The notes beneath the pieces are model-generated. The model did no database searches. It saw only the letters and a list, made by a program, of their open reading frames with translations, and was not told the origin of the DNA. 64,000 bases of DNA. Origin: Croceitalea dokdonensis DOKDO 023. Its GTDB lineage: Bacteria; Bacteroidota; Bacteroidia; Flavobacteriales; Flavobacteriaceae. The stretch covers positions 496,001-560,000 of the forward strand of contig NZ_LDJX01000001.1 of NCBI RefSeq assembly GCF_001306415.1. The letters are read 5' to 3'. The translations under genes were made by a program, and so were the position numbers. Positions 1-64,000 of the stretch are shown in pieces. Position 1 is the stretch's first letter. Each line of letters begins with the position of its first letter.

Positions 1-581
1 CCTACAAACGTTTTGAAATTCAACGTTTGGCTAAAAAAGGTTTTGAGGCGGCCATGACCCGGAGCAAAAGGCTTTGTTGTGTGGATAAGGCCAATGTTCT
101 GGAATCTTCACGTTTGTGGAGGGAGACCGTACAAGCTATGGAAAAGGACTATCCGGAAGTTACCGTGTCCTATGAATTTGTTGATGCCGTGGCCATGCGC
201 TTAGTGCAATGGCCAAGTGACTATGACGTTTTGATTACCGAAAATTTATTTGGTGATATCCTTACGGATGAGGCCTCCGTGATTTCTGGTTCCATGGGAT
301 TGATGCCTTCCGCCTCCTTAGGTGAAAAAGCGTCTTTATTTGAACCCATACACGGGTCTTATCCCCAAGCTGCTGGTAAGGATATTGCCAATCCGCTGGC
401 CACCGTACTATCAGCGGCCATGATGTTTGAAACGGCCTTTGGGCTGCACGAAGAGGCAAAGACCATACGGGATGCCGTAAACAAATCCTTGGCAGAAGGT
501 GTGGTTACGGAAGATTTAGCCGATGGTGCCAAAGCCTACAAAACCTCTGAAGTTGGGGATTGGTTGGCCGAGAATATATAA
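1..581 (+). CDS. leuB: 3-isopropylmalate dehydrogenase, 3' part
   Basis: This is the C-terminal half of LeuB, which oxidatively decarboxylates 3-isopropylmalate in leucine synthesis (cytoplasm, NAD-dependent). The open frame runs in from the left edge (first full codon at base 3), so the start lies outside the window; about 192 of the usual 350-370 residues are seen. Visible family motifs are [14 protein letters not shown], the metal/substrate stretch [19 protein letters not shown], and the late [15 protein letters not shown] segment. It lies close to the ilv operon but on the opposite strand. Identification is secure; only the upstream half is unknown. Confidence 0.95.
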
Positions 582-967
582 TGTAGCCAGATCTTTTTTG
601 ATAATAAAAGAGCAAGCGCATCTTTACATAGTTGCCATTTTAGTTTTAAGAGCATTGTTTTGTCTGTATTCAAAGGTTGAAAAGGCTCCGATTATTCTTG
701 CGCTTGGGGCCACGCTTATGGCCAGCTTGTGGAAACGTTTATTTCAAAAAAAGTAATTAGTAGCCCATTGTGCATTTTGATGATAATTCGTCAATTCGAG
801 TGATTTTTTGATACGAAGTATCGGAAAATAGTATCGAGAATCAGAGTTATAGCATTGAAACCTTGTTCTCGATACTTTTCTTCCAGAAAAACTCGAACTG
901 ACGGTTTTAATCTAAAAAACATTCAAAATGTATGAGGGATTAACTATTTATTTGTTTATCACTGTCA
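582..967. other. intergenic region with no convincing gene
   Basis: About 390 bases separate the leuB stop from the gapN stop (convergent genes). A 77-codon frame can be read at 523-756, but it starts inside leuB in another frame and shows no recognisable family, so I treat it as chance. The second half of the region carries a nested inverted repeat (790-902), listed separately, which may also act as the shared transcription end for the two converging genes. Confidence 0.6.
790..902. repeat. nested inverted-repeat element
   Basis: The outer arms are GTCAATTCGAGTG at 790-802 and ACTCGAACTGAC at 891-902, complementary with one mismatch. The inner arms GTATCGAGAA (831-840) and TTCTCGATAC (866-875) are exactly complementary. 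The whole could fold into one long cruciform or RNA hairpin of about 110 bases. From memory of Flavobacteriaceae genomes, elements with this GTCAGTTCGAGTG...CTCGAACTGAC layout are dispersed between genes, so this is probably a member of a non-coding repeat family (MITE- or REP-like). That family assignment is inference; the pairing is seen directly. Confidence 0.7.
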
Positions 968-2557
968 TCAAAGAATATAATCCGTACTCAAAAAATTACT
1001 GACTTTTGCTTCCAATAATTGTTCAATGGTCTCATTGTTCAACGCATTGTCCTTGAAGGCCACAAAGGTCCTAATACTAAAAGAACGCAATGCATCATGT
1101 ACGCTTAAAGTGGCTTGGGCAGAATCTTTTCTTCCGGTAAACGGATAGACATCTGGCCCTCGTTGGCATGAACTGTTTAAATTCACCCGGCAGACCAAGT
1201 TGGCCAAGGTATCTATCAACGGCGATAGACTGTATACATCTTTACCAAACAAGCTTACCTGCTGTCCGTAGTTACTTTCCGCCATATCATCCAAGGGTTC
1301 GGATATATCTGTAAATGAAAGCACGGGTATTATGGGGCCAAATTGCTCTTCTTGATAGACGCGCATATCTTTGGTTACGGGGTACAACACTGCGGGCCAG
1401 ATATAATTATCTGTTTGTTTCCCTCCTTTTGTATTCTTGATGCTTGCCCCTTTTGCCAATGCATCGTCCAATAATTCTTGAATATAGGCTGGTTTTCCTG
1501 GCTCTGGCAAAGGTGTTAATTGAACCCCCTGATCCCAGGGGTTACCAAACTTTAAACCATCGACCTTTGCAGAGAACCGTTTTAAGAATTCTGCTTTTAT
1601 TTCTTCATGGACATAAACCACTTTTAAGGCCGTACAGCGTTGCCCATTAAAGGAAGTGGTTCCTGCAATGACTTCATCAATGGTTAAATCCAAATCTGCA
1701 TCCGGTAAAATGATCGCCGGGTTTTTAGCTTCCAGTCCCAAAACCAGTCTTAAGCGATTGCTCTTTGGGTGTTGATCTTGTAGGGCGTTGGCCGATTTAC
1801 TGTTCCCAATCAAGGCCAATACATCTACCTTTCCCGTCTTCATGATGGGAGCGGCTACCGCCCTGCCCCGTCCAAAGAGGATATTGACCACGCCTTTGGG
1901 GAAACTGGTCTGAAATGCCTCCAAAAGCGGCGTAATCAGCAATACCCCATGTTTTGCTGGCTTAAAAACCGTGGTGTTGCCCATGATAATCGCGGGAATC
2001 AATAAGGCAAAAGTCTCATTTAAAGGGTAATTGTAAGGTCCCAAACATAGTACCACGCCCAACGGGCCACGCCTAATATGGGCGTATACGCCCTGGTGCT
2101 TAATAAACTTGGCACTACTTCTATCCAGTTCCTTGTACTCTTCAATGGTATCCTCAATGTATTCTACGGTTCTGTCGAATTCCTTTTGGGAGTCGGGCAG
2201 GGACTTTCCTATCTCCCACATCAGTAATTTTACAATCGTACTGCGTTTTTCCTTCATCTTGCCAACAAAGGTTTCCATACATTCTATACGGTCTTTTACC
2301 TTCATGGTAGGCCATACACCCTGGCCTTGGTTATACGCCCCAAGGGCAGCCTGCAAGGCATCCATAGCCTCTGGCTCTCCCATATCCGGTATACTTCCCA
2401 ACAAGGTGGGTTGGTACTGCGCCGTGGAAGATATGGTAGAATACACCTCTGTGGTATCACCAGACCATGATTTTAGTTGTCCGTTGACCAAGTACTTTCG
2501 CTGGTCTATGGTTTCCGTGATTTTAAACTCTTTTGGGATATTGTTCTTAGTGCTCAT
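968..2557 (-). CDS. gapN: NADP-dependent non-phosphorylating glyceraldehyde-3-phosphate dehydrogenase
   Basis: An aldehyde dehydrogenase superfamily enzyme of 529 residues that oxidises glyceraldehyde-3-phosphate directly to 3-phosphoglycerate, yielding NADPH. The catalytic set is present: Asn176 in GPYNYP, the general base Glu276 in LGLEAKNP, and the nucleophile Cys308 in [10 protein letters not shown]. The C-terminal block [17 protein letters not shown] is characteristic of GapN-type enzymes, including the plant form, rather than of other aldehyde dehydrogenases. The gene follows ilvC in the same direction but a terminator lies between them, so it probably has its own promoter or is reached by readthrough. 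Cytoplasmic. Substrate is inferred from family similarity. Confidence 0.88.
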
Positions 2558-2573
2558 CAGTTTATATTTTATA

Positions 2574-2604
2574 AAACAAAAAATCCCTAATTACTTAGGG
2601 ATTT
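2574..2604 (-). terminator. Rho-independent terminator after ilvC
   Basis: A perfect 10-bp stem (AAATCCCTAA / TTAGGGATTT, 2581-2590 and 2595-2604) with a 4-base loop is followed, on the minus strand, by a T-rich run (TTTTTTGTTTT). It lies just past the ilvC stop and before gapN, so it marks the end of the ilv operon. Confidence 0.85.
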
Positions 2605-2609
2605 GGTCA

Positions 2610-4082
2610 TTATACAATTGGCTTCATTGCCGTCATGGACTCCCTAAGCCGTGCTCCCACGATCTCAACGGGATGTTCCCTTAAAGCTTTATTAACAGCA
2701 ATCAGTTTTGCATTATCTACGCCATTATCTTCTGCGCTAAAAGCTTTACCAATGATATTGGTATCCACACGCTTCATAAAATCTGCCAACAACGGCTTAC
2801 AGGCATGGTCAAAGAGATAACAACCATATTCCGCTGTATCGGAAATCACCCGGTTCATTTCAAACAACTTCTTCCTGGCAATGGTATTGGCTATCAAAGG
2901 GGTTTCGTGAAGTGATTCGTAATAAGCAGACTCCGCGATAATCCCAGATTCTGTCATGGATTCAAAGGCCAGCTCCACGCCCGCCCTTACCATTGCGACC
3001 ATTAATACGCCATGATCATAAAATTCCTGTTCAGAAATTTCCATATCTCCGGCAGCGGTTTTTTCAAAAGCGGTTTCCCCGGTTGCAGCTCTCCAACTTA
3101 ACAAATTTTTGTCATCATTGGCCCAGTCTTCCATCATGGTTTTTGAGAAATGTCCGGTCATGATATCATCCATATGTTTTTGAAACAAGGGGCGCATGAT
3201 ATCCTTTAATTCTTCGGATAGTTCAAAAGCCTTTATTTTGGCGGGATTGGACAACCTATCCATCATATTGGTGATACCGCCATACTTCATCCCCTCGGTA
3301 ATGGTTTCCCAGCCGTACTGAATGAGTTTTGAGGCATACCCGGCATCAATACCCTTTTCCACCATTTTGTCAAAACACAAAATAGAACCTGTTTGCAACA
3401 GCCCACAGAGAATGGTTTGTTCCCCCATTAAATCAGATTTCACTTCTGCCACAAAGGAAGATTCCAGAACCCCTGCCCTATGTCCGCCCGTAGCGGCCGC
3501 ATACGCTTTGGCTTGCGCCAGTCCGTGCCCTTGAGGGTCATTGTTTGGGTGTACCGCTATTAAGGTGGGTACACCAAAACCGCGTTTGTACTCCTCCCGA
3601 ACTTCAGAACCTGGACATTTAGGGGCTACCATGATGACCGTGAGGTCTTCGCGAATCTGCATGCCCTCTTCCACAATATTGAAACCATGGGAATAGGAAA
3701 GCGTAGCCCCTTTTTTCATCATGGGCATAATAGTGCTCACCACGCTGGTATGCTGTTTGTCCGGGGTTAAATTGATAACCACATCGGCGTTGGGAATTAA
3801 CTCCTTGTAGGTTCCAACGGTGAAATTATGCTCCGTGGCATTCTTGTAGGACTGACGCTGCTCTTTAATGGCGGCTTCCCGAAGGGTGTAAGAGATGTCC
3901 AAACCTGAATCCCGCATGTTTAACCCTTGGTTCAATCCCTGTGCGCCACAGCCCACAATCACTATTTTCTTTCCTTTTAAAGCACTTACCCCGTCTGAAA
4001 ACTCTGAAGCTTCCATAAATCGGCATTTTCCCAATTGTTTCAGTTGGTCTCTTAAGGACAATGTGTTAAAATAATTTGTCAT
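2610..4082 (-). CDS. ilvC: ketol-acid reductoisomerase (NADP)
   Basis: IlvC carries out the Mg-dependent alkyl shift and NADPH reduction of acetolactate and acetohydroxybutyrate, the second common step of valine and isoleucine synthesis. At 490 residues it is the long class II form, with a duplicated C-terminal domain, unlike the ~330-residue class I enzyme. The dinucleotide site [20 protein letters not shown] lies near residues 40-58, and the [14 protein letters not shown] segment and acidic Mg-binding residues follow. It is the last gene of ilvD-B-N-C, 22 bases after ilvN, and ends at a strong terminator. Confidence 0.97.
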
Positions 4083-4104
4083 CTGTTTAGGTTCTATTCG
4101 TGTT

Positions 4105-4629
4105 TTATTTGATTGCTTGTTCTAGTATTTCGGTAATGGGCATAGCCTCTTTAGTGACCGCTATGCGACCTGATCGCACAAACTGTAAGATACCATAAGG
4201 TTCCAAAGCGTCATGCATTTCATCAATCTCATGCCGTCTACCGGTTTTCGCCAACACAAAAAAGTCTCGTGAAACGGTCACAATCTGGGAATTGCTCTCT
4301 TTGATGATATTCTGTATTTGACGTTCATCAAACAACAGTGCCGACTTTATCTTAAAAAGTGCGGATTCTTGATAGATGGTCTCATCATCGGTATGGTAAA
4401 AGGCCTTGATGACTTCAATCTGCTTTTCAATCTGCCCCACGATTTTACGGGTCCAATCTTCCGTGGTGTTTACCACGATGGTAAATTTTGAAACATTTTC
4501 AATCTCTGATTTAGAGACATTTAAACTTTCTATATTAATGTGTCGCTTTAAGAATATCCCCGATATCCTATTTAACAGTCCTACATTGTTTTCTGAGTAA
4601 ACAGAAATGGTAAACCATTGTTTTTTCAT
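4105..4629 (-). CDS. ilvN: acetolactate synthase small (regulatory) subunit
   Basis: A 174-residue regulatory subunit that activates the large subunit and normally confers valine feedback control. The N-terminal ACT domain is plain ([21 protein letters not shown] and [14 protein letters not shown], residues ~6-45), followed by the ALS small-subunit C-terminal domain with [17 protein letters not shown]. Length is typical. It sits 49 bases after ilvB within the ilv operon. The gene is often called ilvN or ilvH in this phylum; the function is the same. Confidence 0.95.
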
Positions 4630-4630
4630 A

Positions 4631-4664
4631 AGCCGCCCCCAGTGCCCTCCAAAGGAGAGGAAAT
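4631..4664. repeat. GC-rich spacer with small inverted repeat between ilvB and ilvN
   Basis: The ilvB-ilvN spacer holds a C-rich run, CCGCCCCCAG, followed by CCCTCCAAAGGAGAGG, a short hairpin (CTCC-AAA-GGAG) in an otherwise AT-rich gap. C-rich hairpins of this look (CCCCC...AAAGGGGG) are dispersed in flavobacterial spacers, so this may be a fragment of such an element. Function unknown. Confidence 0.4.
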
Positions 4665-4678
4665 TATGGGTTTTTAAT

Positions 4679-6412
4679 TTATTTTAACCGTATATCCGAA
4701 ACCGATGCCCCGGAAGGAATCATCGGAAACACATTGTCCTCTTTCTCCACCTTTACCTCAAGAAAATAAGGCTTGTCCGATGCTATCATCTCATCGATTG
4801 TGGATTGTAAATCTTTTCTTTCACTCACTCGTTTTGCTTCTATGTGGTAACCCTCAGCAATTTTTACAAAATCTGGATTCACCATCACCGTTGAGGCATA
4901 CCTACTTTCAAAAAAGAGTTCCTGCCATTGACGTACCATTCCCAAATGATCATTGTTCAATACCACGATCTTTACCGGTATCTGGTGCTGAAAAATAACA
5001 CCCAATTCCTGAATGGTCATTTGATAGCCCCCATCACCGATCACGGCAACTACCTCCCTATCCGGTGCACCTTGCTTGGCCCCTATGGCCGCAGGAAGCG
5101 CAAACCCCATAGTTCCCAATCCGCCAGAGGTAATATTGCTTTTGGATTGCTCAAATTTAGCATACCGGCACGCGATCATTTGATGTTGCCCTACGTCCGT
5201 AACGATTACCGCCCTATTTCCTGAGGCAATATTGATGGCCTCAATCACCTCCCCCATGGTCAACCCCGCTTTTGTGGGCTTGAGGTCGTTTTTGATGACC
5301 GTATCAAATTCTATTTCATCCTTTTTCTTAAATTCTTGATGCCAGTCCTCATGTGTATTTTTTTTCACAAGGGGAAGCAGTAGTGACAAGCTTTCCTTTG
5401 AATCCCCCAGTAAGGGAATATCGGCCTTCACATTTTTATTGATTTCTGCCGGGTCAATTTCAAAATGAATCACCTTGGCCTGTTTGGCATAAGTATCTAA
5501 ACTACCTGTCACCCGGTCATCAAAACGCATTCCAACGGCCAAGAGGACATCACACTCATTGGTCAACACATTGGGCCCATAGTTGCCGTGCATGCCAACC
5601 ATACCCACGTTCAGTGGGTGACTGGTAGGGATTGCAGATTCTCCCATAATGGTCCATGCGGCCGGAATCCCAGTTTTTTCGATAAACGCTTGCAATTCCT
5701 GTTCTGCCTGCCCTAGAATGACTCCTTGGCCCCAAACAATCAATGGTTTTTTTGCCTGGTTGATAAGTTCCGCTGCCTGCTCCAACGCCCTAGGGTCTAT
5801 CTTGGGTACCGGAGTATAACTGCGTACGCTTGTACATTTTTTATATTCAAAGTCTAGCTCATCAAACTGAGCGTTTTTTGTAATATCCACCAATACCGGT
5901 CCTGGACGCCCAGATTTTGCGATAAAAAAAGCCTTGGCCAGTATTTCTGGTATTTCAGAGGCTTTGGTGATTTGATAGTTCCATTTGGTCACCGGTGTAG
6001 AAATACCCACAATATCCGTTTCTTGAAACGCATCGGAACCCAATAAATGGCGTGGTACCTGGCCCGTAATACAAACCATGGGAGTGGAATCTATTTGGGC
6101 ATCTGCCAGACCTGTCACCAAATTGGTGGCGCCTGGTCCGGAAGTGGCCATAGCCACGCCAACCCTGCCCGAAACCCTGGCATAGCCTTGCGCAGCATGT
6201 GTTGCACCCTGTTCATGGCGAGTAAGGATGTGGGTGAGCCTATCTTGAAATTTATATAGTTCGTCATACACGGGCATAATGGCACCGCCCGGATAGCCAT
6301 AAATTAAATCGACCCCCTCTGCCAATAGACAATGTACGATGGCTTCTGCCCCGCTAATACGCATGGGCTTTTTGGTCGTTGTTCTGGACTTTTTTTCTTT
6401 GAGTATTTCCAT
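4679..6412 (-). CDS. ilvB: acetolactate synthase large (catalytic) subunit
   Basis: A thiamine-diphosphate enzyme that condenses two pyruvates, or pyruvate and 2-oxobutyrate, in the first common step of branched-chain amino acid synthesis. Domains in order are TPP-binding N-terminal domain (YGYPGGAIMPVYDEL and catalytic Glu in TRHEQGATHAAQGYAR), central FAD-associated domain, and C-terminal TPP domain with GDGGYQMT...NND (Mg-diphosphate motif). The frame is open up to 6463, but I start at the ATG at 6412 (MEILKEKK). The 17 extra residues (MVQDLVLNLILEPEIGT) are encoded by spacer-like DNA that resembles an intergenic repeat and are not family-like. Second gene of ilvD-B-N-C. Confidence 0.93.
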   Translation of the reverse strand: MEILKEKKSRTTTKKPMRISGAEAIVHCLLAEGVDLIYGYPGGAIMPVYDELYKFQDRLTHILTRHEQGATHAAQGYARVSGRVGVAMATSGPGATNLVTGLADAQIDSTPMVCITGQVPRHLLGSDAFQETDIVGISTPVTKWNYQITKASEIPEILAKAFFIAKSGRPGPVLVDITKNAQFDELDFEYKKCTSVRSYTPVPKIDPRALEQAAELINQAKKPLIVWGQGVILGQAEQELQAFIEKTGIPAAWTIMGESAIPTSHPLNVGMVGMHGNYGPNVLTNECDVLLAVGMRFDDRVTGSLDTYAKQAKVIHFEIDPAEINKNVKADIPLLGDSKESLSLLLPLVKKNTHEDWHQEFKKKDEIEFDTVIKNDLKPTKAGLTMGEVIEAINIASGNRAVIVTDVGQHQMIACRYAKFEQSKSNITSGGLGTMGFALPAAIGAKQGAPDREVVAVIGDGGYQMTIQELGVIFQHQIPVKIVVLNNDHLGMVRQWQELFFESRYASTVMVNPDFVKIAEGYHIEAKRVSERKDLQSTIDEMIASDKPYFLEVKVEKEDNVFPMIPSGASVSDIRLK

Positions 6413-6480
6413 GGTTCCAATTTCAGGTTCAAGTATCAAGTTCAAAACCAAGTCCTGAACCATCCCCCATTGAACAATTA

Positions 6481-8157
6481 TTATAGCATATCCGTTACGC
6501 AGCCCAATGAAGCCGAAGAAACTGTTTTTGCGTATTTGTACAAGCTACCCTTTCTCACCTTTAAATTAGGCTGCTTCCAGTTTTTCCTTCGATTTTGCAG
6601 TTCTTCATCCGACAGATCGACAGATATGGTATTTTTTTCGGCATCAATGGTGATCATATCACCATCTTCAATAAGGGCAATATTGCCCCCGTCCTGCGCT
6701 TCCGGAGAAATATGGCCTACCACAAAACCGTGGGTGCCACCGGAAAACCGACCATCTGTAATCAACGCGACGTCTTTTCCCAAGCCAGCACCCATAATGG
6801 CCGCCGTTGGCTTGAGCATTTCTGGCATCCCAGGACCTCCCTTTGGGCCTTCATACCGAATGACCACGACATCCCCTTTACTTACTTTGCCTTCGCGGAT
6901 GCCATCATTGGCCAGAAACTCCCCTTCAAAAACTTTTGCCGGACCCGTAAAATGTAATCCTTCCTTACCGGTTATCTTGGCTACGGAACCATCTTTGGCA
7001 ATGTTTCCAAATAGTATTCTAATGTGCCCGGTTTCCTTGATAGGGTTGTCAGTATCGTGAATAACGTGCTGTCCATCCGTCAAACTTGGCACTTCTGCCA
7101 AATTCTCTGCCACGGTTTTTCCAGTAATGGTCAAACAATCGCCATGAAGCATTCCTTTTTCCAGCATAAACTTCATGACCGCAGGAATACCCCCCACCCG
7201 ATGCACATCTTCCATTAAATATTTTCCACTAGGTTTTAAATCTGCCAAAAAAGGTGTGGTATCACTTATTCTTTGAAAATCATCTAAGGTGAACTCAATT
7301 TCCGCTGCTTTGGCAATGGCCAAGAAATGTAGCACCGCATTGGTAGAACCCCCAAGAATCGTGATTAAACGCATCGCGTTTTCCAAAGACTTTCGGGTAA
7401 TGATGTCCAAAGGTTTAATGTCCTTTTCTATCAATTGCCGCAGTGCCCTGCCAGAGGCAATACAATCTTCCTTTTTCTCCGGTCCCGTGGCCGGATTGGA
7501 AGAGTTGTAAGGCATGGCCATACCCAAGGCTTCAATTGCCGAGGCCATTGTGTTTGCCGTATACATTCCACCACAGGCCCCTGCCCCTGGGCATGCATTT
7601 TGAATCACAGCTTTATAATCCTCCTCGTTCAAAGTACCGGCAACTTTCTCTCCCCAAGCTTCAAAAGCGGAGACCACATCTAACTTTTTGTCCTTTAAGC
7701 AACCGGAAGCGATGGTACCTCCATACACCAAAACGGACGGCCTATTTAAACGAATCATGGCCATTAAGGCACCGGGCATATTTTTATCACAGCCCACCAC
7801 TGTGGCCAGTCCGTCGTAGTTCATGGCCTGGACCACAGTTTCCATAGAATCTGCAATCACGTCCCTAGAAGGTAAGCTGTAGCGCATACCGTATGTTCCC
7901 ATGGAAATGCCATCACTTACACCAATGGTGTTGAAAATGAGGCCCACCAAATCTTTTTCTTGGACACCCTGCTTTACATAGGTAGATAATTCATTTAAAT
8001 GCATGTTACAGGGATTGCCTTCATAGCCCGTACTGCCTATACCAATAAATGGTTTCTTAAGGTCTTCTTCAGTAAGGCCAATGGCGTAAAGCATCGCCTG
8101 GGCTGCTGGTTGTGTTGGGTCCTGTGTAACGTTTTTGCTGTATTTGTTCAATTCCAT
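6481..8157 (-). CDS. ilvD: dihydroxy-acid dehydratase
   Basis: IlvD dehydrates 2,3-dihydroxy acids to the 2-oxo acids that precede valine and isoleucine (and feed leucine). The 558-residue protein has the three expected iron-sulfur cysteines: Cys50 (GNPCNMHL), Cys123 ([10 protein letters not shown]) and Cys195 ([16 protein letters not shown]). The Lys125 next to Cys123 is the carbamylated Mg ligand of the family. The three-cysteine pattern fits the [2Fe-2S] type. It is the first gene of the operon; a promoter-like box lies about 50 bases upstream. Length and motifs are complete. Confidence 0.97.
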
Positions 8158-8206
8158 TAAGGATATCTTTCTTATTTCAACTTTCTATTAAACACACTTT
8201 AACAAT

Positions 8207-8232
8207 CAAAAATAATTGTTTCAGAAACCGAA
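8207..8232 (-). promoter_or_regulatory. candidate promoter of the ilvDBNC operon
   Basis: On the minus strand TATTTTTG (8207-8214) matches the Bacteroidota -7 box TAnnTTTG exactly, and a weak TTT-type upstream box lies about 16 bases before it. Transcription would begin near 8200, leaving about 45 bases of leader before the ilvD ATG. A small inverted repeat (AACAAT...ATTGTT, 8201-8220) overlaps the box and could be an operator. I see no leader peptide or attenuator. Confidence 0.4.
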
Positions 8233-8405
8233 AGATTTTAACGTGTGGAAATAGGCTAAATCCATCTAAAAAATTACTGTCTTATCTTTCTGAATATCAG
8301 TATTATAAATTATTTTAAAATACCATATCCATCTCTTTTTGAAAAGTGCGGAAATCAGCGAAAAAACCTGAGTTCTTCTATTTTTCATTTCCTAATTTTA
8401 GGGCC

Positions 8406-9131
8406 ATGGAAAAAACAGTCTCCGAAGCTATAGGCTACCGCCGTTCCGTTAGGGTATTCAAGCAAGAGCCTTTAGAGGTCCAAAAAGTAACCCATTGCCT
8501 CAAAAATGCCACCTTGGCCCCAACGAGCAGCAATCTACAATTATGGGAGTTTTATCACATTACCAACCCTACGGTACTGCGTGAAATGACAACGGCCTGC
8601 CTAGGTCAGAATGCCGCCAAATATGCACAGCAACTCGTTGTTGTTGTGACCAGAAAGGATTTGTGGAAACAACGCACCAAGGCCAATATTGACTTTTTAA
8701 AAGCCCAAATAGGCCCTAAACCTCCTGAGGCGTATGGCCGAAGGGAAAAAATGGCCCTCAACTATTATCAAAAACTGATACCTACCATTTACACAGATTT
8801 CCTAGGAATTTTAGGCGGTTTAAAATATTTGTTTTTTCAGGTGGCAGGACTTTTTAGGCCCGTCTATAGGCAAGTAAGAAGTTCTGATATGCGCATTGTT
8901 GCACACAAAAGTGCTGCACTGGCAGCGCAAAATTTTATGATAAGTATGGCCGCAATAGGCTATGACACTTGCCCAATGGAAGGAAGCGACACCTTACGGG
9001 TAAAACAAATATTAAAATTGCCAAGGGGTGCCGAAATCAATATGGTGATCGGTTGCGGCATCCGGGATAAGAAGGGGGTTTATGGCGCACAATTTAGAGT
9101 GCCATTCAAGGAGGTCTACCGCCAAGTTTAA
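8406..9131 (+). CDS. nitroreductase family protein
   Basis: An FMN-dependent NAD(P)H oxidoreductase of the nitroreductase fold, about 241 residues. The N-terminus AIGYRRSVRVFKQEPL and the LAPTSSNLQLWEF motif form the usual FMN-phosphate and flavin contacts; the AAIGYDTCPMEGSD segment near the C-terminus is also standard. The frame extends upstream to 8346, but those 20 residues (MRKSAKKPEFFYFSFPNFRA) are not family-like, so the ATG at 8406 is chosen. Natural substrate unknown. Its stop overlaps the stop of pxpC on the other strand: the palindrome TTAA serves both genes. Confidence 0.85.
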   Translation: MEKTVSEAIGYRRSVRVFKQEPLEVQKVTHCLKNATLAPTSSNLQLWEFYHITNPTVLREMTTACLGQNAAKYAQQLVVVVTRKDLWKQRTKANIDFLKAQIGPKPPEAYGRREKMALNYYQKLIPTIYTDFLGILGGLKYLFFQVAGLFRPVYRQVRSSDMRIVAHKSAALAAQNFMISMAAIGYDTCPMEGSDTLRVKQILKLPRGAEINMVIGCGIRDKKGVYGAQFRVPFKEVYRQV

Positions 9132-9970
9132 TTCCTTAATTGAAAGGTAATGGAATCACCGGACTTCTTTTGGGCCAAAATAGCAATGGCCTCTTCTGTA
9201 AGTTGTAAGATTCTTGGATAACCGCCCGTGGTCTGCCCGTCCTTCATCAAAACAATCAACTTTCCCGCTGGGGTCAACTGCACGGTTCCCGGCATGGTTG
9301 CAGAGGTAAGCATTGAAAGGTTGTGGGCATCAATGGCCTCTTTTAATTGGTACGCCATTCTATTATTTTCTTTTGCCACCGTAAAGGATGCATCAAAAAG
9401 TTGCTTTTTTTGGTTTTGGGTAAGTAAGTCGTATTCCGGTGCCTTGGCCACATGCACCGTAAGGTCTTCAAAATAGGTGTCGATCTTAATTTTGGGGATT
9501 TTGGGTTGAAAATCTTTGGTTTCGGCATAGGAAATCTGCATACCATCCGTTAGGTGATTGTTCTTGGTTAGTGGAATGTATTGGGATTTGCTCCCCAATA
9601 CCGAATCAAACTGCAAACCACCTTTTACCGCCAAGTAGGACCGAAAACCATTTTCTAACCGTCCGTAGGAAAGGATATCACCAGCCTTGATTTGGTATAC
9701 CTGATAGTTTTCAATGGGCTCATTGTTTAAGGTGGCCGATAAGTTTGCCCCTGCAAGTGCTATGTAGGTATCCAATTCAAAAAGTAGCGTAGGACCCGTC
9801 ATGGTCATCTCCAAAACAGCGGCATCTGGTGTGTTTTCCAAAAGGAAATTGGCTTTGGTATAGGCCTTATAATCCATAACACCGGATACCGGAACCCCAA
9901 TATGCCTGTAGTGATATCTTCCGATATCTTGAACCGATGTAAAAAAACCAGACTTTAATACCTTAAGCAT
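9128..9970 (-). CDS. pxpC: 5-oxoprolinase subunit C (biotin-dependent carboxyltransferase-like, KipA family)
   Basis: The third subunit of the prokaryotic ATP-dependent 5-oxoprolinase, which opens 5-oxo-L-proline to glutamate. The 280-residue protein begins with the family signature KSGFFTSVQDIGRYHYRHIGVPVSGVMD and carries LAGANLSATLNNEPI. Its start overlaps the end of pxpB by 8 bases, indicating translational coupling. The old names KipA or allophanate hydrolase subunit 2 come from the same family; the presence of pxpA and pxpB beside it supports the 5-oxoprolinase role. Confidence 0.92.
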   Translation of the reverse strand: MLKVLKSGFFTSVQDIGRYHYRHIGVPVSGVMDYKAYTKANFLLENTPDAAVLEMTMTGPTLLFELDTYIALAGANLSATLNNEPIENYQVYQIKAGDILSYGRLENGFRSYLAVKGGLQFDSVLGSKSQYIPLTKNNHLTDGMQISYAETKDFQPKIPKIKIDTYFEDLTVHVAKAPEYDLLTQNQKKQLFDASFTVAKENNRMAYQLKEAIDAHNLSMLTSATMPGTVQLTPAGKLIVLMKDGQTTGGYPRILQLTEEAIAILAQKKSGDSITFQLRN

Positions 9971-10694
9971 TCCACAACTTTTTTTCGGGTTGATAAATGC
10001 CTACCTCACCCTCAATCTTATGCAGATCATATTCCGCTTTGGATACCGCCTTAAACCTGATTTTATCCCCAATACTGGCAAAGAATGGTGGTGAAGCTTT
10101 GGTATTGAACAAAGGTATTGGGCATCTGCCAATGATATTCCAACCGCCCGGGGAATCTTGTGGGTAAATACCCGTTTGCTTCCCAGCGAGACCTACGGAA
10201 CCCTTATCAACATGTAAGCGCGGTGTTTGTTTTCTGGGAATTTCGAGGTCTTTGGGCAGTCCACCAAGATACATGAAACCCGGTAAAAAACCGATGCCAT
10301 ACACCGTATATGCCGTAGCTGTGTGTTTGGTAATCAGCTCATCTACCGAAAAGGTGAGCGTACTGGCCACCTCTTGGATATCATGTCCAAATTCACTGTC
10401 ATAACAGACCGGAAGCGTCCACTGGTACCGTTGCACCGCTTGTTTTGGTCCTAGTTGCTTGTACCAAGTTAAGAGTTGCCCATGAAACTTATTTTCGTCA
10501 ATGGGAATACAGGTATTGACCAAGGTGAGCGAATTGTAGGCTGGGATTAATTCCCACCCGTCTTCCAATGCGTCCATCAAAAAATGTTTAAACTGCAAAA
10601 TATCTTCCAAAACACCTTCATTGACTTGGTCTGGCCATGCTATCAATGCCGCATGTAGTCCAAAAGGTTTAATGGTAATGGGGTACTTTTTCAC
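9963..10694 (-). CDS. pxpB: 5-oxoprolinase subunit B (KipI family)
   Basis: Second subunit of 5-oxoprolinase, with the cyclophilin-like carboxyltransferase fold. Family motifs are HTATAYTVYGIGFLPGFMYLGG, LHVDKGSVGLAGKQTGIYPQDSPGGWNIIGR and PLFNT. The frame is open to 10781, deep inside pxpA, but a GTG at 10694 forms a GTGA stop/start overlap with the pxpA stop and gives 243 residues, the normal size. I therefore choose GTG 10694. Coupled to pxpA upstream and pxpC downstream. Confidence 0.9.
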   Translation of the reverse strand: MKKYPITIKPFGLHAALIAWPDQVNEGVLEDILQFKHFLMDALEDGWELIPAYNSLTLVNTCIPIDENKFHGQLLTWYKQLGPKQAVQRYQWTLPVCYDSEFGHDIQEVASTLTFSVDELITKHTATAYTVYGIGFLPGFMYLGGLPKDLEIPRKQTPRLHVDKGSVGLAGKQTGIYPQDSPGGWNIIGRCPIPLFNTKASPPFFASIGDKIRFKAVSKAEYDLHKIEGEVGIYQPEKKLWNA

Positions 10695-11431
10695 TTGCTT
10701 ACTAGAACTTGGTGTTTTGGTAATTCTTTTGAAAGATACATTAATATTTTCAATGCCGATGGTGTATCGCCATGAACGCAAATAGTATCGGCCTTTATAC
10801 TCCTTATAATGTTGCCAATGGTACTCACCTCTTCCTTTTGTATGATTGTTAAGACATGTAAGAGTACTTTTTTTGGCTCTTGAATCAAGGCATGGTCTAG
10901 CGATCGTGAAACCAGTTTTAAATTGGCATCGTAATTACGATCTGCAAAGGCCTCCAAATAAAACCGAAAGCCCCGCTTTAGGGCAGCCTTATGTATTTTG
11001 GACAGGTATGGGAGATAAATTGGCGTTTCCCTGTAGCCTTCCACGGCATCCAAAAAAACATGTGCCATATCCTCTTCATCGGCTATGAGATTGTAAAGCG
11101 CACCGTGCGGTTTCATATGGTGCATTTGGGCATTTTGCTGTTTTACGGCCGCTGCAAAGACGGCCAGCTGATCCTTAATGCTATCCTTTAATTCTTGATT
11201 TGTGATATCCAGTACCTTTCTTCCAAAATTTTCCCTATCCGGGTAACCTGGGTGTGCCCCTATTTTTACCTGGTTCCCTTGCGCCAATAGGATAACCCTT
11301 TTCATGGTTTCCAAGTCACCAGCGTGGCCACCACAAGCAATATTACAGGAACTGATGTAAGGCATCAAGGCAGACTCATTTTGGAGCCCTTCCCCTACAT
11401 CGCAATTAATATCTATGTTAATTACCGCCAT
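10691..11431 (-). CDS. pxpA: 5-oxoprolinase subunit A (LamB/YcsF family)
   Basis: First subunit of 5-oxoprolinase, a TIM-barrel-like LamB/YcsF protein of 246 residues. The N-terminal motif DINCDVGEGLQNE and SCNIACGGHAGD, then GAHPGYPDRENFGR and VKPHGALYN-like HHMKPHGALYNL, are the conserved catalytic blocks. The C-terminal ICVHGDTPSALKI is also typical. Four bases separate it from the upstream transporter gene and it overlaps pxpB by 4 bases, so transporter-pxpA-pxpB-pxpC is a single transcription unit for 5-oxoproline salvage. Confidence 0.93.
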   Translation of the reverse strand: MAVINIDINCDVGEGLQNESALMPYISSCNIACGGHAGDLETMKRVILLAQGNQVKIGAHPGYPDRENFGRKVLDITNQELKDSIKDQLAVFAAAVKQQNAQMHHMKPHGALYNLIADEEDMAHVFLDAVEGYRETPIYLPYLSKIHKAALKRGFRFYLEAFADRNYDANLKLVSRSLDHALIQEPKKVLLHVLTIIQKEEVSTIGNIIRSIKADTICVHGDTPSALKILMYLSKELPKHQVLVSK

Positions 11432-11435
11432 GAAC

Positions 11436-12626
11436 CTACCAAGCTAACACTTTAAGAATACTTTTGACCCCAAGAAAAAACGTAAATCCCACAATAAGAC
11501 AGCCTAGTACATTCTGCCATTTGGAATTCCTGTAGTTACCCATGACCTTCACCCTATTCACGGCCCAAAGCAAAATAACCGCAATTACGGGCAAAAGGAT
11601 ACCATTGGCAATTTGGGCAAATTTGATGATTTCAATAGGTTTTACATTAAAGGAAAGGGATAGTACCCCAGCAGCCAGAATACCAATCCATACTGCCCTA
11701 AAACGCCAATCTTTTAAAGTGGATGGCCATCCAAAACAGTTTCTTGCCACATAAGCCCCAGCCAAGGGAGCGGTAATACTAGAGGTTACGCCGGCGGCCA
11801 GTAGTCCTACCCCCATAAAATATTTGGCCCATTTTCCGTAAAGGGGCTCCAGTCCGGAAATTAAATCCATGACACCGGCAACCGATTGTGAGGGTATGGC
11901 AGAAGCGGCAACGATGATAGCCATGGATACCAGGCCACCAAGACCAATGGCCAAAATAGTATCCCATTTTGCGGTTTTTAAATCTTCTGTGCTTTTCCAA
12001 CGTTCGTTCACCAAGGACGCATGTAAGAATAAATTATAGGGGACAACCGTGGTTCCCACCAATGCAATAACGTTTAAAAGGCTATTTTCTGGAAAGCTTG
12101 GCACTAACAATCCCCTAAGCAAGACCGCTATATCTGGCTTGGTGACCAAAGCGGTAATCATAAAAGAAAGGCTCATTAAACAAATGAGCCCTAAAAAGAC
12201 CTTTTGCAGTAGTTTATAATTACCATACCATAGCAAGACAAATACAGCCATACCAATAATAAGCGGATACAAGGATTCCCAGCTAGTGGATACAATGGCT
12301 TGTAACCCTAAGGTGGCACCGCCTATGTTTCCGCCTTCATAGGCTGCGTTTCCTACGAGGATGGCCGCCAAAACCACGCTAAGCACAAAAAACCGGAGGG
12401 TTTTATGGTGCAACTGTTCCTTCAACACCTCTGTAAGGCCCTTTTTGGAAACCAGTCCCAAACGTGATGCCATTTCTTGAAGCACTATGGTAGCAAATAC
12501 GGAAAATGCCAGGGCCCAAAGCAGGGCATAATTGAAATTTACCCCGGCAATGGTGCAAGCCGTAATGGTCCCTGGGCCTATGAACGCGGCGGCGATTAAA
12601 ACTCCTGGGCCTATTTTTTTAAACAT
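11436..12626 (-). CDS. NRAMP-fold transporter of the 5-oxoprolinase operon (metal ligands absent)
   Basis: An inner-membrane protein of about 396 residues with roughly eleven hydrophobic segments and the NRAMP/Mn(2+) transporter layout, similar to Bacillus YcsG, which also lies beside pxp genes. The first helix reads FIGPGTITACTIAG where metal-transporting NRAMPs have DPGN, and the sixth reads GTTVVPYNLFLHASLV where they have (A)xMPHN. So the Asp, Asn and Met that bind divalent metal are missing. I infer import of something else, most simply 5-oxoproline. Start chosen at ATG 12626 (MFKKIGPG); an ATG at 12644 is also possible. Confidence 0.8.
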   Translation of the reverse strand: MFKKIGPGVLIAAAFIGPGTITACTIAGVNFNYALLWALAFSVFATIVLQEMASRLGLVSKKGLTEVLKEQLHHKTLRFFVLSVVLAAILVGNAAYEGGNIGGATLGLQAIVSTSWESLYPLIIGMAVFVLLWYGNYKLLQKVFLGLICLMSLSFMITALVTKPDIAVLLRGLLVPSFPENSLLNVIALVGTTVVPYNLFLHASLVNERWKSTEDLKTAKWDTILAIGLGGLVSMAIIVAASAIPSQSVAGVMDLISGLEPLYGKWAKYFMGVGLLAAGVTSSITAPLAGAYVARNCFGWPSTLKDWRFRAVWIGILAAGVLSLSFNVKPIEIIKFAQIANGILLPVIAVILLWAVNRVKVMGNYRNSKWQNVLGCLIVGFTFFLGVKSILKVLAW

Positions 12627-12803
12627 GCTTAAAATTTTCACCACACAAAATAAAGGTTTCGCAACAAGGCACGTTGCATTTTATCTAAAAAAATGCATTT
12701 CGTCTAAAAACAGGGTGTCATACATCGAACGGCTATACGAATTAAAAAATGTGGAGGTTATAATAGTCCCAAATTAACAATTTTACCAAACTGACCTACT
12801 TAC

Positions 12804-13247
12804 ATGGCATGTATCGATTGTAACAAGAAAATAGGCTATGAACAAGCTACACATTCTAAGGAGATTTTAGGTGTTGAATTATGCGAGCGGCATACCCGGA
12901 TCATTAAAAAAGTAATATTAGAGCATAATACGGCTGTAGAAACCATCCAACTCTACTATGCCCTAAAGCAAGCAGGCGCCAACCCCATGTTAGAGTGGTG
13001 GGATGGTTCTAAATCTGTGGATATCGCAATTTCTAGAGTAAAGCTGAATATAGAAATTGATATGGGCCATGAATTGATTACCCACGAACAGGCCATACAG
13101 GATTTAGAGGAAGCGATGCATTCTTTTAAAAATGGGTTCACCACCATTAAGATTCCACATCTGGTAGTGAAGTACTACCTAAACGATACGGTAACCAACA
13201 TCCTTGGTATCATTCAGGGACTTAAGGCAAATCTCAAGGTTATATAA
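12804..13247 (+). CDS. hypothetical protein with zinc-ribbon-like N-terminus and possible nuclease-like fold
   Basis: A 147-residue protein I cannot name with certainty. Residues 3-30 hold CxxC (Cys3, Cys6) and C..H (Cys27, His30), a plausible zinc site. The second half has the order Glu64, Asp73 (SVDIAIS), Glu84-x-Asp86 (LNIEID), a helix with HEQAIQDLEEAMHSF, then GFTTIKIPHLVV. This resembles the core strand-helix-strand order of DUF559/Vsr-type PD-(D/E)XK endonucleases. It stands alone, divergent from the 5-oxoprolinase operon, with 177 bases between. The nuclease idea is inference from spacing and hydrophobicity only. Confidence 0.6.
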   Translation: MACIDCNKKIGYEQATHSKEILGVELCERHTRIIKKVILEHNTAVETIQLYYALKQAGANPMLEWWDGSKSVDIAISRVKLNIEIDMGHELITHEQAIQDLEEAMHSFKNGFTTIKIPHLVVKYYLNDTVTNILGIIQGLKANLKVI

Positions 13248-13674
13248 ACCGTTGGCTAGGGCTGGTGATACGCATACTAGATTAGTCACACCATCCCTTA
13301 GATGTAAACTATGGTTTAAGCTTAGAATAGGTACCTTACCTAGGCGAAGGATTACCATCTAACCAAGGGCTGATTCTTCACAAATCTGTGCAATCCAATG
13401 CCCAAGCGCAAACGGGGATTGTGGAAAAGGAAGGCCAGGAACACCTCCTTGCCATGGAAATACGCTATCATCAGATCATCAAGCCAGTCTGGTTAAGTGG
13501 ATGAGCCCCTAGAGGGTTTACCTTGCAATAATTCAGGTTAAGGCCAATCACATGCTTTTTAATAAAAACAATCCACGCTCTAGTTGGGTATGGTTGATTT
13601 CCTACCTAGTACCTATGGATTTTATAGCATAATCTTAGGATTTAATTGTATTTTATGCCTTTAAATTTATTAGT
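13248..13674. other. gene-free stretch, possible gene remnant
   Basis: About 430 bases with no complete gene. One plus-strand frame, about 13369-13504, reads LILHKSVQSNAQAQTGIV...LLAMEIRYHQIIKPVWLSG and then stops; its composition is protein-like but it has no start and I recognise no family. It may be the tail of a decayed gene. The final 60 bases are AT-rich and probably hold the promoter of the amidohydrolase gene. Confidence 0.35.
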
Positions 13675-15396
13675 ATGAAAATCCTTAAATTTTGGACATT
13701 GGCCATGCTTGGTGTCCTTTGTATTACGGCTTGCACCCAAACCCCAAAAGAAGCAGCAACGCTTTTGATTTATGGGGGGCCAATCTACACCATGGATACC
13801 ACCCAAGTGTTGGTTGAAGCCGTTGCGGTTAAGGACAACACCATCCTTTTTGCAGGTGGTTTAAAAGAGGCGGAAGCCTTTAAAACAGAAGAAACCGAAC
13901 TGTTGAATTTAAAGGGCAAAACCATGACTCCCGGTCTTATTGAAGGACACGGCCATTTTATGGGACTTGGCTACAATGAACTCAATTTGGATTTAATAGA
14001 AACCACCAGTTACCAAGAAATTATTGACGCTGTTGCAGAAAAGGTAAAGACCGTTAAGCCGGGCGAATGGATTTTAGGTAGGGGATGGCACCAAAGCAAA
14101 TGGACCAAAATGCCGGAAGAAACCGTAAATGGATTTCAGACGCATGAGTTGTTGAGCGCAGTATCCCCAGACAATCCTGTATATTTAGCCCATGCCAGTG
14201 GACACGCAGGATTTGCCAATGCCAAGGCCATGGAAATTGCAGGCCTTACTGTGGTGTCAAAGGAAGGCATAGATCAATTTAAAGTGGAAGGTGGCGAGGT
14301 AATGCGCGATGCTGCAGGCAACCCAACGGGAATTTTTAATGAAAGGGCCCAAACCCTAATTACAAAACATATTCCCGAAACCACCCCGGAGCGGGAGGCC
14401 AAAGCCTTTGAACTGGCCATTGAGGCATGCCATAGAAATGGTATCGTTGGTTTTCATGATGCCGGCATAGGAAGGGAAACCATTGCCCTTTATGACCAAA
14501 TGAAAACAGGGGGTAAAATGGATGTGCGTTTATACTGCATGCTTACCGGATGGGATAAAGAATTACTGACCGAATGGTACAAAAAAGGCCCCATGATAGA
14601 CCCAGACCACCGCTTTACCATACGATCGGTAAAACTTAACTGCGATGGTGCATTGGGCTCACGTGGCGCTTGGCTATTGGAAGAATATAGTGACAGACCT
14701 GGCCATTTTGGCCATGAAACCTTGCCCATGCCCTTTGTAAAGGAAACAGCTTTAAATGGTCTTAGAAACGGATTTCAGGTATGCTCCCATGCCATAGGGG
14801 ATCGGGCAAATAAAGAAATCCTGGATAGGTATGAATACGCTTTTAACCAACTTCCCGATCTTACCAAAGACCACCGTTTTAGGATAGAACATGCACAGCA
14901 CCTGCATCCGGATGATATTCCGCGCTTTGCCAGTTTGGGGGTTATCCCCGCTATGCAAGCGGTACACTTGTCATCGGACAGACCTTGGGCCATTGACCGT
15001 CTTGGGGAAAAACGCATTAAAGAAGGGGCATACATGTGGCAAACCTTATTAAAAAGTGGTGTGCCCATTGTCAATGGAACGGACGTACCCGTAGAGCCTT
15101 TAAACCCTATAGCAAGCCTATATGCAAGCTTTACCAGAAAAACGCTCAAAGGCCTTCCTGAAGAAGGATATGAACCAGAAGAACGAATGACACGGGAACA
15201 AGCTTTTAGGTCGTATACCTTAGATGCTGCCTACGGGGCTTTTGAAGAAAATATCAAAGGGTCCATAACCGCTGGAAAATTGGCAGATTTCACTATTTAT
15301 GACCAAGATGTAATGACCGTTGCGGAGGATAAGTTTTTGGATACACAGGTGATGATGACCATTTTCAACGGGGAAATTGTTTACCGCAAAGAATAG
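13675..15396 (+). CDS. amidohydrolase family lipoprotein (YtcJ-like)
   Basis: A 573-residue metal-dependent amidohydrolase of the YtcJ-like group (amidohydrolase_3). It begins with a lipoprotein signal, MKILKFWTLAMLGVLCITAC, with Cys20 as the probable lipidated residue, so it should be anchored in the envelope. The N-terminal metal motif HGHFMGLGY (HxH) follows GKTMTPGLIEGHGH; later metal and catalytic blocks are SHAIGDRANKEIL, RIEHAQHLHPDD and NGTDVPVEPLNP. The TIM barrel is closed by ITAGKLADFTIYD in the outer beta domain. Substrate cannot be told; family members act on amides, ureas or formylated amines. Confidence 0.88.
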   Translation: MKILKFWTLAMLGVLCITACTQTPKEAATLLIYGGPIYTMDTTQVLVEAVAVKDNTILFAGGLKEAEAFKTEETELLNLKGKTMTPGLIEGHGHFMGLGYNELNLDLIETTSYQEIIDAVAEKVKTVKPGEWILGRGWHQSKWTKMPEETVNGFQTHELLSAVSPDNPVYLAHASGHAGFANAKAMEIAGLTVVSKEGIDQFKVEGGEVMRDAAGNPTGIFNERAQTLITKHIPETTPEREAKAFELAIEACHRNGIVGFHDAGIGRETIALYDQMKTGGKMDVRLYCMLTGWDKELLTEWYKKGPMIDPDHRFTIRSVKLNCDGALGSRGAWLLEEYSDRPGHFGHETLPMPFVKETALNGLRNGFQVCSHAIGDRANKEILDRYEYAFNQLPDLTKDHRFRIEHAQHLHPDDIPRFASLGVIPAMQAVHLSSDRPWAIDRLGEKRIKEGAYMWQTLLKSGVPIVNGTDVPVEPLNPIASLYASFTRKTLKGLPEEGYEPEERMTREQAFRSYTLDAAYGAFEENIKGSITAGKLADFTIYDQDVMTVAEDKFLDTQVMMTIFNGEIVYRKE

Positions 15397-15496
15397 TTGG
15401 CCCAGAGGAATTATGATTAAAGAGTTGGTTGGAAAATTGGATGTATAGCAACAACAAAACGGTACAGCGTATACAGCGCGGCCTCCCCTATAAAAA

Positions 15497-16498
15497 TTGG
15501 ATTCACTCACACAAATAGTTCTAGGTGCCGCTGTTGGCGAAGCGGTACTGGGTAAGAGAGTAGGTAACAAAGCCCCACTATGGGGGGCCATTGCGGGCAC
15601 TATTCCAGATTTGGACGTGGTTACCAACTATATGGCGGATACCGTTACCGCCATAGAGGTGCATCGTGGTTTTAGCCATTCCCTTTTTTTTTCCATAGTA
15701 TTTGCACCACTACTTGGCTGGTTGGTCTGGAACCTTTATCACAAAAAACAGGCAACATGGCGGGATTGGTCTACGCTGTTCTTTTGGGGACTGTTTACCC
15801 ATCCCATACTAGATGCCTTTACCACCTGGGGCACTCAGTTATTTTGGCCATTGCAATGGCGATTGGCCTTTCAGTCCATATTTGTGATTGATCCTCTGTA
15901 CACCTTGCCATTTTTAATTTTTTTGATACTGGCAATTCGGCAATCCCAAATCTCCCAAAAAAGGCGAAAACTCAATCGTTTGGGAATCATCATCAGTTCT
16001 TGTTACCTGCTCGCCACCTTAGGTCTAAAAGCCCTGGCCCACCAAAAATTCATCACTGCCCTTCAACAGCAGGGAATTAGCTACAGCGAACTGGACACAA
16101 GGCCGGCGCCTATGAACACCATTCTTTGGATGGCTAATATTGACACTAAAGACGCCTATTTGATTGGGGAATACTCCTTTTTTGACAGTCAGGAAATTAC
16201 GTTTAGGACTATTCCCAAAAACCACGAATTATTGGAAGGTCTCCAACAGGAAGATAAGGTAAAGCGCTTGATAAAGATTACCCAAGGGTGGTATGCCATC
16301 CATGAAAAAGACGGGCAATTGTTTTTTAATGACTTAAGATTTGGTTTGTTAAGCTTGAATCCCAAAGAAACCCAATTCGCTTTTTCGTACCAACTACAAC
16401 CAACCAAAAATGGGCTTCAAGTACATGAAGTGCCCAAATTACGATCAGATGGCAAAAAGCTCCTAAGTGCGCTATGGGAACGGATTTGGGGTAATTGA
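15497..16498 (+). CDS. membrane-bound metal-dependent hydrolase, YdjM/LexA-binding family
   Basis: A 333-residue integral membrane protein of the YdjM (DUF457) family. The conserved start MDSLTQIVLGAAVGEAVLGKR and the motifs GTIPDLDVV, HRGFSHSLFF and THPILDAFTTWGTQL supply the His and Asp residues thought to bind metal; several hydrophobic helices follow. The codon that gives the family-typical N-terminus is TTG at 15497, and no ATG is placed suitably, so this is an unusual start. Function in the cell is unknown. It lies 100 bases after the amidohydrolase gene in the same direction. Confidence 0.82.
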   Translation: MDSLTQIVLGAAVGEAVLGKRVGNKAPLWGAIAGTIPDLDVVTNYMADTVTAIEVHRGFSHSLFFSIVFAPLLGWLVWNLYHKKQATWRDWSTLFFWGLFTHPILDAFTTWGTQLFWPLQWRLAFQSIFVIDPLYTLPFLIFLILAIRQSQISQKRRKLNRLGIIISSCYLLATLGLKALAHQKFITALQQQGISYSELDTRPAPMNTILWMANIDTKDAYLIGEYSFFDSQEITFRTIPKNHELLEGLQQEDKVKRLIKITQGWYAIHEKDGQLFFNDLRFGLLSLNPKETQFAFSYQLQPTKNGLQVHEVPKLRSDGKKLLSALWERIWGN

Positions 16499-16721
16499 TG
16501 CGTGTTCTAGTGTTATCAAAATTGATTTAAAACCATGCTATTTGTCAATGACATAATTGGTTGCCAACGGGGGTTATGGCGCTTGTAGCAATGGTCAAAA
16601 GCTGCAAACTGGCGCGTGCAAAGCCATTTAAAAAAAATGAAAGCTACCACCTATTTTAAACGACGGTTAAACACCAAAAAAAATGAATAAATAATAATAC
16701 CTTTAAACCAAAACACCGCAG
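16499..16721. other. intergenic region; possible degenerate third copy of the 17.2/20.5-kb repeat
   Basis: No gene is seen. A segment at about 16601-16621 (AGCTGCAAACTGGCGCGTGCA) resembles AGTTGCAAATTGGCGGGCATG in the repeat at 20485-20593, at roughly 15 of 20 positions. This may be an eroded copy of the same dispersed element, but the match is short. Confidence 0.3.
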
Positions 16722-17150
16722 ATGGCAGCACAGAATTTTAAAAATCATACCAAACTAGTTCTAGGATTTCATGGAATCTTATTTGTGGCGATACTCGCCT
16801 TATTGATTGGGTCCATTGTCAACCTTATGTATACGAGTCAAAGGAACCTTTATAGTGCGTCATTACTGGTACTCATCGCCTTTGTTTTCTTGATGATGGC
16901 GTGGTTTGTCCGCAGCTTTCCTTTAAAGGCACAAGACAGGGCCATCAAAGCGGAGGAAAATTTGCGGTATTACACCATGACTGGCAAGCTATTTCCTATG
17001 GAATTAAAAATGGCACAAATCATAGCGCTACGTTTTGCGAGTGATGAAGAATTTTTGCCCTTAGTGGAGCAAGCGTTAAAAGAAGACTTATCCAATAAAG
17101 AAATAAAAAGGCTGATAAAAAATTGGAGGCCAGATGTTTATAGGGTTTAA
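16722..17150 (+). CDS. DUF6526 family membrane protein
   Basis: A 142-residue protein with two adjacent transmembrane segments in its first half (LVLGFHGILFVAILALLIGSIV and SASLLVLIAFVFLMMAWFV, roughly residues 12-34 and 47-66) and a charged cytoplasmic tail. The tail motifs QDRAIKAEENLRYY, LFPMELKMAQIIALRFASDEEF and IKRLIKNWRPDVYRV are those of DUF6526, found widely in Bacteroidota. No function is known. It stands alone and immediately precedes the repeat-bounded accessory cassette. Confidence 0.8.
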   Translation: MAAQNFKNHTKLVLGFHGILFVAILALLIGSIVNLMYTSQRNLYSASLLVLIAFVFLMMAWFVRSFPLKAQDRAIKAEENLRYYTMTGKLFPMELKMAQIIALRFASDEEFLPLVEQALKEDLSNKEIKRLIKNWRPDVYRV

Positions 17151-17223
17151 ATGGTACTCATCAAGGATACAATCCGCCGCGCTTTTAAATTTCGAAAGTG
17201 TGGCTTTTTAATGTATAGGGTAG

Positions 17224-17333
17224 TTGACTTATAATGATCACCAGTTGCTAATTCGCGCGAATAGGGCATACATTGTAAAAGGTTGTTGATGCAGACTTAC
17301 TCATGAATGCACGAGCGTGACGCTCGCGTTAGT
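17224..17333. repeat. imperfect direct repeat, left copy, with palindromic core
   Basis: This ~110-base segment is repeated in the same orientation at 20485-20593. Shared blocks in order are TTGACTT, CACCAGTTGC, AAAAGGTTGTT, ATGCAGA, and a long final block CTGAATGCACGAGCGTGACG (left copy with A for C at its second base), continuing CTCGCG. The last block contains the perfect palindrome CGAGCGT-G-ACGCTCG (17313-17327). Together the two copies bracket the HEPN-like pseudogene and the GHKL-nuclease gene. Confidence 0.8.
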
Positions 17334-17457
17334 GGGGGAATACCTTATTTCTACATGAAGAAACTTGAACACATTTTACTGAAAGAACTTAAATATTGTT
17401 CTACCTCCCATATCCTTTCAACTCTTATAAACTGTGTCTGCATCAGGCATCTAATTT

Positions 17458-18072
17458 TTACGAGAACTCTTCGTGATAATAATACGCTGTCAAATCCTCA
17501 AGCTTCTCATAAATTTCAGTAAGTATTGTATTTAAATTTTCTAAATCGACCTCAATGTTATCCCATTGTTTTGCATAAAAATGTTGCTCTTAATCATTTG
17601 AAATTGGATATCTAGAAAAGTCTATTTTGTTTTGGTCTGGATTCTCTTGAATTACCTCCTAAAGTTCCTCGATATTCTTTTTAAGTTCTGTAGTAACAGT
17701 ATCAAAATGTTTTACTCCATTTGCCCCATGGAAGAGTTTAATTTTAGCTCTAGCATTTTCGTAAATCTGTTTGATATTGTGCTTGCCCTCTACTTTATTT
17801 GGTTTATCAAGAAGCCTATTGATTTTCTAAATCAGGGCTTTCAAGTACAGCTCTATTCCATGATTAACGTTATGGAAGATTGGGAAAATTAATTTATCTG
17901 CTTCTTTCCATTTGTTATTATCTAAGCACCTTTTAGTTAATTCTATTCCAGAACTTAAATAACCATCAGCCAATACAAGCATATTGCTAATATCATCCCC
18001 ACCGTCCGTCCTCCAATTAACAAAGGATATTTTTTCAATAATTTGGTCATGCCTACTGAAAACCTTTTTCAT
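17458..18072 (-). pseudogene. HEPN-like protein gene with three in-frame stops
   Basis: A single minus-strand frame of 205 codons runs from ATG 18072 to the TAA at 17458 and reads as protein throughout, but is broken by TAG at 17827, a second TAG after KKNIEEL and a TAA after YPISND. No frameshift is needed. The intact first piece (81 residues) ends VNHGIELYLKALI, the pattern of HEPN-type helices, and the later pieces continue with HNIKQIYENARAKIKLFHG and DFSRYP. I infer an inactivated HEPN-like gene, perhaps a toxin or abortive-infection component. It is divergent from the GHKL-nuclease gene with 116 bases between, inside the repeat-bounded cassette. Confidence 0.7.
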
Positions 18073-18188
18073 AGATGCTCAAAGTTATATCTATATTTTA
18101 TAATCAACACATATAGCTTGCTATTTGATTTTATATCTCGGATATTTGATTAACAATCGTATTCCTAAGTTAAACACCTTATTTAAAA

Positions 18189-20345
18189 ATGAAATATGAA
18201 GACAATACTTATGTAACGAGGGATGGTGTTTACTACGAAGGGATAATCAGAGAAATAAAGCGCTCAAGAAATACTTTCCAACCAATTTATGAGGCCTTTA
18301 CAAATGCCTTGGAAGCAATTAAAATCAGGGAGAAGGAAAATAACGGCTTTAATGGTAAAATTCTAATCAAAATACATTCTACTCAAAACACGGATGGCAG
18401 TCTTACATTTTCAAAAATGCATATCACGGATAATGGAATAGGCTTTAATGATGAAGAATTTGATAGATTTAATACATATAAAGATTTTACAAAAGGCTTT
18501 AAAAACCTAGGTTCGGGAAGAATACAGTATACCCATTTTTTCGACACTACAAGGATAAAAAGTATCTACGAAAGTAATGGAGGCTATCGTGAAAGAGAAT
18601 TTGTAGTGTCCAAAAACAAAAATTTTCTTCAGCATAAATCAATTGTGTTTCATAAAAAAGATGTTGAAATTGAGGCGGAGGCTTCTAGCACCACATTGAC
18701 ATTTGAAGGCTTGCTAGATTCAAATTTGGCTAGTTACCATAACTTAAATGATGAAATTTTAAAAGATGCTTTACTACGAAGGTATATCCAATACTTTTGC
18801 TTGAACAAAAAGGAATTGCCGGAAATAACGATTGAACACTATGCTTTCAATGAACGAGAAAACATTTCGAAAATTACTGAATCAGATATACCCGAAATTG
18901 ACAAATCCGAAGATTTCCAAATACATTATTCAAAAGTTTCGCCTGATGCTAGTAAAGTTGAAAGTGCAGATGAATTTGAAACCTTTACGCTTAATTCCTA
19001 TAAGCTTGACAAGTCATTTTTAAAACATAACGATTTAAAGCTTACAAGCAAGAATGAAGTAGTCCAACAATTCGACATTAATTTGGTTTCGCTTGCCAAA
19101 AATGATGTTATCGAAGGTAGTCATTTCTTATTCTTGGTGTCCAGTGATTACTTAGACAACAAAGACACTAATGAGAGAGGTGAGTTCCACATCCCACGAT
19201 TCGATGAATTCCAAGACCAATTAAACATGTTTTCTGATAGGGAAATTATTCTTGATGATTTGGAATACAAATTAGGTGAAACTGTATGGAGTCTGTACCC
19301 AGAAATAGAGAAAATTCAAGAGAAGCATCTTACCGACTTAAATAAGCTTAAAGAAATGTTCCTTTTACCTGATGACTTTGATTCAGATATAGATATTTCG
19401 ATAAATGATAGTAGCAAAAAAATTCTTGAAAAATTCTATACCGTAGAAGCAAAGAAAAAAGCTGAATTAGATTCTAATATTAAAGACAGTATGGATAGGC
19501 TTAATCATTTGGACACAACATCTGATGATTACTCCGCCTTACTAAATGAAGAAATTGACAGAATCGTTCGAGTAATACCTCAACAAAACAGGGTTGAACT
19601 TACCCATTATGTGGCCCGAAGAAAGCTCGTTCTAGACCTTTTTTCATTGATTTTAAATAAAAAGTTGATAGTTCAAAATGATGGCTCAAGAAATAACAAT
19701 GAAGAACTGTTACACAATCTAATTTTTGAACAAAAATCGACTATAACTAATAAAAGTGATTTATGGATTATCAATGAAGATTTCATCTACTTTCAAGGTG
19801 TATCAGAATTTCAATTGTCAGATATAAAATACAAAGGCAAAAACATCATACGTGAGGATTTATCAGATAAAGAAAGCGAGTACATTACTTCGCTGGGACA
19901 AAAACGCCTAGACAAAAGACCTGACATACTCTTATTCCCGAAAGAGGAAAAATGTATTATAATAGAGTTTAAAAGCTTAGATACAAATGTGTCCGATCAC
20001 CTAAATCAAATAAATCATTATGCTACGCTTTTAAGGAATTTTTCCATACCCGAAATGAAACTGACAACTTTTTACGGCTATTTGATTGGAGAACAAATAG
20101 AGCCACATGATGTAAGATCGCACGATGCTGACTTTATACCATCTTATGAGTTCGATTATTTATTTAGACCTGCAAAAAAAATAGCTGGGATGTTCAATAA
20201 TGAAGGAAAAGATGGTTCTTTATATACGGAGGTTTTAAAGTATTCTACACTTCTTGAACGAGCAAAAAATCGTAATGAAATTTTTATAAAAAAATTGACA
20301 GGCGAGAATACAGAAGAAGCAGAAGATGATGAAACTCTATTTTAA
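18189..20345 (+). CDS. GHKL-type ATPase fused to PD-(D/E)XK nuclease, putative defence protein
   Basis: A 718-residue soluble protein. The N-terminal GHKL (Bergerat) ATPase has the N box with Glu35 and Asn39 (YEAFTNALEAIK), DNGIGF (Asp81-Phe86) and a glycine lid NLGSGRIQ (~107-113). A long middle region with likely coiled coil (~375-460) follows. The C-terminal part has DLWIINEDFIYFQG and then a nuclease core with Asp579 (RPDILLF), Glu593-x-Lys595 (IIIEFKS) and a helix with Gln607. ATP-gated DNA or RNA cleavage is inferred; the MORC/Hsp90-like-plus-nuclease layout is frequent in bacterial defence loci. The gene is visibly AT-richer than its neighbours and lies between direct repeats, which points to horizontal gain. 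I cannot match it to a named system. Confidence 0.8.
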   Translation: MKYEDNTYVTRDGVYYEGIIREIKRSRNTFQPIYEAFTNALEAIKIREKENNGFNGKILIKIHSTQNTDGSLTFSKMHITDNGIGFNDEEFDRFNTYKDFTKGFKNLGSGRIQYTHFFDTTRIKSIYESNGGYREREFVVSKNKNFLQHKSIVFHKKDVEIEAEASSTTLTFEGLLDSNLASYHNLNDEILKDALLRRYIQYFCLNKKELPEITIEHYAFNERENISKITESDIPEIDKSEDFQIHYSKVSPDASKVESADEFETFTLNSYKLDKSFLKHNDLKLTSKNEVVQQFDINLVSLAKNDVIEGSHFLFLVSSDYLDNKDTNERGEFHIPRFDEFQDQLNMFSDREIILDDLEYKLGETVWSLYPEIEKIQEKHLTDLNKLKEMFLLPDDFDSDIDISINDSSKKILEKFYTVEAKKKAELDSNIKDSMDRLNHLDTTSDDYSALLNEEIDRIVRVIPQQNRVELTHYVARRKLVLDLFSLILNKKLIVQNDGSRNNNEELLHNLIFEQKSTITNKSDLWIINEDFIYFQGVSEFQLSDIKYKGKNIIREDLSDKESEYITSLGQKRLDKRPDILLFPKEEKCIIIEFKSLDTNVSDHLNQINHYATLLRNFSIPEMKLTTFYGYLIGEQIEPHDVRSHDADFIPSYEFDYLFRPAKKIAGMFNNEGKDGSLYTEVLKYSTLLERAKNRNEIFIKKLTGENTEEAEDDETLF

Positions 20346-20637
20346 TTACTTTTTAATCTCATCCATAAATGGGTTTTGCTTCTGTCTAAGTGGCATAAGT
20401 TCATAATACCGAGTGCAATTGAACCCATAACGAGGCAGCCTAAACTAGGGTGCGTTTAAATTGTACTAATCAATTATTTAATAATTGACTTGTCACGGCC
20501 ACCAGTTGCAAATTGGCGGGCATGGGAATAAGGTGGAAAAGGTTGTTAATGCAGAGTTACGCCTGAATGCACGAGCGTGACGCTCGCGCTAGCAGGGACG
20601 TGTCAATTGAGCCAACTAAGGGCTTATGTGTTATTCA
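20346..20637. other. intergenic region containing the right-hand repeat
   Basis: No gene is seen between the convergent GHKL-nuclease and comM genes. The stretch contains a 17-base perfect palindrome (CAATTATT-T-AATAATTG, 20471-20487) leading into the right copy of the direct repeat. No good Rho-independent terminator was recognised for the GHKL gene. Confidence 0.6.
20485..20593. repeat. imperfect direct repeat, right copy, with palindromic core
   Basis: Partner of the repeat at 17224-17333, same orientation and almost equal length (109 against 110 bases). Differences are scattered substitutions in the middle; the 3' block with the palindrome CGAGCGT-G-ACGCTCG (20573-20587) is nearly identical. 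It is preceded by an AT palindrome that the left copy lacks. The copy lies 44 bases from the comM stop. Confidence 0.8.
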
Positions 20638-22173
20638 TTATCCCAACCATCCTTCCCTGTCCAAACTTCGGTATTGAATGGCTTCTGAAATATGATTGCC
20701 ATCAACTGCTTCACTCTGTGCCAAATCTGCAATGGTTCTGGCCACTTTTAGGATTCGGTCATAGGCGCGGGCAGAAAGGTTAAGGCGTTCCATGGCATTT
20801 TTGAGCAAGAGTTTTGAGGCCTCGTCCAATTTACAGTACTGCCGTATTTGTTTGGTATTCATTTGGGCGTTGTAATGCACGTTTTCCAGTGCTGTAAATC
20901 GTTTGGTCTGTATGTCTCGCGCTGCGGTCACCCGTTGTCTGATGGCCACACTGCCCTCCCCTTTCCTATCATCCGATAGTTTTTCAAACGGAACAGGGGT
21001 CACTTCTATATGGATGTCTATCCGGTCTAACAAGGGACCGGAAATCTTACTAAGGTACCGTTGCATCTCTGCCGGTGAGGAGGTCACAGGGGCATCCGGA
21101 TCATTAAAATACCCACCGGGACTTGGATTCATACTGGCCACCAACATAAAACTGCTTGGATAGGTGACCGTAAACCGTGCACGGGAAATGGTGACCTCCC
21201 GATCCTCCAAAGGCTGGCGCATGACCTCTAAAACACCTCGTTTAAATTCTGGCAACTCGTCCAGAAACAACACCCCGTTATGGGACAAGGAAATTTCACC
21301 GGGCTGGGGATAGGCTCCCCCGCCCACGAGCGCTACATCAGAAATGGTGTGGTGTGGACTCCTAAAAGGGCGTTGGTTCATTAATCCCATATTTTTTACC
21401 TTGCCCACCACACTATGTATTTTGGTAGTCTCCAAAGCTTCATGCAAGGTCATGGGTGGCAAAATGGAAGGCAAACGTTTGGCCAGCATGGTTTTACCGG
21501 AACCTGGCGGACCAATTAAAATGATATTATGGCCACCGGCTGCTGCAATTTCCATACAGCGTTTGATGCTCTCCTGTCCTTTGACATCGGCAAAATCGAA
21601 CTCCGGGAAATCCAAGGTTTTATAGAATTCCGCACGGGTGTCAATAATCGTTGGTTCCAAAGGCTTATCGGCATCAAAATAATCGATGACCTCTTTGATA
21701 TTTTCTACCCCATACACGTCTAGCCCGTTTACGATGGCTGCTTCTTTGGCATTGTCCTTTGGCAAAATAAACCCCTTAAAACCTTCCTCTTTGGCTTTTA
21801 TGGCAATGGGAAGTGCGCCTTTTATGGGTTGCACGCTACCATCCAAGGAAAGCTCGCCCATAATCAGGTACTTTTCTATGTGTTCCGATTTAATTTGGTT
21901 GGAGGCAGAAAGGATACCCAAGGCCAGCGTCAGGTCATAAGCGGAACCCTCTTTTCGTAAATCCGCAGGGGCCATGTTTATGGTAATCTTCTTTCCTGGA
22001 ATCTTATACCCATTGTTCTGCAGGGCGGCAGCAATGCGGTAATTACTTTCTTTTATGGCGTTGTCGGGCAAACCAACCAAATGGTAGCCAATGCCTTTGT
22101 CTATGTTCACCTCTACCACAACAGTGGTGGCCTCTACCCCAAATACGGCACTGCCAAATACTTTTATCAGCAT
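20638..22173 (-). CDS. comM: YifB/ComM family Mg-chelatase-like AAA+ ATPase
   Basis: A 511-residue AAA+ ATPase. Order of domains: Lon-protease-like N-terminal domain (to ~170), Mg-chelatase ATPase with Walker [16 protein letters not shown] (~residue 215) and Walker B region [11 protein letters not shown], and the C-terminal ChlI-type domain with [21 protein letters not shown]. In naturally competent bacteria ComM is a helicase that promotes branch migration during chromosomal transformation; whether this organism is competent is not known. Length is standard. It is 45 bases from the end of the surface-protein operon on the same strand. Confidence 0.93.
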
Positions 22174-22218
22174 AATAAAAACAGGTTAGTGTGTAGCACT
22201 AAGATATGACAAGATGAT

Positions 22219-24012
22219 TTAATTGGACTTGTCCGTGGTATCCAATACGGATATCATCTTTGTGATGGTAATGGGTTTTCCGTACGTGGTGAAACCATTT
22301 AAAACCACCTCAAACTCCCCGCTAACGTCCGAGGTAAAGAATTCATAATCATACCCATTGTTGTTCGCTATGACCACATGGGGCTTCCAGAACAACAAAT
22401 AACGAAAATCTGGGATACGGCCGTACCCAAAGGTATCGCTATCATACCTTTGGTTATAGTAATTTTTGGTGGGTCTAGGTTTTGCCAAAGGCATCACTTT
22501 ACTGTTAACGTAATTATGTGATTCCAAATAGTTGCCATCAAAGGTTTCAACAGATAAAATCCCTTGATAGTCTTTGCCTCCCAAACGAAATTGGTCGCGG
22601 ATAAGACTGATTTTTTCAATGGTTCTGGCATCAAAATTACGAACGGCCTCATGATTGGGAATAAAAACACCATCAATGACCACAATGGCAGGATAGCTGT
22701 TGTAATCCTCATTATAGGTTTCAAAATCTTGCTGTACCTTCACGTAATCGTTACCTTTTCCACCATTTCTGTATCCCGCATTGGGAACAACCTCCACCAA
22801 GGTTTCCTCAAAGGTGGCAAAGCGCGTATAATCGTCCAGGGTAATGGTTTCCGGGGTACCGCCATCAAAGGGGTCAATGGCATCGCCTTGAAGGATACTG
22901 TCTGGTTTAATTTCAAAAAATTGATTTTCTATTTGGTTGTGAACGCTCCGATCAATTAAAATCTTTTTAAACTCTGGTCTTAATCTGTACTTTGAAAACT
23001 GCAGGGAAGAGATATCCAGTCTTCCCAAAACACCCTCTTTAATGGTATACTGGCTTTCCTCCTCCTCTACCTGTACTACGGCCCGCGGGGTCTTATAATC
23101 TTTTTTGAAATAGGCATAAAAGTTACCATCGTCATCCGTTTGTGAAAACTTCAATAAAAATTCCTTTCCCGGAACGGAAATAACGACTGGCTTGTTGGCT
23201 ATGGGAGTATTGGAGGTATTTAAAACCTTGCCAAAGAACAGCTCACCCCGCTGTTCTGGAAGGAACAGACTGTCCCCCACGTTTTGGGGTATCACCTTAT
23301 CCACATTAAAATAACCATTGGCATAGGCTGCGGCATCCATGGCCTTAAATGTTTCCAATTGGCTTTTTTTCCTGACTTCCAACGTGTAAGCGCCGTTACC
23401 CAAATATCCTTTATAATTACGGACGGATAGTTTTACCTTTTCCCTTTTAGCATACGTCATTTTATCCGTAGTAATGGAAACCGTGGATGAATCCAGTATC
23501 GCTTTTTTGGGTGTTGAGGTCAAAGCGTCAACGTCTTTGGAATCCCCAGCACCGGCCAATAGTGCTGCTTGATCTGCCAAATAGGGATTGATGATTACGA
23601 TATCATCCTTAAAAACCTGTTTTAGGCCATTATTTTTCATCCATTGGGTATATCCCAACAACTTATAGGTTCCGGACGGAACTTGGGTTGTCACAAAAAA
23701 ATCTCCTTGCCCCAGCCCTTTGGTCAATTTAATTTTATGTTCAAAAACATAGTTTTGGTTCTGGTCCACCAAGGCCACATAACCTACGGTACTAATATCC
23801 GTAAGCTTATTGGTTTGCGCGTTAAAGGTATACGTGGCATAGTACAGGTACTCCCCAGCAAGCACTACGGGTCCCGTATGGTCTATGTACATTTTTTCCT
23901 GCGGAAGTTTTTTAAGGTTCTCCAATTCCTCTTTTGACTTTATGATGTATTGGGATATAAGACCCACTGGAAATAACATCACCACCACAAAAACTAAAAT
24001 TTGTTTCATCAT
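22219..24012 (-). CDS. large exported protein with macroglobulin/CnaB-like domains, hypothetical
   Basis: A protein of about 597 residues beginning MMKQILVFVVVMLFPVGLISQ, a signal peptide. The sequence after it (GPVVLAGEYLYYATYTFN, VPSGTYKLLGYTQWMKNNG) resembles MG2-type beta domains of large Bacteroidota envelope proteins; the middle has CnaB-like blocks (NKPVVISVPGKEF...TDDDGNFYAYF); and near residue 470 AIVVIDGVFIPNHEAV looks like a TonB plug-type strand. No catalytic motif is seen. The start is set at ATG 24012 (or 24009), 10 bases after the last DUF4249 stop; upstream residues of the open frame overlap that gene. It is the last gene of the TonB/DUF4249 operon and probably acts on the surface with them. 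Confidence 0.75.
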   Translation of the reverse strand: MMKQILVFVVVMLFPVGLISQYIIKSKEELENLKKLPQEKMYIDHTGPVVLAGEYLYYATYTFNAQTNKLTDISTVGYVALVDQNQNYVFEHKIKLTKGLGQGDFFVTTQVPSGTYKLLGYTQWMKNNGLKQVFKDDIVIINPYLADQAALLAGAGDSKDVDALTSTPKKAILDSSTVSITTDKMTYAKREKVKLSVRNYKGYLGNGAYTLEVRKKSQLETFKAMDAAAYANGYFNVDKVIPQNVGDSLFLPEQRGELFFGKVLNTSNTPIANKPVVISVPGKEFLLKFSQTDDDGNFYAYFKKDYKTPRAVVQVEEEESQYTIKEGVLGRLDISSLQFSKYRLRPEFKKILIDRSVHNQIENQFFEIKPDSILQGDAIDPFDGGTPETITLDDYTRFATFEETLVEVVPNAGYRNGGKGNDYVKVQQDFETYNEDYNSYPAIVVIDGVFIPNHEAVRNFDARTIEKISLIRDQFRLGGKDYQGILSVETFDGNYLESHNYVNSKVMPLAKPRPTKNYYNQRYDSDTFGYGRIPDFRYLLFWKPHVVIANNNGYDYEFFTSDVSGEFEVVLNGFTTYGKPITITKMISVLDTTDKSN

Positions 24013-24022
24013 TGTTCTTAAT

Positions 24023-25240
24023 TTATTCTGTCCAAAAATCAGGGACCATATTACTGCCCAGTACGGTGCAATCCCCACAAGCACGGCGTCCCGTTAAATA
24101 GGGACCTGCCGGTGGCGCTACTTGGCCGTTATTATTGCCGGCGTATACAAAAAGTCCACTTTCAACAGCATCCCGTAAGGGCGACCCACCCCCTTCGTTA
24201 ATGGTTTCGGGAGCTCCAAAAAAATTGCAATTTAAAATATACGGTGGCAATGGCTCATTGGGGAAAAAGTCTTGGTAATTAAAGAATAGGCGTTCCGTAC
24301 TACTATGGGCAACTTCAAAATAGCCCAAAACTTTTTCGTCAGGGTCTTCAGGATTTGTAATATTCCCGGAAATAAAGCCGGGTTGTACCTCTGTAAAAAT
24401 ACTCTCGTTCCCCGCTTGTTCGTTCAGGGCGCGGTAAAAAGCGTGTGCATCTGGGGTCTGGCCAAGTTGGGTGACCAAAATGCTATAGCGATGTGAGATG
24501 ATAAAATCATCCCTAGGAATAAACCGAATTAAATTCCGCTTCAACAACGCTCCAGATATCGTAAGGTTGGTAGGTTTAATGATTCGGTCAGAGGCCACGG
24601 TATTGTAACAAACCCGTTCTTCTTGCTCCCGTGGGGCCAGATCAAATGTAGGCAAAAACGGGTCTGTATTGGTGATGACGATATCAAAAGGCTGCCATAA
24701 CGGGGCAATGATTTTGTACGTCTCCTCATAGGTATACCGTAAAAAGGGGGGCTGATTAGGTAGAATTTCTGCATCCACATAGATGGCAATGCCCTCCACA
24801 CCTTGGGCATTTTCTACGCGTTGCGCGTAGAGATCTGCGATGCCACCAGAAGTAGGGGGTGTTACGGTTTCTGATTGGTAGAATGTTCCATCTTGGGTTT
24901 GTATTTGTAATTGATATGTAGTGTTTGGCAATACCGCAAAAGGTTCGGTAGCGATGTACCTGCCGGGCTCCGCTTCTACAAATACAAGGTTGTTCCCATT
25001 GCCATCCAGTATCCTGACATTGGCATTCCGTTCTGCGGGCTGGACGGTATCATTGGCAAAACTCCTGCCACGCCCCAGCAGTACCTCATGCTGTTTTTGT
25101 TCGTTCGTCAAGCTGGCCTCCACGACCAATATAGCATTGATATCCCCGGTCTGCAGCACCTCTTGGCCCAATTCAAACGGTTCTACGCAACCCAAAAGGC
25201 CAAACCAACAAAACATATAAAATAGGCTCTTTTTATTCAT
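24023..25240 (-). CDS. DUF4249 family lipoprotein (copy 4 of 4 in the operon)
   Basis: A ~405-residue lipoprotein of unknown function. From the ATG at 25240 it begins MNKKSLFYMFCWFGLLGC, with the lipidated Cys18. Shared family blocks are AILVVEASLTNE, VRILDGNGNNLVFVEAEPGRY, RYTYEETYKIIAPLWQPF, ERVCY, SHRYSILVTQ, RLFFNYQDFFPNEPLPPY and the C-terminal CGDCTVLGSN..PDFWTE. The ATG overlaps the stop of the preceding copy by 4 bases (ATGA), so the frame upstream to 25252 is not used. DUF4249 genes generally lie beside TonB receptors, which suggests an outer-membrane binding or accessory role. Confidence 0.85.
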   Translation of the reverse strand: MNKKSLFYMFCWFGLLGCVEPFELGQEVLQTGDINAILVVEASLTNEQKQHEVLLGRGRSFANDTVQPAERNANVRILDGNGNNLVFVEAEPGRYIATEPFAVLPNTTYQLQIQTQDGTFYQSETVTPPTSGGIADLYAQRVENAQGVEGIAIYVDAEILPNQPPFLRYTYEETYKIIAPLWQPFDIVITNTDPFLPTFDLAPREQEERVCYNTVASDRIIKPTNLTISGALLKRNLIRFIPRDDFIISHRYSILVTQLGQTPDAHAFYRALNEQAGNESIFTEVQPGFISGNITNPEDPDEKVLGYFEVAHSSTERLFFNYQDFFPNEPLPPYILNCNFFGAPETINEGGGSPLRDAVESGLFVYAGNNNGQVAPPAGPYLTGRRACGDCTVLGSNMVPDFWTE

Positions 25241-26595
25241 TCCTCTATCCAAAAATCTGGTACAACATTAGTTCCTACAACGTTACAATCCCCGCAAATG
25301 GTGGGTGTTACGATGTATGGTCCTTCACATTCACCAGGTTCATTACTGCTTACATACTCCAACAAACCTAGCTTTACCCCTGGCAACAAGGCAGGACAAC
25401 TGGCATTTGGCGGAATTGGACCGTCCCGCTCTGGATTACCTAAAATAGGCGCTAAAATACGGTCACACCTAACAGTCCCAAAATAAGGCGGTAGCGGTTC
25501 ATCCGGATAAAAGTCCACATAGTTAAAATACAGCCGCCTTTCCGTGGCATGGCTCACATCAAAAAAACCGATGACCGGTTGGTCTCCCGCTATATTAAAG
25601 ACATTGCCTTCCAACGGTCCAGGCTGTACCTGGCTAAAGACCAGCTCACTTTGATTGAAGTTCCTCAAATTTTCATAAAACTGAAAAGCTTCAAAAGAAA
25701 TGGCCATTTGTTTCACCAGAATGCTGTACCTGTGGGAAATGATAGGGTTGTCACTTTTTATAAATCGCAGCTGATTTTTAATGACGGGACCCCCGTTCAA
25801 TGTGGTTCCATCAAACAATAGAATGTCTTGTGAGGCATCGGTCTTAAAACAGACCCTTTCTTCCCTTGCCCTTGGCACTAACCTCACGTCTGGATATAAA
25901 ATATCTATCACATCACCGTTTGCATCGACCATCAACTCTTGGTTTTCCCTGATGATCTCAAACTCAAAGGGTGTCCAGTTTGGCGCGATGATTTTGTAGG
26001 TCTCCTCAAAGGTGTATCTGTAATAGGCTGCCTCGCCTAAAGCGGAATCCATGGAGCTATCCACAAAAATACCAACACCTGCCGCACCGCTGCCGGCAAT
26101 GGTAGGTTCTGCATAAAGGCTATCTATGCTTGAAGTCCCTGCCATACGCATTTCGTTGGAGCGGTAGCGGTCCCCATTGGACGTGCTTACCGAAAGGGTG
26201 TAACCAACGTCAAAAGTGGGCCGAAAGTCCGCAGGCGACACGTAAATTCCTGGTTCACTTTCCATGAACACAAATTCCGGACCGCCATTGGTGCTTACGC
26301 GTACCGAGGCATTTTCCTCTGGCAATACGTCTAGCCCTTTGGGCGATATAAACGGGGAGTTTGGATTAAAGAGCACTTGTTCTGGCACGTTTACCGTACT
26401 ATCACTTTCCACCTGTCTGGACCTACTGAGCAGGACCCTTTGTGGTTCACCGTTATCGGTAAGGTTGGCCTCTACCACCAAAATACCCTGACCATCTTGG
26501 GATACTGCCGACAAAGGCACCACCGAAATTTCCTCAACGCAGCTTGTCAGGCAGATGCAGAGTGTTAACAGTGATATGTGTATGGGTTTTCTCAT
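25237..26595 (-). CDS. DUF4249 family lipoprotein (copy 3 of 4)
   Basis: The largest of the four copies, about 452 residues. From ATG 26595 it begins MRKPIHISLLTLCICLTSC (lipid Cys19). It repeats the family blocks with variation (GILVVEANLTDN, RYTFEETYKIIAPNWTPF, ERVCF, SHRYSILVKQ, SQVQPGPLEGNVF, RLYFNYVDFYPDEPLPPY) and ends CGDCNVVGTNVVPDFWIEE. An insertion relative to the other copies lies after the first strand (VLFNPNSPFISPKGLDV). Its ATG overlaps the stop of copy 2 by 4 bases; the open frame further upstream (to 26643) lies inside copy 2 and is not used. Confidence 0.87.
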   Translation of the reverse strand: MRKPIHISLLTLCICLTSCVEEISVVPLSAVSQDGQGILVVEANLTDNGEPQRVLLSRSRQVESDSTVNVPEQVLFNPNSPFISPKGLDVLPEENASVRVSTNGGPEFVFMESEPGIYVSPADFRPTFDVGYTLSVSTSNGDRYRSNEMRMAGTSSIDSLYAEPTIAGSGAAGVGIFVDSSMDSALGEAAYYRYTFEETYKIIAPNWTPFEFEIIRENQELMVDANGDVIDILYPDVRLVPRAREERVCFKTDASQDILLFDGTTLNGGPVIKNQLRFIKSDNPIISHRYSILVKQMAISFEAFQFYENLRNFNQSELVFSQVQPGPLEGNVFNIAGDQPVIGFFDVSHATERRLYFNYVDFYPDEPLPPYFGTVRCDRILAPILGNPERDGPIPPNASCPALLPGVKLGLLEYVSSNEPGECEGPYIVTPTICGDCNVVGTNVVPDFWIEE

Positions 26596-27875
26596 TCTTC
26601 TATCCAAAATTCCGGTGGTTGGGTGCCCCCAAAAACAGTACAATCCACACAGCCCTTAGGTTTCACCAGAAATGGGGCCGCCCCTCCCAAACCCTCTGTT
26701 TGCAACCACTCTTCATAATCTTCATTTTCTGCATGATAGGCATACAAACCAGCCAAAATACCTTCTATCAAGGGGGAATTTCCATTGCCGTCCACTACAA
26801 AACCATCACCACTTGGGGCTGGTGTAATATGAAATCCCTCTGGGTACAAGGGAGGTAAACCCGTGCTGCAGTTAATCAAATATTCTGGTTTTTCCTCTCC
26901 CGGAAAAATATCATCATGATTAAAAAACAACCTTTTAACGCTTACCGAGCTCAATTCAAAATACCCAAATACTTGGGCTACGCTTGAATTTTGAACCCTA
27001 ATATTACCTTCTAAACGCCCGGTTTGCACATTACTGAACACACTTTCCACACTAGAAAAATCCTGCAAGGACCCAAAAAAGGAGGCTGCATTACCATCAT
27101 GGTGGTATTGCCTTACCAAAATACTATACCGATGGGAAAGGGCGTAATTGGTACTAGCTATAAAACGGACTTGAAAATCCTTTAAGGTATTGGTGGTAAG
27201 GCCTTCCGTTGAAGCTAAAACAATGGAATTGGAGCTGTTGTTTCCATAACAAATATGCACCAATCCATTCCGTGGGGCAACGGTCACCTCCCAACCATCC
27301 CCGTCATTAATGTCATAATCAATTTGATCCCAATCAAAAGGATTGGGGTCCGGAGCTATAATCCTATAGGTTTCCTCAAACTCGAATCTAAAGTAAGCTT
27401 GACCATCCAAAGGAACTTCAGTATCCACCAAGATGGCGACCCCATCGGTCTCAAAACCATTTAGACGACGCTCTGCACGAATGCCATTCATAGGTGCTTT
27501 TGGTGGCATTATGGTGGAATCCGAAAGATATTGTACCCCATCTTTGGTGATAATTTGCAATTGGTAGCTTTTGCCTGATTGTAAATCTAGCGGAACAACG
27601 GAGGTATAACGCCCATTTTCCTGTTCAGCAAATTCAATGGTTGCACCATCTGATGGCATCAGCTTTACAAGAGCCCCAGTTTCAGGTAGCGGACCTGAGT
27701 CGGACAAATTAAAGGTGCGTGTTAGAAAAATATCCTGTTCCATAGCGCCATCATGTAGCCTGGCGTCTACTACCAGCGCTCCGTCCAGCACGTCTACGAT
27801 ATCCACTGGGTCAAAGGCCTCCACACAACCAAAGAACCAAGAACAGCTTACGATATACAGAAATATTCTTTTCAT
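26592..27875 (-). CDS. DUF4249 family lipoprotein (copy 2 of 4)
   Basis: A 427-residue copy beginning MKRIFLYIVSCSWFFGC (lipid Cys17). It is the most divergent of the four: it keeps FRFEFEETYRIIAPDPNPF, SHRYSILVRQ, SNVQTGRLEGNIR, FGYFELSSVSVKRLFFNHDDIFPGEEKPEY and the end CVDCTVFGGTQPPEFWIEE, but has HICYGNN where the others have ERVCY. Start and stop overlap its neighbours by 4 bases each (ATGA), so translation is coupled along the array. Confidence 0.87.
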   Translation of the reverse strand: MKRIFLYIVSCSWFFGCVEAFDPVDIVDVLDGALVVDARLHDGAMEQDIFLTRTFNLSDSGPLPETGALVKLMPSDGATIEFAEQENGRYTSVVPLDLQSGKSYQLQIITKDGVQYLSDSTIMPPKAPMNGIRAERRLNGFETDGVAILVDTEVPLDGQAYFRFEFEETYRIIAPDPNPFDWDQIDYDINDGDGWEVTVAPRNGLVHICYGNNSSNSIVLASTEGLTTNTLKDFQVRFIASTNYALSHRYSILVRQYHHDGNAASFFGSLQDFSSVESVFSNVQTGRLEGNIRVQNSSVAQVFGYFELSSVSVKRLFFNHDDIFPGEEKPEYLINCSTGLPPLYPEGFHITPAPSGDGFVVDGNGNSPLIEGILAGLYAYHAENEDYEEWLQTEGLGGAAPFLVKPKGCVDCTVFGGTQPPEFWIEE

Positions 27876-29182
27876 TCTTCGGTCCAGAATTCAGGTTCAC
27901 TATTACTTCCTAGTTGCGTACAATCCCCGCAAACAGTGGGTACAAACGTAAAAGGACCAGGGCAGGCCCCAATGTTAGAGCCGTTGTTCCCTGTAAAACT
28001 GATTAATCCAAGATTTACCCTTTCAATAATAGACTGTGGGCAATTGTTCATGGAAAACCCCTGAAAGCAATAAGAAACATGTGACTCCGGTGCAGAGGTA
28101 GGGTTACAATTAAAGGGGAAGGGCGGCAAGGGCTCATTCGGATAAAAATCCGTATAGTTAAAAAACAATCGTTTCTTGGTGCTGGAAACCACATCAAAAA
28201 AACCTAAAACCGTACCACCAGTTCCCTCTTCCGAGAGGATGTTACCCTCTAAAAAGCCTGGTTGGACCTGGGAAAATATATTTCCGGTCTGGCTAAAGTT
28301 GTTGAGTTGCTCATAGAAACCAAAAGATGCTAAACCGGCAACCAATTGCTCCACTTCAATACTGTACCTGTGCGAAATGGCAAAATTATCCTTGGATATA
28401 AAACGGACCATAAATCTTTTGATTCCGCTCCCATTATCACCGGCCAATTGCGCCTGCACGATCCTATTTGAAACTTCTGTTCTATAACAAACACGTTCTT
28501 CCCGTGAGCGCTCCACAATGTCCAAATCATAGGTTGGGACGGGCAGCGCACATGGATCGTAATTGGTCAATTGAAACTGAAAAGGAGTCCAATTAGGCGC
28601 TATAATCTTATACGTTTCTTCATATTTGAACCTAAAATTTTCGGATACGCCCATCTCGCTAACATTGTCAATGAAAATTCCTATCCCTTCTTCCCCATCG
28701 TTATTAACTACCTTTTCCGCGTAAACGTTTTCTAAATTGGAGAATCCTTCTATTTGCATTGGTGTAGAAAAAAAACGTTGTCCGTTTGCGCGGATAACAC
28801 GTAATTGATAAGCTCTCCCTATTTCTGCGGCAAAGGGTTGGGCAGATTCATAAATTCCTGGCCCTATTTCATTAAAAGGGTAACGCAATCCTGCATCATC
28901 CTCTACCGTTACCTGTGCATTTTCCTCATAACGTACCAAATCCCTATCAATATCCCTAATTGGTGTAAAAGGATTGAACACGGAATCTATTTGGGTATCC
29001 AAAATAGTATCGATTTTAGAAAGCGTTATCCGCTGGTTCTTTAGTTCATTGGTGACCGTACCCTCAACAATTAAAATATTCTCAATATTGGTAACCACCT
29101 CGGTAATGCTAAGGTCTACCTCCTCCACGCAACTGCTTAGAAACAGTAGAAAACCAAAAACTAATCTATTTTTGCCAAACAT
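27872..29182 (-). CDS. DUF4249 family lipoprotein (copy 1 of 4)
   Basis: A 436-residue copy, first of the array, beginning MFGKNRLVFGFLLFLSSC (lipid Cys18). Blocks: NILIVEGTVTNE, VTVEDDAGLRYPFNEIGPGIY, RFKYEETYKIIAPNWTPF, ERVCY, SHRYSIEVEQ, SQVQPGFLEGNI, RLFFNYTDFYPNEPLPPF and CGDCTQLGSNSEPEFWTEE. It lies 170 bases downstream of the TonB receptor gene. That gap holds no gene that I can support; the array may be read from the receptor promoter or from a promoter within the gap. Confidence 0.87.
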   Translation of the reverse strand: MFGKNRLVFGFLLFLSSCVEEVDLSITEVVTNIENILIVEGTVTNELKNQRITLSKIDTILDTQIDSVFNPFTPIRDIDRDLVRYEENAQVTVEDDAGLRYPFNEIGPGIYESAQPFAAEIGRAYQLRVIRANGQRFFSTPMQIEGFSNLENVYAEKVVNNDGEEGIGIFIDNVSEMGVSENFRFKYEETYKIIAPNWTPFQFQLTNYDPCALPVPTYDLDIVERSREERVCYRTEVSNRIVQAQLAGDNGSGIKRFMVRFISKDNFAISHRYSIEVEQLVAGLASFGFYEQLNNFSQTGNIFSQVQPGFLEGNILSEEGTGGTVLGFFDVVSSTKKRLFFNYTDFYPNEPLPPFPFNCNPTSAPESHVSYCFQGFSMNNCPQSIIERVNLGLISFTGNNGSNIGACPGPFTFVPTVCGDCTQLGSNSEPEFWTEE

Positions 29183-29352
29183 ACCTCTTAAACTTTAAGG
29201 CCTAAACCCTTTACACTTGGGTTCACGCACTAAAATCATTTAATTTCACTGTATCTATTTGCATAATTTTTTTTACGCCTTGCCATTTTTAATTCCAAAT
29301 AAGCCACGGCAAGCGGTGTATCCCTCTGTTTTGGTCTAGGAAATCCATATGC

Positions 29353-32193
29353 TTAAAATTTAAAATTATAGGTTATGGAAGGAATAGGTATGGCAAATAT
29401 GGAGCTCTGTAATGCTTTTACCTCCCCATTTTCCGTAACAAAAAATACAGAATACGGATTATTTCTTCCCAAAACATTGTATACTGAAATTGTGACAAAA
29501 CTATGGGCCAATTTGTTCTTTTTGTGGTTTCCTTCAATATTTACCCCTAAATCAAGCCTATAGAAATCCGGTATCCTAAACGCATTGCGATCACTGAATG
29601 CGACAAAATCCGCATTATTAAATCTAAAAGTACCAATAGGATAGGTAACCGGCCGGCCTGTCTGGTACACAAAGTTGGCCGATACACTGTACCGTCTGCT
29701 AAACTTATAGTTGGTAATAAGGCTTACATCATGGGGCTTGTCAAAATTGGAGGCGAAAAAATCTCCATTATTGATACGGTTTTCACTAAACTCGCTATCA
29801 AATCTATAAAGCGATCGTGAATAGGTATAGCTTAACCAACCATTAAGGTCTCCCTTATTTTTCTTCAGCAAAAACTCCACGCCATAAGCTTTACCGTCAC
29901 CTTGTAGTACCTCGGTCTCCACATTTTCGTTCAGAAACAGGTCTGCACCCGTTTTAAAATCGAGCACGTTGTCCATACGCTTGTAATAACCTTCCAAACT
30001 TAACTCATACTCGTTGTCCTTAAAATTTTTGTAGAACCCCAAGGAAGCTTGGTACCCTTGTTGTGGTTGTATATTTAAATCTGAGAGTTTCCAGGTATCT
30101 ATTGGGGATACGGTGGTATTATTGGACAAAGTGTGCAGAAATTGGTACGAATTGTTGAAACTTGCCTTTACCGAAAAATCGGGAGCTAAAAGATACCGCC
30201 CAGCAACCCTAAATTCAGGCCCACCGTAGGTTTTCACCACTTCCCCAGCACTAAAATCCAAGGTGTCCAGAACGGTGGACTCATTTCTGGGCAACCCTTC
30301 TTGATAGGTCCTTTGGCTACCGGCACCCAAGGCTGCAAAAAAGGCATAGCGCACCCCTACATCCAATCGTAGTTTCTCATTGACATCAATTTGATCGCCA
30401 ACAAATAGGGCACCTTCCAAGGCCTGTTCCCTGTCTATAAAAACAGGCGCAATATCAGAGTCCCCACCTATTGGCTCAATGCTCCCGGGATTAACGGAAT
30501 ATAGTTTTGCAGAAACCCCGTAATCCAAAGAATTTGTATCGTTCAGACGGGTACGGAGTTTGTATTTCACCTCCGTTTCATTAATGGCATAGGCCAAGTC
30601 AAAATCCGTATTGGCGGTTCCGTCAAAATCTATTCCAAACCGGTAATCGCTATTGGCAAGCATTAAGGCGCCATTTGTTTTTTGATTGTATTGATGGTCC
30701 CAACGGGCAGAAAAAAGCCTATTGCTATAATTGTATAGAGAGTCTGAGGTTATACTAAAAGCATCCCTACTAAAATAAGCTGTAGCCTTTACCTCATTGT
30801 CCTGGTCTATTTTGTCATGGTATTTAATGATTCCATCAAAAAAGGAGGCATTACTATTGTTCAAAGATTCCTCATCCAGCGATCGTAAAATCCAATCGGC
30901 ATAAGCCCCACGGCCTCCAACCACTAGGGAGGACCGTTCTTTTTTGATTGGGATTTCCAATGCAAGATTACCGGTCACCGGTCCTATGGAACCCTCTCCT
31001 GAAAGTTCCTCAACATTGCCATTTTTAGTTCTAATATCGAATACGGATGATAAGCGCCCCCCAAACTCCATGGGAACGGCTCCTTTATATATCTCCACAC
31101 CTTCCGTGGTAAAAGGGTTTAAGGCTTGGAAAATACCAAAAAAGTGTTGTGGATTATAAATAACGGCATCATCCAACAGTACCAAGTTTTGGTCTGTTTT
31201 ACCCCCACGGACGTTGAGGCCGGTTGCTCCCTCCCCAGCGGAGGAAATACCGGGCAATGCTTTGGCTACCTGTAAAATATCGCGTTCACCGAGCACCAAC
31301 GGTATGTTCTTGGATGCCTCCGAGTTTATCTCTTCGCTTCCCGTGGTGGTGTCCTCTACATTTTTTGCTGCATCTGCCTCTACCACCACCTCATCCAACT
31401 GTTGCAACCCTTCCTCTAGAATTAAATTTAATTGTCCATTATTATACATGAGCACTTCTCGTTCCGTGGAGGCTATCCCCATTGCCCTGGCCGTAATTAT
31501 ATTATATCCGGCAGGCAGTTCCATGGAAAAATTGCCATTGATATCACTCACCGTGACAATGGAAGTGTTCTTGACCCTTAGCGCCAAATCTTGGATAGGC
31601 TCCCCAGTCCTTGCATTTAGTGCCTTTCCTCTTAGCACATAGGTATTTTTAAGATTATTGGGGTCGCTCTTACCTATTTTTAAAACGCCATAATCCTTAT
31701 TGGTGCGTCTTACATCATTATTGTAAAATGTTGGTGGTGGTAAACCAACAGACCGCTCCTCATTTTTGCCCACGGCCATCCCGCCATCCTCCCTACCAAA
31801 AAAGAACTGGGGCAGCTCCTTATAAATAATGGTATTCTCTAGAAGTACGATGCTATTCTCCGAGGTTTTAAAAAAATTGAGTTCTGTATTAGCAAGAATT
31901 TTAGTTAAGGCTTCATCCATGGTGATGTCCTTAAATTCAACGGTTATGGAATCCGATGCTATCCAATCCTCCAAAAAATAAAAACGGTATGGGGTTTTTG
32001 CCTCTAGGTCATTAAGCACGGTTTGCAGTGCGGTGGCGGTATAACTTCCTGAAATTTTTAAACTGTCCTGGCCGCGTACGTTTACGGAAAAAGAAAGAAC
32101 CAAAATAAAGACGAATAGCGCCGGCCGACTGACTGAAAAGTTACCAGGCCTAAGTGGATTTAACAACTTTGGCCAATAGAAAGGATGGTACAT
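29353..32193 (-). CDS. TonB-dependent outer-membrane receptor with STN and carboxypeptidase-regulatory-like domains
   Basis: A 946-residue outer-membrane transporter. After a signal peptide (cleavage near VRGQ, residue ~41) come an STN domain (ISGSYTATALQTVLNDLEA...YRFYF, ITMDEALTKIL), a carboxypeptidase-regulatory-like beta domain (LRGKALNARTGEPIQDLALRV...VSDINGNF), a plug (VALP-type LQVAKALPGISS, LNVRGGKTDQNLVLLDDAVIYNP) and a long beta-barrel ending in a C-terminal Phe (PSITYNFKF). STN domains normally signal to a FecR anti-sigma factor, but none is encoded nearby. It leads the DUF4249 array. The ligand is unknown. Confidence 0.92.
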   Translation of the reverse strand: MYHPFYWPKLLNPLRPGNFSVSRPALFVFILVLSFSVNVRGQDSLKISGSYTATALQTVLNDLEAKTPYRFYFLEDWIASDSITVEFKDITMDEALTKILANTELNFFKTSENSIVLLENTIIYKELPQFFFGREDGGMAVGKNEERSVGLPPPTFYNNDVRRTNKDYGVLKIGKSDPNNLKNTYVLRGKALNARTGEPIQDLALRVKNTSIVTVSDINGNFSMELPAGYNIITARAMGIASTEREVLMYNNGQLNLILEEGLQQLDEVVVEADAAKNVEDTTTGSEEINSEASKNIPLVLGERDILQVAKALPGISSAGEGATGLNVRGGKTDQNLVLLDDAVIYNPQHFFGIFQALNPFTTEGVEIYKGAVPMEFGGRLSSVFDIRTKNGNVEELSGEGSIGPVTGNLALEIPIKKERSSLVVGGRGAYADWILRSLDEESLNNSNASFFDGIIKYHDKIDQDNEVKATAYFSRDAFSITSDSLYNYSNRLFSARWDHQYNQKTNGALMLANSDYRFGIDFDGTANTDFDLAYAINETEVKYKLRTRLNDTNSLDYGVSAKLYSVNPGSIEPIGGDSDIAPVFIDREQALEGALFVGDQIDVNEKLRLDVGVRYAFFAALGAGSQRTYQEGLPRNESTVLDTLDFSAGEVVKTYGGPEFRVAGRYLLAPDFSVKASFNNSYQFLHTLSNNTTVSPIDTWKLSDLNIQPQQGYQASLGFYKNFKDNEYELSLEGYYKRMDNVLDFKTGADLFLNENVETEVLQGDGKAYGVEFLLKKNKGDLNGWLSYTYSRSLYRFDSEFSENRINNGDFFASNFDKPHDVSLITNYKFSRRYSVSANFVYQTGRPVTYPIGTFRFNNADFVAFSDRNAFRIPDFYRLDLGVNIEGNHKKNKLAHSFVTISVYNVLGRNNPYSVFFVTENGEVKALQSSIFAIPIPSITYNFKF

Positions 32194-32212
32194 AAAGAAG
32201 GTCTATTTAGTC

Positions 32213-32240
32213 CAAGAATATACAAAAGAATCTAGACCAA
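32213..32240 (-). promoter_or_regulatory. candidate promoter of the TonB receptor/DUF4249 operon
   Basis: On the minus strand TTG (32238-32240), a 17-base spacer and TATTCTTG (32213-32220) fit the Bacteroidota pattern TTG-N17-23-TAnnTTTG with one mismatch in the -7 box. The ATG of the receptor is about 20 bases downstream, giving a very short leader. Confidence 0.4.
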
Positions 32241-32265
32241 CCGTAACTTTAAACTTTGAATTTGA

Positions 32266-34659
32266 TTATTTAGGAGCAAATAGCAAAATATCTGTACTTT
32301 CCCTGATAATCTCTTCCTTGTTCATCATCATTTTTCTGAATTCCCCATTGACGTATAGCAGCGCTTGGTCTTTGTAATGCTTGCTCAACGGATTGCCAGA
32401 TTGTCCCGTGGGTAAAATACTAATGCTATTTTCAATATCCGAAAAGTCGATAATTCTGCGGGTAGAAGGGCCAACGGTTACCTTATAAAATCCGGTATCA
32501 TCATACCCAAAAGATAGGTTATTGATTACTTCCCTGCTTCCATGAATGGGAAAGGGTCCTACGTTAAAATAGGTTCGGAGACTTTCTACCTGCCCAATAG
32601 GGTGCTCATGTTCCACGGTATGGACTTTATCCCACGTCCATTCGTCAGGATTTGGCCCAAAATCCTCCACTAAAGACTCCCAAGCTTCCTTGAAGGATAC
32701 GGTAGCGATGCTCGCTTTATCTTCCTTAACATCTGGAGTGTTGATGTTATCCCACCATGGAGAATGGTCCTTTTTAGCAATATGGGCAATCTGACGTTTG
32801 AATAGATGGGTTTTCAAAAAATCCTGAAAAAGCCCCTCACCCATTTCATCTTCAAAAATATTTTTGACCACCCGATATTCGGCACGGTGATACAAGGTTG
32901 CAGCGGTGCTGTTTAGTTGGTAACTACCGTCCCAATTTTTTAACAAGTCCATTTGTTTCGTTTGTTCTGGAGACAACTCCTTGATGTCTACCAAGCGAAT
33001 CATTTCTGCTACCAGGCTTGGGTTTACAGATGATGTTACGTCCAAAATCATTTTAGCGGCCTCTGATTTATCCCATTTGTCTTTTCCTTCCAATAAGGAC
33101 ACAATACGCTTTGCCCTGTTTTCCGGCAGATAATATCCTGGCACCAATTTACCGTTAACGGAATCTGGCTGGTTGTTGGCGGAATAAACGTATTGCCATG
33201 GGGGATTTACGGCACTTGGGTTTTCCGAAAAATCCAGATAGTTCAAAGGTTGCTCGTTTGCTACAGCCCCATTGAGGATAAATTTGGTGGATAGGCTGTC
33301 CGGCATTTCAAAAAGCTTGGCCGTTGCCCACCATGCCACATTACCCTCGGCATCACCATACATGATATTAAGGCCAGGTGCATGTATTTTGGGCAAGGCC
33401 TTTTTAAACTCCTCCATATTGGTAGCATGGGTCATTCCATAGAGGGCATCCATAACCTGATTATCCAACTGTGTATAGACCCAGGATACAGCTATGGGAC
33501 GCTCACTGTAAAGTTGTTTGGAGACCCCGTTTAAAAGGGGCCCGTTCTTTGTTTTTTTAAATTGAAACTCCACATCCTCCCCATCTTTTACCTTAATGGT
33601 TTTGGTCACAATTTCAAAAGAGGCATAACCAGCTGCGGTTTTGTATTTAGTACTATCGGATGGATGGTACTCCTCAAAATAAAAATTAATGTCGTCGTTT
33701 TGAAACATGGTCAACCCATAGGCCAAATTCCTATCGTGACCCAATAATGGAAAGGGAATCCCGGCAATATGGTAGCCGTATTTCTCATAATTTTTTGCAG
33801 TCACATGGGCCTCATACCAAACGGATGGTTGTGCAAAACCTATATGTGGGTCGTTAGCCAAGATTACCTTCCCATTTTTTGTTTTTTCTGGTGCCAGTAC
33901 CCAACTATTACTGCCCACAAACTGTGGAACTGGCAATTTCTCAAGAAGTTGGGTAACCTGGGCAGTTACCGAGGCAGAAACAGAATCCCTTGATGGAAGT
34001 TTATAGTTTTTGATCCAGGTAGAGCTGGTATCCGAGGTAATGGCCAAATCTTGGATGTACCCATCACCAAGTTTATTTCGCAATTCGGTTAACAATGGAT
34101 CGGTTTTATGGCCCATCGCAAAGCTAAAAGCCATATATCCAATGGTATTGTACACATCCTCTAGCTGAAATGGTGTCTTGTCCAGTCCCGTTAGGTAAAA
34201 TTCCACTGGAGTGGGGCCTTTATCCACAAACGCGTTAATCCCATCTAAATAGGCCTGCGCCAGTTGCACCGTTTTACTATCCATATCCAAATGGGACATG
34301 GTTTTGTTGGTATGCTCATCGATGCCCAAGGTGAGCATAAACATGTCCGTTTCTACCAAATCTGCCCCAAAAACAGCAGATAACCGGCCCTTGGCAATAC
34401 GCCTAAGTAGCTCCATCTGCCACAAACGATCTTGTGCATGCACGTAACCTAGAGCCCTAAGGGCATCTTCCTCTGTTTCCCCGTAAATATGGGGAATTCC
34501 GTAAGCATCAAAATATACGCTCACATCAGCAGTTAAATCCGTAAGTTCTTGCTCACCGGAGTAGGTAGGCGTAAGCGAGTTGATAAAAACCAAACCAATA
34601 AAAACAAACAAAACAACCGCTATAAGCAGACCTACAAGGATTTTTTTTAACAGCTTCAT
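32266..34659 (-). CDS. penicillin acylase family protein (Ntn hydrolase)
   Basis: A 797-residue member of the S45 peptidase/penicillin acylase family, which also includes acyl-homoserine-lactone acylases. An N-terminal hydrophobic anchor or signal (KKILVGLLIAVVLFVFIGLVF) is followed by the alpha chain (VYFDAYGIPHIYGETEEDALRALGYVHAQDRLWQMELLRR split by short spans) and the autocleavage site FVGSNSW, where Ser250 would become the N-terminal nucleophile of the beta chain. The conserved NDPHIG and APGLNIMYGDAEGNVAWW blocks follow. So the precursor should self-process and act in the periplasm. The amide substrate is not known. Confidence 0.9.
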   Translation of the reverse strand: MKLLKKILVGLLIAVVLFVFIGLVFINSLTPTYSGEQELTDLTADVSVYFDAYGIPHIYGETEEDALRALGYVHAQDRLWQMELLRRIAKGRLSAVFGADLVETDMFMLTLGIDEHTNKTMSHLDMDSKTVQLAQAYLDGINAFVDKGPTPVEFYLTGLDKTPFQLEDVYNTIGYMAFSFAMGHKTDPLLTELRNKLGDGYIQDLAITSDTSSTWIKNYKLPSRDSVSASVTAQVTQLLEKLPVPQFVGSNSWVLAPEKTKNGKVILANDPHIGFAQPSVWYEAHVTAKNYEKYGYHIAGIPFPLLGHDRNLAYGLTMFQNDDINFYFEEYHPSDSTKYKTAAGYASFEIVTKTIKVKDGEDVEFQFKKTKNGPLLNGVSKQLYSERPIAVSWVYTQLDNQVMDALYGMTHATNMEEFKKALPKIHAPGLNIMYGDAEGNVAWWATAKLFEMPDSLSTKFILNGAVANEQPLNYLDFSENPSAVNPPWQYVYSANNQPDSVNGKLVPGYYLPENRAKRIVSLLEGKDKWDKSEAAKMILDVTSSVNPSLVAEMIRLVDIKELSPEQTKQMDLLKNWDGSYQLNSTAATLYHRAEYRVVKNIFEDEMGEGLFQDFLKTHLFKRQIAHIAKKDHSPWWDNINTPDVKEDKASIATVSFKEAWESLVEDFGPNPDEWTWDKVHTVEHEHPIGQVESLRTYFNVGPFPIHGSREVINNLSFGYDDTGFYKVTVGPSTRRIIDFSDIENSISILPTGQSGNPLSKHYKDQALLYVNGEFRKMMMNKEEIIRESTDILLFAPK

Positions 34660-34802
34660 GAGGGAAAATTAGTTGTGTCCTAAAATTACGCCAATTCTAC
34701 AGAAATTGCTTAGGTAAACCCAAATTCAATTTAAGTTTATGGAAGGCAATGGTATTGGAGCACTAAAACCAGTTCCATAGTATTTGCCTTAGAAGTCCAA
34801 TG

Positions 34803-36791
34803 TTATTTCTTTGGCTCAAAAACTGCGAGCCCCTTACGCAGCCAAGCTCCATAGGTAGCTACATCCACATATTGCACGGCATGGTTCAAAATTTCCAAAT
34901 CAGGACTCAGAAGTACGTAGTAGGGTTGTGAGGCGGCGTTAAAGTTTATGGTCTGGAAGGTGCCCCATTTCTGACCAATGGTTTCTATGCGCTTAATTCT
35001 TCCACTAGGATATTGAAACTGAAATTGATCGTCTTTGGCCAAAGGCTTTCTATCATCCACATAAAGTGAAATTAACACATAATCTTCATTGATCAAAGGA
35101 AAAATAGCCGGGTCACTCCAAACATTTTCCTCCATCCTACGGCAGTTTACACAGGCCCAACCGGTAAAATCCAATAAGATAGGTTTTTGGTTGGCCTTGG
35201 CGTAGGCAACCCCTTCTTCAAAATCCTTAAAGCAGTTAAGTCCAAGAGGGCAATCACTTTTAGATTGCTGATAACTATAAAAATCCGGGGGTGGAAAACC
35301 GCTTAAGACTTTTAAATCCAATACTTTGAACAATCCAAGGGAAAGATAGACCACTACCCCTATGCTTACTACTGCCATGGCTTTCCTTGCAACCGATAAT
35401 TTTGCCCGGGGGCCATCATGCGGAAATCTTAATATGCCCAATAAGTACAGCGTTAGCAGTACAAAAAGAACTATCCAGATACCTAGGAAGAGTTCTCTCT
35501 TAAGAATTCCCCAGTTGCCCACCAAGTCTGCGTTGGAGAGAAATTTAAAGGCCAGCGCCAATTCCAAAAAGCCCAGAACTACCTTAACGGTGGTCATCCA
35601 GCCGCCAGATTTGGGCAGGCTGTTTAACCAAGCGGGAAACAGGGCAAACAACATAAACGGCAAGGCCAATGCCAGACCAAAACCTGTCATGCCCGCAGTA
35701 AGATTGGTAGCAACCTCACCCTCTGCCAAAGTAGTGCTCCCCAGTAATCCGCCCAATATGGGGCCAGTACAGGAGAAGGAAACTATGGCCAACGTGGTTG
35801 CCATAAAAAAGATGCCCAAGGCGCCACCAACCTTATTGGAAGCAGCATCCATCTTATTGGCCCAGGAACTGGGAAGGGTAAGCTCATAATACCCAAAAAA
35901 AGAAAATGCAAAAACAACAAAAATGACAAAGAACAATATGTTTAGCCAAATGTTGGTAGCAATGGTGTTGAGTATCTGTGAATCTACAGAATCAAACAAA
36001 TGAAATGGAAGACTTAACAAAAAGTAGATTAAGGTGATAAAAAGACCGTAGAGCAGCGCATTGGCCACCCCTTTACCTTTGGTATGTGATTGTTTCGTAA
36101 AAAACGACACCGTTAACGGTATCATTGGAAACACGCAAGGGGTAAACAGAGCGATAAATCCTCCCAAGAAACCCAGGCTAAAAATCAACCATAACTGGGA
36201 TGTCCCTTCTTGGTCATCCCTACTGCTTTCATTCAGGATTTCCTTATTTTTTAAATTGAGCTTTAACGCTTTGGTCATGGACAAGCTGCGTTCATCTAAA
36301 GTGCCCTTTGTTGGTGAAGCGTCAACAGTGGAACCGTCCAATGCTATGTTAAAAACCTCCTCTTTTAAAATACAGACTTCCTTGCAAATTTGGTAATACA
36401 AGACCACTTCTATTTGATTTACCTCTGGACGTAGGCGCTTGATGCGTTGTTTAAAAAGAGCCTTTTCCTTAAAAAAAGTTTCCTCTACATCAAATACCTC
36501 TGTATACTTTTTGTAGGTTTTCCCTTCTTCGGTGGGTCCCAACAAGGCATAATCCTCACCTGCCTTTTTAAACTCAAACTCACTTGGCATAGAGCCCCCT
36601 TCCGCAGTATAAAGCGAGTAAATAAACCATTCTTCCTTGATATCTGCCTCAAAGATGAGGTGGTATTCCTCGTTTCCCAGCGAGTTAACGCTATGTTTCC
36701 AACTGGCAGGCTGTTCTTCTGTTTGGGCAAAAACACCAAAACTGGTTAGCAAAGCAAAGCTTATGCCTAAAAACGTTATCACTCTTCCCAT
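34803..36791 (-). CDS. dsbD: DsbD-like thiol:disulfide reductase
   Basis: A 662-residue inner-membrane protein that passes electrons from cytoplasmic thioredoxin to the periplasm. Domains in order: signal peptide (MGRVITFLGISFALLTSFGVFAQ without the last residues), N-terminal immunoglobulin-like DsbD domain with Cys136 and Cys140, eight-helix membrane domain with redox Cys219 (TPCVFPMIP) and Cys341 (SFSCTGPILGG), and a C-terminal thioredoxin domain with the motif WACVNC (Cys547, Cys550). All six expected redox cysteines are present. The start overlaps the end of tilS by 13 bases. Confidence 0.92.
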   Translation of the reverse strand: MGRVITFLGISFALLTSFGVFAQTEEQPASWKHSVNSLGNEEYHLIFEADIKEEWFIYSLYTAEGGSMPSEFEFKKAGEDYALLGPTEEGKTYKKYTEVFDVEETFFKEKALFKQRIKRLRPEVNQIEVVLYYQICKEVCILKEEVFNIALDGSTVDASPTKGTLDERSLSMTKALKLNLKNKEILNESSRDDQEGTSQLWLIFSLGFLGGFIALFTPCVFPMIPLTVSFFTKQSHTKGKGVANALLYGLFITLIYFLLSLPFHLFDSVDSQILNTIATNIWLNILFFVIFVVFAFSFFGYYELTLPSSWANKMDAASNKVGGALGIFFMATTLAIVSFSCTGPILGGLLGSTTLAEGEVATNLTAGMTGFGLALALPFMLFALFPAWLNSLPKSGGWMTTVKVVLGFLELALAFKFLSNADLVGNWGILKRELFLGIWIVLFVLLTLYLLGILRFPHDGPRAKLSVARKAMAVVSIGVVVYLSLGLFKVLDLKVLSGFPPPDFYSYQQSKSDCPLGLNCFKDFEEGVAYAKANQKPILLDFTGWACVNCRRMEENVWSDPAIFPLINEDYVLISLYVDDRKPLAKDDQFQFQYPSGRIKRIETIGQKWGTFQTINFNAASQPYYVLLSPDLEILNHAVQYVDVATYGAWLRKGLAVFEPKK

Positions 36792-38086
36792 GTTATTTTC
36801 AGTATGTTTTTGGTTCCAAAGGTTACTTTAAAACGATTATCCGCCCTGCGGCCCACCAACCAGACCACTGCTCCGGCAGAGCAGAGTAACCATTGGTTCT
36901 TCTTTTCAAAACCATTTACTTTTTCGTCCTTTAAAAATTTGGAGACCTTTTTTTTTCCGTTCATCCCAAAGGGATAAAAATAGTCGCCTTTTTGTCGCTT
37001 TCTTAACACTAACGGATAACTCAACAAATCCTTATCCACATAGGCAACATTCCTATGGGTTTCCCCAATTTCGGATACCAAAGAAAATCGCATGGCCATC
37101 GGCCCCAAAAAATAAGCTTTACTGTCTTGGATGTGGTGTTCAATTTCCTTATCATCCTTAAGCTCTGCAAGTAATAGATGATTCCTATCCTTTAAAAGTC
37201 TATGGCTTTTGGATTGTATTACCTTTCCGGTGTCCGCATGTAACAAGGCGGTTACATCTTCCCAAGCGGTAAAGCCAAACTCTTTAAACAACAAATGCAT
37301 ATAAGCCTTGGCCGGCCTTAATTTTTGCAGCTCATTAACGGATATCCTTACCGCATTCCTTTCTGCAACAAAAAGGGAGGCTTGCAACCGCAGCCGTGTA
37401 CTTTTAAGTACGTCCTGAGCTTCTTGCAAATGGTTGATGCTCTGTTGAAACGCCAACATAAAACTTGGGATTGAGCTTTTTAGCTGTGGAACAATATTAT
37501 GCCGAATTCCATTTCGTAAATATTTGGTGTTGAGATTACTACTATCTTCCCGCCATTGGAGTTGTTTGCCCCTGGCAAATTTTTGAAGTTCCTCTTTACT
37601 AAATGGAAGTAAGGGCCTTATGATTTGGCCATTTTTTTCGGGGATTCCGGTTAAGCCCTTAAGACCCGATGCTCTGGAAAGATTAATTAGGAAAGTCTCC
37701 AAAACATCATCTGCATGGTGGGCGGTAAGCAGGTAACCATAGGATTCCTCTTGCATGATTTGGGCAAACCATTCATACCGTAACTTTCTGGCAATCATTT
37801 GAATGGAACCGTTATTTGCTTTTTTGGTTTCTCTGGTATTAAAAGATTTGCAATGTAGTTTCACTCCCTTTTCCGCAGCCCATTGTTTTACAAATGTCTC
37901 GTCCCCATCGCTCTCTGTCCCACGTAAATGGAAATTGCAATGGGCAAGGGCGATATTATAGCCAGAATAGAGACACAAAGCCGCAAGAACGGTGCTGTCC
38001 AAACCACCGCTGAAAGCTACCAATAAGGCATCTTCCTTAGTGACTTGAAAAGTCTTTTGCATATGTGCCTGAAATGCCTCTAGCAT
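36779..38086 (-). CDS. tilS: tRNA(Ile)-lysidine synthase
   Basis: TilS attaches lysine to C34 of the CAU-anticodon tRNA-Ile so that it reads AUA; it is essential in most bacteria. The 435-residue protein has the PP-loop ATP motif SGGLDST at residues 26-32, the HCNFHLRG and TAHHADDVLETFLINLSRASG blocks of the catalytic domain, and the C-terminal substrate-binding domain ending in KVSKFLKDEKVNGFEK. It overlaps the dsbD-like start and lies 9 bases after pabB, forming a compact pabB-tilS-dsbD run. Confidence 0.94.
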   Translation of the reverse strand: MLEAFQAHMQKTFQVTKEDALLVAFSGGLDSTVLAALCLYSGYNIALAHCNFHLRGTESDGDETFVKQWAAEKGVKLHCKSFNTRETKKANNGSIQMIARKLRYEWFAQIMQEESYGYLLTAHHADDVLETFLINLSRASGLKGLTGIPEKNGQIIRPLLPFSKEELQKFARGKQLQWREDSSNLNTKYLRNGIRHNIVPQLKSSIPSFMLAFQQSINHLQEAQDVLKSTRLRLQASLFVAERNAVRISVNELQKLRPAKAYMHLLFKEFGFTAWEDVTALLHADTGKVIQSKSHRLLKDRNHLLLAELKDDKEIEHHIQDSKAYFLGPMAMRFSLVSEIGETHRNVAYVDKDLLSYPLVLRKRQKGDYFYPFGMNGKKKVSKFLKDEKVNGFEKKNQWLLCSAGAVVWLVGRRADNRFKVTFGTKNILKITWEE

Positions 38087-38095
38087 ATTCCAAAA

Positions 38096-39412
38096 TTAAG
38101 CATCTCCGGAAGATTCCAATGCCTCACGCATTGCTTTTGCCTTTAAAAGGCACTCTGCATACTCCTGTGAAGGTATAGCCTTGGCGGTAATTGCGCTCCC
38201 AACGGTAAAGGAAACATAGTTGCTATCGCTGTTGTAAAGTATGGTTCTAATGACCACATTAAAATCAAAATCATCGGTGGGTGTAAAATACCCTACGGCC
38301 CCACTATACACCCCTCTTTTGGTCTGCTCCATTTCCTCGATGATTTCCATGGCAGCAACTTTTGGCGCCCCGGTCATACTCCCCATGGGAAAGGAGGCCT
38401 TTATAATATCTATGCTATCCATCCCCTTGTCTACTTCGGCACTAACGGTGGAAATCATTTGGTGTACCTGTTTAAAGGAATAAACGGCGCAAAGTTCATC
38501 TACATCCACACTTCCAACCTTAGCCACACGAGAAAGGTCATTACGCACCAGATCAACGATCATTATATTTTCAGAACGTTCTTTTAAATCTTTCGCCAAT
38601 TCCCCTTTTAAGTGTGCATCCACCTCTGGATTCCCAGATCTGGCAGCAGTGCCCTTAATGGGTTGGGAAATCACCCGAGTACCCTCCCTTTTAAGGTATC
38701 GTTCCGGTGATGCGCATAAAACATAATGGTCATGTTCCTTTAGAAAACAGCTAAATGGAGCTTCTGATATTTGGTTCAAATGCCAAAATGTTTTTAACAC
38801 ATCAATCGTGGTCCCTTCCGCGTAAAATTCTTGACAGATATTTACCTCATAAATATCGCCACGATAAATTTTTTCCAAAACTTTTTCCAAGGTATTTAGG
38901 TAGGCATCCCTAGTAACCCGCAATTTAATTTTGGGAGGTGGTGGGGTTGGGTCACCAGAGGAGGATAGGGATAAAAATGTTTGCCTACCTATCGCTTCAA
39001 AATCTGCATCGATACTATCTTTATACGCATTTAGATAAAGGAATTCCACCTTGGCTTCCCTAATGAGAATGATTTTTTTAGGTCTAAAAAAACTGAGTTG
39101 GTTAAAACCCAATCTATCGCAATTTTGGGACGATAGGTCTTCAATTTCGTTTTTTACATCATAGGAAATGTAGCCAAAAAGCCAATCTTGTGTTTTTTTC
39201 TTGAAGTCCCTGAGTAGTTGTAGCGCATTGGCTTCACTAACTGCCAAGACCTCCTCTGCTCCAACCGCACAAATAGCCTCAAAAGAAGAAGTATCCATAC
39301 GGTGCGCATTGGTATCCAAAAAACTCACATGAGTATTTTGATGACTCCAATACAGCAGACGCTTTTTAAAGGTGGCTATGTCCTCAATGATAAAGGTCTT
39401 TGCTGTGCGCAC
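38096..39412 (-). CDS. pabB: aminodeoxychorismate synthase component I
   Basis: A 438-residue chorismate-utilising enzyme that makes aminodeoxychorismate for folate synthesis. The key feature is PIKGTAARSG: Lys253 is the residue that forms the covalent intermediate in PabB, where anthranilate synthase has Ala (PIAGT). Other blocks are YEVNICQEF, VLCASPERYL, DLVRNDLSRVAKVGSV and FPMGSMTGAPKVAAMEIIEE. No glutaminase or lyase partner (pabA, pabC) is encoded next to it in this window. Three bases separate it from the upstream flavin reductase gene. Confidence 0.92.
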   Translation of the reverse strand: MRTAKTFIIEDIATFKKRLLYWSHQNTHVSFLDTNAHRMDTSSFEAICAVGAEEVLAVSEANALQLLRDFKKKTQDWLFGYISYDVKNEIEDLSSQNCDRLGFNQLSFFRPKKIILIREAKVEFLYLNAYKDSIDADFEAIGRQTFLSLSSSGDPTPPPPKIKLRVTRDAYLNTLEKVLEKIYRGDIYEVNICQEFYAEGTTIDVLKTFWHLNQISEAPFSCFLKEHDHYVLCASPERYLKREGTRVISQPIKGTAARSGNPEVDAHLKGELAKDLKERSENIMIVDLVRNDLSRVAKVGSVDVDELCAVYSFKQVHQMISTVSAEVDKGMDSIDIIKASFPMGSMTGAPKVAAMEIIEEMEQTKRGVYSGAVGYFTPTDDFDFNVVIRTILYNSDSNYVSFTVGSAITAKAIPSQEYAECLLKAKAMREALESSGDA

Positions 39413-39415
39413 TAA

Positions 39416-39955
39416 CTATGACTTCAAGGAAACTAAGAATTTTTGCAGGGCATCTGCATGTGCTTTGGCAAGTTCCTCATCTTTGATTACAGAAGTGTCC
39501 CCAAGTTGTTCGGAGAAAGAAGGTAACGAGAACAGGGCAACGGTCTCGGCACCAAAACGGCTCAGTAGTTTTTCCGCGAGTTCCAAAGAAGTGCTGGCAC
39601 CTCGTTTTCCGTTGGAAGTGGCCATTAAGAACAGCTTGGTATCTGCCATAAATTTACGGTCTAACCTTGAAAGCCAATCCATGGTATTCTTAAAATAGGC
39701 AGACATGTTGCCATTATGTTCATTTACGGAAATTATAAGTCCCTTTGCCTCTTGAAATTCCTTTTTTAGTTCTATGAGCGAGTTGGAAAAACCGTGTGTT
39801 TGTTCCGCATCCTCACTATACATTTCAAAAGGATATCGCGTCATATCCAGCACCTCAATATCATGTTCGCTAATTAGGGATGCGGTGAATTTTACTAATT
39901 TATGGTTGATGGAAGTGGAAGAATTACTACCAGCAAATGCTAAAATCTTTGCCAT
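39416..39955 (-). CDS. NAD(P)H-dependent FMN oxidoreductase
   Basis: A 179-residue flavodoxin-like reductase. FAGSNSSTSINHKLV near the N-terminus is the FMN-phosphate loop, ISVNEHNGNMSAYFKNTMDWLSR contains the usual flavin-contact loop, and MATSNGKRGASTSLE is a third binding region. Family members reduce quinones, azo dyes or chromate in the cytoplasm; the natural substrate is not evident here. It heads the minus-strand run with pabB. Confidence 0.86.
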   Translation of the reverse strand: MAKILAFAGSNSSTSINHKLVKFTASLISEHDIEVLDMTRYPFEMYSEDAEQTHGFSNSLIELKKEFQEAKGLIISVNEHNGNMSAYFKNTMDWLSRLDRKFMADTKLFLMATSNGKRGASTSLELAEKLLSRFGAETVALFSLPSFSEQLGDTSVIKDEELAKAHADALQKFLVSLKS

Positions 39956-40083
39956 AATTATCTAAAGTTGTCTTTTCCGCTAAATTACCGCAAAATGTAA
40001 AGTACTGTTGGAATTTTATCTAATTTTGCGCCCAGAACATCCAAACGTACGCATTTACAAGTATATAGGATGAAATATAAGTC

Positions 40084-41280
40084 ATGCAACAAGCGTCTTC
40101 CAGACTATATTTTTTAGATGCCATAAGGGCTTGGGCCATCCTTATGATGTTACAAGGGCATTTTATAGACGGCCTCTTGGACCCCCTTTTCCGGGATTCC
40201 GCGTCTTTGCCGTACCACATCTGGTTGTATTTTAGGGGCATTACCGCTCCCGTGTTCTTTACCGTTTCTGGCTTTGTGTTCACCTATCTATTAATAAAGA
40301 AACCTGGGAATTTTAAAGATAACCCTAGAATAAAAAAGGGAATCCGCCGCGGCTTACAATTGCTGATGATTGGCTACTTACTACGTCTCAATATTTTTGG
40401 TCTGTTCTCCGGAGAGTTGTACCAAAGTTTTTATTTGGTAGATGTCCTTCATTGCATAGGCTTATCCATTTTGGCCATTATTGGGCTATACAGTACTACC
40501 TGGGGCAAACAACCTTGGGTGTTTCCTACACTTTTATTGCTTACAACCTTGGTGCTGTTTCTTTTTGAACCCATATATAAAACATGGTCTTTTGAATTTT
40601 TACCTCCATTGGCGGCAAACTATTTTACCAAGGCCAACGGTTCTGTTTTCACTATTATCCCTTGGTTGGGCTACGCTACCATTGGTGCGTTCCTTTCCTA
40701 TATTTTTAGTAAATCTAAAAATGTGAAACAGCTATATCCCATTTCCATTGCGCTTGGGGTAATCATGGGCCTGCTGCTTATTATTACTTCTTCTGATGCG
40801 TTCCTTGGATTGCATAGTATGACCGGGCTAGAATTGTTCAAGGCCATTGAGCAAAACAATTATTTATTTATCCGGTTGGGGGATGTGTTGGTGATTTTCT
40901 CCCTCTTTATGGCGGCCAGACAATTCCTTACCCATAAGATTATTTTGGACGTTGGAAGTTCTACCTTGGCAATTTATGTGATACATTTTATCATTCTCTA
41001 TGGTAGTTTTACCGGGTTAGGTCTTTACCGATTTTTTCACAATGAACTCAGTCCTACCGTCGCCATTATCGGAGCATTATTATTTATGCTGGTGTGCACC
41101 TATCTAGCGCTGCGATATCATAAAAACGAAGCTTTGATAAAGGCGCAACTATCTAAAAACACCCATGAAGCAATCCATCATATTACATACCTAGGGAAAC
41201 AACTAAAACCGCTGGGGGCAGACCTTGCCATGAAACTTAGGTTTGTACTGCAAAGACTGTTTAAGACCGTAAAAAGATAG
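40084..41280 (+). CDS. DUF1624/heparan-alpha-glucosaminide N-acetyltransferase-like membrane protein
   Basis: A 398-residue protein with about ten transmembrane helices. Its N-terminal motif RLYFLDAIRAWAILMMLQGHFIDG, with a conserved Asp and His, and the RGITAPVFFTVSGFVFTYL segment are those of the DUF1624/YeiB/HGSNAT group, which move acyl groups across the membrane onto sugars. The charged C-terminal ~60 residues are cytoplasmic. The acceptor is unknown and no glycan genes adjoin it. A strong terminator lies about 230 bases downstream. Confidence 0.78.
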   Translation: MQQASSRLYFLDAIRAWAILMMLQGHFIDGLLDPLFRDSASLPYHIWLYFRGITAPVFFTVSGFVFTYLLIKKPGNFKDNPRIKKGIRRGLQLLMIGYLLRLNIFGLFSGELYQSFYLVDVLHCIGLSILAIIGLYSTTWGKQPWVFPTLLLLTTLVLFLFEPIYKTWSFEFLPPLAANYFTKANGSVFTIIPWLGYATIGAFLSYIFSKSKNVKQLYPISIALGVIMGLLLIITSSDAFLGLHSMTGLELFKAIEQNNYLFIRLGDVLVIFSLFMAARQFLTHKIILDVGSSTLAIYVIHFIILYGSFTGLGLYRFFHNELSPTVAIIGALLFMLVCTYLALRYHKNEALIKAQLSKNTHEAIHHITYLGKQLKPLGADLAMKLRFVLQRLFKTVKR

Positions 41281-41683
41281 CATTTTATTTAGCTAGACAC
41301 GCTTTCCGCAATTTTGGGTTTTAGCCAAGGTACCTCTGGGCAACCTCTTTTCGTCTATGATAAGTTGCCAATTAACTACAACATTATTCCCTTGGCCGGT
41401 AAATCCCGCTCGCAGCAAACTTGCTTGTCTATATTTGTGTTGGAAATAACATCAAAACCACTTTATAAGATTCCCCAAATCTTAAAATGTTTCCCGAACC
41501 AACCAAATGCAAAAAGGCCGAATCTCAAATGATTCGGTCTTTTTTTTAGGGATAAGGTGAATGGATTATTGGCCTATGGACACACTCATTACAAGCCTAA
41601 AATCCAGTATCCCTTAAAACCATTGTAAATACCGCTTTCGATAAAGAAAATCATGGTTACTTTCAAATTAACTTTGCCAAAAC
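41281..41683. other. gene-free region between converging genes
   Basis: About 400 bases between the acyltransferase-like gene and the metalloprotease gene. A 72-codon frame at 41314-41532 ends inside the terminator hairpin and resembles nothing I know, so I do not call it. Apart from the terminator at 41511-41547 I see nothing. Confidence 0.6.
41511..41547 (+). terminator. Rho-independent terminator
   Basis: Stem GGCCGAATC / GATTCGGTC (41516-41524 and 41531-41539, one G-T pair) with a 6-base loop, followed by eight T. The left side is preceded by AAAAA, so it could also work on the minus strand for the converging metalloprotease gene. Confidence 0.85.
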
Positions 41684-42406
41684 CTAAATGGTTATTTCTC
41701 CGGACAGCAATAACGTTTCTATGGTGGGCTGCAATTCCGGAAAACTATTGCCTACCGTAATATCGGGATGGTAAAGGGTCTGGATAATGGCTCTATCAAA
41801 GTCCGAATAGTTGGGGGCAAGCCCGGAGCACATAAAACTTCTGGTATTCGCAGACTCAGAACCACAATAGGTTTGGCTACCGTGACCAAATCCAAGAATG
41901 TGACCCAACTCATGTCTAAAAATGGGCATCCCGTTAGTTCTGACCCAAATCCTTCCCGTGGTAATCTGGTAATTGGCATTAAAACTATAGCTGGCATAGC
42001 CAGAAAATGAGCTATTGGATACAATACCGAAAAAATCTGGCCATAGGTTTTCTATTTCAGAAGAGGGACCTAAATATAAATGCACATCGGCATCTGCCAA
42101 ACTGTTTGCCAAGCGCACATTGGTGCCATCGGTAAGCCAAGTGTTGATGGCATTCAATTCCTGGACAATTTCATTTTGATATGCTGGGGTAATGCCTCCA
42201 TCAAGAAATACCCTAACCTCATTGGCCCATTTTTCACTAAGGGGAGCACCAAAGGAAGTTGGATCCAGTTTAAAGGTAACATATTCATATTCAGCTATAA
42301 AATCCACTTCCTCTGATGTGAGCTCCGTTCTTATCGCATCTTCATTGTCCTCACTACATGAGACCAAAACAATCAATGCAACAACCCACAATGTTCTAAG
42401 GCGCAT
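41684..42406 (-). CDS. lipoprotein zinc metalloprotease, matrixin-like
   Basis: A ~240-residue secreted lipoprotein: from ATG 42406, MRLRTLWVVALIVLVSC gives a lipid Cys at residue 17. The zinc motif HELGHILGFGH (HExGHxxGxxH) near residue 165 is the metzincin signature, followed by a region with Met in RSFMCSGLAPNYSDFD that could form the Met-turn. It is thus a probable surface or periplasmic peptidase of the matrixin/M10-like group. The longer open frame to 42493 lies inside lpdA and is not used; the chosen start is 10 bases after the lpdA stop. Confidence 0.82.
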   Translation of the reverse strand: MRLRTLWVVALIVLVSCSEDNEDAIRTELTSEEVDFIAEYEYVTFKLDPTSFGAPLSEKWANEVRVFLDGGITPAYQNEIVQELNAINTWLTDGTNVRLANSLADADVHLYLGPSSEIENLWPDFFGIVSNSSFSGYASYSFNANYQITTGRIWVRTNGMPIFRHELGHILGFGHGSQTYCGSESANTRSFMCSGLAPNYSDFDRAIIQTLYHPDITVGNSFPELQPTIETLLLSGEITI

Positions 42407-42416
42407 CGGTCTTAAT

Positions 42417-43823
42417 TTAAATATGTAGGGCACGATCTTCAGTTGCCGCCAAAGCAGCTTCCTTAACGGCCTCAGCGTAGGTTGGGTGGGCATGGCTCAT
42501 CCTTGCCAAATCTTCTGCAGAGGCCCTAAACTCCATGGCCGTTACCGCCTCCGTAATCAAATCTGCACATCGGGCCCCTATCATATGGACCCCTAGGATC
42601 TCATCCGTTTTGGCGTCGGCCAATATTTTTACAAAGCCATCAATATCTGTACTTGCCCTTGCCCTCCCTAAGGCACGCATTGGAAACTGGCCAACTTTGT
42701 AGCTAATACCTGCATCTTTTAATTCTTCTTCAGTCTTGCCCACTGCGGCTACCTCGGGCCAGGTATATACCACTCCGGGGATTAGGTTATAATCAATATG
42801 AGGTTTCTGGCCGGCCAAAATTTCGGCGACCATGGTTCCCTCCTCCTCTGCCTTATGGGCCAACATGGCACCTTTGACCACATCACCAATAGCATAAATG
42901 TTTGCCGTACTAGTCTGTAGATGTGCATTTACCGCTATCCTTCCACGGTCATCTAACTCTACTCCAGCAGCATCGGCATTTAATCCATCGGTAAAGGGCC
43001 GTCTGCCTACGGAAACCAAACAATAATCACCCGTAAAGACCACTTCTTCCCCTTTTTTATTATCTGCTTTAATAATGACTTCGTTGCCTTTTCGTTCAAC
43101 GGACTTTACCTTGTGTGAGAGGTGGAATTTTACTTTCTGCTTTTTCATCACCTTCATCAATTCTTTAGAAAGTGCTGCATCCATTCCGGGGATAATCCGA
43201 TCCATATACTCCACAACGGACACCTCTGCCCCCAATCGTTTATAGACTTGGCCCAGCTCCAAACCAATGACCCCACCACCTATGATAACCATATGTTTTG
43301 GAATTTCCTTGAGCTTTAAGGCCTCGGTAGAAGTAATTACCCGTTCCTTGTCAATTTTGATAAAGGGCAAGGTAGACGGTTTGGATCCCGTTGCAATAAT
43401 GGTATATTTTGCTTCAAGAACGGCTTCGGTGCCATCTGCTTTCTTTACCAAAATATGGGTAGCATCCTTAAAACTTCCAACACCCTCAAACACCGTAATA
43501 TCATTCTTGGACATTAGGAACTCAATCCCTTTGGTAGTTTGGTCTACTACGGCCTGTTTCCTACCTATCATTTTTTCTAGATTCACCTTTACCTCACCAG
43601 GAAGCTCAATGCCGTGCTCCTCAAAATGCTTTACTGCATCCTCATAATGGTGGGAAGAATCCAAAAGCGCCTTTGAGGGAATACAACCAACATTTAAACA
43701 AGTTCCCCCCAACGTACTGTATTTTTCTACGATAGCAGTTTTCATTCCCAATTGTGCACAACGAATTGCCGCTACATACCCACCGGGACCAGAACCTATT
43801 ACCACTACATCAAATTGACTCAT
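42417..43823 (-). CDS. lpdA: dihydrolipoyl dehydrogenase
   Basis: The 468-residue E3 flavoprotein of the 2-oxo acid dehydrogenase complexes and the glycine cleavage system. FAD site VVVIGSGPGGYVAAIR (residues 6-21), redox-active disulfide Cys42/Cys47 in GGTCLNVGCIPS, NAD site VIIGGGVIGLELG, and the C-terminal SHAHPTYAEAVKEA with the catalytic His are all intact. No E1 or E2 genes adjoin it, so it probably serves several complexes. It lies between the Lrp gene and the metalloprotease gene, same strand. Confidence 0.97.
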   Translation of the reverse strand: MSQFDVVVIGSGPGGYVAAIRCAQLGMKTAIVEKYSTLGGTCLNVGCIPSKALLDSSHHYEDAVKHFEEHGIELPGEVKVNLEKMIGRKQAVVDQTTKGIEFLMSKNDITVFEGVGSFKDATHILVKKADGTEAVLEAKYTIIATGSKPSTLPFIKIDKERVITSTEALKLKEIPKHMVIIGGGVIGLELGQVYKRLGAEVSVVEYMDRIIPGMDAALSKELMKVMKKQKVKFHLSHKVKSVERKGNEVIIKADNKKGEEVVFTGDYCLVSVGRRPFTDGLNADAAGVELDDRGRIAVNAHLQTSTANIYAIGDVVKGAMLAHKAEEEGTMVAEILAGQKPHIDYNLIPGVVYTWPEVAAVGKTEEELKDAGISYKVGQFPMRALGRARASTDIDGFVKILADAKTDEILGVHMIGARCADLITEAVTAMEFRASAEDLARMSHAHPTYAEAVKEAALAATEDRALHI

Positions 43824-43900
43824 ATCTTATTTTTTATCTCGCATTTTAAAGCACAAAAATACAAATGTTTTTAACGACAAAAATTGCCGTTTTCCACTTC

Positions 43901-44353
43901 TTAAAAATATACCGCGGTAGATTTTTTGATGGCATTAATGACAAATGAACTCTGTGTGCTCCCAATTTGATCTATTGCCGTTAATTTGTTGACCATAAAT
44001 AAGCGGTAAGCATTCATATCTGCCACATTGATGGTTAAAATATAGTCATAATCACCGCTAACGTGATGACATTCAGAAACTTCATCAAGTTGTTGCACTT
44101 GTTTTTCAAAACGTAGAATATTGTCTTTAGTATGTTGGATCAACCGCACATGGCACAGCACCGTAAAGTCCCGTCCTACTTTTTTCTTGTCCACCAACGC
44201 CACATAGTTGGTAATGACCCCCTCCCGTTCCAATCTTTTGATGCGCTCATAAACGGCGGTAGTGGAAAGCCCAAGTGCATGGGCATATTCTTTAGTGGTC
44301 TTTTTACAGTCTGCTTGTAAGAGTCCTAGCAATTTTTTATCCAATGCATCCAT
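43901..44353 (-). CDS. Lrp/AsnC family transcriptional regulator
   Basis: A 150-residue regulator. N-terminal winged helix-turn-helix (DKKLLGLLQADCKKTTKEYAHALGLSTTAVYERIKRLEREG with recognition helix near residue 35-45) and C-terminal RAM/ligand domain (CHHVSGDYDYILTI). It is divergent from the Cys/Met-type PLP enzyme gene and shares a 152-base, very AT-rich promoter region with it. I infer that it senses an amino acid, most likely methionine or a related sulfur compound, and controls that gene. Confidence 0.92.
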   Translation of the reverse strand: MDALDKKLLGLLQADCKKTTKEYAHALGLSTTAVYERIKRLEREGVITNYVALVDKKKVGRDFTVLCHVRLIQHTKDNILRFEKQVQQLDEVSECHHVSGDYDYILTINVADMNAYRLFMVNKLTAIDQIGSTQSSFVINAIKKSTAVYF

Positions 44354-44505
44354 AAGAATAGTGTTCTGGTTTAGTTGAAATTATAGAACATTTTTAAACT
44401 ATTTACCTAAAATAATGTATAAATTTAGTTTTATTATCTATATAATAAATTATTAATTGATAAATTGTTTAAATAAATTTATTTTTAAAGAATAAATATA
44501 AAGCT
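44354..44505. promoter_or_regulatory. AT-rich divergent control region
   Basis: The 152 bases between the lrp-type gene and the PLP-enzyme gene are strikingly AT-rich, with many short repeats (TAAATTTA, TTTAAA, ATTATTAATTGATAAATT). Such DNA is typical of Lrp-family binding regions with several phased sites. On the plus strand TAAATTTA (about 44474-44481) is one base off a Bacteroidota -7 box. I cannot define single operators. Confidence 0.45.
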
Positions 44506-45729
44506 ATGCACCAGAATAAAGCTGCAGAAGGGATTCAGGCCTTACAGTACTTTGGGGAGTTTGGAGGGGTTAACCCATCCATATCCGACTCTTCTACCTA
44601 CACTTTTTTATCGGCAAAGACCATGTTTGATACTTTTGAGGGAAATACAGAGGGATGTTACCTTTACAGCCGGCACTCTTCCCCTTCCAATTTATACCTT
44701 GGCGAAGCCCTTGCTGCTTTGGAAGGAACAGAAAGTGCTAACGTTTTCGCCAGCGGTATGGGTGCTATAAGTGCGGTATTGATGCAACTTTGCAATGCCG
44801 GAGATCATATAATCAGCAGTAGGACCATTTACGGAGGCACCTATGCTTTTATGAAAAATTTTCTCAAAAACTATAACATACATACTTCGTTTGTAGACAT
44901 TACCAAGGTAGAGAACGTTGCTGCGCAGATTACGGAAAATACCAAATGCATCTATTGTGAGGCCGTGAGCAATCCATTGCTTGAAGTTGCGGATATCCAA
45001 GCACTCTCCCGTTTGGCAAAAAAGCATGGTATCCCGCTGGTAGTGGACAATACCTTCTCTCCCCTAAGCATAAGTGCTGCTAAATTGGGTGCGGACATTG
45101 TGATACATAGCTTAACTAAATTTATCAACGGGACCAGTGACACGGTAGCGGGAGCAGTCTGTGCCAGTACCGATTTTTGTCTGGCCCTAAAGGATGTCAA
45201 CGATGGCGCAGGAATGTTATTTGGAAGCACCTTGGACAGCCTTAGGGCTGCCTCCATTTTAAAAAATATGCGAACCCTGCATATCCGTATAAAAAAGCAT
45301 AGCGAAAACACCCTATACCTTGCTACCCAATTTGAGAAAGATGGCCTAAAAGTCGTTTACCCTGGTTTAACATCGCATCCTAGCCACCATATTTTCCAAA
45401 AACAGATGGATACCAATTATGGTTTTGGGGGACTTATGACCTTGGATGTAGGGTCTTTGAAGAAAGCCAATTCTCTTATGGAACTCATGCAAAAAAAGAG
45501 ACTTGGGTATTTGGCCGTAAGCCTTGGTTTTTACAAGACACTGTTTAGTGCTCCGGGTTCCTCCACATCTTCCGAAATACCAGAAGTGGAGCAAAGGGAA
45601 ATGGGATTAACGGACGGATTAATTCGCTTTAGTATTGGACTTGATCATGACATTCACCAAACCTATCTTTCCATGAGGCAATGTATGGAACAACTGGGTA
45701 TTTTACGGGAAGTAGGCGTTCCTGCATGA
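44506..45729 (+). CDS. Cys/Met-metabolism PLP enzyme (methionine gamma-lyase-like)
   Basis: A 407-residue PLP-dependent enzyme of the cystathionine/methionine lyase family. Lys205 in HSLTKFINGTSD binds PLP; YLYSRHSSPS (Tyr54, Arg56) binds the phosphate of the neighbouring subunit; FASGMGAISAVL and DNTFSPL are standard. In authenticated methionine gamma-lyases a Cys follows the YG of the CPLYGCT loop; here the loop reads IYGGTYAF, with Gly. So the exact reaction (methionine gamma-lyase, cystathionine gamma-lyase or gamma-synthase) is open. The Lrp neighbour and the NhaC-family transporter downstream favour amino-acid breakdown. Confidence 0.85.
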   Translation: MHQNKAAEGIQALQYFGEFGGVNPSISDSSTYTFLSAKTMFDTFEGNTEGCYLYSRHSSPSNLYLGEALAALEGTESANVFASGMGAISAVLMQLCNAGDHIISSRTIYGGTYAFMKNFLKNYNIHTSFVDITKVENVAAQITENTKCIYCEAVSNPLLEVADIQALSRLAKKHGIPLVVDNTFSPLSISAAKLGADIVIHSLTKFINGTSDTVAGAVCASTDFCLALKDVNDGAGMLFGSTLDSLRAASILKNMRTLHIRIKKHSENTLYLATQFEKDGLKVVYPGLTSHPSHHIFQKQMDTNYGFGGLMTLDVGSLKKANSLMELMQKKRLGYLAVSLGFYKTLFSAPGSSTSSEIPEVEQREMGLTDGLIRFSIGLDHDIHQTYLSMRQCMEQLGILREVGVPA

Positions 45730-45799
45730 CCAATTGGCCCGTTGGCTTGCAGATCATGGGGCAAAATCGTAATATTACCTTTTTGCTAAACCCAGCCAA

Positions 45800-47275
45800 A
45801 TGTCACAAAAGCCAAACAAGCCTAGATACAGAGAAAATGAAGAGGTTGTTGAAAACCAGGAATTAAGCATTTGGGAGGCTTTGTTGCCCGTATTTGTATT
45901 GGTGGGTATGTTGGCCTATAACGTATACGTCTTTGGTGACGATGCACTCAGTGGCTCCAATCAGTTTATTTTACTTCTAGGCGGGGCCGTGGCCGCTGTT
46001 GTCGGATTTTTTAATAAGGTATCCTACAAACAAATGATTGCGGAGGTTGGTGAGAATGTGCGTTCCACCACAGGGGCCTTATTGATTTTACTCATGGTGG
46101 GTGCCCTTTCCGGAACATGGCTCATTAGTGGCATTATTCCTGCCATGATCTATTATGGACTTCAAATTCTAAACCCAACCATTTTTTTGGCGGCCTGCGT
46201 TATTATCTGCGCCATTATTTCCATAGCTACGGGCAGCAGTTGGACAACCGCAGCTACGGTTGGCATTGCACTGGTAGGTATTGGGGAGGCCCTTGGGATT
46301 TCTATGGGAATGACCGCTGGTGCGGTTTTGTCAGGCGCTTACTTTGGGGATAAACTATCGCCTCTGAGCGACACCACTAACTTAGCACCGGCCATGGCGG
46401 GAGGAGAACTGTTTAGCCACATTAAATATATGACCTGGACCACCGTTCCTACCATTACCGTTACCTTGATCGTCTTTATTATTCTTGGTTTCACCATAGA
46501 TACTTCCGGTGTGGCGGATACAGAGGCCATTTTACAAACTATTGATGGCACTTTTAACATTAATGGCTGGTTATTTTTGGTTCCTTTGGGTGTCATTTTT
46601 ATGATTGTAAAAAAAGCACCACCTCTTTTGGCCTTATTGATTGGGACCCTATTGGGAGCTGTTTTCGCCTTAATTTTTCAGCCGGACATTGTCACTTCCA
46701 TAGGCGGTGGGGGCCATTTGGATTTTGAATCCAGCTACAAGGGTATTCTAAACGCCATAACTATAGATACCGCCATAGAAACCACCGACCCCGCGCTTAA
46801 CGATCTTTTTTCTTCCGGAGGAATGGCGGGAATGCTTGGTACCATTTGGCTCATAGTATGCGCCATGGTTTTTGGGGGTATTATGGACGGTATTGGTGCA
46901 TTGGCCAGAATTACAAAATCACTCTTAAATATGGTGACCTCTGACGTAGGTCTTTTTGCAAGCACAGGAGTAAGTTGTGTGGTACTGAACGGGACCGCTT
47001 CCGATCAGTATCTGGCCATTGTGGTTCCTGGGAAAATGTTTTCAAAAGCCTATGCGGAACGTGGGCTTGCCCCCGAAAATCTAAGTAGGACCCTTGAGGA
47101 TACCGGAACGGTCACCTCCGTATTGGTACCTTGGAATACCTGTGGTGCCTATCATAGCGGGGTTCTAGGTGTTGGCGTGGGCGAATATTTTATCTACGCT
47201 ATTTTTAATTGGCTCAGTCCTATCATGACCATGATATTTGCGGCCCTGAAGATTAAGATAAAAAAATTGGCTTAA
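45800..47275 (+). CDS. nhaC: NhaC family Na+/H+ antiporter or sodium-coupled amino acid transporter
   Basis: A 491-residue inner-membrane protein with about eleven helices. GSSWTTAATVGIALVGIGEALG, GAYFGDKLSPLSDTTNLAPAMAG and CVVLNGTASDQYLAIVVPG are family signatures, and the duplicated inverted halves are visible as two such blocks. NhaC relatives include antiporters and also the MetT methionine permeases. Placement 70 bases after the Cys/Met PLP gene suggests a methionine-linked role; this is inference. Confidence 0.88.
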   Translation: MSQKPNKPRYRENEEVVENQELSIWEALLPVFVLVGMLAYNVYVFGDDALSGSNQFILLLGGAVAAVVGFFNKVSYKQMIAEVGENVRSTTGALLILLMVGALSGTWLISGIIPAMIYYGLQILNPTIFLAACVIICAIISIATGSSWTTAATVGIALVGIGEALGISMGMTAGAVLSGAYFGDKLSPLSDTTNLAPAMAGGELFSHIKYMTWTTVPTITVTLIVFIILGFTIDTSGVADTEAILQTIDGTFNINGWLFLVPLGVIFMIVKKAPPLLALLIGTLLGAVFALIFQPDIVTSIGGGGHLDFESSYKGILNAITIDTAIETTDPALNDLFSSGGMAGMLGTIWLIVCAMVFGGIMDGIGALARITKSLLNMVTSDVGLFASTGVSCVVLNGTASDQYLAIVVPGKMFSKAYAERGLAPENLSRTLEDTGTVTSVLVPWNTCGAYHSGVLGVGVGEYFIYAIFNWLSPIMTMIFAALKIKIKKLA

Positions 47276-47360
47276 ACGGCAACTGTTAATTTTAGGTCAA
47301 CTCTTATTGGTTTTGCCACGGTACTTTTATACCTTCACACCTGATAAAAAATCCCATAAT

Positions 47361-47867
47361 ATGGCAACAGTAACCTTAAAAGGAAACAGCATCAATACCC
47401 TTGGTGAACTCCCCAAAGTGGGCAACCAAGCACCTAATTTTTCACTGGTCAAAAACGACTTGTCCACAGCTTCCCTTGACGATTATAAAGGACAGAAAGT
47501 AGTGCTCAACATTTTTCCAAGTATAGACACAGGTACTTGTGCCCAATCCGTCAGACAGTTCAACCAAGAAGCGGCGGCCTTGGAAAACACCAAAATCTTA
47601 TGCATTTCTAAGGACCTACCTTTTGCGCAAGCTAGGTTTTGTGGCGCAGAAGGTTTGAACGAGGTGGAAACCTTATCGGACTTTAGGGACGGTAACTTTG
47701 GCAAGGCCTATAACGTCACGTTTGTGGATGGGCCCCTACAAGGCCTTCATTCTCGTGCAGTAGTGGTACTTAATGGTAAAGGAGAGGTAGTTTACAACGA
47801 GCAGGTAGGTGAAATTGTGGATGAACCAAACTACAAAGCGGCCTTAGTTGCCTTGATGGATGCCTAA
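47361..47867 (+). CDS. tpx: thiol peroxidase
   Basis: An atypical 2-Cys peroxiredoxin of 168 residues that reduces lipid and hydrogen peroxides with thioredoxin. Peroxidatic Cys60 lies in SIDTGTCAQSVR and resolving Cys94 in ARFCGAEG, the Tpx spacing. The family-typical N-terminus MATVTLKGNSINTLGELP starts at ATG 47361; the open frame to 47307 adds 18 unlike residues and is not used. Its end overlaps the start of dgkA by 8 bases. Confidence 0.95.
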   Translation: MATVTLKGNSINTLGELPKVGNQAPNFSLVKNDLSTASLDDYKGQKVVLNIFPSIDTGTCAQSVRQFNQEAAALENTKILCISKDLPFAQARFCGAEGLNEVETLSDFRDGNFGKAYNVTFVDGPLQGLHSRAVVVLNGKGEVVYNEQVGEIVDEPNYKAALVALMDA

Positions 47868-48225
47868 GGAACCCTTTCTCATAAATCGTCTAAAAAGTAT
47901 CGGGTACGCCTTTAAGGGACTGTTTATACTCCTGCGCACCGAGGCAAGTATTCAAATTCAGCTGTGCATTGGCACTATGGTCACCGCTCTAGGCCTTTAT
48001 TTTAATATTTCTACAACAGAATGGGCACTACAGTGCCTTTCCATTGGTTTGGTGATGGGTATTGAAGGGCTCAATACCGCGGTTGAAAAGATAGCGGACT
48101 ACATACAGCCCAATTTTGATAAAAAAATTGGGCTTATCAAGGATATTTCTGCGGGGGCCGTGATGCTCGCCTCAATTATTGCCGTTATTGTAGGCCTGCT
48201 GATTTATTTGCCAAAATTTGTTTAA
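47860..48225 (+). CDS. dgkA: diacylglycerol/undecaprenol kinase family protein
   Basis: A 121-residue DgkA-type kinase with three membrane helices. RLKSIGYAFKGLFILLRTEASIQIQL (amphipathic start) and GIEGLNTAVEKIADYI with the catalytic Glu and the NTAVEK motif are intact. Members in Gram-positives phosphorylate undecaprenol, those in proteobacteria diacylglycerol; which applies here is unknown. Translationally coupled to tpx and followed by ftsK. Confidence 0.92.
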   Translation: MPKEPFLINRLKSIGYAFKGLFILLRTEASIQIQLCIGTMVTALGLYFNISTTEWALQCLSIGLVMGIEGLNTAVEKIADYIQPNFDKKIGLIKDISAGAVMLASIIAVIVGLLIYLPKFV

Positions 48226-48285
48226 TTTGATTTCCGTGCAAGCCGCCTAGTAAATTTGTACTTTTACCGCTTTGTAACGACCACC

Positions 48286-50673
48286 ATGGCCAAAAAAAGG
48301 AGAACATCAAAAGCTGGGACAAAAACCGCACCTAAAAAGGTATCCCTAAAGCTTAGCAAAAAGAATAAAATCATCATTGGTGCCTTTTTTATGGCCCTTA
48401 GCGTAGCGTTGTTCATTTCTTTTATCTCCTACTTTTTTACCTGGCAAGAAGACCAAAGCCGACTTAGCGCATTTAGTGACCGCAATGCGGAAACTACCAA
48501 CCTTTTGCGAAAATTTGGGGCCTCTGTTGGCCATTTTTTTATTTACAAGGGGTTTGGGCTTTCTGCATTTATATTTCCCATTTTAATCTCCCTTACCGGG
48601 CTTTATCTATTCTTTGGACTAGACAAGTTAAAGCTTTGGAGCAAATGGATTTGGGGTTTGATCATGCTAATTTGGATATCTATCGCCCTTGGCTTTTTTG
48701 CTGATGAACGACCCTTGCTTGGAGGGCTTGTGGGTTATGAGATGAATGATTTCTTGCAGGATTACATCGGAAATATTGGAATTCTATTGGTACTGGCCTT
48801 TGCGCTCATTACCATCCTGGTACGTCTTTTTAATTTTTCACCAGAGGCTATTGGGAAATTTTTCAGTGACAAGAGAAAACAACTACAGACGGAATTTAAA
48901 TCCGAGGATACCCCTTTACAACCTGCGGCAAACAATGGGAGTATAACATTACAGACCGATAGTGCTTTGGAAGAAGAGGAAGAATTAAAATTGGACACCT
49001 ACACGCATAAAAAGGACATCCCCCCCCTAAACCCAGAATCGGGATTGGATGTCAACCTACCACAAGAGGAGGAACATATAGATTTAGAGGTAAGCGAGGT
49101 GGCAGAGGAAAAGGAAGAGGGAACCTTAAAGGCGGAACAGTTGGTGAAGGATTTTGGAGAGTTTGACCCAAGGTTGGAATTGGGCAACTACAAATTCCCT
49201 ACCCTAGATCTTTTAGACCCCCATGGCGTAACTGGTGGCATCACCATCAACCAAGCAGAGCTGGAAGAGAACAAGGACCGTATTGTCAATACCCTAAAAA
49301 ATTACAAAATTGGGATTGCACAGATCAAAGCCACTATTGGACCCACCGTCACCTTATATGAAATTGTACCAGAAGCAGGTATCCGCATTTCAAAAATCAA
49401 AAACCTGGAGGATGACATTGCACTTTCCTTGGCAGCCCTAGGGATTAGAATCATTGCCCCAATTCCCGGAAAAGGGACCATAGGTATTGAAGTTCCCAAT
49501 AAAAATGCGACCATTGTTTCCATGCGTTCCGTCATAGCGTCCAAGAAGTTTCAAGAGGCCGAAATGCAACTGCCCATAGCCTTTGGCAAGACCATAAGCA
49601 ATGAGACCTTTGTGGTAGATTTGGCCAAGATGCCGCATTTATTGATGGCGGGTGCCACCGGACAGGGAAAATCCGTTGGTCTTAACGCTGTTATCACCTC
49701 GCTGTTGTACAAAAAGCATCCTGCTGAAATAAAATTTGTGTTGGTAGACCCTAAGAAGGTAGAACTCACATTATTCAATAAGATAGAGCGGCACTTTCTG
49801 GCGAAGCTACCAGATTCAGAAGAAGCTATTATTACGGACAATACCAAGGTCATCAATACCTTAAATTCCCTATGTATTGAAATGGACAATCGCTATGAAC
49901 TTCTGAAATTGGCAATGGTCCGTAATCTAAAGGAATACAATACTAAATTTAAGGCAAGAAAACTTAACCCAAATGATGGTCATAAATTTTTGCCCTACAT
50001 TATCTTAGTGGTGGATGAGTTTGCAGATTTGATCATGACGGCTGGAAAGGAAGTTGAAGCGCCCATTGCCAGATTGGCACAATTGGCCAGGGCCATAGGA
50101 ATTCATTTGATCATCGCCACCCAACGGCCATCGGTAAACGTGATTACCGGACTTATTAAAGCAAATTTTCCTGCGCGCATCGCATTCAGGGTCACCTCTA
50201 AGATAGATTCCAGAACCATTTTGGATGCACAGGGCGCAGACCAATTGATAGGACGTGGCGATATGCTCTATACCCAAGGAAATGACGTAACCCGGATACA
50301 GTGTGCTTTTGTGGACACTCCAGAAGTTGCTAAGATCACGGAATTTATTGGGTCTCAACGCGCCTATCCAAGTGCGCACGAACTACCGGAATATGTAGGC
50401 GAGGATTCTGGCACGAGTGTTGATTACAATATATCGGATAGGGATGGCCTTTTTAAGGAAGCCGCAGAGGTTATTGTAATCGCACAACAAGGCTCCGCGT
50501 CACTTATCCAAAGAAAATTAAAACTGGGATACAATAGGGCCGGCAGAATCATTGATCAACTAGAGGCGGCAGGCATTGTAGGTCCGTTTGAAGGAAGTAA
50601 GGCCAGACAGGTCTTGGTACCGGATTTAATGGCCTTGGAACAATTGTTAGAGAACGAAAAAAACACACCATAA
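48286..50673 (+). CDS. ftsK: DNA translocase FtsK/SpoIIIE family
   Basis: A ~795-residue septal DNA pump that clears chromosomes from the division site and acts on dimer resolution. Four N-terminal membrane helices (~residues 20-180), an acidic linker, the alpha/beta motor with Walker A GATGQGKSVGLN and Walker B IILVVDEFADL, the IATQRPSVNVITG block, and the C-terminal winged-helix gamma domain (LIQRKLKLGYNRAGRIIDQLEAAGIVG). The start is set at ATG 48286 (MAKKRRTSKAG); an ATG 30 bases upstream is possible but less family-like. The stop shares one base with the lolA start. Confidence 0.95.
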   Translation: MAKKRRTSKAGTKTAPKKVSLKLSKKNKIIIGAFFMALSVALFISFISYFFTWQEDQSRLSAFSDRNAETTNLLRKFGASVGHFFIYKGFGLSAFIFPILISLTGLYLFFGLDKLKLWSKWIWGLIMLIWISIALGFFADERPLLGGLVGYEMNDFLQDYIGNIGILLVLAFALITILVRLFNFSPEAIGKFFSDKRKQLQTEFKSEDTPLQPAANNGSITLQTDSALEEEEELKLDTYTHKKDIPPLNPESGLDVNLPQEEEHIDLEVSEVAEEKEEGTLKAEQLVKDFGEFDPRLELGNYKFPTLDLLDPHGVTGGITINQAELEENKDRIVNTLKNYKIGIAQIKATIGPTVTLYEIVPEAGIRISKIKNLEDDIALSLAALGIRIIAPIPGKGTIGIEVPNKNATIVSMRSVIASKKFQEAEMQLPIAFGKTISNETFVVDLAKMPHLLMAGATGQGKSVGLNAVITSLLYKKHPAEIKFVLVDPKKVELTLFNKIERHFLAKLPDSEEAIITDNTKVINTLNSLCIEMDNRYELLKLAMVRNLKEYNTKFKARKLNPNDGHKFLPYIILVVDEFADLIMTAGKEVEAPIARLAQLARAIGIHLIIATQRPSVNVITGLIKANFPARIAFRVTSKIDSRTILDAQGADQLIGRGDMLYTQGNDVTRIQCAFVDTPEVAKITEFIGSQRAYPSAHELPEYVGEDSGTSVDYNISDRDGLFKEAAEVIVIAQQGSASLIQRKLKLGYNRAGRIIDQLEAAGIVGPFEGSKARQVLVPDLMALEQLLENEKNTP

Positions 50674-51326
50674 TGATGAGCAAAAAAATAGGAATAGGGT
50701 TCTTGGCGCTAATGACCACGGCGTTTTCCCTAAACGCACAGAATGCACAAAAAGCAAAAGCACTACTGGATGAGGTATATAGTAAAGTGATTAGCTATGA
50801 CAACATTGAAATCGCGTTCAACTATACCTTGGAAAACGCTGAAACCAATACCAAAAGTGAGGTGCAGGGTAAAGCCTTCCTAAATGGGGATAAATACTTG
50901 GTAGACCTTTTTGGGGCTCAGGCCATGTTTGATGGCTCTAAAGTGTATACCATCGTGCCGGACAATGAAGAGGTTACCATTGAAAACCCAAGTGAAGGGG
51001 AAAACACGGTAACCCCCTCCAAAATGTTAACGTTTTACAAGGAAGGACACCGCTATGCCTGGGATATTTTGCAGAATGTCCAAGGCAGGAAAATCCAGTT
51101 CGTTAAACTTACCCCTATTGATACCAATACGGAAATAGCTAGCATTTTACTGGGTATTGATGCGGAGACCAAACATATCCACAAACTGATAGAAACGGGT
51201 AAAAGCGGTACAAAAACCACCATTACAGTTAATTCTTTCAAAACCAACCAGCCCCTATCAAAAAGCTTATTTACCTTTGATGAGGCCAAATACAAATCAG
51301 AGGGCTATTACATTATTAGGAACTGA
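50673..51326 (+). CDS. lolA: outer-membrane lipoprotein carrier protein LolA
   Basis: A 217-residue periplasmic chaperone that carries lipoproteins to the outer membrane. Signal peptide MMSKKIGIGFLALMTTAFSLNAQ is split by two possible ATG codons (50673, 50676). The half-barrel blocks AFLNGDKYLVDLFGAQAMFDGSKVYTIVPDNEEV-type strands, in that order, and the C-terminal FTFDEAKY are typical of the Bacteroidota form. Directly coupled to ftsK (TAATG). Confidence 0.9.
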   Translation: MMSKKIGIGFLALMTTAFSLNAQNAQKAKALLDEVYSKVISYDNIEIAFNYTLENAETNTKSEVQGKAFLNGDKYLVDLFGAQAMFDGSKVYTIVPDNEEVTIENPSEGENTVTPSKMLTFYKEGHRYAWDILQNVQGRKIQFVKLTPIDTNTEIASILLGIDAETKHIHKLIETGKSGTKTTITVNSFKTNQPLSKSLFTFDEAKYKSEGYYIIRN

Positions 51327-51389
51327 TGTAATTGCACCACCTCCCATCTGGGATAAAGTAGGTTTTAACCATAAGACGCACTAAAGGCA

Positions 51390-52874
51390 TTGAAGCTTCT
51401 CGACCGTTACATCTTAAGCCGCTTTCTTTATAATTTTGTCGCTTCGTTCGTGATTTTAATGGTCATCTTCATTTTTCAGACCGTATGGCTGTTTATTGAT
51501 GATTTGGCGGGCAAAGACCTAGACCCCATTATTATTGGAAAGTTTCTTTTCTATCTGTTGCCCAACCTCACGGAAAAAGTGCTTCCCCTAACCGTGCTGT
51601 TATCCAGCATTTTAACCTTTGGGACATTTGCGGAGAACTACGAATTTGCCGCTATGAAAGCCTCCGGAATTTCGCTTCAGCGTGCCATGCGTTATTTAAT
51701 TGTCTTTGTAATCTTATTGGGGGGCGTCACCTTTTTCTTTGCCAACAATGTTATCCCCGCATCAGAACAGAAAATCTTTAACATGCGGCGCAATATTGCC
51801 AAAGTGAAACCGGCAGCGGTCATTGTGGAAGGGGTTTTTAGTGATATTGAGGGGACGGACATGAATATGAAAGTTGCCAAAAAATATGGAGAGAACGATA
51901 GGTTTTTGGAAGATGTAATTATCCACCAAAAGGGTCGTAACGGGCAAAATACCACCGTGATCAAAGCGGAAAAAGGAGAACTCATCAGCAGTGAGGCGTC
52001 TAATATTATACAATTGGTATTGTACGACGGTTATTATTATGAGGAAATGCAGCCTAAATCCAATAAAGATAGGGCTAAGCAACCTTTTACCAGGGCTAAG
52101 TTTGGGGTCTACGAAAATAATATTGATATCTCCTCACTCAACGATCAAAATATTGAGGAAGAATCCGATATCACCACGGATAAAATGAAAAATGTGGTTA
52201 GGTTAATAAAGGATATAGATTCACTGGAACAAAACAACATCAAGCAAGTCAGGGCGTTTTCAAAAAACATTACGGCACGGATGGGTGCCTTTCTCATGAA
52301 GAAAAAGGATAGCACCAAGGGTACAAATGCAGCCAAAACAGCGGAAACAAAAGAGGAAATGGACACTACCCTCAATAAGGCAAATATTGCATCCTGGGTT
52401 CCGGAATGGCAGCAAAGCCAGCTGTTTAGCAATGCCAAAAATGCGGTAAGCAATATCATAAATACGGTTTCCAGTAAAAAAGTGGAATTGAACAAAAGGT
52501 ATGAGATTTACAACAGGCATATTTTATCCCTACATAAAAAATTTGCACTGGCTTTCTCCTGCATTATTCTGTTTTTTGTTGGGGCGCCCTTAGGTGCCAT
52601 CATTAGAAAGGGAGGATTGGGCTTACCCATGGTCATTGCTATTGTATTGTTTCTGGTGTATTATTTTATTGGGGTATTTGCGGACAATTACGCCAAAAAA
52701 GGGGCCTGGCACCCAATTTTGGGAGCATGGTTGTCCACATTGATCATGTTGCCTTTGGGAATATCGTTGACCAAAAGGGCAACTGCGGACAGGGGGTTGA
52801 TGAGTTTTGCCGTTGTCACCGATAAAATCACAAGATTTTTCAAAAGTCGAAAAAGTAAAAAAGAACCTAAATAA
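51390..52874 (+). CDS. LptF/LptG family LPS export permease
   Basis: A 494-residue permease of the LptF/LptG family, which with LptB extracts lipopolysaccharide from the inner membrane. Three N-terminal helices (RYILSRFLYNFVASFVI..., LLSSILTFGTFAENYEFAAMKASG, ITLF-type VLLGGVTFFFANNVIP), a long periplasmic beta-jellyroll with an extended lysine-rich insertion (~residues 290-360), and three C-terminal helices. The family-typical start KLLDRYILSRF is read from a TTG at 51390; no ATG fits. A single such permease here does not tell LptF from LptG. Confidence 0.88.
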   Translation: MKLLDRYILSRFLYNFVASFVILMVIFIFQTVWLFIDDLAGKDLDPIIIGKFLFYLLPNLTEKVLPLTVLLSSILTFGTFAENYEFAAMKASGISLQRAMRYLIVFVILLGGVTFFFANNVIPASEQKIFNMRRNIAKVKPAAVIVEGVFSDIEGTDMNMKVAKKYGENDRFLEDVIIHQKGRNGQNTTVIKAEKGELISSEASNIIQLVLYDGYYYEEMQPKSNKDRAKQPFTRAKFGVYENNIDISSLNDQNIEEESDITTDKMKNVVRLIKDIDSLEQNNIKQVRAFSKNITARMGAFLMKKKDSTKGTNAAKTAETKEEMDTTLNKANIASWVPEWQQSQLFSNAKNAVSNIINTVSSKKVELNKRYEIYNRHILSLHKKFALAFSCIILFFVGAPLGAIIRKGGLGLPMVIAIVLFLVYYFIGVFADNYAKKGAWHPILGAWLSTLIMLPLGISLTKRATADRGLMSFAVVTDKITRFFKSRKSKKEPK

Positions 52875-52878
52875 CCTT

Positions 52879-54009
52879 ATGAACACAAGCATACAGTTGG
52901 ACACTATTGAAGAAGCCATAGCCGATATCAAAGCAGGAAAAGTCATTATCGTGGTGGATGATGAAAATCGGGAAAATGAAGGCGACTTCCTAGCGGCAGC
53001 TGAGTTGATTACCCCGGAGACCATCAACTTTATGGCCACCCATGGAAGGGGATTGATCTGTGCGCCCTTGACCGAGGGCAGATGTGAAAGCCTTGGCCTT
53101 CATAAAATGGTCAGCCACAATACCGATCCCTTGGAGACGGCTTTTACGGTTTCCGTGGACCTGAGGGGAAATGGGGTGACCACCGGGATTTCCGCAGCCG
53201 ACCGTGCCAAAACCGTTCTTGCACTTACGGATAAAGCGACCAAACCCCATGAACTTGCCAGGCCTGGGCATGTGTTCCCGTTAATTGCCAAAGAAGGCGG
53301 GGTACTGCGCCGGACAGGACATACAGAGGCGGCCATTGATTTTGCGCGTCTTGCCGGATTGCAACCGGCTGGTGTTATCGTGGAAATTATGAATGAGGAC
53401 GGTTCTATGGCGCGTTTACCACAATTGATGGAGGTGGCCAAAAAGTTTGATTTGAAAATTGTCTCCATTGAGGACTTAGTGGCCTACAGAATGGAACATG
53501 ATAGTCTTATTGAAAAAAAGGAGGACTTTAACGTACATACCCGTTTCGGGAAATTTAGGTTACGTGCCTATAAACAGACCACAAATGACTTGGTTCATTT
53601 GGCCCTTACCAAAGGATCTTGGAAAAAAGAAGAATTGGTGCTCACCAGAATTAATTCCACGCTAGTAAACAATGATATTCTGGGTACCTTAACCAATAAC
53701 GCAGAGGACAAACTCCATGATATGTTCCAAGCGATAAATACCGAAGAGAAAGGGGCTATCGTGTTTATCAACCAGGAAAGTAACGCAATGAACCTTTTGG
53801 GCAGGCTACAGGAGCTTAAAAAATTACAAGGTACTGGTGTCATCAAAGCCCCAAAAATTGATATGGATGCCAAGGACTTTGGTGTAGGGGCACAAATCTT
53901 GCATGATTTAAACATCTCTAAAATAAGACTACTATCCAACTCTGAACATACCAAACGCGTAGGTATTGTAGGATATGGTTTGGAAATTGTGGAGTATGTG
54001 GGCTATTAG
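52879..54009 (+). CDS. ribB: 3,4-dihydroxy-2-butanone-4-phosphate synthase with degenerate GTP cyclohydrolase II domain
   Basis: A 376-residue RibBA-type protein. The N-terminal RibB domain (residues 1-205) is complete: [12 protein letters not shown] with its metal-binding acids, [10 protein letters not shown] and [17 protein letters not shown]. It makes the four-carbon unit of riboflavin. The C-terminal RibA-like domain (215-376) contains no cysteine: the zinc site SECLTGDxxxSxxCDC is replaced by [19 protein letters not shown], and the catalytic RQEGRGIGL by [10 protein letters not shown], although [22 protein letters not shown] is retained. It should lack cyclohydrolase activity, so a separate RibA must exist. 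Start chosen at ATG 52879, 4 bases after the permease stop. Confidence 0.9.
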
Positions 54010-54053
54010 ACCCAATTCAAATGGATGTTTAATCTGTATGGATCTCCATCCCG

Positions 54054-55250
54054 TCAATTAAGGGTAGAGCGAATTATTTTAACCATATTACTGGCTCGCT
54101 GCTGTACTTCTTCCGCCGTCCAACTAAGCTTCACCAAGCTAGAGATTGTTCTTCCCATCCAATGGTCCGACGCGGAAAAATTGGCTCGGGTATAATCCGG
54201 CATTCCACTTAGCACCTCTTCCGGAAGTTTGCCCAAGGCTTTCTTCTCTATAAGATGTTGCCATTTTTTGTAATAATGCCAATTGTTATCATACCAATAA
54301 AAGCAAGCAGCTACCCCTGCCTCTCCCAAAGCTAGATGGGCTTTACGTGCCAGCTCCTCCGTGGGTAAAAAGAAATTTAAAAAGGAATAGTTTTCCACTC
54401 CCCCTTCAGGAACCCGTCTAAACGTAATTTCGGGGATTTCACTAAGTGCATTTCTAAGTATGGAATAGTGCTTTTGTTGTATGGCCACAAACTCATCCAA
54501 ACGTTGAATCTGAGCACAACCCACGGCAGCATTCAATTCCGAAATCCTAAAATTATAGCCTAAAAATGGATGGCCTTCCGCTCCCCTATCCATACCGTAA
54601 TGATCATGTCCATGATCGGAATAATGGTCTGCATTTTTGGCATAGGTTTCATTATTGGTAATCATGGCTCCCCCTTCACCACAGGTAATGGTCTTGACAA
54701 AATCGAACGAAAAACAGCCCAAATCCCCGATACTTCCCAGGGGTTTGCCTTGATAACTACCGCCAATGGCCTGGCAGGCATCTTCCAACAATAAAAGACC
54801 GTGTTCCTTACAAATAGAACGCAAGGCATTTAAATCTGCCATGGAGCCGCACATATGTACGGGCATCACTACTTTGGTCTTGGGCCCTATGGCCTTTTGT
54901 ACGGCTTTAGGGTCTAGCGTGAGGGTATCATCCACATCAACCAAAACAGGAATGGCCCCAAGGGCTAAAATAGATTCAAAACTTGCCACAAAGGTGAAGG
55001 TGGGCATAATAACCTCATCCCCTGCCCCTATACCAGCACTTGCCAAAGCAACGGTTAATGCGGCCGTTCCACTGCTTAAAACTTGCGCAAAATTGGTCTG
55101 CATGCGTTTGGCCACTGCAGCCTCTAGTTGTTTGGCCTTCCAATGGCCGTTTCGCATACCATCAAACCCGTATCGCATTAAAACGCCATTATCCAGCACA
55201 TCCTGTACGTGACGCTTCTCCTCCGCTCCAAAAAACTCAAATCCTGGCAT
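54054..55250 (-). CDS. DegT/DnrJ/EryC1/StrS family aminotransferase
   Basis: A 398-residue PLP enzyme of the sugar aminotransferase family. The Lys of FDFVKTITCGEGGAMI is the PLP anchor; SSGTAALTVALASAGIGAGDEVIMPTFT-type N-terminal block (in two parts) and DACQAIGGSYQGKPLGSIGD are standard. Such enzymes aminate nucleotide-linked keto sugars, but no sugar biosynthesis genes adjoin it, so its substrate is open. It is convergent with ribB and stands alone. Confidence 0.87.
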   Translation of the reverse strand: MPGFEFFGAEEKRHVQDVLDNGVLMRYGFDGMRNGHWKAKQLEAAVAKRMQTNFAQVLSSGTAALTVALASAGIGAGDEVIMPTFTFVASFESILALGAIPVLVDVDDTLTLDPKAVQKAIGPKTKVVMPVHMCGSMADLNALRSICKEHGLLLLEDACQAIGGSYQGKPLGSIGDLGCFSFDFVKTITCGEGGAMITNNETYAKNADHYSDHGHDHYGMDRGAEGHPFLGYNFRISELNAAVGCAQIQRLDEFVAIQQKHYSILRNALSEIPEITFRRVPEGGVENYSFLNFFLPTEELARKAHLALGEAGVAACFYWYDNNWHYYKKWQHLIEKKALGKLPEEVLSGMPDYTRANFSASDHWMGRTISSLVKLSWTAEEVQQRASNMVKIIRSTLN

Positions 55251-55498
55251 ATCATTTAAGGTGTTAATTGATGGTTGATGGCAAAAAATAACATTCGATA
55301 AAAATACAAACCGCTGAACAAATAAAAAACATGGTTTTGTTACGACCCTTATTTCTTTTTAATCCACGGCCTAGAATGTACCCATCTATACTGGTCTAAG
55401 GTGTGCTTTTCTAACCCATCCCATCCTTGACCTAACATATGTATTTCTAAATCATTACGACTGATTCTTGGTCAAAATCCTCCACGTTTGTGACATAT

Positions 55499-56254
55499 TT
55501 AGGTAAAAAACCAGAGCTTAATGGCCATGATCAGTACCATGACAATTAAAAATGACTTAATAAAGCCATCTCCCCTTTTGACCGAAAACCTGCTGGCAAC
55601 CCAAGCACCAGTACCGTTTCCAATGGCCAGAACCAAACCTATCCACCAATCTACCTTATCATTATACGCAAAAACCGCTAAGGCGGACAACATATAGATA
55701 AAAACTACAACTACCTTGGTAGCATTAGCTCTTACCAGACTTAAATTATTTACAAAATGAAGGAACAGTAACATTAAAAAACCCAAGCCGGCATTAATAA
55801 AACCTCCATAAATTCCAAAAAAAAAGAATACTGTGATACCTAACCATAGGTGTTTTCCGGTAAGTCTTTCCTGTAATTGGGTGAGCTTTATTTTTGGTTT
55901 AAAAACAATGACCAGCACCACAGCAACCATGACCATGGCCAAAATACGGTTAAAAACCTCCCCATCTACATCCACAGCAATCCGTGCCCCAATGATAGCT
56001 CCAAAAAAGGCGGAAATCCCCAGATAGATGTTGAACGGAAAAGTGCTGACACCCTTACTTTTAAATCCAGCGGTAGCCATCGCCGTCTGCACAATAATTG
56101 CGACACGATTAGTGCCGTTGGCCACCGCAGGGGGCAATCCCAAAAAAATAAGTGTCGGTAAAGATATCAAGGATGCACCACCCGCCACGGTATTAATGAA
56201 CCCCACTATAAAGCCAACCACTATCAATAACAGGTGGTGATACCATTCTTGCAT
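55499..56254 (-). CDS. TSUP family (TauE/SafE) membrane permease
   Basis: A 251-residue membrane protein with seven to eight helices. The N-terminal GFIVGFINTVAGGASLISLPTLIFLGLPPAVANGTNR (in parts) and the second-half GIYGGFINAGLGFLMLLFLHF form the two inverted repeats of the TSUP family, which export or import sulfite, sulfoacetate or related organosulfur anions. Length is standard. No substrate clue is given by neighbours. The 248-base gap to the DegT gene holds nothing recognised. Confidence 0.87.
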   Translation of the reverse strand: MQEWYHHLLLIVVGFIVGFINTVAGGASLISLPTLIFLGLPPAVANGTNRVAIIVQTAMATAGFKSKGVSTFPFNIYLGISAFFGAIIGARIAVDVDGEVFNRILAMVMVAVVLVIVFKPKIKLTQLQERLTGKHLWLGITVFFFFGIYGGFINAGLGFLMLLFLHFVNNLSLVRANATKVVVVFIYMLSALAVFAYNDKVDWWIGLVLAIGNGTGAWVASRFSVKRGDGFIKSFLIVMVLIMAIKLWFFT

Positions 56255-56314
56255 GGGTTAAAAATACCTATTAAACCTAATTAATTAAGGGCATTCTAAA
56301 AAAGAAACAAAAGG

Positions 56315-56345
56315 TTTTACAAAACTAAAAAGGTTGCTATATTTG
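56315..56345 (+). promoter_or_regulatory. promoter of tRNA-Ser
   Basis: TATATTTG (56338-56345) is an exact match to the Bacteroidota -7 box TAnnTTTG; a TTT(T) box lies 19 bases upstream. The first base of the tRNA is 11 bases after the box, so transcription would start a few bases before the mature 5' end. Confidence 0.65.
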
Positions 56346-56355
56346 CAGCCGCATT

Positions 56356-56440
56356 GGAGGAATGGCAGAGTGGTCGAATGCGGCAGTCTTGAAAACTGTT
56401 GAGGGTCACACCTCCGGGGGTTCGAATCCCTCTTCCTCCG
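56356..56440 (+). tRNA. tRNA-Ser (anticodon UGA)
   Basis: An 85-base class II tRNA. The acceptor stem GGAGGAA pairs with TTCCTCC (56433-56439) and the discriminator is G; CCA is not encoded. The anticodon loop CTTGAAA gives anticodon TGA (reads UCA). A long variable arm (GTTGAGGGTCACACCTC region) and the T-loop GGTTCGAATCC confirm tRNA-Ser. Confidence 0.95.
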
Positions 56441-56443
56441 CTT

Positions 56444-56475
56444 AAGGCCTACAACTACTGTTGTGGGCTTTTTTG
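56444..56475 (+). terminator. Rho-independent terminator after tRNA-Ser
   Basis: Stem GCCTACAAC / GTTGTGGGC (56447-56455 and 56460-56468) with a 4-base loop, followed by six T. It ends the tRNA transcript and shows that the GTG at 56463, inside the hairpin, is not the rluF start. Confidence 0.85.
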
Positions 56476-56507
56476 TTCGTATCTTAACACTTCTCTTAGT
56501 TCTTAAA

Positions 56508-57230
56508 TTGAAAGAAACACGTATCAACAAATATTTAAGCGAAGTAGGCCATTGTTCAAGGAGGGCCGCAGATAAGCTTATTGAACAAGGGCGTGTGACC
56601 ATTAACGGGAAGGTTCCGGAGATGGGAACCAAAATTGTGGAAGGTGATACCGTTAGGGTGGATGGTGAATTGGTGTCTCCACCCAAGGGAAAATCCGTTT
56701 ATATTGCCTTTAACAAACCTAGGGGCATTGTGTGTACCACGGATACTAGGGTTGAAAAAGACAATATTATCGACTTTATCAATTATCCGACTCGTATTTT
56801 TCCTATCGGCAGATTGGATAAACCTAGTGAAGGACTTATTTTCCTAACCAACGACGGGGATATTGTAAATAAAATCCTAAGGGCACGTAATGGGCACGAA
56901 AAGGAGTACAATGTTTGGGTAAATAAGCCAGTAACACCAGATTTTATTGCCGCCATGGGCAAGGGAGTACCTATTTTGGATACGGTAACCTGTCCTTGTG
57001 AAATAAGCCAATTAGGGGAAAAACAGTTTAAAATCGTACTCACCCAAGGCCTTAACAGACAAATCAGAAGAATGTGTGAACATTTGGGATATAGGGTAAA
57101 AAGGCTAAAACGGGTGCGCATCATGAATGTTGAACTGGATGTACCGCTGGGCAAATGGCGCGACCTCACTAAAAACGAACTAGCTGAAATTAATAAGCTG
57201 GTGGCTACCTCTTCCAAAACACATTATTGA
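56508..57230 (+). CDS. rluF: 23S rRNA pseudouridine synthase, RluF-like
   Basis: A 240-residue pseudouridine synthase of the RsuA/RluB/RluF family. An S4 RNA-binding domain ([22 protein letters not shown], residues 4-25) precedes the catalytic domain with Asp104 in GRLDKPSEG. The block [23 protein letters not shown] is of the RluF type (position 2604 of 23S rRNA in E. coli numbering). The start is TTG at 56508, because the longer frame begins inside the tRNA terminator hairpin. The final 25 residues are hydrophilic. Confidence 0.88.
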
Positions 57231-57379
57231 CCATACCAGTCTGTCTATTTTAAGTCGATTTATCTCCGTTTAACAGCTTATTTCTACGTTAAAATGCAAA
57301 ACCTATGAATTTTTCATAAGTATTTGCTTAAAAACTCTATGGATATTTGTAAGGTATTAACATCATAAACATTTATGCT

Positions 57380-58516
57380 ATGAAAACTTCCCCTATCTTT
57401 TCCTTAACTCTTAGCAGTGCACTTTTATTGTTTTGCATCACGATGAATGCACAGCAACTGACCAGCGAACACACAAAACGTGTGGATGACTATTTGGAAC
57501 TCCTTCAACAAGGGTATTCAGAAATTGAAATCTTCCAAGACTTAGGAAATGTAAATTTTCTAACGGAAAACTATGAGAGTGCCGCATTTTGGTATGAGAA
57601 ATTATTTAAGGCCGCACGGAGAGAAAGCTTGGGTAGCGCAATAAAAGAACGGTATGCATTTGCCATGGCCATGGCCACAGGTGTGGCACCACCTTCGGAA
57701 AAACAGCAACAATGGGTTGCGTCCATCGCCGCAGAATACCAAAAGAACCAATCTGCACTTGCCTTAACCATGGCCCCACCATCGCTGCCCAAGGGAATGG
57801 AGGAGCAATTTACCCCAGATGTTGCACTATCCGCAGACGGTACCGTAGCTTACTTTAGCCAAGCAATTCAACGAAAACCGGATACAGGAATTTTTTCCAA
57901 AAAAGAAACTGTTTACGAAATCTACAGCGCCGAACGTATAGGCAACGCATGGAGAAATATCAAAAAATTGGACGTTTGCCCAAAATACGCCTCTGCTAAG
58001 CACCCAACGCTCTCCAAAGATGGTAAGCGCTTGTTTTTTGCCTCAAATATGAGAGGCTCCTATGGCGACTATGATATTTATGTCTCGGATATTTTACCAG
58101 ACGGTACCGTAGGCGTAGCAAAGAATCTAGGCCCTAAGGTAAATACCAGGAAGGACGACCTCTACCCCAACCTAACCGATAATTCCGTGTTGGTTTTTGC
58201 CTCTTCGGGTAGGGAAGGTTACGGTGGGCTTGACCTCTACGCTGCTGAAATTAAAGATGACAAGGTAGGTAAGGCCTTTAATCTAGGTAATAAAATAAAT
58301 AGTAAACATGATGAATATGCCCTGTCTTTTGTACCCGAGAAAAAAATGGGCTATGTGATGAGCAATAGGGAAAATGCCCAAAAACCGACCCAAATTGCCT
58401 TTACCTATAGCATTACAACTGATTATAAAACCGTGGAAAAAGATGAGTCAAAACTCTTAAAAGTACTCAATGACTCCAATGAAACAGATTACTCCGCCAC
58501 TGTTTTTGAACATTGA
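57380..58516 (+). CDS. PorE-like TPR and PD40 repeat protein without OmpA domain
   Basis: A 378-residue exported protein (signal peptide MKTSPIFSLTLSSALLLFC...MNAQ). The N-terminal part is helical and TPR-like (YSEIEIFQDLGNVNFLTENYESAAFWYEKL); then come WD40-like PD40 strands (LSADGTVAYFSQ, LSKDGKRLFFASNMRGSYGDYDIYVS, VLVFASSGREGYGGLDLYAAE). This is the front of PorE, a type IX secretion protein, but PorE's carboxypeptidase-regulatory and OmpA_C peptidoglycan-binding domains are absent. It lies directly before the PorP/SprF-SPOR gene, and I infer that the two proteins work as a pair. Confidence 0.8.
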   Translation: MKTSPIFSLTLSSALLLFCITMNAQQLTSEHTKRVDDYLELLQQGYSEIEIFQDLGNVNFLTENYESAAFWYEKLFKAARRESLGSAIKERYAFAMAMATGVAPPSEKQQQWVASIAAEYQKNQSALALTMAPPSLPKGMEEQFTPDVALSADGTVAYFSQAIQRKPDTGIFSKKETVYEIYSAERIGNAWRNIKKLDVCPKYASAKHPTLSKDGKRLFFASNMRGSYGDYDIYVSDILPDGTVGVAKNLGPKVNTRKDDLYPNLTDNSVLVFASSGREGYGGLDLYAAEIKDDKVGKAFNLGNKINSKHDEYALSFVPEKKMGYVMSNRENAQKPTQIAFTYSITTDYKTVEKDESKLLKVLNDSNETDYSATVFEH

Positions 58517-58798
58517 AATAAAATGGGCTAATCACCAAGGTGACTTTTCCATGGTCCTAATTTTTAATAGAGAAGGTAGGCGCTTTAACTACCTAAGCCC
58601 TTGCCTTGGCAAATGAATCTTTTGACATTGGAAAAGACCTTAAAAAAAAATGACTTGTAAAGATGCTTGGTAAAAAATTCCCTTGAAGACACCACTGAAC
58701 CCATTCTTGTTGTCATAGGTTTCTTTTTCAACAGCATACATCTCTTTAAACACAATATATCGAAAATAAAAATACCCCTACCCTTAAACCCCGAGACA
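58517..58798. other. intergenic region, nothing recognised
   Basis: About 280 bases between the PD40 gene and the PorP/SprF gene. The second frame is open from 58667 but gives 44 residues unlike a signal peptide before the true start. No repeat or clear terminator is seen. Confidence 0.5.
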
Positions 58799-60439
58799 AT
58801 GAAACATGTTAAATTACATATATACTCTTGCCATCTATTACTGGCGCTATCTATATTGGGATACGGCAACGCCAACGCCCAGCAAGTGGAAAATCAATAC
58901 AGAATTTCCAGTCCATTTCACAACCAGTTATTTTTTAACCGGTTTTTGATCAACCCCACGTATTCCTTGGTACGTGAAAACAAATCGTACCTCAATGTTC
59001 TAATGCGAAACCAAGCTTCCACGTTCCAAGATAACAATCAAAATTACTTTTTGGGTTTTAGCAATAAATTAAATGAAAACACTGCTATGGGGATAGGGAT
59101 TTATGGCAATTGGTCTGGGGTAGTCCAAGAATTTGGATTCAATGCAAACTATGCCACTGCGGTACAATTAGGAGAAAAAAGTGCCCTCTCCTTTGGGGCC
59201 AACATAGGTTATGTAAGCCAAGGATTGGACCAAAATAGAATCGTCATTAATGAGAATGACCCCGTTATTGAGGATGTACAAAAAGAAAATATTATTTCCA
59301 TTGCACCTGGCATTAACCTGTCCTTGGGCAATTTTGACTTTGGGATACATCTGGATGATGTGGTGCGTTACAACCAGACAACGGAGGAGCTATTAACCAG
59401 TTTCAATGAGACTGGCATAAAGACAACCCTGCAGTACAGCCATAAATTTAAAAATAGCTATGGTTTGTTTGAAGGAGGGAGACTAATGCCCTTGGTACAA
59501 TTAGGCCTTGATGAAAACAAATTTCTAGAATATACAGGCTCCTTATTGATGGAACTCCCAAAATTTGGTTGGCTACAAACAACCTATGACACCAATTTTG
59601 GTTTTTCCTCTGGAATTGGGTTCAACCTTAGTAAAAAACTATCCCTAGGGTACTTAATGGAAAAAAATACTTCTGATTCCAATGCCAATCTTGGTTGGAA
59701 CCATGAACTATCACTAGGGTACTCCTTTAACGACGACTTAAGGGGAATTGGTGTAGATGTGAATATTGCAAGTTCTGAAGATGCGCGGGTAGACCAAATA
59801 GTTCGTAATTATGAGGAGCAAATACTTGCATTAAAAGAAGAAATGAAGAAAACTTCTATACTCCCAACAGACAAAGAGTCCTTGGCCTATGAAAACAGAT
59901 TGGTGCTGGATGAACTCATGCTCAGGCAAGATTCTATTGAAAGAGCTAGGGATAAAATGCTGGAAAGGCGCTTTGAAACCATGGTACGGCTGTTACGGCA
60001 TGAAATACGCGCAGAACAAAAGGCCCTTCCAAAGGAACGCGTTGCCAATAGGTACCACCAAACCGGAATCGCGATGGATACAAAGACTTCTAAGGTGAAG
60101 GATAATGCAGATGGTAGGTTTAAGGAAATTAAATTTAAAGGGCAGGCAGCTTCTGCCGCCATTGGAGTAAAATCCGGGTACTACATGATAGCCAATGTTT
60201 TTAAAAACAAAAATTACCTAAACGCATTTTTAGCAGACCTTGAGGATAGAGGTGTAAAGGGCCAACATTTTTACAATAAAGAAAACGGATTGTATTACGT
60301 GTATTTGGCAGATTTTAAAACCAAGAATGACGCATCTCTAGCTTATGTTAATAACTTAAATGGCAATTATAAGGACGAAAAATGGATTATGGAAGTATAT
60401 AATCCTATGGCAACAGCCGATATTAGTTTTGACAATTAA
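58799..60439 (+). CDS. PorP/SprF family type IX secretion membrane protein fused to SPOR domain
   Basis: A 546-residue outer-membrane protein. After a signal peptide (HIYSCHLLLALSILGYGNANAQ) comes the PorP/SprF barrel (FHNQLFFNRFLINPTYSLVRENKS, GIGIYGNWSGVVQEFGFNANYA, SIAPGINLSLGNFDFGI, ~30-340), then a charged, probably coiled linker (~345-430) and a C-terminal SPOR domain (GYYMIANVFKNKNYLNAFLADL...GLYYVYLADFKTKNDA, ~465-540). SPOR domains bind denuded peptidoglycan. Start at ATG 58799; the frame upstream is not signal-like. Usually PorP/SprF ends after the barrel, so this is a fusion. It follows the PorE-like gene. Confidence 0.88.
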   Translation: MKHVKLHIYSCHLLLALSILGYGNANAQQVENQYRISSPFHNQLFFNRFLINPTYSLVRENKSYLNVLMRNQASTFQDNNQNYFLGFSNKLNENTAMGIGIYGNWSGVVQEFGFNANYATAVQLGEKSALSFGANIGYVSQGLDQNRIVINENDPVIEDVQKENIISIAPGINLSLGNFDFGIHLDDVVRYNQTTEELLTSFNETGIKTTLQYSHKFKNSYGLFEGGRLMPLVQLGLDENKFLEYTGSLLMELPKFGWLQTTYDTNFGFSSGIGFNLSKKLSLGYLMEKNTSDSNANLGWNHELSLGYSFNDDLRGIGVDVNIASSEDARVDQIVRNYEEQILALKEEMKKTSILPTDKESLAYENRLVLDELMLRQDSIERARDKMLERRFETMVRLLRHEIRAEQKALPKERVANRYHQTGIAMDTKTSKVKDNADGRFKEIKFKGQAASAAIGVKSGYYMIANVFKNKNYLNAFLADLEDRGVKGQHFYNKENGLYYVYLADFKTKNDASLAYVNNLNGNYKDEKWIMEVYNPMATADISFDN

Positions 60440-60509
60440 AAACAAAAGCTGTCTGAAATCGGGGTTGATTTTTGGGTCATTATGAAGTAATGCACCGGAT
60501 GCTTTTGAT

Positions 60510-60541
60510 AAAAGGCTGTTCTTATTGGAACGGCCTTTTTT
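60510..60541 (+). terminator. Rho-independent terminator after the PorP/SprF-SPOR gene
   Basis: AAAAGGCTGTTC / GAACGGCCTTTT (60510-60521 and 60528-60539) form a stem with one mismatched position and a 6-base loop, followed by T. It lies 70 bases past the stop. Confidence 0.75.
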
Positions 60542-61015
60542 AATTGACCAAAAATTGGTACCGCATCATTAGGTTGCCTCATATTAAAAACCAATGGCTT
60601 GGCACCATCTGGGATATGTACTATCCGCAGATTTGGTCTTGGAATATTTCTTCATCATTAAAAATCCATGCAATTGAACGAAAAAACCTACGAATATTTT
60701 TGACGCTATACCAAAAAAGATATATTGCCCAATAGAATATCTAGTACTAGATACCTTACTAAAACCCCGAATTATGACAGTTTACAAACGCCCCAACATC
60801 AATTGTTTTTTCAACAAGGTGATTCACCGCATTACCCACGGACGGGCCGGTTCATAACCTAAAACTCCAGCCAACCCGTATTACGGAACATCTAAGGATT
60901 GTATATGTAATTTCACGTTACCTACTAACGTGCAAACTAACAACTGACTATAATTAACTACAAGGGTGGCAGCCAGTCACCTAACTCAAAAGTGTAACCC
61001 CAAATCTATTTCATA
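60542..61015. other. gene-free region upstream of the response regulator
   Basis: About 470 bases without a convincing gene. A 63-codon frame at 60544-60735 begins right after the terminator and has no family resemblance. No RNA structure with clear covariation-like pairing is seen. The region presumably holds the promoter of the response regulator gene and could carry an unrecognised small RNA. Confidence 0.45.
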
Positions 61016-61645
61016 ATGAAAAATGTAGAACTCAAAGCTATGGTTATTGACAGTGATTTCCAGATGCATCAAACCTATGGTAACTATTTTCAGGATATTG
61101 AAAATATTCAGCTGGTAGGCTGTTGCCAAACCATTCCCGAGGCACTAAAAATGATTGGTTCTTGCAATCCAGACATCATTGTTACGGAAGTTTCCTTACT
61201 CGGAATTTCCGGTATTGACGGTATTAAACTTTTAAGTAAGAGGGATGGACAGGTTAAGATTATCGTGGTAAGCTCAGAAAACGATTTTGAACTTATCAAA
61301 CGAGCGTTTAAAGCTGGTGCCAATGGCTATCTTACCAAACCCATTACCAAAGACCGTTTAGTGGATGCCCTAAAAGCAGTGGAAGATCAAGGTGCTGCCC
61401 TAAGTTATGATGTGGCCAAGAAGGTTGTTACGATGTTTCAGAAAAAACGGTACCCACAATTGTCCAACCGAGAGAATCAAATTGCAGAATACCTTGGACA
61501 AGGAGAAACCTATAAAAGTATTGCCAAAAAGCTTTTTGTTACCACAAGTACGGTGAACTTTCACATTCAGAATATCTATTTAAAACTTAACGTCAATTCC
61601 AAATCGGAGGCTTTGGAAAAACTTCGGTTGTTAATGGCCTCGTAA
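61016..61645 (+). CDS. LuxR-type response regulator with atypical receiver (Glu at phosphoacceptor site)
   Basis: A 209-residue DNA-binding regulator. The receiver domain (1-120) has the acidic pair Asp12/Asp14 (VIDSD), the signalling Ser in VVSSEN and Lys108 (LTKPI), but the strand that should carry the phosphoacceptor reads PDIIVTEVSL, with Glu58 instead of Asp. Glu often mimics phosphorylation. The C-terminal LuxR helix-turn-helix (LSNRENQIAEYLGQGETYKSIAKKL...TVNFHIQNIYLKL split) is intact. No histidine kinase is nearby. So activity may be independent of phosphorylation; that is inference. Confidence 0.88.
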   Translation: MKNVELKAMVIDSDFQMHQTYGNYFQDIENIQLVGCCQTIPEALKMIGSCNPDIIVTEVSLLGISGIDGIKLLSKRDGQVKIIVVSSENDFELIKRAFKAGANGYLTKPITKDRLVDALKAVEDQGAALSYDVAKKVVTMFQKKRYPQLSNRENQIAEYLGQGETYKSIAKKLFVTTSTVNFHIQNIYLKLNVNSKSEALEKLRLLMAS

Positions 61646-61652
61646 GAATAGA

Positions 61653-61685
61653 AAAAAGTCCTAGGCAGGGTACCTAGGACTTTTT
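61653..61685. terminator. bidirectional Rho-independent terminator
   Basis: A perfect 13-bp palindromic pair, AAAAAGTCCTAGG / CCTAGGACTTTTT (61653-61665, 61673-61685), with a 7-base loop. It lies just after the response regulator stop and has A and T tails on both sides. Confidence 0.9.
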
Positions 61686-61920
61686 CAATTAACTCCCCGA
61701 CAGTAAAATGACATAGGTAGCGATATCACCATCAGATGCAAACAAAATACCCCTGGACAATGTTTGTTTGGTAAAAGGTTTCCATACCTATAAACTTAGG
61801 GAATAAAAAAACCCTGGGTTGTTACACCAGGGTCTTTTTAGCTTTATATGCTTCCCAAGGTCGCTAGGCTTCCCTTGGTATCAGCTTGATGCATTTCTGC
61901 TTTTACAAAAAGGGATCTGC
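61686..61920. other. intergenic region between converging genes
   Basis: About 235 bases between the response regulator terminator and the dnaK stop. It holds the dnaK terminator (61805-61839) and no gene. Confidence 0.6.
61805..61839 (-). terminator. Rho-independent terminator of dnaK
   Basis: Stem ACCCTGG / CCAGGGT (61811-61817, 61827-61833) extended by A/T pairs; read on the minus strand it is followed by a run of seven T. It lies about 80 bases past the dnaK stop. Confidence 0.8.
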
Positions 61921-63837
<1,917 letters not shown>

Positions 63838-63890
63838 GTGTATGTTATTATGCTTTCTATTTATATGCTATTATACTCGCCCTACATTGG

Positions 63891-63930
63891 TCAATCACTA
63901 TGCCATGACAAAAATTATGACAAGGTGACA
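63891..63930 (-). promoter_or_regulatory. possible sigma-54-like promoter and TGTCA repeats upstream of dnaK
   Basis: On the minus strand TGGCATAGTGATTGA (63891-63905) resembles the -24/-12 sigma-54 pattern TGGCAC-N5-TTGC with two mismatches. Just upstream are three direct TGTCA motifs (63906-63910, 63918-63922, 63926-63930), two of them spaced by three bases. There is no CIRCE-like inverted repeat. The ATG of dnaK is about 55 bases from the -12-like box. Confidence 0.4.
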
Positions 63931-64000
63931 GACCAATGGCCGTAATAGTGGTCCGTAAACTTTAAAACCAACAAGTTACTGACAGCCGTAATAGGAAAAA

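Follow-up and report, generated by a model that had tools for sequence, protein, structure and literature searches.

Results

Organization of the locus

The locus lies within the 64,000-nucleotide stretch of Croceitalea dokdonensis DNA that was analysed (the window), and comprises a GHKL ATPase gene and a gene relic enclosed by two direct repeats, R1 and R2 (together, R), between a DUF6526 gene and the 3' end of comM. Genomes and loci used for comparison carry G and L numbers, respectively. The features are as follows.

12804–13247, forward strand: gene for a 147-aa protein, the far-side anchor of the variable interval, common to G002, G005, G006 and G007
16722–17150, forward strand: DUF6526 gene (E = 1e-52), the left neighbour
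17221–17337, forward strand: R1, the left repeat, with a REP hairpin core at 17309–17328
17458–18072, reverse strand: relic gene of 204 codons, in a single frame with three internal stops
18189–20345, forward strand: gene for a 718-aa GHKL ATPase with a C-terminal PD-(D/E)XK-like nuclease motif (weak Pfam matches, Foldseek, invariant residues)
20482–20597, forward strand: R2, the right repeat, with a REP hairpin core at 20569–20588
20638–22173, reverse strand: comM, whole (profile match), its 3' end toward R2; anchor of the proposed hotspot

Both repeats lie between convergent genes, R1 between the DUF6526 gene and the relic, and R2 between the GHKL gene and comM. The flanking genes had been described as core genes in a preliminary description made from the letters of the window; this holds for comM, found in all eight genus genomes (partly at contig ends), but not for the DUF6526 gene, which C. 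dokdonensis alone of the eight possesses. Elsewhere in the window, positions 24014–29182 contain a tandem run of four paralogues in which a 76-nt 3' end is repeated.

The repeat pair and its hairpin core

R1 and R2 are identical at 94 of 117 aligned columns (score 139, compared with a maximum of 37 across 1000 shuffles), and the differences are scattered over the whole length of the repeat; with an identity of about 80% and no identical stretch longer than about 25 bp, they are poor substrates for recombination today. The reported pair of imperfect direct repeats in the same orientation is thus real, with edges a few bases wider than the approximately 110 bp claimed. The term ‘palindromic’ suits the 20-bp hairpin core, which the two copies share with zero mismatches (0 expected in shuffled windows), but not R1 and R2 as wholes, which fold no better than shuffles (z = 0.03 and −1.10). 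Several identities for R were considered and rejected: a degenerate comM 3' end (similarity no better than shuffles on either strand), an RNA gene serving as an attachment site (three Rfam matches, all with E of at least 1) and a MITE (no consistent terminal inverted repeat visible by eye in R1). A supposed third copy at about 16575–16640 was also rejected, its similarity not being significant.

It had been proposed that the block was exchanged through copies of a dispersed palindromic repeat, and that further copies be sought throughout the genome. The search speaks against this, because in the C. dokdonensis genome (3.88 Mb, 16 contigs) the full repeat is present at two places, both at this locus, and the hairpin core alone at a third; furthermore, R was found in none of the seven genus relatives (G001, G003 and G004 being without a contiguous interval), and the genome has no RAYT gene. 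Neither a single-R empty site nor other cargo between two copies of R, the arrangements predicted for such an exchange, was therefore seen among these relatives. At an E value of 0.001, R has matches in 31 of 299 family genomes, C. dokdonensis included, and those outside C. dokdonensis are to the hairpin end only (query positions from 78), except in G007 and G025, where a part of about 30 bp at positions 18–47 is matched. The sequence shared elsewhere amounts to about 29 bp, the core only, and the 87 bp to the left of the core are matched in one of 395 genomes of the order, that of C. dokdonensis itself.

RAYT homologues are encoded at eight of the 28 family REP loci examined, including L028, the locus of one of the queries. 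The hairpin of R is thus common to loci encoding RAYT, and its core is a family-wide REP belonging to a RAYT family. A search for RAYT/Y1_Tnp (PF01797) gave no match in the C. dokdonensis genome, compared with matches in five of 14 control genomes, and no RAYT match was found at 16500–20640 of the window. Next to the third core of the genome (L003, C9:567807) is a RAYT-like remnant of 26 C-terminal residues (E = 8e-4), which suggests that C. dokdonensis has lost a RAYT. Because only the core is shared with RAYT-linked loci, and the genome is without Y1_Tnp, REP transposition may account for the core, though not for the pair of 117-bp repeats.

The block between the repeats

The GC content is 31–35% between R1 and R2, compared with 36–40% in the DUF6526 gene and spacers, 44% in the genes at 12804–16498 and 48% in comM; the block is foreign, acquired DNA. 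The relic, described beforehand as a broken HEPN-like gene, is indeed broken, by three in-frame stops, but its translation, with X at the stops, has no Pfam or NCBIfam match that would make it HEPN-like. This gene, next to the GHKL gene, has decayed since entry. No recombinase gene was found in the block, and it was correctly described as containing neither integrase nor tRNA, the sole tRNA of the window being at 56356.

The description of an AT-rich GHKL-nuclease gene between the repeats also stands. The 718-aa protein matches HATPase_c (E = 7e-4) and HSDR_N (E = 5e-4), both weakly and under the curated cut-offs; its predicted structure, of low confidence (mean pLDDT 60), resembles PDB structures of GHKL ATPases (best Foldseek E = 3e-8); and Asp579 and the Glu593-x-Lys595 motif are invariant across nine aligned relatives. 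Among the catalogued anti-phage defence proteins of PADLOC, PDC-S41 is the best match, a weak one that spans 47 residues (E = 0.007).

Relatives of the GHKL gene at 70–72% identity were found in six Bacteroidota (Winogradskyella, Mesonia, a Bacteroidia MAG, Arcticiflavibacter, Echinicola and Neptunitalea), and two further relatives at 45–46%. Winogradskyella and Echinicola have a 3.58-kb block in common at 95% identity, and a hairpin-capable repeat of about 100–130 bp is present at the Winogradskyella, Mesonia, Arcticiflavibacter and Echinicola loci (L131, L132, L134 and L135); among these four sequences, a small number, five of the 27 predicted pairs of the hairpin are changed on both sides. 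Cassette-like ends also recur, as judged by eye, GTTACCTGCAAGC being present exactly in three of six 5' flanks and GCAGGTAAC in three of six 3' flanks. From their sequences, the repeats around these relatives look attC-like, and the GHKL relatives are possibly members of integron-like arrays in Bacteroidota; because of this likeness, the GHKL gene may be mobile elsewhere through a different mechanism. The suggestion that the cargo was acquired is in keeping with the mobility of its relatives in other places. The attC-like repeats (two queried) had no match in the window. Nor is R present at the loci of the GHKL relatives and, as it occurs only here, twice, it belongs to the locus rather than to the GHKL gene.

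The interval in the genus

The genus sample consisted of eight genomes, two of them less than 90% complete, and the interval is contiguous in G000, G002, G005, G006 and G007. No two of these five intervals hold the same set of genes from the 147-aa anchor to comM, as expected from the suggestion that this is a place of gene turnover. In G005, G006 and G007, a single gene separates comM from a second comM 3' end of 36–38 codons (tblastn), which aligns over 111 bp in both G005 (98% identity) and G006 (97%), and over 62 bp in G007 (77%). In G006 this cargo gene encodes a 729-aa protein that matches TPR weakly, in G005 a 723-aa homologue of it, and in G007 a pentapeptide-repeat protein. The proposed comparison of the locus thus did reveal other cargo between two repeats, but the repeat there is the comM 3' end. 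In C. dokdonensis, a single comM C-terminus was found (search E up to 1), and no credible comM remnant at 12000–20630, the best tblastn match (E = 0.042) being on the opposite strand inside the GHKL gene.

Truncated comM 3' ends across the family

Matches to the C-terminal 44 residues of ComM were obtained in 349 of 397 family genomes, 35 of which have them at two or more places. Four of the 35 were left out: G042, whose contigs overlap; G101, which has a second comM homologue of nearly full length; and, as not adjacent, G233 and G169, where the second copy is 447 kb distant and on a different contig, respectively. In the other 31 of the 349, a 5'-truncated comM 3' end lies downstream of comM, on the same strand; G006, from outside the family draw, likewise has one. 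The proximal copy is itself truncated in G025 and G310, and runs off the contig edge in G311. As controls, the first 44 ComM residues match in 350 genomes, at two places in five (G086, G089, G101, G129 and G274), and the C-terminal 44 of IlvD in 313, at two places in seven, the IlvD query being less conserved and hence less sensitive, and its places being counted without a check for being fragments. Fisher's test, computed with 33 of 347, gave p = 1.2e-6 against the comM 5' control and 6.4e-5 against IlvD.

When the comM of each of 29 genomes was aligned with its own downstream DNA, 32 of 40 rows stopped 0–7 nt from the stop codon, with at least one such row per genome; the other eight are internal or secondary pieces (G052, G136, G237, G244 twice, G382 and G383 twice). 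The fragment starts cluster at codons 273–278 and 474–476, each with a tightness equalled in one of 20000 uniform draws, a figure that serves as a guide because the 30 starts were picked by hand, one for each genus and cluster and partly from tblastn, and the range was set after the data had been seen. A further pile-up at codons 489–495 is not claimed as a site, because decayed fragments are perhaps detectable by their conserved tail alone. At codon ~475, G005, G006, G007 and G313 have a common arm; at codon ~275, G201 and G254 have one that differs from that of other genomes.

Arrays also occur, with three distal comM fragments each in G310 and G383. At L095, in G310, a long run of paralogous genes for proteins of about 240 aa, with similar starts, lies among RAYT, REP and three comM fragments; a look-alike of these genes at L098 is DUF6090. 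In G201 (L104, L122 and L105; C2:396700–444000), about 40 kb of genes that by eye resemble polysaccharide-use genes separate comM from a codon-273 fragment, beyond which lie a second cassette and a codon-475 fragment. Among 30 of the 86 cargo ORFs, searched against Pfam, neither a large serine recombinase nor a tyrosine integrase was found; the same 30 include two Y1_Tnp proteins, one truncated resolvase and 12 without a family.

Split comM genes and large serine recombinases

In some relatives, comM itself is split: both halves are visible in G389, G097 and G162, the 5' half in G056 and G093, and the 3' half in G300 and G070. All five proteins tested from these genomes (G097, G162, G070, G056 and G389) are large serine recombinases, and the recombinases beside split comM, which belong to the relatives and not to the window, carry Resolvase, Recombinase and zinc-ribbon domains. 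The elements at L116 (G097), L117 (G162), L120 (G056) and L115 (G389) begin with the recombinase gene, and that at L121 (G093) with a look-alike. The split lies near codon 296 in G389 and near codons 275–285 in the others. Right junctions of split comM at codon ~275 (e.g. CCACATTATATACTATCACAGATGT in G162) resemble the junctions of duplicated fragments in six genomes (G136, G382, G310, G383, G195 and G244), and by this sequence resemblance the codon-275 fragments are most plausibly attachment scars left by large serine recombinase elements, comM having been kept or regained whole. A reading of the codon-275 junctions as Tn7 ends was dropped, as those of the serine recombinase elements matched. 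No intact element was found at codon 475; one lead, an apparently split comM in G042, was rejected as an artefact of two overlapping contigs.

Discussion

Origin of the block

The best reading of the window is that it exemplifies an acquisition hotspot at the 3' flank of comM, and we give a probability of roughly 45% to the explanation that its block entered this recurrent site by recombination of DNA carrying a diverged R. Mobile elements of the family and incoming DNA would add genes just downstream of comM, the agents being large serine recombinase elements near codon 275, with some agent acting near codon 475 as well. The comparisons show that comM is mostly whole, with a 5'-truncated comM 3' end marking the far edge of the insert; comM, we infer, either stays or becomes whole in the process. 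In the window, that edge is marked by R instead of a comM fragment, and most probably the GHKL gene and its neighbour, arriving with a diverged copy of the comM-flanking R, recombined at or beside the existing R to give R–cargo–R, after which the neighbour decayed. The confinement of low GC to the DNA between the repeats favours this explanation. Against it, R1 and R2 have diverged too far to recombine well today; as the window holds no comM fragment, its tie to the fragment-bearing inserts is one of position alone; and none of the genomes searched had an intermediate, whether a lone R or R accompanied by different cargo. A broader proposal, which we consider doubtful, makes the comM 3' end an integron-like landing site in Flavobacteriaceae, with the window cassette a variant at the same address: small recombinase-less cassettes would bring or leave a comM 3' end (codon ~275 or ~475 to the stop), and newcomers would enter beside comM to build arrays, so that a gene for recombining taken-up DNA would double as an address.

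Other explanations separate the repeats from the arrival of the cargo. R1 and R2 might be relics of RAYT/REP units inserted separately beside comM, with the foreign block merely lying between them; the RAYT-linked core, the RAYT-like remnant beside the third REP of the genome, and the RAYT genes that immediately follow comM, or the 3' part of it, in G254 and G310 are in line with this, but the similarity of the pair spans 117 bp, far past the core shared elsewhere, and no RAYT was found in the genome or the locus, and we regard it as unlikely. A little less likely still is an old local duplication of intergenic sequence beside comM, between the copies of which foreign DNA came to lie by chance and by any route. 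Such an event would suit the 80% identity of the repeats, the position of each between convergent genes and their restriction to this locus, but the GC borders of the cargo coincide with both repeats, which chance would not demand. That R1 and R2 are the two halves of an attachment site, left by a site-specific element now without its recombinase, is improbable: direct repeats do surround the foreign DNA, and relatives have recombinase elements at this place, but the divergence of R1 and R2 is spread along the repeat, the block has no recombinase and R is absent from the other genomes searched.

Relation to known systems

The gene comM is the target of Tn6022/AbaR (Tn7-like, with TnsF) and Tsy transposons, which insert near the Walker B motif and split it (PMC10293859); we found no mention of Bacteroidota or Flavobacteria in the accessible portion of that paper. 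As far as that account goes, the family resembles these systems in the use of comM as an address, in the build-up of cargo and in the comM pieces beside inserts, but comM is whole beside most of the family inserts, which occupy its downstream side and have a truncated 3' copy at their far end, and the flavobacterial split genes carry large serine recombinases. In Acinetobacter, comM is often inactivated and its recovery by recombination is possible, but not above chance, according to the part of PMC11472951 available, and this counts against our preferred explanation. The Wolbachia WO prophages, in what could be consulted of PMC5447182, also have a serine recombinase beside a magnesium chelatase-related, comM-like gene, although there the element is a phage and the phylum another. 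Integron cassette arrays and CALINs, as far as described in the available text of PMC8618304, share with the GHKL relatives a setting among attC-like hairpin repeats, but the window has no attC-like site and R folds no better than shuffles.

The family pattern has further parallels among elements that stack. SCC elements are integrative elements that enter the 3' end of the conserved gene rlmH and stack there; similarly, the comM 3' end is duplicated to the stop codon and the inserts form arrays, but comM has several breakpoints and the 30 cargo proteins searched include neither type of integrating recombinase. With RAYT/REP elements, R has in common a REP core partnered with RAYT genes in the family, but the 117-bp repeat is not dispersed and its genome is without RAYT. 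No comM islands in Flavobacteriaceae or Bacteroidota were present among the literature matches listed, which cover open-access text in part. The targeting of comM is already known; the family pattern is set apart by the downstream inserts with a truncated 3' copy beside a whole comM.

Mobile elements and natural transformation are known to be in conflict over comM in Acinetobacter. If the reading given here is true, the trail of comM 3' ends in Flavobacteriaceae would extend this conflict to another phylum, one in which a whole comM would frequently be kept or regained while the cargo remains, and a second comM 3' end would provide a simple marker of acquired genes at one address.
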